Program-made: the position numbers and the translations under genes
Notes under the pieces: model-generated
Told to the model about the DNA's origin: nothing
Seen by the model: only the letters and a program-made list of their open reading frames with translations
Database searches by the model: none
Source of the DNA: Paralichthys olivaceus
Taxonomy: Eukaryota > Chordata > Actinopteri > Pleuronectiformes > Paralichthyidae
Direction of reading: 5' to 3'
Length of the DNA: 64,000 nucleotides
NCBI RefSeq assembly: GCF_024713975.1
Contig: NC_091097.1
Location: 7,558,861 to 7,622,860, forward strand
Shown here: positions 1 to 64,000 of the stretch, piece by piece
Numbering within the stretch: position 1 is the first letter of the stretch
How the letters are laid out: every line of letters begins with the position of its first letter

Positions 1-2797
1 CTCCTGTATACACACATGGCCATTTTCTGGACATTTTACTTGGGGACTAGCAGAAAAAGACCCAGTAGAAGTCCGGAGCAACTGACTGGCATTTGCATAT
101 ACTGTACCTCTGCACGTCTGAAAGCAGCAGCTTATGAGACCTGGTGCTATGTGGGAGATTGTTTCATAAAAGCAATGAACTGAAACAGGCAAAATTAGGT
201 CTTGCCTCAGAAAAAAAGAGAAATAAATCTAATACATCTGGTAAACACAAATTCTAAATATTTTGACGTTGCTAACATGTTCATGAGCCAAAAGACATAT
301 TCAAGAGCCAGCGGCAATATCAGTACATCACATAATTATTAAAAGGATAAACTGTCTAGACATTCAGTTTCACACATTATTTATAGACCTTTCATAAACT
401 ACATCCACTGAAATAGTAGCTGATTTACAACCCAGGGAGCATTTTGTAATCTATGACATTATAAAATTAGAATTAATTATATGCCGTGATGTAGGAAGAC
501 TGTATCTGTTTACCTGCAGAAAGAAACCATCCCTTTAATGTAGACATATTATGTCCAGACAGCACATAGTGATAGTAAGTAGAGAGACTCTCCAGCAGAC
601 ACAAGTGTTTGAGTGAGAGATGAGTCTAACCACTTTACACAATCTCTCTCACAATTTATCTCGGAAATACACACTTCCTGAGTGCAGAAAATGGTTATTA
701 ATCTTAAAGTGACACACATACAAATCATTTCACTCCTCCAGACATGATGCATTAACCCAAATGTGACTGCTTTTGATGGTGAAGTTTGAAGTTTAGGCAC
801 TGTAAAATTAAAATGGTGTAGGCTTTGTTCCTACTTCCTTGTTACAATGTTTATTGGCTGCAGTCCAACAGTGGTGCTCAACTCAAGTCACAAAAAGCAA
901 CTGTGACAGATACAAGCCTTTTACTAGAGGCAAATATGCAGCATCTAACTCCTTACATCAACAAGCATTTTATGTATTGAGGGGGAAGCCAAATAACAAG
1001 CTCCACCGAACAACAGCTTCAACCTGAATTCACTTCCTGTCTTTGCATGTGCTCGGCTGCTCGCTCGGGGCCCAGCCCTGCTATTAAAGAAAGAAGCAGA
1101 CAGACCAAGCCTCTGTGGCTCAGTCTCGCCACAGAGGTATATTAAAGAAGAGGACTGTCAGGTAAAAGCTATTCATGAGTGGCTGAGAATACCAATTCAG
1201 CAGCTCTGCAAAACCCTCGACTCTCCTGCCTTCACCTGGACTAGCCTAGCCCATGAAAAAAAATCCCCAGCAAATGTGGCCTCGTCTGCTTTGAACAAAT
1301 GAGAATGGCAGTGTGTGTGTGCCTCGGAGAAGGAAAAGGGGAGGTTGTTTTGGCGTGTCTGAAGGGGTGAGCGCTGATGCAGAATGGCAGCAAAGACAGA
1401 CGCCAGGCTACTCTCCTGAGCGTGGTTCAGAGTAGGGAGACAGCACAGCGGGCCTGTGACAGAGCACGTTTTATGGGAGTGTCTGTCTGCTGGAATGCAC
1501 TCTGCCACAGGCCACATTCCCCCAGCACATTCAGGGTGTACTTGTGGCAATTTGGTTCTCATCATCGATACCAGCCTTCGAACGGGCTAACATGACATGT
1601 AACGTTAGTGGAATGCTTTTGCATGAAGGAGGGTCTCGGAGATAAATCAATTCCAGCCTGGAGCAGTTTGGGGAAAACATTAGTCATGGTGCATTCAAGA
1701 ACACATCACTGCAGAGGACCAGTAATGCATCCAATCAAGAGCTGATGTTACTTTAGATAATGTCCTTTGTGCTCTCTTTCTCCACCTTTCCCTGTCTGTC
1801 AACCCCACTACATAAGTACGTCTCAACAGAAATTGATTTTCTATGATCATTCAGACGTCCATTAGACAAATTATCTACTTGCCCCAAGCCACACTTTTGT
1901 AAAAAATGTGAAAACATGCCTGGCAGAGAAGACTCCACCCATCTTGTAAATTAACCATGTTACATTTTGTCTTATCTTGTTGCAAAAAATACAATCAAAC
2001 TGATTGCAGCAGCATGAAATCAAAGCAATATGATCACCTTCACCACCTCAAAGCTGAAGGTGTCACAGCAACACCAATCTGAACTCACACTAACATTCCC
2101 ATGAGCGTGAGTTTGACTGTGGGTAAAACTGATGAGATTAGCACCTTGGCTGAGATTAGTCCATCACGTTTGACTGGAAAACTGATCATCCCTGACATGG
2201 ATTAGCCAGTGAATTGGACACAGACATCAGTCCACGCTGCTTTCAACAGCGGTGGACAGGAAGAGCTTTGTTCTGGGACTGTGGTGTTTCCTGCAAGAGC
2301 TTGGTTTCGTTTATTATTTGCGGGGTCAGTAATTCCACTACGTCTTTTTGTATGAGGAAGGTGTGAGACGTTATCAGTCGGTTTTCTTAAAGGCAGCGGT
2401 GCCAGCCAGGCCCAGACCTGCCCCGGCTGTCTGGAAGCACCGGAAGGCGGCAGTTTTTTTCAAATCTACTTTAAACCACTGTCTTGATAAGATACATATA
2501 ATATATGTTAAATAAAGAGTATTCATAGTAGTATAACCTCCGCATTAAAGGGTGTGTTTTCGATTCAGGTCCACGTTGTTTCCCCACCGCCTCCCAGACG
2601 TTAGCTAGCCGCTAGCTGGACTAGCTAGCGACATACCTGTCCTCTGATGGGGGGGTGTTCGATTCATTCACAAAAAAATACGTGCCGTTAAATGCAAGCA
2701 AGAATAAACTCATCCGCCACTCAGTGAGGGGGGGAGGGGGGGTCAATTAGGTGTTTTCTAAAAGAAGGAGGATAGAAAGTGAAGAACGTGCTCGTAC
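1..2797 (-). other. Part of lasp1 intron 1
   Basis: I see no exon of lasp1 or another gene here. The sequence is mostly AT-rich and unique-looking. Both strands carry only short open frames without splice-consistent neighbours or recognisable domains. CpG content rises from about 2560 towards the first exon, with clustered GCTAGC-type hexamers around 2600-2630. Confidence 0.6.
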
Positions 2798-3200
2798 CTT
2801 GTCCAGACAGTTCACTTTTTCCGTGGGGTAAACGACTCGATTACATCTGCCACACAGCGGATTCATGTTGGAGGAATGCTCTTCGTAGCGAGTTAGCACG
2901 GAAACCGCCGAGGATGCCGGGTCGTGGCTGTTTGCCGTCGGGTATTCACGTCCAGAAATGAAAGCTGGCCACGGTGTTCGCGGGTTGTGAAGGGCAGAGG
3001 GGGCCGAGGTGGTCGCACGAATCAAATCCAGGAGGCTGTTGTTGTCGATGTAGCCGCACAGCTGGCTGTCAGTCCACTAACCAGACACGGAAAGCGCGCT
3101 CCCGACACTCGCTCCCCCCTCCCCCTCCCCCTTTCCCCGCGCGTGTCCGAGCAAAAAGGGAAGAACCAGTGTGGGAGCTTTCAAATGTTTCGCACTTGAG
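2560..3200 (-). promoter_or_regulatory. CpG-rich putative lasp1 promoter / 5' UTR region
   Basis: This block surrounds and precedes the lasp1 start codon. It is visibly richer in CpG than the flanking AT-rich DNA (for example 2880-3080). It includes a C-rich tract at 3113-3142 ending in CCCCGCGCGTG, which reads as a G-rich, Sp1-like stretch upstream of lasp1. There is no clear TATA box. A CpG-island promoter is the usual type for a broadly expressed cytoskeletal gene. The exact transcription start cannot be placed. Confidence 0.5.
2798..2866 (-). CDS. lasp1: LASP1 first coding exon (partial gene, LIM domain start)
   Basis: This exon codes 23 residues, starting MNPLCGRCNRVVYPTEKVNC and ending LDK, followed by a GTACGAG donor in phase 0. 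LASP1 and its paralogue NEBL/LASP2 begin with almost the same peptide, which holds the first zinc-binding cysteines (CxxC) of the single LIM domain. LASP proteins are actin-binding LIM/SH3 adaptors at focal adhesions and the cortical cytoskeleton. Exon 2, which should carry the WHKACFHCE part of the LIM domain, is not seen down to position 1, so intron 1 exceeds 2.7 kb and the rest of the gene lies outside the window. I prefer lasp1 over nebl because the neighbours are plxdc1, arl5c and cacnb1. The exon sits in a CpG-rich stretch that is probably its promoter. Confidence 0.9.
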
Positions 3201-4210
3201 AGAAACATGTCGGGGGAATCGTCGTTTATCGTGATACTGTGGGACAACCGTGTCATGCACATGTTCGCCCGAAAATTGAAGCTGCACACTCTGGGTTATG
3301 AAATCCAGGTCAGGCCTTGTTCGTGCATGTGCAACATGTCTGTGCGTCCTCGCCCCATCTGCGCTCACATAGCAAACTCATGCACTCATCTGTTTGTGTT
3401 GCAGGTTTTTTTTTGAGGGGGGGGGGGGGACTTTGCCAATGCAGTGATCTCAAATCACATTTTTACACATCTGCCACGTTCACTGCACGTCCCACTTGAC
3501 GTCCATGTTCATGCATTTGGTTAGGGTGACACCTGCTGATTAAAGAGCTGTACTGAATCCCTTCTATGTAGCTCTGGAAAGATTGTAAATTCTTTTTTTT
3601 ACCTCCTTTAAACTGTTGCAAACATTTCTCCTAAATTCTAAATTCAACAGACACTGGAATGAAAGGGCTGCCATACAGGTATATGTAGATCTAAAACAAA
3701 CCTGGGGTGTGCTCTTATTATTATGGCTTTTTTTTTGTTGGTGCGACATGAAATAAAACAAAAACACCAAATCAAGCTGATGTACTGATTGGGAACTATG
3801 CTGTTTTCTCAAAAAAAAGGTTGAACTTAAAATGAATAACTTTTCCATTAAAAAATGCAGGAACAGAGACTGAAGCCCCTCCCTCCAGGTCTTTATTTAT
3901 TTGATGTCAGCATAGCATTTTTTAAATAAAGTTTAAAAACAAGTTGGAGTCCAGCCATTGTTTATTCCAACAAAGATATAGACTGAAAATGTAAATCATT
4001 CAATGTCAAGCTATGGTTCGCTGTAATCCAACAATACTGTTGCAACTATTTCATCTTTTTGCAAAAACTGCTTTAAAAAAACAACCATAAGCTGAATGCA
4101 AAAGTTGAACTGGGTCTGAAATGTGAATGTTTGGCTGTGGAAATGTATATGTATATGTTCAAAAATCAGTTCAATGCGAATATCCCCCCAAGTCTATATT
4201 TATGCTTTCA
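2867..4210. other. Spacer between lasp1 5' end and plxdc1 3' end
   Basis: The spacer holds the CpG-rich lasp1 upstream region (to about 3200), a G-run near 3417-3430, and AT-rich DNA that should contain the plxdc1 3' UTR on the minus strand. One short plus-strand frame at 3207-3308 is discussed in the findings. No other gene is seen. Confidence 0.5.
3961..3966 (-). terminator. Candidate plxdc1 polyadenylation signal
   Basis: AATAAA on the minus strand lies 245-250 bases downstream of the plxdc1 stop codon. Another TTTATT (AATAAA on the minus strand) lies near 3892-3897. Either could end the transcript; the choice needs RNA evidence. Confidence 0.4.
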
Positions 4211-18980
<14,770 letters not shown>

Positions 18981-19926
18981 GGACAGCAGCAGATTTTAGA
19001 AAAGTAAAATCAAACAGAAGCTTTGTCTTCGCTCCTTTCTTCTTTCTCTTTTCCTCTTTGCAAAAACACTTTTGTCCGAATCCCACTTCCATCCGCTGCC
19101 CTCTGCCTCCCTTCCAAATGTCGCCCTCTCCACACACCACCCCGTTTCTAAGTACACCCTTTCTCTCCTCCTAGTTGCTGTTCGTCTGTTGCCATGGGGA
19201 TTGAAGAGGCACAAGGATCAGCTGATGAGGCTTTGGAGCAGGAAGAAGAAAGTTAATCGTCTGCACTCTTTTCTTTTCATTGTGTTTCTATCCTATTTCT
19301 ATGCACAGTGTCTTTCTCTGTTTGGTATTCCAGCAACACATTGTGTGATAAAGGTGTTAATGGGATCATCCACTGGAGTCTGAGCAGCAGCAGAATGGCG
19401 CCTCCCTCTGTCCAAACAGCTACAAAAACAGTAAGAAATCTGCCTTCTGAGATTAGACATGAATATGATGATTCTGCCAATGCCAGCCCACTGCTAATTA
19501 TGATGTTGCATATTCCATGTCATGACTGTTTATAGCTGCTCAAAACACAGAGTCTACTTCCCAACAACAACATCTTGTTGTTGTCCCCATGGAACAGAAG
19601 AGTCTCTGTTGCAAGTTTTTCTGAACGAAAATGTAAATAAATAAAAGCTATGTTGTTTATGACGTGTAAGCTGACAGAGAGATTTACAAGGACTGTGGCT
19701 CTTTCTCTGTTCCACAGCCTTCTTTGTTTTTATCTGCTTTCGGAGAAAACATGGGATCCTCGAGACAGCTGGTTTCACAGCTGGAAAGGCAATTAGTTCC
19801 CTGTCCAATAACCCAGACACACAGCGCACAGTGCCACAGCAGCAGGCGGGAACTGTCACACAAAGAGGCCAGGCTAACTCTATCTAACAATACACAGTTC
19901 TCATGAATTTATATTATCTGTAAATA

Positions 19927-20265
19927 TTAAAGGGATAGTTCACTCATTATCTACTCACCACCATGTCGATAGAGGGGTGGGTGGAGTGTTTGAGATTGGA
20001 TGAGTGTTAAAAAACCAAAAACATAAAATGCCTCTATACTGCTCCTGTGGTGTCATCCAAGTTTCTGGAAGCGCCGACATTCAAATTTAACTCGAAACTG
20101 GATCCTGTTTTTCTTCTTCTTTTTTTTTTATCTCTGAATGAGTCACCACCATGCAGTTACTTCAGTTGTATTGGATTTGGCTGCAACGCTGTTTACCCCT
20201 GAGTCTCCAGAAGTGTTTCCTGGACTCAAAATAAATTTAAATTTTTCGGTGAACCATCCCTTTAA
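19927..20265. mobile_element. Non-autonomous inverted-repeat element (MITE) with TTAA ends
   Basis: The left end TTAAAGGGATAGTTCAC (19927-19943) is the inverted repeat of the right end GTGAACCATCCCTTTAA (20249-20265), with 16 of 17 positions matching. The element is 339 bp, has no coding capacity, and is bounded by TTAA. The termini resemble abundant short inverted-repeat elements described from teleosts. TTAA target choice is typical of piggyBac-type transposases, but a non-autonomous element does not reveal its transposase. Confidence 0.8.
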
Positions 20266-20280
20266 GGTATTTTTTTGCTT

Positions 20281-20795
20281 ACTGCATACAGCAACCACAC
20301 AGGAAGACAAGTGCATGAAGAAAAAAACTGTTTGTGCTCTTGGTGATATTAATTACACAAAGTTGTAGCTTAATGTCAAGAGAATGTCCAGAAATTACTT
20401 AATCGGTGACTTAATGAAATCTTCCTCCAGTACTACAACAAGCCCTCATATGATTATGTGATAAAAGCAGTTTGTTGATTCTAAAGAAGTACAAATAATA
20501 CATAGTTTTCATTTTCCCATTTTGGGAAAATTAAGTTGTGTTTAACCTCCTGTGCATGAAGTTACAATCACTTTCAATGAAGGGCACTGAAGAGGTGATT
20601 CAAGGTTAAAGCCATTATTTTGTACGGCAACCACCAAGGGTGACACAGGTACAAAGAGAAAACAATTTGTCATCTGCTTGAAGATATTAATTATAAGGGA
20701 GTGTAGCTTGATATAAAGACTCCATTTAACTTAATGACTCTTTCTGAGCATTACAACAAGCCCTCATATTATCATGATCATAGATGAAAGCGTAT
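20281..20795 (+). repeat. Diverged direct duplication (two units about 335 bp apart)
   Basis: Unit 1 (about 20281-20470) and unit 2 (about 20613-20795) share, in order, CAGCAACCAC/CGGCAACCAC, GATATTAATTA, TGTAGCTT, ACTTAATGA, TACAACAAGCCCTCATAT and GATAAAAGC/GATGAAAGC. The intervening sequence has diverged. Neither unit codes for protein. Confidence 0.65.
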
Positions 20796-22235
20796 TTATA
20801 CCTTGAGGATCTGGGGACCTTTTATCATGCATATTAGTAGGAAGAGTCACGAGTCCTGGAACTTAATGGATTACACTTTCTTGTGCTGTTTGCTTTTCAC
20901 TCAATTGTACTGCATTGTGTCTGACCCACCAGAAGTTTGGGCTCTAGAGCCTTTAACCTCACTCGATCAGGTTTCCAGTAATATCAGTAGTATCTTGTTT
21001 TTCTGACCCTTATATTTTAAAAATAGTTTGGTGCATTCTGTAACCTGGTAGTTTTTTTTGTTTGTGGTTCATGTTTGTGTTTGACTTTGTCTTGATATGT
21101 TATTTTTGTGTTGTAAAAAAGTTTAAATATCATAAATAAAATGATTGATGTTTTTGTGTAAAGTCAGTGTATACGGTCCAGTATTGAAGTAAAAGTCTGT
21201 ATTTACTGAAACTACTTATTTCAATATCATCATTAAAGATTAAATTTAAATGTGTATGTTAGTTAGAGCCCTGACAGTATGAAATGTGTGTTTCCACAGT
21301 AGCACAGTTACAATAAAACACTGCTGTAATATAAAGACTCTTCATTTGTCTTAATCAGTCTAACTGAAGCCTCATGCTTAGCTTGACTGGAGGAGGAATA
21401 TTTAGAGTCAGTGAAAAAATAGTGCCAGGCAGGGAACTGTTTAGATGAATATAGCACTGCTTGCGTCAGCATTATAGAGCTTTTGTGACAATTTAACTTA
21501 AAACTATAAACTGGTTCTTAGATAATATATTAGCATTTCTCAAACACAATTTTACACGTTTATATGAATAATATTTATTGAACATTAGAAATCATGATTT
21601 CATAAAAGCATATCAATAACATATAAGGTATTGGGAATAGTACAATTAAACTGTTGCAATCATTTAAAAACAACAGTGTTTATGTAGCATTTCAAAAATA
21701 TCTGCCATGAAAACGGTGTACTAAACAGTATTTTGCCCAAATCTATATACACATCAGACTCAATACACACGACAAAACGAAATACAAAATACTCCAGTCC
21801 TCTCTATCATATTTATTACATGTTGAACACCACAACTACCTCAGCCTGATGTTGCACTAAATCTTACATGTCTGTAATTCTTCCTTCCCCACAAACTATT
21901 TCACTCTGTGAATACTAAATTCTTATCCTTTTTTTTTTTTACAGTCGTAGAAAGCATTTCACTACATGTTGTACTGTGTATATAATAAAATTTGAACGGC
22001 AAGATATGAAAATACAGTCATAAGAGGAACTATCGCTAGATTATTTGAATATAACCAAAACACCACGCAGTCCAGGGTGCAGATATTAAGCCGGTGTACA
22101 TTCAACAACTGTTAAATCTGTTTTTTTATTTTAAATGTAAAAACAATCCGGAAACTACGTTCAATTTGATGTTTTCATGAATTTTACCTGATTGATAAGG
22201 AGACAATTTTAAATCAGTGGGAAATCACAGTTATT

Positions 22236-24150
22236 GTGGCTGTAAGGTTATATTTGCACAATCTGCTTTAGTTTATACTCTATTGCTCTAATAACAAACA
22301 TGAAGATAAATGACAGAGTTACAGCATCTACAGTAAACAGTGATGAATACTCAATGGTTGACGTACAGAGGAACATCAGTGTCTGCAGCCTCCTCTGCCT
22401 CCCCGAGACATGGGGGAACCCAGCGGCCCCGGAACACCGCATCCAGCCGGCAGACTCCCCTCGGCCCACCGCATGGACGGAACAATGGAGTCGGGGAATC
22501 ACTCCCTATTCAAAGAACAGCTCAAAGAGACAGTCCCGTCCTCTGTGTGTTAAATCAGACCATCCCTCCATCTTCTTCCTGCCAGAATACAGACGAGTGG
22601 TTAAACAGGAAATTCCGGTTCAAAGTGGGGTCGCACGCTGGAAGAAACACATGAGCACCTCTAGTGGAATTAAATGAGAACTGACATTACTATGATTGTA
22701 GAATTTTATTTTTATATTATTTTTTTATATCCACACATATATTTAAAATGTGATATAATTCCATCTGTACATGTGCCTTGTTATTTGGTATTATTTATTG
22801 TGACGTCAATACCTCGACCTTTGTGTATGGGATATGTTCAGGAGCATCTCTGACGACAGCAACATGTCTGCAGAAGTGTTAGTGTTAGAATTAATCGGGG
22901 AAACTGGATGATACAATTCACTAAACCACAATCACAACGTTCCCAAACCAGAAGCTGTGGATGGATATAAAAACATCCGCCATGTTCTGAGATCCTGGAC
23001 CAGAACTAAACGATGTATGGTGTAGAGCCACCACAACCATTTAATGAGACTTGGAGTGTTTGTCACATTGCTCTCAAATTTATTTTATATAAATGTCTCT
23101 GGCATAAAACATGAAGTCACTCATCAGGCGCAGACTTGCGATCTCTTCATATACAGTCTATGCTTGCGATCCAACGCGCACAGGAGCGACAGAGCGTCAA
23201 AAGTAATGTACTGCGTGTTAGATTAACGGGCATTCAAAGCGATCGACGTTATAAATCAAACTGTGTTCAACCAAGAGCTTTACACTCATCGACCTAAAAG
23301 TAACCACACATAAAACAATAACATAGATATATACATACATATATTGATATCGAAGCCCCGCATGCAGACAGGGGGTATAGCTCAGTGGTAGAGCATTTGA
23401 CTGCAGATCAAGAGGTCTCCGGTTCAAATCCGGATGCCCCCTCTTTTTATTTTCGGTGTTTTCGTTTTTGTGAATTCTACTTAGTTGAGAGAAGACAAAC
23501 TGATTTAGAGTCGTTTCAAAGCAAACTGTGTGGCTCTAAAACATCTTGCTGACTGTTGTGATTAAGTCACCCTGACTGTTATAAAAGCAAACTGTAGGTA
23601 TAAAATCACACTGACTGTAGGTATAAGGTTATTTTTACTTAAGGAAAGCAACACATCTGTTTTAATTTATGCTCCACTGTTCTAATAACAAACGTGGAGA
23701 TAAATTAAAATATAAGAAATAGTAATATTTGTAGTATATACTCGTGTTAAAAACTATATGATTTATTGTGTCATGCTACCAAAGTACTAAAACCATGTGC
23801 TGAGACTATGACTTGTCTGTTTTTTTAAAGCAGGTATATAACCTGCAATGGCATGCTGCATAACCAGAAACGAAGAACATTCCAACTGAAGGGGAGAACA
23901 CTCATACACACACAAACTGAATATATTTAAATAATATTTATTTAAAAAACTTTATACTATACAATATATACATTTAAAATATGAATTTAATCATTAGCAG
24001 CTAGCTCATTTCCCGACAATATACAATACAGAGTTATTTTAAAAATAAATTACTAAATATATTTAGGTAAAAAACAGTCCTGTTGCTCTCTGGTGTAAAA
24101 CATAAAGTAATTCTGGTGCAGACTGGCGTCCCAACACTGCACAGGAGCTA
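22236..24150 (+). repeat. Diverged tandem duplication around a tRNA-Cys locus
   Basis: Block A occurs at 22236-22315 and 23620-23706 (GGTTAT...CTAATAACAAACATGAAGATAAAT versus CTAATAACAAACGTGGAGATAAAT). Block B occurs at 23095-23200 and 24090-24160 (TCTCTGG...AAAACATGAAGT...GGCGCAGACTTGCG...CACAGGAGC versus AAAACATAAAGT...GGTGCAGACTGGCG...CACAGGAGC). The order A-B, A'-B' indicates tandem duplication with indels. Only copy 1 is followed by a tRNA gene. Confidence 0.55.
23371..23442 (+). tRNA. tRNA-Cys(GCA): tRNA-Cys (anticodon GCA), plus strand
   Basis: A 72-nt cloverleaf with acceptor GGGGGTA/TGCCCCC, discriminator T, D arm GCTC-AGTGGTA-GAGC, anticodon GCA at 23403-23405, and T arm TCCGG-TTCAAAT-CCGGA fully paired. 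A T5 run (CTCTTTTTATTTT) follows immediately, a good Pol III terminator. By termination signal it is the best candidate for a working copy in the window. Confidence 0.93.
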
Positions 24151-24534
24151 CAGCTCCTGCTTATAGTTTCTTCAGTTACAGTATCATCCTCCATATATGT
24201 TTAATGCCATAGGTCACAAACTCGCGTTGTGATTCAAAAGCTGTTTTTATATGAGGAATCTTCTCCAGATTACTATTAAAACACTCAGGGTTTGGACATT
24301 TGGACGGTGCATATTCACCAACCCTAAATTCATCCAGGTGTTCGGTTGCTCAGCCACCTTGAGGCTCAGCCAGACGAGGGGCGAGGCAAGACACTGTACT
24401 GTAGGTGTGGTGACCAGATTCAGTCACAGACAAAATGTTCACAGGAGTCTGCCTATACACTGCAAATGATCCTGACACTGCGGCCTGCGGCGTCTTCGAG
24501 GTTGGCTCAGCATCAGGAGGTTTTATCCACTTTT

Positions 24535-27500
24535 TTAGTTTGCTACGACCCTTGACCTCATCCAATCCAGACTGGCAGGTAGACTAGAAAGAGAGAAGAA
24601 TAAACCGGTCATTCTAACACATGTTGATTTTTCAGCGTTGAGTCATGCACCATGATAATAGTGGGGAGAAAGAGAGAGTGCTGGGTGTGTGGGACTCACC
24701 CCTCTCCTGTCAGGGCGCAGCAGGCCTGGACATGCCAGGAGTGAGTTGTGATGGAGTCGAGTGTGAGGCACTGAGAGATCTCCTTGGCCGTCATCGAGCC
24801 CTTCATGTCCTGTTTGTTGGCCAGAATGAGGACGGCTGCTCTCTGTAGGCCCTGCAAAACAAGAGTGGATGGATTAACAGTGCTGCTTCCTTTTAATGCG
24901 TATATGTTTATAGAGCTGTGATATTTAGGCCTAGAAAAGGAAACCACCAAAAACTGCTCCCACGTCAACTTCGAGAACAAAGAACAGCAGTGTCAGCGGA
25001 AAATTTGAAAAGAATTTCAAGGCCCTGACTCACGCAGTCTATGCTGAAACTTCCTCATGGTGTCGTGTCATGGGTTAGTCAGCTATGGTGCAATCAGTCA
25101 CAGTGGGAGTGTCACTTAAAATATCAAAACATGTATAGCAGACGCAGCAGTTTCACTAATGCTTCACAGGGTTTTTACGTCATGGCAGGTTTTACGTAAA
25201 GGCAGCATTCAAACTAAAAGAGGCACGTTCCATTCTTATCTACATGTCTGATGTTATTTCTTCCTTGTGAAGCGTGTCGTGGAACATTGTTAAGAAAGGT
25301 ACTACTAAATGAAGTTCTATTATCACTATTACTACTTATTTCCTAAGAATATTTTGCTGTAACCTGTAACCTGATATAATGAATACTAAAAAAGATTTTT
25401 TTTATAACTCTCCTTTAAGCAGTTATTATAATATATTTATGATTTACATGTATATAAAAGTATATAAAAGTCTTATATATAGGTTTATCACTGATTATAG
25501 TTAAAAGCATAGTCTTAAGTATTTAACAATATAAAGTACTATACAATCATTTCATAAGCATTTATAGTCAGTTTATTCAATTAATTGATTATAACCAACT
25601 GTAATGTATTTGTAGGAGATATAGGTGGTTATTATGTATTCAACAACCAAAATGAACGAGTGAACAGATAATATAGTGAAGTAAATGTGTGATAAAATAA
25701 AAGATGTCTTCACTGGAGTTATTGACAGAAAAATACAGGACTGAACATTAATGAATACTATTACTTATGTATAATAAAATTGTTTAAATATATAATATAA
25801 TATAATAACTGCTTAAAGTTACATCATAACGTCAACTTTGTTTTATTACACTGTTGTTCATAAGAACATGTTTACATTTGCTTCTAACTGCACCATATTC
25901 TGTTATGAACTCTTTTTTGACCTTTACCAAATGTTAAATGTTGGGCTTAAGGGAAAATGTTAACAGAACCATCTCAGACATGACAACAAAAACATGCACG
26001 CAATGCAGAAGTGTGAGAGCTGGGGTTTGTACCTCGTGTGCGAGCATTCGGTGCAGTTCCTCTTTGGTCAGAGTCAGACGTTCGCGGTCAGTGCTGTCCA
26101 CAACCAGAATGACTATCTGAAAAAAAACATGACATAATGCATATTGATTATTATCATTATTATTGCTACAGTTATTATTATTACACAATTAAGAGATATG
26201 TCATATTATCAGAGGCCATTTTATCAGTGGAGGGAGCATAAGTCATCTGCAGCAGACTTGTGTGATACAGTTAATTATGTAACTGTGCTTAGTACCAGGC
26301 TTTATAAACCCAAGCAGCAGGGGAGGATAATAAAGAGTCAGAGTAGGTTAATGTGCAGCTGAGTCAGCATAAGCCTACAAACCTTTATAATGCTTTCTGT
26401 TTCTGTCTTAACTCTCGAATATCACATGTCACAGCTGGTGTCAGCTATCACTGATATATATATATATATATATATTGAATTTTAAGTGATCAATGTTCTT
26501 CCAGCCAGTGGCTGGAGGTCGACCGATTATTGTGAAACACGATATCTCAAGAAACACATTTGGTACAAACGTTTATTTGAACTCAAAGATAAACTGATTA
26601 GATTTTGGTGGTTGAAGCTCAAAGGTCAAGGAAACCGTGACTTAACAAACCCCCATGAATGTGTTATTTTAAGAAAGCCTCGACAGAGAGCCCTTTCAAA
26701 TTAGGCACAAATGTTCACTTAGATTCATGGATTAAATATTACATTGAGATGGCCAAATGTCAAAGGTCAAGGTTGCAGTGGCCTCACAAATCATATTTTT
26801 GGCCTCTTGGACACGATATCTTAAGTTTGCTTTAGGGAATTTCTTCAAATTTGGACCAGTTGTCACTGTGACTGCAGTGGTTGGTGGAGGCATTTGTATG
26901 CAGGGTGGTAATTCTGGGTTGTTTTTGTTTTGGGGAAATACATAAACAGCTCAAACTTAAATTTACAAATTATGTTCTGCTTTTATGATCAATTTCTAAC
27001 CTATGAAAAGTGTTTCAGTATCTGAACATACAGTTTACAGTTGATAGAAGAGCTTAGTACAGTTAGTGATCCACACCTCTGTGTTGCAGTAGTACGAGTG
27101 CCAGCTGGCTCGAAGGCTCTCCTGTCCTCCTATGTCCCAAACCAAGAAGTGGGTCTTCCGCACGACGATCTCCTCAACATTGCTGCCGATGGTTGGCGAC
27201 GTGTGGACGGCCTCCTTTGTCAGACTGGATGAGTTTGTGAGGGAGGAGGAGGAAACATTTGAAATGAAACGGAAAAATGGCAGCACAGACATGAAGTTAT
27301 GTGAGATTATCCAAAACCACTTACAACTGGTAGAGGATGGTCGTCTTTCCTGCGTTGTCCAAACCCACTATGATGACTTTGTGCTCTGCAGGAAAAGATT
27401 CAAAATATTTGTTGAACGCAGTCTATTCGGGAGCTGCGTGATTGAGTTTGAGGGCAGCGTAAGACACACAGAGATAAGATAAAACAATGGTGCTATTACA

Positions 27501-28323
27501 ACATCACATAGCAGTAATACCTTTTAAATAATGGGGTCAAGTCAATTAATTCTTGGAACTTAACAAGTCAGACAGGATAAAACTCTATGGGGCAAAATAT
27601 AAATTTAACAGTGCCATAGGTCAGCCATAATCAAAACGAAGCATTCAAATAAAGGGATAAAATGCATATATGAAAAATATACACTGACATTTCTTAGTTT
27701 TACTTTAGGTTAAAACAATGTATTTTAAAGAAAGTGATAATACACAACAGTGAAAATTATAAACTCGACATTCTTACTTTTACTTTAGTTAGCCAGAAGA
27801 AAAGGAAATGCATTTATATATAAAGTGATAAAACATTGAACAGTCTTATATATAATGTTCTATAGTAAGCTGGTCAAATAATACACTTATATTACACAAA
27901 TAAGTGATAAAACACTATTTCACTAAGGTGATACATATAAACTTAATCATAGTTTCACTCCAAGTCAGAATTAAAAAAATGCATTTAAATAAAGTGACAG
28001 ACAAAAATATAAACTTGATAGTGAGAGTTTTAGTCAGAATTATGTATTTTAATAAAGTGATTTAAAGCTTGCTTTAAGTGTAAGTCAGTCAGCATAAAAA
28101 TAAATGTCTGAAACTCCATGGTGAAAATGTATTAAAAGCAGAATTTGGGATTAGCAAAAGGAAATAAATTGATATTTCTATTTATTTAGTGTTTATTCTA
28201 ATCATAACTAACATTCAAACACAGACTGACCTCGGGAACAAAACAAATGTTTTTTTAAAAATGAGCCTCAGTCTTACCTTTGTCACCAAACACAGCCAAC
28301 ATCTTTGTGAGCAGGAATCCCAT
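24535..28323 (-). CDS. arl5c: ADP-ribosylation factor-like GTPase 5C, complete, 6 coding exons, 179 aa
   Basis: Coding exons: 28278-28323, 27325-27385, 27077-27224, 26033-26116, 24700-24851 and 24535-24583. They sum to 540 nt in closed phase. The 179 aa length equals the family norm. Gly2 (MGFLLTKM) is the N-myristoylation site. The P-loop GLDNAGKT is at 23-30, switch [11 protein letters not shown] at 45-54 with effector Thr47, switch II WDIGGQE at 65-71, the guanine-specificity motif NKQD at 125-128, and CCAL at 157-160. All nucleotide-binding residues are intact, so the protein should be a functional switch. ARL5 proteins act at the trans-Golgi network and recruit the GARP tethering complex for endosome-to-Golgi traffic. 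The C call (over A and B) rests on the position between plxdc1 and cacnb1, as in mammals. Confidence 0.93.
25413..25818. mobile_element. Short inverted-repeat element (putative MITE) in arl5c intron
   Basis: The end CTTTAAGCAGTTATTATA (25413-25430) has a perfect 18-bp inverted partner at 25801-25818. The AT-rich pairing continues imperfectly inwards. The element is 406 bp, very AT-rich and non-coding, and lies in the intron between arl5c coding exons 4 and 5. I cannot define a target-site duplication with certainty. Confidence 0.6.
26454..26475 (+). repeat. (TA)n microsatellite
   Basis: About 11 uninterrupted TA units at the left edge of an R3-family repeat in an arl5c intron. Confidence 0.9.
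26515..26850 (+). repeat. Interspersed repeat family R3 (AGGTCA-bearing), copy 1
   Basis: This copy contains GATATCTCAAGAAACACATTTGGTAC, two CAAAGGTCAAGG words (about 26618 and 26760), AAATGTTCACTTAGATTCATGG and CGATATCTTAAG. Related sequence lies in reverse orientation at 29905-30130 and 38340-38640. Non-coding. Confidence 0.6.
27600..28095 (+). repeat. Diverged tandem array (period about 65-85 bp) in arl5c intron 1
   Basis: About six imperfect units, starting near 27656, 27727, 27815, 27897, 27981 and 28043, share the core AATAAAGTGATAAAAC (and close variants such as AAAGAAAGTGATAATAC), then ATATAAACTTGA and a TTTTACTTTAGTT/AGTCAGAATT end. It is AT-rich and non-coding. Confidence 0.6.
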
Positions 28324-31300
28324 GTCCAACACTTGTGTGATGAGGAGAATAAATAAATACTTATTTTTAATAATACTAATGCAGTGGAGGCAGACCTCAG
28401 TGTGTGATCCCAGGTGACTGTCAGTACAACTCTCTCCTGCACCACATAAAAACACTCGTTTCTGTGGGAGGAGCTTCTGCAGAGTCTCTTCTTCAGACTT
28501 TCAGTCACATGGACAAAGTGCACATTAGTGCTGTTGCTGCGGAGAATATCTAAACTGAAGCAAAGGAGGAGCCCAGCAGCACAGTAAACACTCTGTTCAA
28601 TGTGGGTCTTTTCCAGTTGTGTAAAATAAGTTTTTCTGCTGTATAAAGTAACATTAGTGTGGATTCTGTTAGAGGCTGTTTCATTGTTTTTGTCTTTTAC
28701 TTGTATCTGGAATATTCAATTTCATTATTTTTCCCATCATTAACACTACCTTATAGAAAGCCATGTTAATATTCAGTCTTATGTGTTTCCAGGGTGAAAA
28801 AAGGAAAATAAATATACGGTAAGTAAGAATACAGTTCCTTCAGTTGTCCACTGAGTTCCATGGAAAGCACCCTCACCCTCCTTCACTCCATACATGGACA
28901 GAGAGGTGAGGCAGTTTTCCTTCCTCTTTCTTTATAACAAATCATTATGAACAGAAAGTAAAACCAGTCAATTAAAGGATTCCCCTGGAATTTCCACTGA
29001 ACAATCCAGATCTGTTCAGGGACTCTCCAACTTTCAAACACTCTAACAACAACAACAACATATTTATAATAAAGTCGAGAAATTTGAGCTCCTACCCATG
29101 ATGGATTTGTTATGGACTTAACGACCCTACAGCAGGCATATATAAATTAATTTCAATCAACTCTGGCAGGTATAGCGATAGTATGTAACATGCACTATAA
29201 CGTATTGTATGTGTAGGGGTATTCACAAGAAGGAGAAGAGGGAGGAGGAGGAGGTGAAATCATGGACTTAAATAAGACATATTTGCTCCAACCCATAAAG
29301 CCTTTAAAACAACAGCACTCTCAGCACACCAGGGTCTCCACCACCTCTGCTGTTTAGACTTTGAATAAATAAAGTCAGTGTCACGTTTGAGCGTCAGCTG
29401 GAAACCACCCATCTGATCTGCAACATTTCCTCCGCTGCAGGTGACGAGGAGACACTGAGAAATAAAAAAACCACATCCTGGCAGCTGCTCTTCAACTTCG
29501 CTCTTTTGCTTAGTGTGTGTTTTTCCAGGAGCATTTTGGAGCTGATAATCCCTGTCAATGCAAAGCAGGGAACAATAAAGTCACAAAGGTCCCTGTTCAT
29601 TTATTTCTTCATAAGCGGCTGTGTAGATGTGCATTTCGTCTTTGTTAAGGATTTGCACATTCATACTCATCATAGCACCTTGACTGGGTAATAATTCCTA
29701 CAGGCAGGGGGGCGTTCGATGTTAGACACAACATTGTTACACAACAGTCTTTTGTTGTATCTTGGTTAAAATAATGAAGTGAAGGAAACTCAGGAAAAAG
29801 ACAGAAAAACTCATTTTATAAAAGGAAAAAAAAACGCTATTTACTAGAAATGAAATTCACTCTGAAATCAAATCTGTTAATCCTCGAGTCCAGGTGACAA
29901 CTTGAAGAAATTACCTTAAAGCAGGCTTGAGATATCATGTTCAAGATGCCAAAAACATGATTCCTGAGATCACCGTGGCATTTGACTTTTAACTACAATT
30001 CAGTCAATCTGTGAATCTAAGTGAACATTTGTGCCAAATTTGAAATTATTCTTTCAAGGCGTTCTTTTGATAATGCCTCGATGAGGCAAAAAAGTTTTGT
30101 GAAGAGACCTTTTCCTCTGCTGTCCCAATCTTAATAAGGTCATCCTTACAGACGTAATGAGATTTTGTATATGTGTTCTGTATATATTACATTAATCCTT
30201 GACAACCCAGAAACATAATACCTCCAGTCACTGACTGTGGCCTATGTGAAGAAATAAAACTCAAATTGTACATGTGTACAATCGGTTTTTGCATCCTTGA
30301 GATCTCTGATAACAATCGTCTACTCATATAAATTAATCGACACAGTGGCATTTTCTGGTTAAATTTTTAATTAAAATACGAATTTATCCACAGATTAAAA
30401 ATGAAAGGCAGAAAAAGCAAAATGCAGCTACAATCAGGCACCAATGATACATGTTATCTCATATTTTTAACAATTGCGATAACGCAACAATAACATTATT
30501 TACTGATCATTATGTAATATCTATTTATTCGACTGAAGACGGGCGGGCCCAGGCAGCCCACCAAAGACATTCATGGATTCTCCATTATAGATAACTGAGT
30601 AAAGACCAAAGCTGATCCTACCCCCCCCACCCCGATCCCAATTGATACTCCTCTCACTACCGCACAAGAATTGAAAAAAAAAAAAAATTGCAAATGTCCA
30701 CAGGAAAAAACCCCAACAATAATTCAGTCAGAAATCAAGAGTAAGAAGAAAGTGGTATTTAATTTCAGACAAGCTAGCTGTTTTGGTGGAAGTTGATCAG
30801 CCACACACAAGTACTTTTTTTTTTTTAGTATAACCATTAGCCCTGAAAAACAGACGACAAAGCTGGTGCAAAGAAAACGAGATGAGCGTTGATGTGCTGG
30901 AACGACAGTGTGGGGGCTGGGACATGAAGAGACGCAGGTATGATATGAAAACGAGTGTAACAACAGTTTAAGACATCCCACCGTGGCAGTGGTGGACATG
31001 GCTTGGTGAGACAATCCGGCACTTGTGATTGGAGCTTTTCTTGAATTAGGGTTGGGGAGTGACTAAGGCAGGACACTTCATTCACACGACCACGACTGCA
31101 GCTCCGCTTTGAATCTGCACCGCGTTAGAAAAACCAGAGAACGAGTGAATACTGCAGGCGCCCTCAGCACCCACAGAGAAGGGGGTAAACAGAAATGGGA
31201 GGACTGGGTCAGACGTGTTCAGTCGGGTACAGTGGCTGAACCAGGTCGGGGAAGAAGTAAACGTCTTTGGAGTGTGTTCTTTGTTGTTATCAAGCTGACA

Positions 31301-31947
31301 TGAGTGTAGCAACACCGATACGTGTTCTTGATAAAATATGGCAACTTCTCCACCAGCTCTTTTTTTTTTTTAAGGTCTGGGTGATAAGAAAGTGGAGGTG
31401 TGGGACTTGTGACCTCTGGATCTCATAATGGGAGGAAACCCTGACATCCACAAGCACGGAGTGCGATTAATGTAAAGAAGAACCCTGACGCTGTACACAC
31501 ATGGGGGACGGTGACGTTAGACCCTGTTTAAGACTGCGGAGGACAGACACGACAGACGACAGCTCTACCAGCCTTCACACTCTACAACTGAAGGAGGGGT
31601 TGAGTCATACAGACCACAATCATAGATTCACAATCGTAACACTTACTGTCCTCGTGCTGTCAGTATAGAAATCCATGATATTCATGCAGTATTAACAAAA
31701 GAAACAAAAGAAACAGACCAATATCATTTTTCTAAACATAAAGAAATAGAATTGCAAGAAGAAGATGATGAGAATGGCATCTGGGAGTTGATGTATTCAT
31801 TTACATTGTACAGGGATGTAAACAGATTCTTTTGTTAGCCTGAATGGCATGGCCCCCACATTTCAGTTCCTTCTGAATCTTCCCCCTCCTCTCCCTCCAT
31901 CCTCAGTCTGTCCAGGAGCTCTCTTGCCTCTGTGGTGTGATGCATGT
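28324..31947. other. Spacer between arl5c start and cacnb1 stop
   Basis: It contains the arl5c upstream region, an R3 repeat fragment (29905-30130), a C-run near 30622-30630, poly-A/T runs, and the cacnb1 3' UTR just below 31948. No protein or RNA gene is supported. No AATAAA signal lies close to the cacnb1 stop; an ATTAAA on the minus strand near 30756 and an AATAAA near 30524 are distant candidates. Confidence 0.5.
29905..30130 (-). repeat. Interspersed repeat family R3, copy 2 (reverse)
   Basis: It shares GGCTTGAGATATCATGTTCAAGATGCC and GTGAACATTTGTGCCAAATTTG with 38455-38525 (GACTTGAGATATCATGTTCAAGAGGC and GTGAATATTTGTACCAAATTTG). Non-coding. Confidence 0.65.
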
Positions 31948-34900
31948 TCAGCGGATGTAGACGTCCCTCCCCCACTCATCCTGATTCTTGTTGTGGCTCA
32001 TGTTGGCCCCTGTGTCCACAGGGTCCTGGCAGTAACGCTCCCTCAGCTTGGCTCGTCCATGCGGCTGCATCTGGCTCGGGATCGGAGGGTGGTTGAGGTT
32101 CTCCTGGTCCGGCTCGGCGCCCTCGTCCTCCCAGGACGCCTGTCTGCCGTGATGCTGCGCTAGGTGCAAGCGGCTGCCCCCACTTCCTCGGTAAGGCTCG
32201 GGCTCCTCGTAGGGGTCGGTCTCAATGTCCATGCAGGAGTCGCCGGCCTCTGTGTAGGCCGAGTCCCGGCTGCCCTGGGTCTCAGAGTCGAAGGTGTCCT
32301 GCCGTGAAAGGCCTCGGCTGCTGCTTCCTCGCAGCTGGCCACGGGAAGAGCGCAGGTACGTCTGCTGCTGCTGTTGCTGCTGCTGAGACTTTCCTCCCAG
32401 GTCTGTCTGAAAGTCATGTAGAGTGCCGCTCCCGCCACAATCTGTCAGAGGCCCCTCTCGCTTCTGCTCGCCACGCACCAGGTACGGCCCCTGCAGCCAG
32501 CCAAAGCCATGCCACACGAAAAACCATGCAGAGACACAAACAACAGAGCAAAATCCAAGTGTCAGTCATTAGTCAGCAGGATTAGCAGGCAGGGTTTAAA
32601 ATACAGGCTTTATAAGGAGCACCATACACGTGTTATATTGAAAGCATTCGCGTAAGTGAGTGACACACACACACACACACACACTCACATAATTTAACAT
32701 TCACACACTCACTTGCACTCACATCCTCCACAGAACCAACACAAACTGCAGTTATTCCACAAATGTGTTTCATTTCATAAATCACAAAAGCAACCAGCAA
32801 ACACTCCCAAGCAGTTATTCACCAAGCAGTGTCTACCGCTACAGCAGTGCCACCTACTGGCTGTCTGACCTCATGAGAGAAAAGAAAAGCAGAACGATCA
32901 CCATGGCTACCAAGTGATTACGTAATAAATTTAACTCTGTGCTTTGTGATGTTTATAGTGATAAACAGAGGTCAGTATATTTAATAAACTTAATGAAAAC
33001 TTTATGTAAATAAAGAAATAATAATAATTCATTTGTTATATTCTTTTGTTGACTTAAAAATAGTGGATGTTTGGTTCAGCACTTGCCACTTAATTTCCAT
33101 AATTTTGAAGACTTGAATATCTTTGACAGCATGGAACTCATCATAAGTGAGGACGAGCCAGGAATAACCTTCGAGTCAAGACAGCTCTGATTAGTGTTTT
33201 AGCTGTTAAAAGTTATGATAAAAGAAGAATAAACTGGACAGTGTTAGGAACAGCCCCCACCAAACTCAGTGTTTCTGTTTGAAGAGGCGGACATGACTTG
33301 CTGTTTTCAGGGGCGGTACCATGGCAACACGGAGGAGGAGGACAGCAGACTGGATTCAGCCTCCCGGAGAAGAGAAAGTGCAGGAGAAAGGAGGCCGAGG
33401 AGCAAAAGAGGCCAGGGTGGGGGGCAGCAGATGTCAATTCACTCTTGATTACAGTGAAACGGAAGGGGGGGGGGGGGGCCTCGGCGGGCAGAGGTATCGG
33501 TTATTCTTTAGGTCCAGTGTGGTTGGAGTTGAGCTGCTCACACAGTTTTAGCAGGGAGAGAAACCTGCTACAATAAAGATGGTTTTACTGGTTGGTGTAA
33601 TGAAACTGGCTGTTCATGCTTGGGAAATTGGCTCATTTGTTAATACAATTCTTGCATAGGTTTGTTTGTGCGAATGTGCATCTGTGTTGTGTTTCTTTAT
33701 ACAGCATAAACAGGCTTTAGATGCACCCCTCCTTCAGGGTAAAGAGAGCAGGCTGCTGGGTTTGAGGTTGAGTTGCCGGAGTCCCCCCTCCCCTTGCTCT
33801 CTCTCTCTCTCGCTCTCTACTGGACTTCAGAGAGCGTGTTCTTCTACTTTTCCATCATTGGCTAAACCGTCCATGTCAGGCCACAGATCCATATTTCTGC
33901 GCAGGGAGGTGAGCACCTGTACCTGCAGGTTGGAGACGGGCTCAGGGGAGGCGGCCAGGGCTGCCGTGGCCATGGTGCGGTTGAGCAGGGGGTTGGGTGG
34001 GTTGCTGCTCGGGGGGTGCGTTGCCTTCCAGTAAGCCTCCAGGTAGTCGGCCAGGTGCTCGCAGGCGTCCTCCAGCTGGTTCTCGTCCAGGATGATGTCA
34101 AACAGCTCCTGCATGAAAATAATTTCGGACCAAAGTGAATAATTCTCCTCTGTTCAAGCAAAAATGATAGGAACTGATATTTTATTTGTCACAAAATCGA
34201 TGGTTTGCAAAGTAGAACTCACAGGTGGGCACTGAGCCAGCTTGTCTGCTGCCGCCGTCTGCACAGTTAGATACTTAGCCTGAGACTTCCCCCTGGATTT
34301 AATGAGTCTCTGGAGAACCTGCAGGGAGAAAACAACACTGTGTCTCCTGATACAACTTTTATCTTTGATAATATATATATGTGCACATTTGTACAGCTGT
34401 GCGATGTATGGTTTTAGTTCTATCTTTATTCAAGAGAGTGGTCTTTCAGTTGTAGAGCATTTGCAGTACTTCTGAAATTACAAATAAACCCTGCTTGTGT
34501 TTCAAATTCCTACATTCCAGTGTACGAAGACACCTTCATGAAGCAGGACTCAAATGGTGAACATGGAACGGTAAAATCAAGGATCTTTACGTTCTGGGGA
34601 GACTGTTGCAAGCAACTATAAAAACAAAACAGAAGCCACCCTGTATCTCTTCCTTTTAATTTTTATTTGAACAGTACCGACAGCAAACGCTACCAAACTG
34701 AAAGAGAGAGAGCTGAACCTGGAGCACAAGCAGGGCTTATCTGAGTGTGAGCACAGGGTTTTGAGTGAAGGTATTACATAATGTGAACGTGAAAGTCCTG
34801 TTCCCAAACTGAAAGACCTAGCTCTTCAAAACCAAAAACATTGTATGGAGCAAGGTTTTGACACGTCGGTCAGTTTGGTTTGTAGCATGTGTTGCTTAAG

Positions 34901-37828
34901 GACATGGGTGTCAGCAGTGCCAGATGTGCGATAATGTTTGTATGTGTATGATCATTTTGCCCCCTGTACGACCAATAATACCAAAATTCCCGTAATGTAC
35001 AATGATTTCATCTTTTAATGACAGTGTTAGGAGATTTCTTAAGCAGTCTAGTAAAATATCCTGCGTCTGAGACTACTAAAGTGTTTTGAGGACTCAAACA
35101 CTTCACCCACCCCTCCATCAGCGTAGTGGTGAGTAGAGTGACTTTGAATTTTTCTGTGAACTATCTATTATGCATCTCTTCTCATATGACGTCTTCCCAA
35201 CCAATAATATTTGCTACGCAATTAGCTAAAGTACTATTTATCTATTTATTGTTTGTGTATTGTATACTTCAACATTTCCCATCAGGCAGACAGTTGGTGG
35301 CAGTAATCCACCTTCATGCATAGCAATGCAGCAACAACTGCTACTTAACATGCACAGTATCAGTGGGAAAACATGCATGCAGGTTAGGTTTGTCACAGAG
35401 CACTGAATGAAAGCTTTTGTCCACCGGGTTCCTCTGAAGCCATCTGATGCCGTACCTTAGGTGAGGCTATTTTGATATAGACAATGATGGGGGCGAGGGA
35501 GGTCTTAGCAAGCTGAGAGGGATGGTTGATGGTGTCTGCATCCAGAGCGACCAGCTGGAGGGTGCGGGCCAGCTCAAAGATACGCTCGATCTCACTCTGC
35601 ACCTCCGCTGAAAGCAGAATAACAGATAAGACACGTAAACACAGCGTAAAAGTCATGATATGATTATTTAGAACTTCTTTTTTAGAGGAGACACAGCACT
35701 GCATGTACATCAGCCACACTTCCTCTACTCTGTGAACAAGTACATAACCGACATGTTAGTACTTGGTCATGCATGTGAAGGTTTAAGAAAAAAAACACTT
35801 CCAAGCATATGAAATAGACCACGGATCAAAGTTCCATTTATGCACATAGCTAAATGGAGCAGTGTCGCATCCTCATTCTGTTGCCACCTCCTGACATTCA
35901 GGGTGTCCCTCACGTGCTTCAAAGTTGCTGAGGCACTTAAGAATGAGATGCCTGTGGCCCTTGGAATAACTTAGAATAATAAGGGCACAATATTTCACCA
36001 TGTAAACAAAACGGAAACAAAAAAAAAAATAATCACCCTCATCAAACAAATAAAGTGGAACATTAGTTTTGTTAGCGCTAATTTGCACAGCAGTGATTAT
36101 TCTATCAGGTGAGCCACTCAAGTCTGTGGACTGCTTGGGCGTTTTGTTTTCATTGTTCCTCAACAACAACCTATGAGAGCTTGTTATTCAGCATTTCGAG
36201 CACAGTTCCCCGCGTCTTTCTTTTTATCAGCTCTGTCGACGTGTAAGGAGAGAGATTACAAAACCGAGAAACCAGAATGCTCTGCGCCTGTCTCGTCGAA
36301 CCTCAGCGCCTCCACCCCGGCAGCAGAGTGAGATAACAGGGGTAAGGCAATCTGCAGAGACACAGGGACCTGCACACTTTTCTGCAGCCTCCAGAGGGCT
36401 TGAGAATAAAGAATCGAAGCTGGAGGTGAAAAAACGAGCATTTGCAGAGTGATAGCAAACTTAAACTTTAACTTGTTTATAGAAATGGCAGGCAACTTCA
36501 AAAAAGACTTGGACTTTGGAAATTTGGAGTTTTTGGGGCAAAGTCCAGCTTCTATTGCATACATACATCACAGGGATAACACTGCAGAGCGGTATCGAAA
36601 GTACTGGCTTCCTCTCTGCACAGAGAAGCAGAGCAGCTACCAGCCGCCCTGCCGCCCTGCTGCCCTCCCACGGATCTGTTCCCACTTTGAATTTGCAATT
36701 TTTTCCTTTTTGTTCGAGACTATAGGCTGTCACACAGATCGATGAGGAACAGAGAAACTGACAGACAAGCAGACAGGCAGACAAACAATGTATGAGCAGA
36801 TGATGAATATGATGAGGAGAAGAGAAGGGGGGAGGAGGAGGGAAGAGGAGAGAGGCTTCAGCGTTTTGTGGTCGAAAGGAAAGCATACGTACCCAGTACG
36901 TCTGAATCAAAAGACAGTGGAGGGGAAGAGGATGAGTGGTGGGAGGGAAAAGGGGGAGGATGGGCAAAGGGCAGAAAAGACAGGATGAAGAGAGAAAGGA
37001 GGAGATCAGACTCTGGCAGTGAGAGCGGGAATAAAAGGGAAAAACTTGACATTTTCAGGTACAATGTTGGTTTAAGTTACAAGCTCTGTTCATCCTCATC
37101 AACAAGGAACAACATTACGTCAACTACAAGTCGACCTCAAAATCATTCCATATAAATGGAAATTAAGTGAAAATCACAAGTTATCACAATGGCTGAAAGA
37201 GCATCTCAACATCCCCCTGAGATCTTTCTGCTGACCTCCAGTGGCTGCATTTCCCGCTTAATACTTTTTAAAAATGTTTTTCATGTTTTACCCTTTGATT
37301 TAATTTTTTTCTTTTATTATTTCTGTAAAAAACAGAAATGACCTCTGTGTATGATAATGGACCATAAACATAAATATGCCTTTACTACCATTGGGTACAT
37401 CACTGTTCTGTGTAGACCATGTATATAAAGATGGACTACATGACTTCTCCCCAAAAATGAAACAAAAGCGTTTTGATCTCTCACTAGTGACTGGCTGCAG
37501 TGTTTATGTTTCTGTCTACTTTTGTTTTAGCTGAGACTGACTAACTTCAGAGGCACAAGATGGCAGCGTTCGCATCTTGAATATTATGGCTTCATTTCTA
37601 GATGTGGGAGGAAGTAGAGACGCATCGTCCATGTTTATATACAGTACAGTCATATTGTGCTTCCTGTCAGTGTCTCCTCTCTTGCAGCATTATAAAGATT
37701 TACTGTTTAGATGAAGTTTTACAGGCATTTTTATAATTAAATCAGTTTGTGAAATGTCAACTGTTGTTGCAAACCAAGCTGCCAATAAAATGACTTTAAA
37801 GAATAAATGAATCTATCTATCTATCTAC

Positions 37829-37859
<31 letters not shown>

Positions 37860-40800
37860 CCATATAGATATGAACAACAGAGAGAAAGATAGTTAAATGA
37901 ATGTTCAGCAACATGACATGATGAACAGAAATGTTTTCCTTCTGATCCTAATCTTTAAATATCTATCATAAACTTTCTCATCCATCAAATGACAAAAAGG
38001 GATGAGTGAAACACATCGCCTCACCCAGGCTGGAGCGGGTACTGGAGCGCTCAATAATGGTGTGTTTGCTGGGGTTGTTGAGGACGGAGCGCTTGGCCAG
38101 GGAGATGTCGGCTGTCACCCGTGTGATGGATATCCTGAAACAGTGATACAGTGCACAGGTTGTTGCGGGCATAGTAATCAAAAAAAAGAAAAAAGAAAAA
38201 ACAGTCGCTATGGAAACACTTTCTTACCTGCCCTCGAACTTGTGTTTCAGAAAGTCAAAGAGCGCTTTCTGCATCATGTCTGTCACCTAGTGATGAGGAA
38301 TAAGACAACAGACAATAGAAATTGAATTAGATGTAAAACTCCCTAACCAGTGCAGTTTCTTACACATGAGGTCACAGCGACCTTTGACCTTTAAACCCAC
38401 TGAAATCAAATCAGTTATATCTTCCCTGATTTCAAGTTATTCTCTAAAGGCAGACTTGAGATATCATGTTCAAGAGGCAAAAACGCTTTGACCGAGTCCA
38501 AGTGAATATTTGTACCAAATTTGTACAATTTCCCTCGAGATATTTTTGAGGAATTGTGTTCACAAGGCAAAAAGTGATTTATGAGTTCACAGTAACCTTG
38601 ACCTTTGATCTTTGACCACCAAAGTCGAGTCCCTTCATCACAGACAACCTGAAAACATCACTAGCACGCAGCTGTAACAAGCAGAAGTTGGAGAGGGTCT
38701 TTTCACCTCATAGCCTTTGAGTGAGGGCCCGACCAGGATGATGGGTCTCATGGAGGGAACCACGTCGTAGGGGGGGACATGCTCCATCTGAGCAAGGAAA
38801 AGAAAGAAACTGCAGTTAGTTACGTTGCCATGTTGCATTTGAAGCGTACACTCACAGTGAACTCAGAACGCAAAAAAATGTCCCCCATAACCCCCGTCCT
38901 CCTTCAGCTCTCTGATTGATGGATGGTGAGTTTCAGTCCATGAGTTTTATTGACCACCTATGAATCATCCCTGGGATCAATAGCTCACTGAAAGCACTCT
39001 AATATTTCTTATTCTGCAGCCTCACATAATTAAAGTGTCCATAATTAAAGCAGACGCCAGTATGTCAGGGGAGCTCCTGTGACCGTGCTGCTGCTCCGAC
39101 ACACACGTCAGACTTCACACTTTTTGTATGAATCAGCATCACAAAAAATATTGTCATGTTATCACTGCCGGTAATGTCTGATAAGAGATACTTTTAGTAT
39201 ATTTATATTTGTTAAATCATTTGTTATATCTGTGTTGCGAACTTTGCTATTCTACAATAATTTCACAGCACAAATCTTTATTCAAACCATTTATGCTTAG
39301 AACTGAATACGATACACTCTGAGTATATATAAACTGATCACCTATATTTTTGCAAAAATTTGTTGTATTTAATTATAATTTTTTTAATTAAAAACTGAAT
39401 ATAAACATCCCTGGGAGCGCAGTACTATAGTCTGTTAATTTGCTTAATCCGTTGACACGAAAAACAGAAAAACCTATAGCTGACACAGAGACTTCTACAG
39501 AACACCCACACACCGGCATATTGCAGCACATGAACCTTTGGCTCATCTGTGTATTATGAATCATGAAAGCAATGATTCATCTATAAGGACTCCATAAGCA
39601 TCTGTCGTCTGTAGAAACCGACTGTTCCTCGCTGAGACCCAGTCACACATCCTATGTACACACTAACACTGTGAAACTGGATGTATTTTTTTTTGTTCAG
39701 ATCTGTATTCCAAGCACGCCCCCTCTTCCCTGTGTGCGCACTGTACAGCTCTTCAGGCAGGAGATAGTGCTGGAGTGGCACCGCTCCACTACATTACATC
39801 ACATAAAGCACAGCAACGGAAGCTCATTTCCCCTCATTTGTATTCACAGAGGCTAAAAATACATATTTTAAAAGTTTCCAAATGGCTCTTGTCTCTAAAG
39901 GGGTAGAGATGAAGCACTGAACATAACAATAGGGCTCATTGGTCTTGAATAACATGTGCACAGTTTAGTGCGGTGAGCAACAGGGAGGATGGTGTAGATA
40001 ATACTCGTTGATTCTGTTTCACCATTTTACCAGTCAATACAATTACAGTGATTTGTATTGGGCTCGTATAACAGTCATGTTTACAGTAAATAAAAGACAT
40101 TTACTAAAATAGAGCTGAAAAACTAAAGAACATCATTTGTTCGACAATTAATGATTTTGTTCAAGTCAAATAAAAGCATTGGACTCAAAGTGATGACCAT
40201 TGGTTTACAATGTAAATTGTTAATATCTAAATATATATTCTTCTTCTTATCAGGATAATGCTTATTATTTATTTTCTCTCCATACAGTCGTTAAGATTAT
40301 TGTGCTTCACAGTTTCCCTGTTTGTGTTTAATTAATTGAATCATTTAAATGTTATATAAATGAATGTTAGATGCTTTTACAATACTTTGCTCCAGTTTAA
40401 TACTGAAAGAATTACATGGGGATGTCACTTTTTAACTTTTCAACTTTTCAACTTTTCATGTCATTTTAAATTAACATCTTTGACACATCATCAAGAAAAT
40501 GCTGCAACGAAATTTCAAAATGATTGTCAAATTGTCAATTGTCCCCCTGTGTCATCATATAGCTCCATTTGCTCCAGTTTAATACTAAAAACATTCCAAT
40601 CAATGGAATGACCTGAGGTTTAACTTTCAAACATGTCATTTTGAATGAATATATATGATATACCAATCTACAAAATTAGGTAAAAAATTTCTAATATTAT
40701 CATTATATATTAGATATGATTTACAGTTGCCCTGTTTGCATTAAATAATTGTTTACATTTGTCTGAAACAGATTTATAATACTTAATTTATTCCAGATTA

Positions 40801-43800
40801 ATACTAAGAAAAATATGCTATGGGTTGACCAGGTGTTTCACTTTTATATATTTGTAATTTCTATACAATTAAATAGTTAGAAATTACATTAAGAAATTTA
40901 GTTTGTTTGCATTAAATGAATGATTCCATTTTCTTAAACAGATTTACAAAAGTTACTTTGCCTCAAGTTGTCACAAAAAAAACATTTGTCTCAAATGGAT
41001 GAAAGTGAGTGCCTATAATTTTAAATGGAAATATTTTAACTCATAAACATTAGCATAATGCTTAGATAACTATCGGGGGGGAAAAAAACTTGAATGTGAT
41101 TCAGATTGCAATGAGAGGCATAAAAACAGCTGATTGCAGGCGACTGTCACTCTAATCAACAGTCGTTAATGGCGTTGAAAGCCCATCATGCATTACTGTT
41201 ACACTTTGACTAACAGGGTCTGAGACGCACATGCACCTGCATCTTCACACCGACAGCTGTGATACGAGCTCTCGGGAAATGGTCCTGCGAACACTTTGGT
41301 TTGAAGGGTTCCACACATGAGCATGAAGACGTGTGTGTAAGAACAATATTCTGATTTCTTTCCACCACTAGGAGGAAAAAACGTGACACAACACAGGACA
41401 AAGGGACGAGAGTAAGAGTTGAAATGTTAGAGGTTAGTTCACACTCACCGACTTCTGTTTCTGTTTAGCTGGGCCACCTACAGTATCATTCCACACAAAA
41501 GCCAGAAGAGATAAAAAAAAAAGAAGCACAAAACACAAGAGCACATTCAGTTATTGACAGGTTAGGATTGGGGAAGAGGGGGGGCGGTGAGAGAGGAGTT
41601 GTTTATTGATTAAAACAGATTTCATACTGACGCCCTCCTCTGTGGCTTCATTTTAAAATAGATCCAGACTGATAAGCAGCAGCAGCAGCAACCATTTCAG
41701 AGTCTGTCAGTTAGTTCAACGCCTCTCCCCGGCTGACAAGCACAGAAAACAAATATCCAAACACATCTCAGCAGAACCATCATGACTGGAGCCTTCAGTG
41801 TTCACTTGGGCCAAACAGTGTTAGGGCTCGGGAGCCACAGTGGCAGCAGCAGTTGGGAGTTAGTGAGAGGTGGAGAGAGGGAGGAGAGATTAGACCTGAC
41901 CACATCGGGAGAGTAAGGGGGAGCAAATGCAGGAGGGGAGAGGAAGGAGCCTGACGGGGCGTGCTACGTGTCCTGGGCCCCTTGTGTTACCTTCTTAAAG
42001 AAGGGCAGTCGGTGGGTGTTGGCCTGAGGGGACGTTACGCTGCCTGACATGCCCTTGGAGGAGCGAGGGTCACCCTGGGACTCAGGGGGCTCCTCAGCAT
42101 CCAGGTCGAGGGGGTCAACGTCAAAGGTCACAGTGGACATGTCCACGTGAGCTGATGAGGAACGAGGGCGGGCGAGACAGAGAGAGAGAGAGAAGGAGAA
42201 GAGGGGAACATAAAGGGAAGAGGAGAAGGAGGAGCAAGAGGAGAGAGCAAAACAAGGTGAAGTGGAAGAGAGTTGAGAAGAAAGCAGAGGAGAAATGCAA
42301 AAAAATGGGGGGGTGGGAGTAAATAGAAGGAAGAATGTGAGATGCATCCAGAAAGAGGCATGGAGGAAACTGCAAGAGATGGCACAAGCTAAGACTGAAA
42401 CAGGCGACACATTTAAAACTGGAAATAACAGCGACAAGAGAGTGAAAAAGAAAACGTCAGATTCATCACGAAGCGAGGCAATGATAACGTGAAGAGCTGA
42501 GGAGGAAGTGAATTCACTGAGACAGTAGAGAAACAAAACCCCAAGTGTAGATGTGGAAGAAGCGAGGTGAAGGAGCGGCTGCAGAGGAAACTGGGAGAGA
42601 GCAGGAGGAGATAAGAGAGAAGGAAGCTGAGAGGGGAAGCTGCGAGGAGTCGAGCATGCAGTCGAACTTCCTGCAATTGGTCCAAAAGTCTAAACAATCC
42701 CAAAACTTATTTTTCACACAAACGACCAAAAGCTATCGATCAGTTTGATCCAAACCACCTTTTTTTTGGCCAACACTCAATAATTAGTGAGTGTTGGATG
42801 TGCTGACAAGAAGATTATCTTGCTATTTAACAGAGCCATGCTAACAGTTTCCCTTTCTTTTAAGTTGTTGTGCTAAGCTAAGCTGTGTCTCTATCTGTAG
42901 CTCCCTCACCAGGAGACAAGTAAGTGTATTTCTCAAAACGTTAACTTTCAGTCAGATCAGCCGCTCAGAATGTACCAGGTGAGTTAGGACAGATGCTGTT
43001 TCTAATATACAAGTATTAGGTTCAGTTGAGTGGCTCTATTTGATTAACGAAACCCCCTTAAGTCAATACGAACTGTTTATTTTTGCACTTCCCTCCCTCC
43101 TGCTGTTTCTCTGAACATCGAGCAGCCGTTCTGTGTCGTCCTGGTGATCACGCACGCACGTACACACACACAAGACGGGCATACTTATCAAGTTTAATGA
43201 GTGCAGTCCATTCTCGGCTCTATTTTAGTCCTGACAGACCTCTCAAGACCTCTCTCACTTCACACGGCGAGCCACTGAGACGCGGCGTGATTCATCATCA
43301 TGCCCGACTAACTAGCCAATTAAAATGTTCATCTAAATATCAGTCGGTCTCATCTCGCACGCGCTCTCTTTTTCTCTCAGACAGGACTGCACGAGCGCCG
43401 ACACAAACACGCACACGCAGTCACTATTTTGCCACTTGATAAGGAGACCCCTGTGACCTCACCTGTGCCAGGAGGGGTGGGCCTGCGGGTTCCCGTGGCA
43501 ACGTCCAGACTGGAGCTTCCTCCAGATTTACTGAAATGTGAAATCAGACATGCAGAAATTATTACTCTGTGAAAGAACAATATGTTACATTCACAGTATT
43601 GAGTACATGGCACTCATTGATTATATTTTATTATCTTCATTTTATTTTATTGCTATTTTCCCTAACAATAATTTCTTTGATATGCATTAGTCTCTAAATC
43701 TGAATGTTTTTATACATTTTTTACTTCTCTGATTTGGCAATCATCTGTAAAGCTTTGTATTTGTTACGTTTAAATTCATTCTTGTTTTTTAATTGATGTC

Positions 43801-46800
43801 ACAAGCAAATATTTGTTAGGTGTATTTTTGCAAGATGACACTGATATGTAGTAAACAAGGTGCTGTTGGGACCTCTCTGGTATTAAATAGTAAAAAGTGT
43901 CAGTGAGCTGTTGATTACGTGCTTTAACTAGAAATTGTATATTTAAATCTGATGCTGATTTTTTGAATACAGATATAAATAATTCAAATATACACAAGCA
44001 TTCTTGATTTGTTTTTCTAAACACAACGTGAGACTACAGAGACATACAGTATATGTACACACTATATTTGCGTAGTGGAATACAGTGACTCACTCCAGTG
44101 CTTTTGTCTATTTCCGGATGTTTTATATTGCCTAGCGGCTGAAGTGTGACTCAGTTGTGACCTGTTTTAAACAGTGTGCTTGTTTGTGCTGCTGATACAG
44201 AAGATTCAGAGGGCTTTTTTTTGTAGTTACCTGGAGCTCAGTCGGTTCTGTCTCATCCTTTGCTCCTGCAGCAGACGTGTGTTCTCCAGTTTGACCGGGC
44301 TGGGGATGAAGCCCACCTCACAACCTTCCTTCACCAGACGCCCGATCCACCAGTCATTGTTGTACTTCTGCACAGGGAACAGACAGCCAGACGTCAGTAA
44401 TGACACGCCTGCAACCAGTGTCTATATTCACACTATTTATACACTATGATGACACTAGACAGCACAGAGCACAAATGCTTCCCAAATACATTATGGCACA
44501 CTTTCTTGCAAGATAATTTTTACATGCATAACATTCTAGCGACAAAAGTACAATTATGTCCCAAAAAATAGTTTTGTAATGTTAAGATGAATAGATAAAT
44601 TCTTCTGTTCGTTATGTTTATACATACACATATATGTTTCTGTTGATTTATTTGTCAGCATGATTTGAAATAATTTGCACCAAACTTTGTGGAGAGATCA
44701 GGAAAGGAAAACTCATTACATTTTGGTGCATATCAGGTTTCCTCTACATTGTGGGCATGTATTGTACAAATTAAATGAATCTGGGAAGTTCAAACCTCTT
44801 TAATGTGCAGGAAGTCTTTGGCTTCAAACGATATGGCCATGCCCTGCACAGGAACATCATCGCTGGGGCCGGGGTTGTAACCGACATTTGTCCGCACAGC
44901 AAACGCCACTGGTTTGGTCTGAAGCAGTGACGGAAAATACAGTTATTAGCAGCAGCTCTCCAAAGAAGTAAGAGTGAGCTGCTGACCTCACGTTGAGTTC
45001 AGCATCAATTTGATAACAAGGTTTACCAGGGACCAAAAAAAAGAAAGTAGACACTGATGCGAAGATTATGCAGCAATAATGTCAATTAAACAAACACTGA
45101 CTACAACAGCTTCTTTCTGACCTTTGCTTTCTCAAGCGTGGCGAGCGCCTGTCTGTCAGCCTCCTTCCTCAGTGCCTCTGGGTCCTCCTCCAGGGACACG
45201 TCTGAGTCCGACGGCCGGCTGGTATAGGAGTCTGCAGAGCCCTGAAGTGCATATTGAGAGGTGAGGAGCGAAGAAAGGACAAAAGTGCAGAGCAGATCTA
45301 TAAATCAACTCTTGGAGGGAACACAAACAGAAAGGGGACACATGAAATTGCAAGATTAACCCAGCGGGGTCTGGGTATGGGTTTAAATGAAAACCTGTTT
45401 GCTCATCGTTAGGTATTCCCGATGTTCTCCTGCTCCTTTTCGCCTTGGCTATGAAGAGGAGAGGTTGCGCCTCAGCCTTGCAGCTATTTGTTTGCGGTCA
45501 AGATGTCAAGACCGTCTCATGAAGCGTAACCTACATACAGTCAACACAAAAGGGGCCTCTGCCTTCATATTGCATGAAAGCTGACTCTGTGTAATTCGAG
45601 GTGGGGAGGATGCATCAACATCAGGTCGAAGATTGCGCCGCAGCGTTAGAGAGGCCGAGGAGTTAAATGGGTTTGCACAGGTAGAACGCATCAGTGTGTG
45701 CGGGGGGGTGTCGAGTGGAAACAGAAAGATTTGGAGAGAGGGAGAAAAAACGGTCCGATCACTGTTTATAACATTAGTGTGGATATAAATTTCTCATGAA
45801 GTGGCTACAGTTTCCAACACATCCACCACTCATGCACGGTAACTCGACTCTCTCCTGGTGACCCCTCATGCAGACAGCCATAGCACAATAAAAACCTGAG
45901 CCTCCTGTGAGCCTGCGGCGTCGGCCTACTGTACTCTCCTGCTGCAGCGAGGGAGGCAGCCAGAACTTCTGAAGTGTTTGAGTGTTCAATTTATATAACA
46001 ATCCCACTTGTTCTCTTCTTGCTGTGTTTTTTTTTCCCTCCGTCTTTGAGCCAACAGGCTGCCTGGCGCTTTGTAGGAGGTGCCGACAAGAATGCGGACA
46101 GCTGAATGTGCCAGGCAGAAGAAGTGAGTCACTAGGTGTGGGCTTTTAAAATAGAGGTGAGAATACGCAAAGATGACATACGCCATATGTGATGATGATA
46201 AAAAAAAAAAAATCCCTGAACGTGTGTAATCAGAAAATACACTCAATGAGTGAGTGCAACAAATTCTCTTGGTTTAGGTTCGATACTGAAAATGTAATAC
46301 CCAAGTTTCTGATATCAAAACAACACTTTATATTCCTTACAGGGGAAGATAAACAAATATGAGTTTGGTAAATTAAGGATTTCTGCCAAAAAATAGCATA
46401 ATCAATAACAATTGAGAGGATTTCTGATTAAGAAGAGGAATTATATGATTGAAGGAAAGTAGACATCCTCTGGAATCGAACCCGAGTATCTGACACCAAC
46501 TTTCAACTGCAAATATTTTTCTTTTAGAACACAAAAAGTGCAAAGGATTCAAATTTTTCAATTGTTTTTAAGCAAATATTTGCTATTTTTTCTCAGTTCT
46601 TGGGGAATACAACTGCATATGTGCAAAACAATGAAGATGTATGAAGTCTTTTGTGGCTGCAGGGAATGCTGCACAAAATCTACAGGACCGCTTCATGTGA
46701 TGTCACTAGAGGCGGCATTATCTGCTACCATCATTACTCAAATCAAACTGTGGGTGGTGGAGTTATCATTGAGCATTGTGGGTAATAAAGATGTCTGGAA

Positions 46801-49800
46801 CTCGTGAATTTAATTATAGTTTGACAAGGGGACTGTTGGGCCTCGGTGGAGGCAGATGGCAAATGTTACAACATTGCAATTTATTAAAAGAAACATGAGA
46901 ATGACTCAAAAGAAAAATGCTTCCATTCATCAAACACCGACCTGTGACGAGAAGTAGAATTAGAGTTGACCTGCAGGCACCAGAGTGAGAAGCTGAAGCG
47001 GTTGTCAGTGTTTGTGTGTGATTAACGCTCCTCTACGCTTTGATTCCCGTCCTTGCGTCTGTGTATGATCTAAAATGAATGGGCAAACACGAATGTTGAT
47101 TCTGTCTCTGCCACCTGTCGCATCAAGGCGCTTTGTGACTTGGCAACGGCACACGGAGCGCAGAGACACTCCCTGTTGCCAAGGTGACGACTTGCTTATA
47201 CCCCTCGCATCCTCAGGCATTCAAGAAGCATCCCCACTTCCTGATTCATTTACTCAAACTCGGGCGCAGATCACTGTGTGCCTGCATCCCACTCGAGCAG
47301 GAAGAACGATCCTGTGAGTGACACGCAGAGTCTAATGAGGACGGTAACAGCTGCCCCCACCCAGCGGCTCTGAGTCATCCGGTAAAGCGCACAGGTGCAT
47401 CCTGACACTGAGGACAGACTAAGCGAAGGGTAAGACACCTTGATGTGGGGAAAAAATGACGTGTGAAACAACCACAATGTCACCAACCCGCTCCCTGCGA
47501 GAGGTCGGTGATGCAGCAAAATATAATATAGAGCAAGGGAGAGTGGGAGGGATGGGCGATGACTCTGTATGTGTCTGTGCATGCGTATATTTGTGTGTGG
47601 ACAAATGCTTGTGTCTCTGAGTCACTCTAACAGTCCATTCACGTCACACACAACCCCGAAAATAAAACAGGCAGGGAAAAAAAGCGATGCATGAGCACGG
47701 ATACAACAGTCAATACTTGAAAAATAAGAAAAACGGTGAAGGTAGATGAGGGGAGGGACAAAATAGCAACTGATCAATAACCTCTCTGCACCCTCTCTAC
47801 CCTGAAACCATACAGAGGACTGAGAGAACAACTGAACATATTCACTCTACCTTTTCATTACTAACACTCTCCTTCCTCCCCTCTTCTTCTTCTTCTCCTG
47901 CTCCTATGTCATTGGGTTGTGTCTCTAATTTAGCTCCTTGCTTCACTTCACATACAGCTCCTGTTCAAAATAGCTACAGCCCACCTGATGGCGGAGCCGC
48001 TTTCCTATTGGCAGTGCCAGACCCGAGACCCCCACAAGTGTCATAGTAACCATCTCTGCTGCTTATTCCAGGCAGCCGGCGAGAGCGGCATCAGGAGGGA
48101 GTCGGGCAGAAGATAGAGTGATCAATAGCAAATAAAAAGCCCTGAGGGGAAATCAGTGGTGGGGGGGGGAATGGCATAAAAGCTTTACAACAGGTGATCA
48201 ATGAGCTATTTTTTTTACACAGTGTTTGTCACATCAGCAACACTCTGGTCAACACAGTACATGATAACAGCAAAGCCTTTGGGAAGATGGTTACCGATGA
48301 CCGCAACAGAGCTGAAACTTTGTTTTATATTTCTTTGCTAAAAATCCAAACTAAACTGCACAGGAGGTAAAGAAAACCAAAGAAAAGGCGCAGGAGGCAA
48401 GGCTCTGTGATTATCATGAAAACGAAGCCAAGGTGTTTCTCCTTCATTTTCTGCAGATTGGCTGCCACCATGATAAATTTACACCTCCTTAGCATTGATA
48501 ATGAATAAATGGAGCTGGAAAAAAAGAGCAACAGAACATAGGGGTTGCATTAGGGAGATTGGGGAAATGGAATAGGGAGTGCGGGGGATGGCAAAAGACA
48601 AGCGCTTTGAATAATCAGGGTTGAAAAGAGTCGCCCTGCAGCAAGGGAGCGAGTTAACGTCGTTTCTCCTGATGCAAGGCTGCATCCTTTGTAAATAGTT
48701 TCAAGAAAAAGGGAAAGTAGAAAAAAAGAGAGGCAATAAAGAAGATTTGCTTTTGGAATCGGCATAAAGCTTATCAAAGAGTGCACACATATTGATTTGG
48801 TGTTAACATCTTTCTAGTTTGATGCTCATTTTAACATCTTTGAAAAACACCAGAAACAATCGCCACAGTTTTCCTCATGTCACGCAGCAGCTCACAGGTC
48901 AAACGTTTTAATCTGCTTCTGCCACAAACAACGGGAACATCGCAGCAGGTGTTGTCAGGCTTCACAATGTGTGAATAAGAAGTGATTACCATCTGAGAGC
49001 TAACACATACTTCCAACCCCTGCCCGGGTAATTAACCAGATAAAAATATCTGCATGTACTTATCAGCTCAGATGATGTGAAAATATAAAAAAAGAAGAAG
49101 AAGACGGGAAAGCGAGAGCATCAAATATCCTTTTCCTATTTGGATTATCGCGCTGAGTCTCCTCGGGCCTCACTTATCAAACATTTCAGTGAAGAAGAAA
49201 GAAAATAGCTCATCTCTTTCCAGCTGGAAGCCAATCAGAATGCATTAGTAGCCGAGCCTGAGCTCTGCAGTATATTCAGATCACATCCAGAGTGGGATCA
49301 GCTCAGTTAGCGCAGGTATGAGGAGAAACTCACAGGAGAGGCAGATGTACAAACTGAGGCTTCACACAGTACAGATTTCCTGTCTGAAGCTAATGGCCGG
49401 TGGCAGTAAATGGCTATATTCCTTTCCTCTGTCACAGCAGCGTCATGGCAACCAGCTGGATGGTGTGTGAGTGTGTGTGTGCTGATGACCAGAAAAATGA
49501 GTCATGGTCCGACCTCATGAGAAATTCCCATTTTCACAAACAAGCAACAAGGGAATCAAAGAACAAGCGCACGTTTTTTTTGCGAAACAAATAAAAAGAA
49601 AAAAAGATTTTGTAGTTAAATACAACGGATCAATACCTGATTTGAGGAAAATAAATATGTTCTCCAACAAGCAAAATATGACTAATAAACATCTGATATC
49701 TGTTTTGATCCGTACTCAACGAGCACTGATATTCAACACCCGGTGATGCATAAAAACTACACATATATAATAGATATATAATAGAAATGAAACTATGAGC

Positions 49801-51142
49801 CAATCGAGAGAAGACGAAATGGAAAGTTATTTATAATCAAACAACTTTAAGCATCTGTTTTTGTACAGTTGGTCGCACAAGAAATGTCAGTGTCACCTTA
49901 GACTCTGGGAAAATACGACAAAACAACCTCTTCTATTGTTTAATTTGGACACCACATACAATTATACCACCACTTGTGGAAGTAGCAGTTTTGTAATAAA
50001 TACTTAGCAAAAGGGTAAACAACAAAAATATTAATAATTAATTGATAGTTGAGGCCGTGTATGAAGCTTTGTTTGTTCCAGCCTCTGAAGTGTGAGGATT
50101 TGATGACTGTAGCCTGAACATCTTTGGGTTTAAGAAATTTAAACCAGTTTGGGTTTATTTGCCATAGTTGATTAACTCATTATTTGATAGTAAAAATACT
50201 TGTTAGTTGCAGCTCTACAAATGCACTTAAAATCAAATGATAATACCGAATTATTGTAATCATCAGCCTTGCAAACACTGCGACAGAGAACAAGTTTGTT
50301 CCACTCAGTCCACTATATAAGTACAAGATCAAGCCGAGGCCTGTGAGGGACAGGGGGAAACAGCAGTGACAGGAGCCCCCTGAAATGGCCACAGTGCTGG
50401 GACGCTCGAGAGGCAACGCACATAGCAGCAGTGGCAACCGGTGGGACTGGAAGTCTAATTAAAAACACAGCGCCTTTCCCGCAGCTGTGGTCCGGCCCAA
50501 AATGGAATCACAGAGTGGGGTGAGAAGAGTGGGAGCGAAGGGAGAGAGAGAGGGACACAGACCGGGAGGTTCAGATCTATCAGGACACAGGCTGTGTGTT
50601 ATAATCTCCTGTCATACCTCACAGCAAAAGAGTCTGCTGAACTTTCAAAACTCTATCCACACACACACACACACACACACAGAGAAACACCCACACACAC
50701 CCACACAAGGACAGAAGCTTGGACGGCCGCAGATTCCAGTTAAGGCAGATGCAGCCAAAAAGTGGACAGCTTGTGGATCTTACCATGACGGGCCGTTGAA
50801 TCCTCTCGGTTCTCTCCATACCTCGTTTGCCACGCTTGCCACACCACGGCAAACCAAGGAGGCAGCGCCGGAGTCCACAGACAGAGTTACGTGTGTGTGT
50901 GTGTGTATGTGTGTGTGAGAGAGAGAGAGAGAAAGAGAGAGAGATACTGGCAACTAGTGTGAGTGTCTGCCGTTTAGTCTGACAAGTGCATAAGTGTACA
51001 TGTGTGTATGTAAGTGTGTGTGTGTGTATGTGGTGCGTGTGTGTGAGTGTGTGTGGTGTGTATGATAGAGAGAGGAAGACAGGAAAGAGTGTCGTATGTG
51101 TGAAACCAGGAGAGCGCTCCCATAACCTCCAACCCCTTCATG

Positions 51143-51239
<97 letters not shown>

Positions 51240-52850
51240 GCCCACCCCCTCCACCTACTGCCCCCACCCACCCACCTCCACAACCCAGAGGAACGTGAAC
51301 CTTGTGTAGAGGAAGGGGAGCTGGAGCTGGCCGGGGGTCGGGTTGCAGGACTTGTGCTACATTTGCAAACTGGGGAAATATATTTAGCCCTGGCCGCTCA
51401 GAAACAGGGACGCGAACACACCAAGACCCAGAAGGAGGCCTGGTATGCAGCCGTCAGCCATTCGATGTCCCCGTTGACGTGAGAGGGGGGCTGGGGCAGT
51501 GCCCAGGGAAACCCCCCTCCCCTTCTCTCTCTCTTCCCCCCTCTCTCTCTCTATCTCTATCCCTTTCTCTCTCCATCTCTTTGATTCACGGCCTCTGTCC
51601 TGATCCCATTCTTCCTGACCTGTCGCTCCGTCTCTTGTCTCCTGGATATCAGGGTGTCAGACGAGGTATTAATATGGATATGAGGGGAGGAAGGGGAAAA
51701 AAAGAGGGGGAGTCTGGCTGGTTCAGTGAAACACCAGTGAACTGAGGACATGAAGCATTTGAGGCAACTGTCACTCAACTACTTTTAAGTATCTGCTGAA
51801 TAGTTAATGCTCAAAATCCATTTATAAGTCCACTACATGTTGAACATCATCCAAAATGTGTTGTCTTGTATATTACTATGGAAATCATTGGGCTAGATAG
51901 CGTTGGATAATGTTACAAATCCGGGAGGTCAACAGGCTGATAGGTGTGGTTACAGGGTTAGTGGTGGTCCACTAGAGGGCGACCTCTGAGGCAAAGACAT
52001 GGCTACAGCCCCCCGAGCACCTCCTCCTCTTGTGTGAGTGGCTGATGACGAGGCGGCCAGCTGGGAGAGGTGGAAAAAAAAGAGCCACTAGTGCAGCCAG
52101 ACAGCAGCAGCAGCAACTGGTCTTCATATGTCACGACTGACAGGAAGATGGCTGCGGTCTCTCTCTGTCACATACAAGCCAGGATATCATCATATGGTCT
52201 ATGCAGCGATGAAATATTAAACATGGATTGATCTGTACTCTGGTGGAATCAGTTTCTACAATGCTTCTTCCCCCTCAAACATGGTTTTCAATTTATCTAA
52301 AAAACATTTCACACTTTGTAAATCGCAGTCGTGGGACGACAGAAAATTAGGTCTGCGTGAGATGGGGAGACGTTGAATCACCTGACAAAGCTACGTTTTT
52401 TCCCAGAAAATATACATGAAACATATTTCATTTAGAGGAGACTGAATCTCGCATCATGAATTTGGGTTTCAATAGCCACTGTCTGCAATTTGAAGGAACT
52501 TGGAAATGGAACTGGAACGGACCATTAGTTTTGGTCTCAGAGCGAATCCACAAATGCGACGCAGCTGCCATGTGTTCATTGTACCTTCCGATTTGATGTT
52601 ACATTATTATGCCATTATAATGTTGAGTGTGAGTGTTTTTCCGTCTGAAGTGACACCATGATCCCAGTACGTAAACTTTTTTTTATTCAGTGACAACAGA
52701 ACACTGCTGGAACAACGGCAGACATGTTGCTTACTCTACAGAGCAGCGGCGGCAGCAGACTGTCTCAGGCTGTCTACACGCACCTGAAGATGGAGTGTGT
52801 TTTTGTTGAACTCGACACACACACACGGGTGCTGAACAAACATCCCTCCC

Positions 52851-52947
<97 letters not shown>

Positions 52948-55900
52948 CATCCCCACCGTCTCTTCATCCCACTGTGTCTGCACACAGAGGGAGATTCAGT
53001 GGCCTGGTTTCCATGGCAACCAGGCCGAGTGTACCAGCTAGCTCCACCGTTGGCTGATTGTGGCTCTCGTGTATTTGTGTGTGTGTGGTGAGTGACTGTG
53101 CAATTGCGTGGGTGTGTGTGAGACTGTAAAGCCTATACAGGGCTCTGCTTTGAGTTCCTCAAGGAGAGGCTAAAATGGGCTGTATGTACAAAAACCTATA
53201 GAGTGCCTGTGTTCTTCTTTTTCTTTAATTAAAGCCAGTTTTCTTTTTTTTAATCTTAACAAGGATTCAGGAATAACGCTCATGTGTAGTACCACTAATA
53301 GGCACTTCATACGTTCAATGGCCGAGTCGCTAAATTAATTTCTGGATTATGTGCGGCATTTCCACTGTTTGAAATCCCTGCTCGTTCCACTGCCGGCCAT
53401 AATGAGGGAAATGCTGCGCAATAGCTTGACACTGGGAGGATGTATATCTCAGGAGGCGTTAAATCATCCTTTCTATGGTTAATGAGTTCCTCAAAGAGTC
53501 AGAGTGATTATGAATCCTGTCTAACCTGCAGGCCCCAGTGCATGTGGTCTTCCAGCACCGCGAGTCGCAGAAGGATAAGGTGGACGGATGGGTGGTGTGT
53601 GCAGGCAGGATGCAGCTATAACCTTTAGAAACCACAGGAGAGTTCAGCTCCCTGTGTTCGCCAACAGTGCTAGGATTTTTTCTCTTCTTTTTTTCTCAAA
53701 AGCAACACCAGCGCTGAAGAGGTAAATGTCATTCAGCACGGGGCAAATCATTTCTTCTCACAAATGAAGAGGTCAGACGGAAAAAAGGGGGGACTCATTT
53801 AGCCGTGACACGGTGTGGCTTTGAGAAATGTCATGTCCAGACAAGGACTGCTCAGCGGGTCCAGGGCGTGAGGCCTTAAACCCGGCCTCCTGAAGTCCCT
53901 GAGGAGAGGAGATGTTCCTGTCTGAGGACGAAAGCCTTGTTGACCCGTCCCAAACGAGAAAGTTAATCCTAGCCGATGGAAGACTGACATGTTTTACTAG
54001 CTCTCTCCCAATCAATGCTTCTACAACTGCAGAGCAGGGCGGGGTCAGGGTCAGCGTGGGGGGTGAGTCGAACACCTGGGGACTGATAATCAGTATCTGA
54101 GCCCTGAAGGAATCTCTGCTCGTGTCTCTCCGCTCCGCCACTGTGACAATATTGCTGTGCACAGCTGTAGTCACAAGGGTTTACTGCTGATGTTATCAAA
54201 GCCATTTCAATGTGTCAGATACAGAGCAGACTGTGGGCTGCTGGGACAAGCATGGGTGCAGAGAGGGAGAGCCATCGTTTTTAAAGACAGGAAAATAGAA
54301 GCTTTTCATTTTTTTTGTCACAGTGTAAAAATTGAGAAACAAACTGGGACATGAAGAAATACCGAGGTGAGAACTGTCAGGGAAATAACGGATACAATTG
54401 CAAATGAGATGCCTTCAACTCTGAAGTATGATCAATTTTCCACTAATCACAGGAGCCAGAAGGTTTTCTATTTCAAAGATTATTTTCATTCCTGCTTGCA
54501 TTACACCTCATATATAAAAGTCTCAGGCATGTTTAGGGGACTGATATATATGATAAATAAGAATCAGAATCTATCACAAACCGAATCTGTCATGCCACAA
54601 ATATTTCATGTATCCCTGTCTGTCAGAAATTCCTACAGGAGATTTTACTTTTAAACAAACAAATAACGCAAAATAGAAGAAAAACTCCAGAACAAACATC
54701 CAGGGATCACAGTGTTTAAAGGTTATTTCATTGTTTTGTCCAAGTAACTTTTTAAAGGTGTTTTATTAATATGTGTAAATTGTTGAATGTTGGATATACA
54801 ATAAAAGTTAAATAAAATAATCTTAAGTCTGGGAGGAGATGAAACTAATTTAAAGGATGCAAATGTTAATAAGGAGCCAGTGAACTCTCAGCATTAAAAG
54901 TGCTCACTCTGACTCCATTAAACTTTCACATGACTCTTCATTAAATAAGTTAAGAGGAAGTGGAGGCTGAGCTCTCCGAGGGGAGGATTAAGAGTTACAC
55001 GTTACCTGTCGGACAAAGCTGTTGGAGGTGGTGTCGGAGGAGGTGCTTCCGTCCGAGCGCTTGAATCGGCCCTTCCGCTTGGCGTACTTTCCCTGAAACC
55101 AGAGGGGGTTGGAGGGCGGGCAGGGGGCAAGAGAGAAGAAGAACACAAAGAAAGTTTAATGGTGCTGATCCATTATATCTTGATGTATTTATTTGTAAAA
55201 CCAGAGAGCATGATGACCACAAACAATTGGTGTAACATTTTGTAAAAGCCTCTGAATATGATCAGGCGGTCAGATGGAGGCAGAGATAAAGCAGCACGAG
55301 TCCCAGACTGTTCAGGAAGTCGACCAGAGAAGATTCGTGACCGTGAACAGGCTTCATTACTTGTCATTTTTCATGTTCTGATGCAAACTGGGACCTTGTA
55401 ATCTGATTGGCAGCCCCCTGGCAAACGGCCTATCCGGGTTGGGCAGAGGCCACACATTGCATTATGGTCCCACTCTGCCCACATCGCCATGGTTACACGA
55501 TGCCGACTAATCACATTTGTTGGCAATCAGAAGACTGGCTGTGTTGTTCGAGAAGAGAACAGCTGGTTAGGAAAATGCAGCAGCACAGAATAATGCTTAG
55601 AAAGACAAACACAGCATGTTAACGTACAGAACATGTCACCACATCTAGCATGGTTACCACATCTATTACCCACGAAACACCTGTGTTCTTCTGCTCTCTC
55701 ATGAGAAGGGGGGGTATAGCTCAGTGGTAGAGCATTTGACTGCCGATCAAGAGGTCTCTGGTTTTAACTCCGGATGCCCCCTGGTTTCCTGTTGCATGAT
55801 TTGCTTTAATAGCAGGAAGGAAGCAGGTGGTTTTGGTTTTTCATCTTTAATCCTGTTTACTACACATTGCCTGATCAATGTAGGACTGCTTACTTAATTT

Positions 55901-58900
55901 AAAAAAATACCTCTTGTATTTAAAGCTCAAATCTAATAAAATATCAAATAAAAACAGAGGAAACCAAATGAGAAAATACCCATCACAGCTTCCCAGAGTG
56001 CAAAGTGACATCCTTCGCCACCAGTACAAAACCCAAAGATATTTAATATACAGAAATAAAATCCAGAATAAAAGAGCATGAACATGGAAAGGTGGCACGT
56101 TTAGGAACTTTTTTGTCCCATGAATGACTGAAATAGATATTCAGTGAGTACATTTTAAATACAGGAACATTATGTACAAGTGGCTCTTTTGTTTTTCATT
56201 CAGTCTGCAAAACACCTGTGATTTAAATCTAGCCTTATCTAGCTAAGGAGACATCTCATTAACTAACTCGACAACACACTAAACATTTTCCCAAATGGAT
56301 TACAGGCTTTATACGTTCAATGAGATCTATAACAGAAGCAAATTCCAGTGATTGTTATGCCACACTGACTGGCTGGTGCCATATGTTACAAAAAAGTGTT
56401 GAATATCAAGTCACAGGTCTGGTTCTAATTGGTTCTTAGAGAGAAATTAAAAATAATTTTCAGGACATGTTTAGGGGAATGATATTTATGATAAATTTGG
56501 TGTCGATCCAAATAAAATGTGGATCTAATGAAGTCAAAAGTGGTTTCATAAGGGAACTGTTGGGCCTCGGTCTAGTTTTCAAATATTATGTAGCTGACAT
56601 TAGAGGAAACAAAATAAGAAATGTTTTATCTTATTATTACAGGGACGCTTTAGAGAACATTATCACTCAGATCAATGAGAAACTGTTACTTTCATCAACA
56701 AGTGTTCACACATACTGGATTGTAGCAAACCAACCAGCTCCCAACTCTTCAAGCTGCATACACACATGTAAACACTGAATAAAACCTGTCAGTGCCTCAA
56801 ACCTCAATGTCTGAATTTGTGTTCCTGGGTCAGCAGGCGAGATCCAGAGACAACTAAACTACCTGCCAACAGTGATCACTCCTGGGCTCATTGTCACATC
56901 ATGTGCAACAGTTCCGACCGAGGCCCAGTGAGGCTGCCTTTAAACAAACATGCCCTGTAACACCAGCACCGACTGGTGCGAACAAAAAGAAAAACAACCA
57001 CACTGCAGCTGAGAGGTTTAACAGATGAGAAGAAAAACAAATCTGCTGCACGCTACTCCTGAAAAACAGAGCTGATGGATTCACTTCAATTTCATTTTAA
57101 AAAATCCGGTAGAGCATAATAATGTATCATCCAAGAATTTGAGTGATGCTTGATTAAAAGCTGCTGGACCGAACCACTGATGTTCTGTCATAGGAGGTAA
57201 GGTAGTTCTTAACACGCTGATGTATGTATGAAGTGCTTGTTTTTAATTTGTTATTTGTTCCTATAGAAACGGGGTGAAATGTCATAATTGACAGCTGAGA
57301 CTGGCTCACGATTGGTTGAGCACGTGTTTGGGCAGGACCTCGATACCACGGCTCCATCCTCTGACCACTACGCAGACTCTGGCTCCAAATGGCATCATCA
57401 TTGGCAAGATGGCGGCGTTCTTATACGCAGTATATTTGCTTCATTCCTGGCTAGTGGGAGGAAGTGGAGCTGTAATTACAATCGATGGGTAACAGTTTAG
57501 AAAATATCAGGATATACCAATCAGACAATGACGATGGATCACTGCCTTGTTCTTTTAAACCGAGCAGTTATTGATTATGAAGACAAAGTTTGTGAAGCTT
57601 TTGGAATTCCGCAGTTTTTTGCTGTTATTATTCAGTTTGCAAATGTGATCTGATCTGGATCTAATCCACAAATAAAGACAATATGCTTTAGTTAATACCA
57701 CACAAATGAAGAAAAGCATAGGAGGGCAAACAGGCAAAGCTAAATGCTTTTTTATTTTGAAACAATGCCGTTTCGTTATATATTGAAACATAATTGGTGA
57801 ATAAATGATCTGTAGTTCATGTCGCTAATGTAACTGGTCGAATGCATTACTACATGATATGACGTCATTTTCATAGTGGCGTCCTCATGACACATCATAC
57901 CATATCATCAGAAATTATTTTCTTGCTCATGTCTCTAGTTTGTGCATGACATCATATTCTGCCTTATCCTGCGAATTAATGAATATCATATTATTTTGAA
58001 ATCACTTAGTCACCCTCTCCAGCTTTTACACAAATCAGCAATTGTTGCCCGTATGTTTTGGGCCCTGTTTTCCTTGAGGCATGTTTCACATCAGCAGGTA
58101 CGTCTTGTGAATAGCAAATCACAAATAAGCTCTAACCCACATCTACAATCTGATTTTATTGATGTTGCCAACTCCTGCATCCAATTAGCTTGCGTTGATG
58201 TCATTAGCCTCGAAGTTCTTCCTCTTGTTTTAAACCGACACTGCGAATGTTTGCAGTGATTTGTGTTTTGAAACAGATTGTTCATTAATCATTCTAAATT
58301 AGATGATGTTTTCAGACATTTGTGAAAGGAGGTTATACAAGTTTTTTCAAGGTTTGCTTGGGACAGAAGGACGGGATGGATTCAGGAGACCTATCGAATC
58401 TAATGGATTTTATTTTAGAAGAATCATTTCTTAAATTCTTAAGTCTGTCTAAAACAATAGTCACATGTCTTGTAATCATTACTCCTGTTTACACTGGTCA
58501 TTAAGAGATGCCCTCCTAATGTGCTTTCAGTGTGAGTGATGGGCGAGAAGGTCTAAGGTCTTGGTTCTGTGTAAAAATGTTCAATTGTTTTTTGATCTGA
58601 GACTTTAACGGAGCAATTTACACAAATTATTTTGATATCTTCCAAAGTTACAGGGTTTTTAGTTCATCATTTCCTCTTTGTGTTACTCTCTGTTCTTTGC
58701 AGGTCAACAGGGATATACCAACTCAGGCTGCTGAAGCCTCATAACTCACAGATAAACTAAACACTGTGGATGTCCTCCCCCTATATTAAAAGTGTTAGGA
58801 TCTTTTAACAGGAGGAACAATTGTAGCAACCGAAAATAGTTTCAACAATAATATGAGCAGCTGGTTGTCACTTGAATGTAGTTTGTGTAACTGTAACAGA

Positions 58901-61340
58901 ACTGCACACACTGCAGATTGATCACATGTGAATCAGACCACCTGCACATCTAAGCAGGTCCATCGGATCGCAATCTGTCACACCTGCAGTGGCAGGCTGT
59001 GTGGCAAGTACAAATACAGACCACAAAGTACCACAGGGGTCGTCCACTACCCAGGATGTTGGTGGTTCGATCCCAGACCCCTATAGACAGCACTAAGAAG
59101 TATCCTTGGGCAAGATTCTCAAACCCAAATTGTCCCAGAGAGCTTTGAGTTGTTGATCAATCCAGGTTTACTATAAACTGTGACTATCCTAAGACTCAAA
59201 CAAATCTCAAGTTCATCTGAAAAACGAAAACAAATCTGAACACACCCCAATTATCAAGATCTTATCCACCGACGTGTTAAGTGAAGGGCGTCACTTCAAA
59301 GTTGCAGAACTTGAAACTTGACTTTTGGCACTTAAAGCAGTTATTTTATTTTTCACCTCTGCTTGTGATTTAGACGACATGATCACACTGTGGATTTGAT
59401 TTCAGCCCGTTAGATGATCTGCCTCGTTCCGCGAGAGGTGTTGCTCCGCCACCAAGAAATCTCACCAATTACGCTGCTAAATAAAATGTTGGAATAGAAA
59501 TGAAGCCCTGACTATTAAAACAATTCCCTGTTGATAGAAATATAATTTTCTTCAAGGATTTGATGGTGACAGTTTATACTAAATTTAACATGATTTCACA
59601 TAACGTGTGTGTGAGGGTGCTAGTAGACGTGTGTGTGTGTGTGTGTGTGTGTGAGATTACTGGTGTCTCTCTCTACGATCAGTGCCATGATGGGACGAGT
59701 TCCTGTTAGCAAAGGGCAGGGAAATGCCAGAGGAAAGATGATGGGGAGGCTTCCTCTCGGTAAACATCCTCCCAGATTAACAGTATAATTAAAGAGGTAG
59801 TTGTGAGGGGGTAGGGGGCTTTAAACTGGTGTGTGTATGTGTGTGTGTGTGTGTGTGTGTTTGTGGAGGGAGGTTGATGGTGAGGTTTATGATATCACGA
59901 CCACCAGAGTACACTTCACTTCAGCCGTAATGTTCCAATGCCTTAGAGAACCACTATGATCTGCAACCTGATGCCGATGATCAACAGACACAATCTCTCG
60001 TCCCCACCCCCCAGGCCATGAATTCTCAGTTAATTTCTTCTTCTGTGGTGCGGCGGCGGGCACACTGAGTAGAAAACTCAAACCATCTTCTTCAGGATAT
60101 TAGAAATGCGGTTTTCCTGCTCATCTCTCTACAGCAAGTTACAAATGCGCATATAGCAGCGTGAGCCACAATAGGTCTGCATGAACTTTATATCTAATTG
60201 ATCAAAGATGCCACACACACACATGCACAACAGACACACACACGTACACGCACACCAATTCCTGCTGCCTGGCACAAGGAGGGGGGTCCATCTGTTTCTC
60301 GGCCTTGGAGCAGATAAAGATCTGATTTCTAAAAACACCCAGGATGAGGTGAGGTGGCGGGAGCAGGATGAAGACAGTGGGACATCCAGAGTGGATGCAG
60401 GGGGAATAGGGGAGCGCTGAGGGGGGAGGAGAGAGGCTGAGAGAGAGCTGGGAGATGTGGGAGTAAAAGAGGAGTGAGAGAGGGACTTGGCATGGTTGGA
60501 AGCGCTGGTTATCTGTGGTGCGGTGTTGTGTGAGGTTTTTCTTTTTTCCCGTCTCCAGAGAGACAATGACTGAGCTCAGCGTGGGTGTGTTTGTTCTAGA
60601 TATTCTCATCATGTTTTTTCTTTCTTTCTTTTTTTGATTCTGACTGAACATGCCCACGACACCATGTCACATCCTAAAAAGCTGCAGTTTATTTGTGGCC
60701 GTGAAAACACTGACACCATGAAAATAAAAGTGAAGGGACGTCACTGGATATGAAATCAACTCACGAGTTAAATTAAACAAAAGGTGGAAAACCAAATTAT
60801 GAAACAAGACTTCAATCATCACCCAACAAAACACGATTCAACTACTTTATAATAACTGCTCCCTTTACGTTGGAACACTGTTCTCTCAAATGTAATTTCA
60901 ACTCAAATCCAGCTCTTCTCCATAACATCTACTTGGTTGATGAGAGAACCAGCGTTACATCATATCCTCACCTACATGCACACTTACTGTAACCGACACA
61001 CTTACCTTGCCACACAGTGACAGAAGGATGTGTGAAATGATAAATCTGAATTGAAATGATGTAAAACTGCATCACATCATTCATTCATTGCTTCCCGATC
61101 AAATCCTAAATCACATGCAGGCTCAAATCAGTGCGAAAGAAAAAGCGTCGGGAGGAACAACCTGTTAATCCTCAGAAGTGGAATGGATGCTGTCAGAATA
61201 GATGAGAGCACAGAGCAGACTTTGTGTTCCTCTGTGTCTCCTCCTCTCACCTGTGTGTGTGGATGATGGTCGAACATGTCCATTTGGATCTCCTGGGTTG
61301 AGGTCGAAGGCGTCCTGGACATACTACTTTTCTGTACCAT
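31948..61340 (-). CDS. cacnb1: Voltage-dependent L-type calcium channel subunit beta-1, complete, 14 coding exons (670 aa long form with exon 7A)
   Basis: Exons: 61251-61340, 55006-55092, 45122-45241, 44796-44918, 44231-44367, 43463-43530, 41991-42151 (7A) or 41449-41468 (7B), 38707-38787, 38228-38286, 38025-38134, 35456-35607, 34223-34318, 33923-34108 and 31948-32490. Phases close: 670 aa with 7A, 623 with 7B. The N-terminus MVQKSSMSR is diagnostic of beta-1. An SH3 domain (about 100-186) follows, then the variable HOOK (187-262) and the guanylate-kinase-like domain (about 265-475), with [18 protein letters not shown], the alpha-interaction pocket around [33 protein letters not shown] and [19 protein letters not shown]. 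The tail ends EWGRDVYIR like mammalian beta-1b. Beta-1 binds the AID helix of CaV1 alpha-1, brings it to the membrane and is essential for skeletal excitation-contraction coupling. Nothing is broken. Confidence 0.96.
32362..32385 (-). repeat. Poly-glutamine run in cacnb1 last exon
   Basis: Eight consecutive Gln codons (seven CAG, one CAA) in the beta-1b-type tail, after GGKS and before TYLRSS. It is an unstable-type trinucleotide run in frame. From memory the human tail has no such run at this place. Confidence 0.85.
32662..32685 (+). repeat. (CA)n microsatellite
   Basis: A short CA run in the cacnb1 intron between coding exons 13 and 14, followed by looser CACTCACA-type sequence to about 32720. 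Confidence 0.85.
33827..34108 (-). CDS. cacnb1: cacnb1 alternative last coding exon encoding the beta-1a (skeletal muscle) C-terminus
   Basis: If the donor at 33922/33921 is not used, exon 13 reads straight on for 31 codons ([10 protein letters not shown]...VEEHAL) to a stop at 33827-33829. The mammalian skeletal isoform beta-1a ends with the same [10 protein letters not shown] start and a closely similar short tail ending in EHAM. With exon 7A the protein would be 521 aa, close to the human beta-1a length of 523-524. The beta-1a tail is known to be needed for DHPR-RyR1 coupling in muscle. The choice is therefore between splicing to the 31948-32490 exon (beta-1b-like) and retention with an upstream poly(A) site. 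No clear AATAAA follows closely. Confidence 0.85.
34960..35178 (-). mobile_element. Decayed relic of the 19927-type MITE
   Basis: CTCAAACACTTCACCCACCCCTCCATC...GTAGTGGTGAGTAGA...GTGAACTATC is the reverse-complement counterpart of the left part of the element at 19927 (GATAGTTCACTC...CTACTCACCACCATGTCGATAGAGGGGTGGGTGGAGTGTTTGAG). The far terminus is not recognisable. It lies in a cacnb1 intron. Confidence 0.5.
37395..37650 (+). repeat. Interspersed repeat family R1, copy 2
   Basis: It contains TATATAAAGATGGACTACATGAC, CTCTCACTAGTGACTGGCTGCAG, GAGACTGACTAACTTCAGAGG, CACAAGATGGCAGCGTTCG and GATGTGGGAGGAAGTAGAGACGC, matching 15860-16407 in order but with an internal deletion. It lies in a cacnb1 intron. 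Confidence 0.6.
37812..37856 (+). repeat. (CTAT)n-(TA)n compound microsatellite
   Basis: Four CTAT units, then CTACTG, then about 12 TA units. Confidence 0.9.
38340..38640 (-). repeat. Interspersed repeat family R3, copy 3, with DR1-like hormone-response motifs
   Basis: The plus strand shows GACCTTTGACCT (38379-38390) and GACCTTTGATCTTTGACC (about 38600-38617), i.e. AGGTCAAAGGTC on the minus strand, at the two ends of a repeat that shares a core with 29905-30130. It lies between cacnb1 exons 8 and 9. Confidence 0.6.
40300..41000 (+). repeat. Diverged tandem array (period about 170-220 bp) in cacnb1 intron
   Basis: GCTCCAGTTTAATACT occurs at 40389 and 40571, with the decayed forms TTCCAGATTAATACT at 40791 and CCTCAAGTTGTCAC at 40961. 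A second marker, CCCTGTTTG(T/C)(G/A)TTTAA...TTAAATAAT, precedes units at about 40316, 40731 and 40905. It is AT-rich and non-coding, between exon 7B and exon 8. Confidence 0.55.
41449..41468 (-). CDS. cacnb1: cacnb1 exon 7B (20-nt micro-exon)
   Basis: 20 nt coding A-KQKQKS, the residues of the mammalian short exon 7 (ASAKQKQKS). It is flanked by a GGCCCAG acceptor with a weak pyrimidine tract and a strong GTGAGTG donor. It lies downstream of 7A in transcription order and is its mutually exclusive partner. Confidence 0.88.
41991..42151 (-). CDS. cacnb1: cacnb1 exon 7A (long HOOK exon, beta-1a/muscle type)
   Basis: 161 nt; it completes one split codon and adds 53 residues ending in HRLPFFKK. 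Mammalian exon 7A of beta-1a likewise ends with a PFFKK motif before the GK domain. The acceptor is preceded by a very long pyrimidine tract. Length mod 3 equals that of exon 7B (2), so exactly one of the pair must be used to stay in frame with exon 8. Confidence 0.9.
42165..42660 (-). promoter_or_regulatory. Long polypyrimidine region upstream of cacnb1 exon 7A
   Basis: On the transcribed (minus) strand, the about 490 bases before the 7A acceptor are dominated by CT, TCTT and CTCC words; the plus strand reads GAGAGAGAAGGAGAAGAGG and similar. Such tracts bind PTB-type repressors that control muscle- and neuron-specific exons. This is inference, not proof, of regulation. Confidence 0.4.
46455..46500 (-). 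repeat. tRNA-like B-box relic
   Basis: The minus strand reads ACTCGGGTTCGATTCCAGAGG, a perfect Pol III B-box (GGTTCGATTCC) inside a T-arm-like stem, but no convincing A-box or acceptor stem is seen. It is probably a tRNA or tRNA-derived SINE fragment. Confidence 0.35.
46755..46865 (+). repeat. R2-family repeat fragment
   Basis: GACAAGGGGACTGTTGGGCCTCGGTGGAGGCAGATGGC matches the 3' part of the R2 repeat (GGGACTGTTGGG...GGCAGAG). It lies in a large cacnb1 intron. Confidence 0.5.
50658..50681 (+). repeat. (CA)n microsatellite
   Basis: About 12 CA units, followed by AGAGAAACACCCACACAC. Confidence 0.9.
50890..51065 (+). repeat. (GT)n/(GA)n microsatellite cluster
   Basis: GT units at 50890-50917 run directly into GA units to about 50945, with further loose GT-rich sequence to 51065. 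It shares its region with the much longer CA tract 80 bases downstream. Confidence 0.85.
51147..51239 (+). repeat. Long (CA)n microsatellite (about 46 units)
   Basis: 93 bases of CA with one CAAA interruption near 51227, in the cacnb1 intron between coding exons 2 and 3. Apparent open frames over it (poly Thr-His or Cys-Val) are artefacts of the repeat. Confidence 0.97.
51523..51580 (+). repeat. (CT)n-rich low-complexity tract
   Basis: CTCTCTCTCTTCCCCCCTCTCTCTC followed by ATCTCT variants; a pyrimidine-only strand capable of triplex formation. Confidence 0.8.
52852..52946 (+). repeat. Long uninterrupted (CA)n microsatellite (about 47 units)
   Basis: 95 bases of perfect ACAC repeat in the same cacnb1 intron as the tract at 51147. 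Open frames across it on both strands are not genes. Confidence 0.97.
55710..55782 (+). pseudogene. tRNA-Cys-derived locus with anticodon GCC (changed identity or pseudogene)
   Basis: It is identical in architecture to the tRNA-Cys at 23371 (acceptor GGGGGTA/TGCCCCC, T discriminator, same D arm and anticodon stem), but the anticodon loop reads CTGCCGA, giving anticodon GCC (55742-55744), which would read glycine codons. The T loop is TTTTAACT, 8 nt instead of 7, breaking the TTCRANY B-box. No T4 run follows closely. It is most likely a pseudogene in the cacnb1 intron between exons 1 and 2. Confidence 0.75.
56455..56620 (+). repeat. R2-family repeat fragment
   Basis: ACATGTTTAGGGGAATGATATTTATGATAAATTTGGTGTCGATCC and GGGAACTGTTGGGCCTCGGTC match the R2 family order. 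A shorter related piece (CATGTTTAGGGGACTGATAT) lies at 54529-54575. Confidence 0.5.
57285..57480 (+). repeat. Interspersed repeat family R1, copy 3
   Basis: GACAGCTGAGACTGGCTCACGATTGGTTG, GGCAAGATGGCGGCGTTC and CTGGCTAGTGGGAGGAAGTGGAG match copy 1 at 16200-16390. It lies in the first cacnb1 intron. Confidence 0.6.
59030..59165 (+). repeat. tRNA-derived-like interspersed repeat fragment
   Basis: It contains a perfect B-box-like word (GGTTCGATCCC, about 59064-59074) followed by AAGTATCCTTGGGCAAGATTCTCAAACCC, a word order I recognise as typical of a widespread fish repeat. It is a fragment with no coding capacity. Confidence 0.5.
59629..59653 (+). repeat. (GT)n microsatellite
   Basis: About 12 GT units. 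A second GT run of about 16 units with one interruption lies at 59829-59862. Both are in the first cacnb1 intron. Confidence 0.9.
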
Positions 61341-61640
61341 TGATTTAACTTTGTTTCAAAATATATTCTCAGCTTCCTGTGTTTATGATGCTGTCGACAG
61401 ACTCCTCATCGTCTTCCTCTTCTTCGGGTTTTCTCTCTGGTGGGAGGATGGTGGAGCCGCTGCTGTGTCTGTGAGCTGGTAGAATAACAGCTGCCTCCCT
61501 CCAGCCTGGAGCTTTACACACCGGAGCGCCGGGCTCTTGACGCCGTCAAGTCTGCGGAATTGACGCAACTGCTGCTTTCAAAATAAACGTCAGTGAAAAG
61601 GTGAACAAAAGAGGGCAGCAAGGGTTTGAATTACACCACG
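61341..61640 (-). promoter_or_regulatory. Putative cacnb1 5' UTR and promoter region
   Basis: Immediately upstream of the beta-1 start codon. It includes an E-box CAGCTG (about 61489) and a more CpG-rich patch at 61515-61570 followed upstream by TTTATTTTG. These would suit a muscle-expressed gene, but no start site can be fixed and a non-coding upstream exon is possible. Confidence 0.3.
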
Positions 61641-62298
61641 TTGAGGTGGTAGTACATTCATTTTCCTATTTCTACTTTTGCACTGGATAAGTTTGCAAAG
61701 ATATTATGGACGATCAATCAATCGAAGCAAAGCAATCACAAAAAGCATCAGAACAGCAAGGAAACAAATTCTAATCTAATGTCACTTGATCATAACATCC
61801 ATAAATCAGTCTAAATTGAAAAAAATATACATATATATGTTATATTATATTATAATATATTATCAATTTTGTATACCGCTTATCCTTTTAAGGGTCATGG
61901 GAACAGCTGATATTGGGTGACAAGTGGAGAAAGAAGAGAGAATACACATCATCTATTATGTTGAACTAGTATAGTACAGTACCGTATAGTTCCTACATTT
62001 CCTTTAGGGATCAATAAAATATCTATCTATCTATCTAGTATAGTATTGTATTGTATAGAATAGTACAAATTTTAGTTTCCACAGTATTAATATCAAATTT
62101 AAAAGCGACAGTATTCTAATGAAATATAAGTGAGGCAGTCCAGTTTCTGTCATGCTTTTATTTTGATGGCAGTATCCGGAAGCTACCGGTATGGTCATGT
62201 GGTTTTCTCACACACTCCAGCTGAGAACCGTGGTCCACGCCCCACTGAACAGACCCCTCCCTCATTTATCGATTGATGTGGGGGGGGACAACATCTGA

Positions 62299-62362
<64 letters not shown>

Positions 62363-64000
62363 GGAGCTGCTGCTGCTGCTGCTGCTGCTGGTGGAGGTGG
62401 TGGAGGTGGTGGAGGTGATGGAGGGGATCATGGTGCTGTAATGAAGGTGAGAATGGTTCATTTCCACCGCTGGTTTGTTGGCAGCAGGAAGGATCTGAAG
62501 AAGAGGAGGAGGTTCATGCTGATGTGACCTCGAGCAGAATCACCAAAGAGTTGCCAGCTCCACGTAGCCTCCAGGTCCATAACGGCCCTATCATGTTCTG
62601 ACACAGGGGAATGGGTGTGTGAAAGGCCCCAGAGCTTTAAGGGCCCCTGACACATGCCAGAAATTACAGCTATATACGTACGGCACATTCTTAAACATCC
62701 ACATTTACATTTAAAGATGGAAAAACAAAAACACATGCATCCATTACAATAACGTTACTTTATATGGATCAAACACTTGTTCACTTCCAACTGTTAGTCA
62801 TTGCTTTAAATGGATATTTTACCTGGTTGCACCACCTGACAGTTATCAGTGTCACCTGAAAACAAGAAATATGATGAATTATTGTTTTTTTATTTCAAAT
62901 TCAAACTTGTGCATTAGTCAGCAGTTTTTTTTAGAGGAAAAAAAACCTTTTTAGATTAAAAGTGGCACATTTATCAAAATGTTTCAGTCCATGTTGGACT
63001 TTCCTCAGTGTAGAATGAGGCACGCATACACTGGTTTACTAGTTTACTGGGAACTACAAGTCACATCATTACAAGAACAACAGCAAACATTACAAACAAA
63101 GTGTCAAACAAATAATGGTTTACATACATACAGTGATGGAGTTCACACTGGGACTGATACACAGAGTCACAGAAAACACATTGTTTCCCATTCTTCATTC
63201 CAGCCATTATATATTTACACTCACAGCAGAAATTTGGTTTATATTACCTCACAACGGCTGGGTAACATCATGACAATGCCACAGAATGCCAAATCTGATA
63301 CAGAATGATTACTGTATCTGCCAACCATGCAGCAGTCATGACTGAAAACAGACCCTGATGTTTGAGTCAAAATCTGTCTTGTTAAATTGTGTTGATTTGT
63401 GCCAGTTATGGCCTCAGAGCAAGAAGGTTATTGGTTCAGATCCCAGTTTGACTTGAGGCCTTTCCGGTGGATTTAGCTCTTTGATACACTGGCTGCCTGT
63501 CCCCATCTCCTGCACAACATCAGCTGGGCCTGGCTCCAGATGCACCAGTGACCCTCAAAGGATGAAGTACCCCTTTGACTTTTAGCTGCTTGATGATGTT
63601 TTGATTTCTAGACACATCTCTCTGAGTCACAATCAACAGGCCGATATAAAACCTTGAAATGCTTAAATAATCTATATGGTCATGGAACCATAAAAGCCTT
63701 CAAATTGTAAGGTTTTATTCTCAGTGCAGCAGTGAAGAGAACTAAATACCGAGGTGGCGCGGCACAGTTGAGCTCACATTGAGTCATTAAGTAATCCTGA
63801 ACAAACTATGGGGCTGAGTCATCCACCTCCACCTCTCATAGAAATCACCCAGGGAGGTGAAGGGAAACCTGCGTGACGTGGTCTGATTGGAGCTGATGGC
63901 ATTGAAACACCCACAAGCATGTCCTCCGTGGCTGCAGCTCATACTTCCGGTGAGATTGGCAGGAGGACAAACAAAATAAATTAAGAAAAAAAAAAAGGAA
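61641..64000. other. Region upstream of cacnb1
   Basis: I find no confirmed gene. It contains a CTAT run (62018-62037), a CA microsatellite, a CTG/GGTGGA triplet block, one isolated exon-like segment (62823-62855, see findings), and an old repeat fragment near 63395-63560 (CAGAGCAAGAAGGTTATTGGTTCAGATCCCAG). RPL19, the expected next gene in tetrapods, is not seen. Confidence 0.5.
62300..62420 (+). repeat. (CA)n followed by (CTG)n and (GGTGGA)n
   Basis: CA units run from 62300 to 62360, CTG/TGC units from 62366 to 62390, and GGTGGAGGTGGTGGAG to about 62420. Three different simple repeats abut. Apparent poly-Ala, poly-Gly or poly-Ser frames here are repeat artefacts. Confidence 0.92.

Follow-up and report, generated by a model that had tools for sequence, protein, structure and literature searches.

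The cacnb1 gene of Paralichthys olivaceus almost certainly carries the beta-1a/beta-1b C-terminal switch, and its sequence supports a scheme in which use or non-use of a single splice donor, that of exon 13, would set the C-terminus of the protein. Splicing from this donor to exon 14 would yield beta-1b. When the donor is left unused, transcription would run on into intron 13, adding the 31-residue beta-1a tail, after which translation would stop. Exon 7a together with the beta-1a tail would give the skeletal-muscle DHPR beta subunit, with the tail supporting DHPR-RyR1 coupling and tetrads. The read-through is presumably used in a muscle-specific manner in P. olivaceus, function and tissue being taken from the literature. 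Both the switch and its conservation among vertebrates have already been published, and this fish is a further instance.

In humans, beta-1a corresponds to the form with exons 7a and 13a and makes up 92.26% of CACNB1 reads in myotubes; Hogan 1999 and Powers 1992 are among the references given (PMC12963491). Work with relaxed zebrafish, in which DHPR tetrad support was demonstrated for beta-1a constructs, shows that tetrads and full calcium release depend critically on beta-1a residues 490-524 (PMC9171810). The same source puts homology of the distal tail at 34% across diverse vertebrates, its first 10 residues being completely identical, and elsewhere terms the tail 'highly homologous ... from fish to mammals'. 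The switch matters physiologically, because full excitation-contraction coupling in skeletal muscle requires the tail (PMC9171810). A literature search on cacnb1 intron retention returned nothing on point, and the phrase 'exon 13a' is absent from the CACNB1 papers among the matches listed; neither result is a claim of absence.

Table 1. Features of cacnb1 in the window (positions are those of the window)
Feature	Position	Strand	Description
cacnb1 exons 2-14	31948..55092	minus	exons mapped here
HOOK exon 7a	41991..42151	minus	161 nt; beta-1a cassette; aligns in rabbit beta-1a
HOOK exon 7b	41449..41477	minus	29 nt; short cassette, ...AKQKQKS
cacnb1 exon 13, shared part	33923..34108	minus	end of GK domain and proximal C-terminus, ...PVSNLQ
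exon 13a extension	33827..33922	minus	putative 31-residue beta-1a tail and stop TGA; starts with the intron-13 donor GTACAG
intron 13, donor used	32491..33922	minus	1,432 nt; CAG/gtacag ... ggctgcag/GGG
exon 14, beta-1b tail	31948..32490	minus	GPYLVRGEQ...EWGRDVYIR, 180 residues and stop

The gene occupies the minus strand of the window, by which we mean the whole 64,000-nucleotide stretch of DNA that was analysed (Table 1). Motif searches for exon 1 upstream of 55092 gave one unconvincing match. In PDB searches, the product of exons 2-13a scores 867 bits against 6jpa_C over query residues 1-481 of 491, 781 bits against the beta-1 chain 7vfs_D and 765 against the beta-2 chain 8hlp_C. We take 6jpa_C to be from rabbit, 7vfs_D and 8hlp_C from human and 1vyv_A from rat, and 7vfs_D is presumably beta-1b. 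The SH3-HOOK-GK core is closest to beta-1 and forms a clade with rabbit beta-1 in a tree (support 100/99). Both HOOK cassettes are 2 mod 3 in length and are thus exchangeable in frame. At the other end of the gene, the exon 14 tail is in phase with exon 13, aligns along its full length with 7vfs_D 445-598 (E 3.4e-18) and ends in VYIR. Intron 2 contains a long CA/TG dinucleotide run (50983-51309), which shows up as TH/CV repeats on translation. An Arf-family exon (Pfam PF00025, E 6.1e-15) lies in an open frame at 27035-27367, on the cacnb1 strand and downstream of the gene; in human, ARL5C presumably adjoins CACNB1.

Exon 13 itself is 186 nt long (34108-33923, minus), in phase 0, and ends ...CTGCAG, followed in the intron by GTACAGGTG. 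If it is left unspliced, the frame stays open for 31 codons (33922-33830) and closes with TGA at 33829-33827, so that the read-through of 31 codons and a stop placed at 33827..33922 by the preliminary description is exact to the base. An open run of this length is unremarkable alone, since the other 12 cacnb1 donors mapped give read-through frames of 1 to 28 codons; it is the peptide that identifies the extension. In a PDB search, exon 13 with the start of the tail (query residues 1-83) aligns to the beta-1 chain 6jpa_C at 428-510, and homology to rabbit V490-M524, contiguous with exon 13, is present in the fish tail. Residues 1-10 match rabbit beta-1a 490-499 exactly. Aligned over the whole rabbit tail, 15/31 residues are identical: besides these ten, they are one glycine, the tryptophan aligned with W503 and the terminal EHA. 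The alignment to the 35-residue rabbit tail scores 66, a value that 0/20,000 residue shuffles reach (maximum 21). As a further control, stop-free 31-mers were sampled every third residue in the six frames of the window; the best 4 of these 9,408 against the rabbit tail are the fish tail itself and three overlapping shifts. The match to the mammalian beta-1a C-terminus, already recognised in the preliminary description, is thus borne out. Used alone as a PDB query, the tail finds beta-1 at just E 0.44-0.52, ranked below repetitive designed proteins, because it is too short for significance.

Of the L496/L500/W503 hydrophobic triplet, the fish tail has the L and the W, and M takes the place of L500. 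In the triplet region, 33892-33881 (minus) encodes two natural changes relative to beta-1a, L500-to-M and F502-to-L, with W503 kept. For the triplet there is in vitro binding evidence, and its loss has a partial effect in myotubes (PMC4510890); in zebrafish it is reported as not essential (PMC9171810).

That one donor decides between the muscle isoform and a longer form, as first proposed, holds for the C-terminus, where the beta-1a tail and a complete beta-1b tail are the two outcomes. Because the choice between exons 7a and 7b also sets the muscle isoform apart, the exon-13 donor alone does not define it. Two transcript forms could deliver the tail, one with a 3' end within intron 13 and one retaining the whole intron. 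With exon 14 as the last coding exon, no coding junction would follow the stop of the tail, and escape from NMD is expected for both forms. Since this fish and mammals both have both tails, the two-way choice probably predates their split, as had been suggested.

An exon-13 search of the same genome, covering 588 Mb in 25 contigs and giving lower bounds for large families, finds at least seven CACNB exon-13 places, among which only the present cacnb1 groups with beta-1 in the tree. One of the others, here called C17, scores 724.8 bits against the beta-2 chain 8hlp_C and 652.7 against the beta-1 chain 6jpa_C when exons 3-5, 7 and 8-13 are joined as the query, leaving out exon 6. Its last exon has beta-2 as the sole PDB match at E 0.001 and is also found by the fish beta-1b tail (E 4.6e-6). 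In the tree, C17 and human beta-2 lie outside the beta-1 and beta-3/beta-4 clades, yet are not united, and the assignment of C17 to cacnb2 therefore rests on the PDB scores and the last exon. C24 and C10 group with rat beta-4, and two genes on C6 form a clade beside them. The C6 pair is tentatively labelled beta-3, since only C6a was scored (570.7 bits to beta-4, 564.2 to beta-3) and the tree holds no mammalian beta-3. A divergent CACNB paralogue is found on C16 (G000:C16:6408359-6408526; loci L011 and L038), with a long branch of 0.47 changes per column.

The start of the cacnb2 intron bears on the alternative that fares best, in which the beginning of intron 13 owes its conservation to a role as a splicing signal (an extended donor or a regulator site) and not to the peptide. 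The stretch with cacnb2 exon 13 and its intron start (L014:1730-1996, G000:C17) reads past the donor as VQVLSRRGANGGHRGTGVGDTCRQYRK and then a stop, 27 codons in all. Its first 12 nt, GTACAAGTGCTG, differ from those of cacnb1, GTACAGGTGCTC, at two positions, and GTACARGTGCTS is common to both intron starts. At +4 to +12 the two donors are identical at 7/9, the highest of 164 paralogue donor pairs, in a comparison that omits exons 5 and 6, has exons 2 and 7 from two genes each and lacks exon 12 of C10. A splicing signal would explain why cacnb2 shares most of the 12 nt, and also why identity of the beta-1a tail peaks over residues 1-10. At the nucleotide level the margin is narrow, as four other pairs reach 6/9, and both differences in the 12 nt are synonymous third positions. 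Moreover, peptide features well beyond the donor are also kept (the tryptophan at the W503 position and the EHA end), and in vivo work shows the distal tail to be critical (PMC9171810). Conservation as a splicing signal is an unlikely account.

Among the seven exon-13 donors, a VQVL read-through is found in cacnb1 and cacnb2 only, the other five being without it. In a scan of both strands of 322,853 bases (the window and loci L001-L016 and L024-L039), 746 CAGGT sites are present; VQVL follows only those of cacnb1 and C17, while at least 3/4 residues are shared by 11 sites, both included, in a test chosen after the data were seen. Past the first four residues, inspection finds no homology to the tail in C17, VQVL alone being shared without gaps. 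Tentatively, the beta-1/beta-2 ancestor may have read VQVL past this donor, with beta-1 keeping and elaborating it as the skeletal-muscle coupling tail and cacnb2 retaining a remnant of it or an isoform so far overlooked; taken together, chance and a shared splice signal are likelier. In zebrafish, 3' RACE on two beta-2 genes recovered one C-terminal variant per gene (PMC2365960), which argues against an abundant beta-2 read-through isoform, and none of the literature matches listed for CACNB2 exon 13 retention is on point, with no claim of absence. If the cacnb2 trace turned out to be ancestral, the coupling tail would be older than the beta-1/beta-2 duplication, and the origin of a coupling module specific to muscle from the start of an intron could be explained.

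Two further alternatives to the switch carry far less weight. Because the sequence alone was read, a further undetected exon might carry another C-terminus beside exon 14 and the tail, but this is very improbable: the match between exon 14 and a known C-terminus extends to the end, the tail ends EHA-L where rabbit ends EHA-M, and intron 13 has no other NNGGTRMG site, a search for the stronger donor form only. A chance open frame past the donor, with only the spliced form real, would suit a run near the up to 28 codons of the 12 other donors, but is scarcely credible for a peptide that begins with ten residues of rabbit beta-1a, keeps the EHA end and has a score reached in 0/20,000 shuffles.

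What might control the exon-13 donor was considered next to the switch itself. Its U1 duplex energy is -7.1 kcal/mol, rank 7/13 in the gene; among 59 donors of the seven CACNB genes it shares ranks 23-25. One beta-4 donor ties with it, and the two C6 exon-13 donors are much stronger (ranks 1 and 4 of 59). A weak donor as the switch is rejected as stated, U1 pairing being ordinary. AATAAA is absent from intron 13, and a single ATTAAA (32985) is at chance level, with 0.47 expected from first-order Markov resamples, so that a 3' end inside the intron is unsupported by sequence. Intron 13 contains one copy of the RBFOX motif TGCATG, beginning 40 nt before exon 14, against an expectation of 0.69; it is not taken as evidence.

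Around exons 7a and 7b (42451-41149), QKI-type ACTAAC sites lie at 41864, 41715 and 41438, of which 41438 is 11 nt beyond the end of exon 7b. Three of the gene's 15 ACTAAY sites thus fall in this 1.3-kb block (resampling P 0.004, uncorrected), a modest clustering, as 22/437 sliding windows also reach three. ACTAAY is the QKI motif, and Cacnb1 splicing is reported to be QKI-dependent in mouse heart (PMC10202634). The sites are a lead only.

Compared with known systems, the predicted read-through form resembles mammalian CACNB1 beta-1a (exon 13a, 6jpa_C) in having its tail directly after the shared exon-13 sequence and in keeping the L496 and W503 positions and the terminal EHA. It differs in length (31 residues versus 35), in its diverged middle and in its last residue, L after EHA in fish and M in rabbit. 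The spliced form resembles mammalian beta-1b (7vfs_D) in the sequence of the exon 14 tail and its final VYIR, whereas the fish tail has 180 residues with a glutamine run and the chain 154. The cacnb2 gene of the same fish shares with cacnb1 the VQVL read-through, encoded in 12 nt with two synonymous differences, but the rest of its 27-codon read-through (SRRGANGGHRGTGVGDTCRQYRK) is unlike the beta-1a tail.
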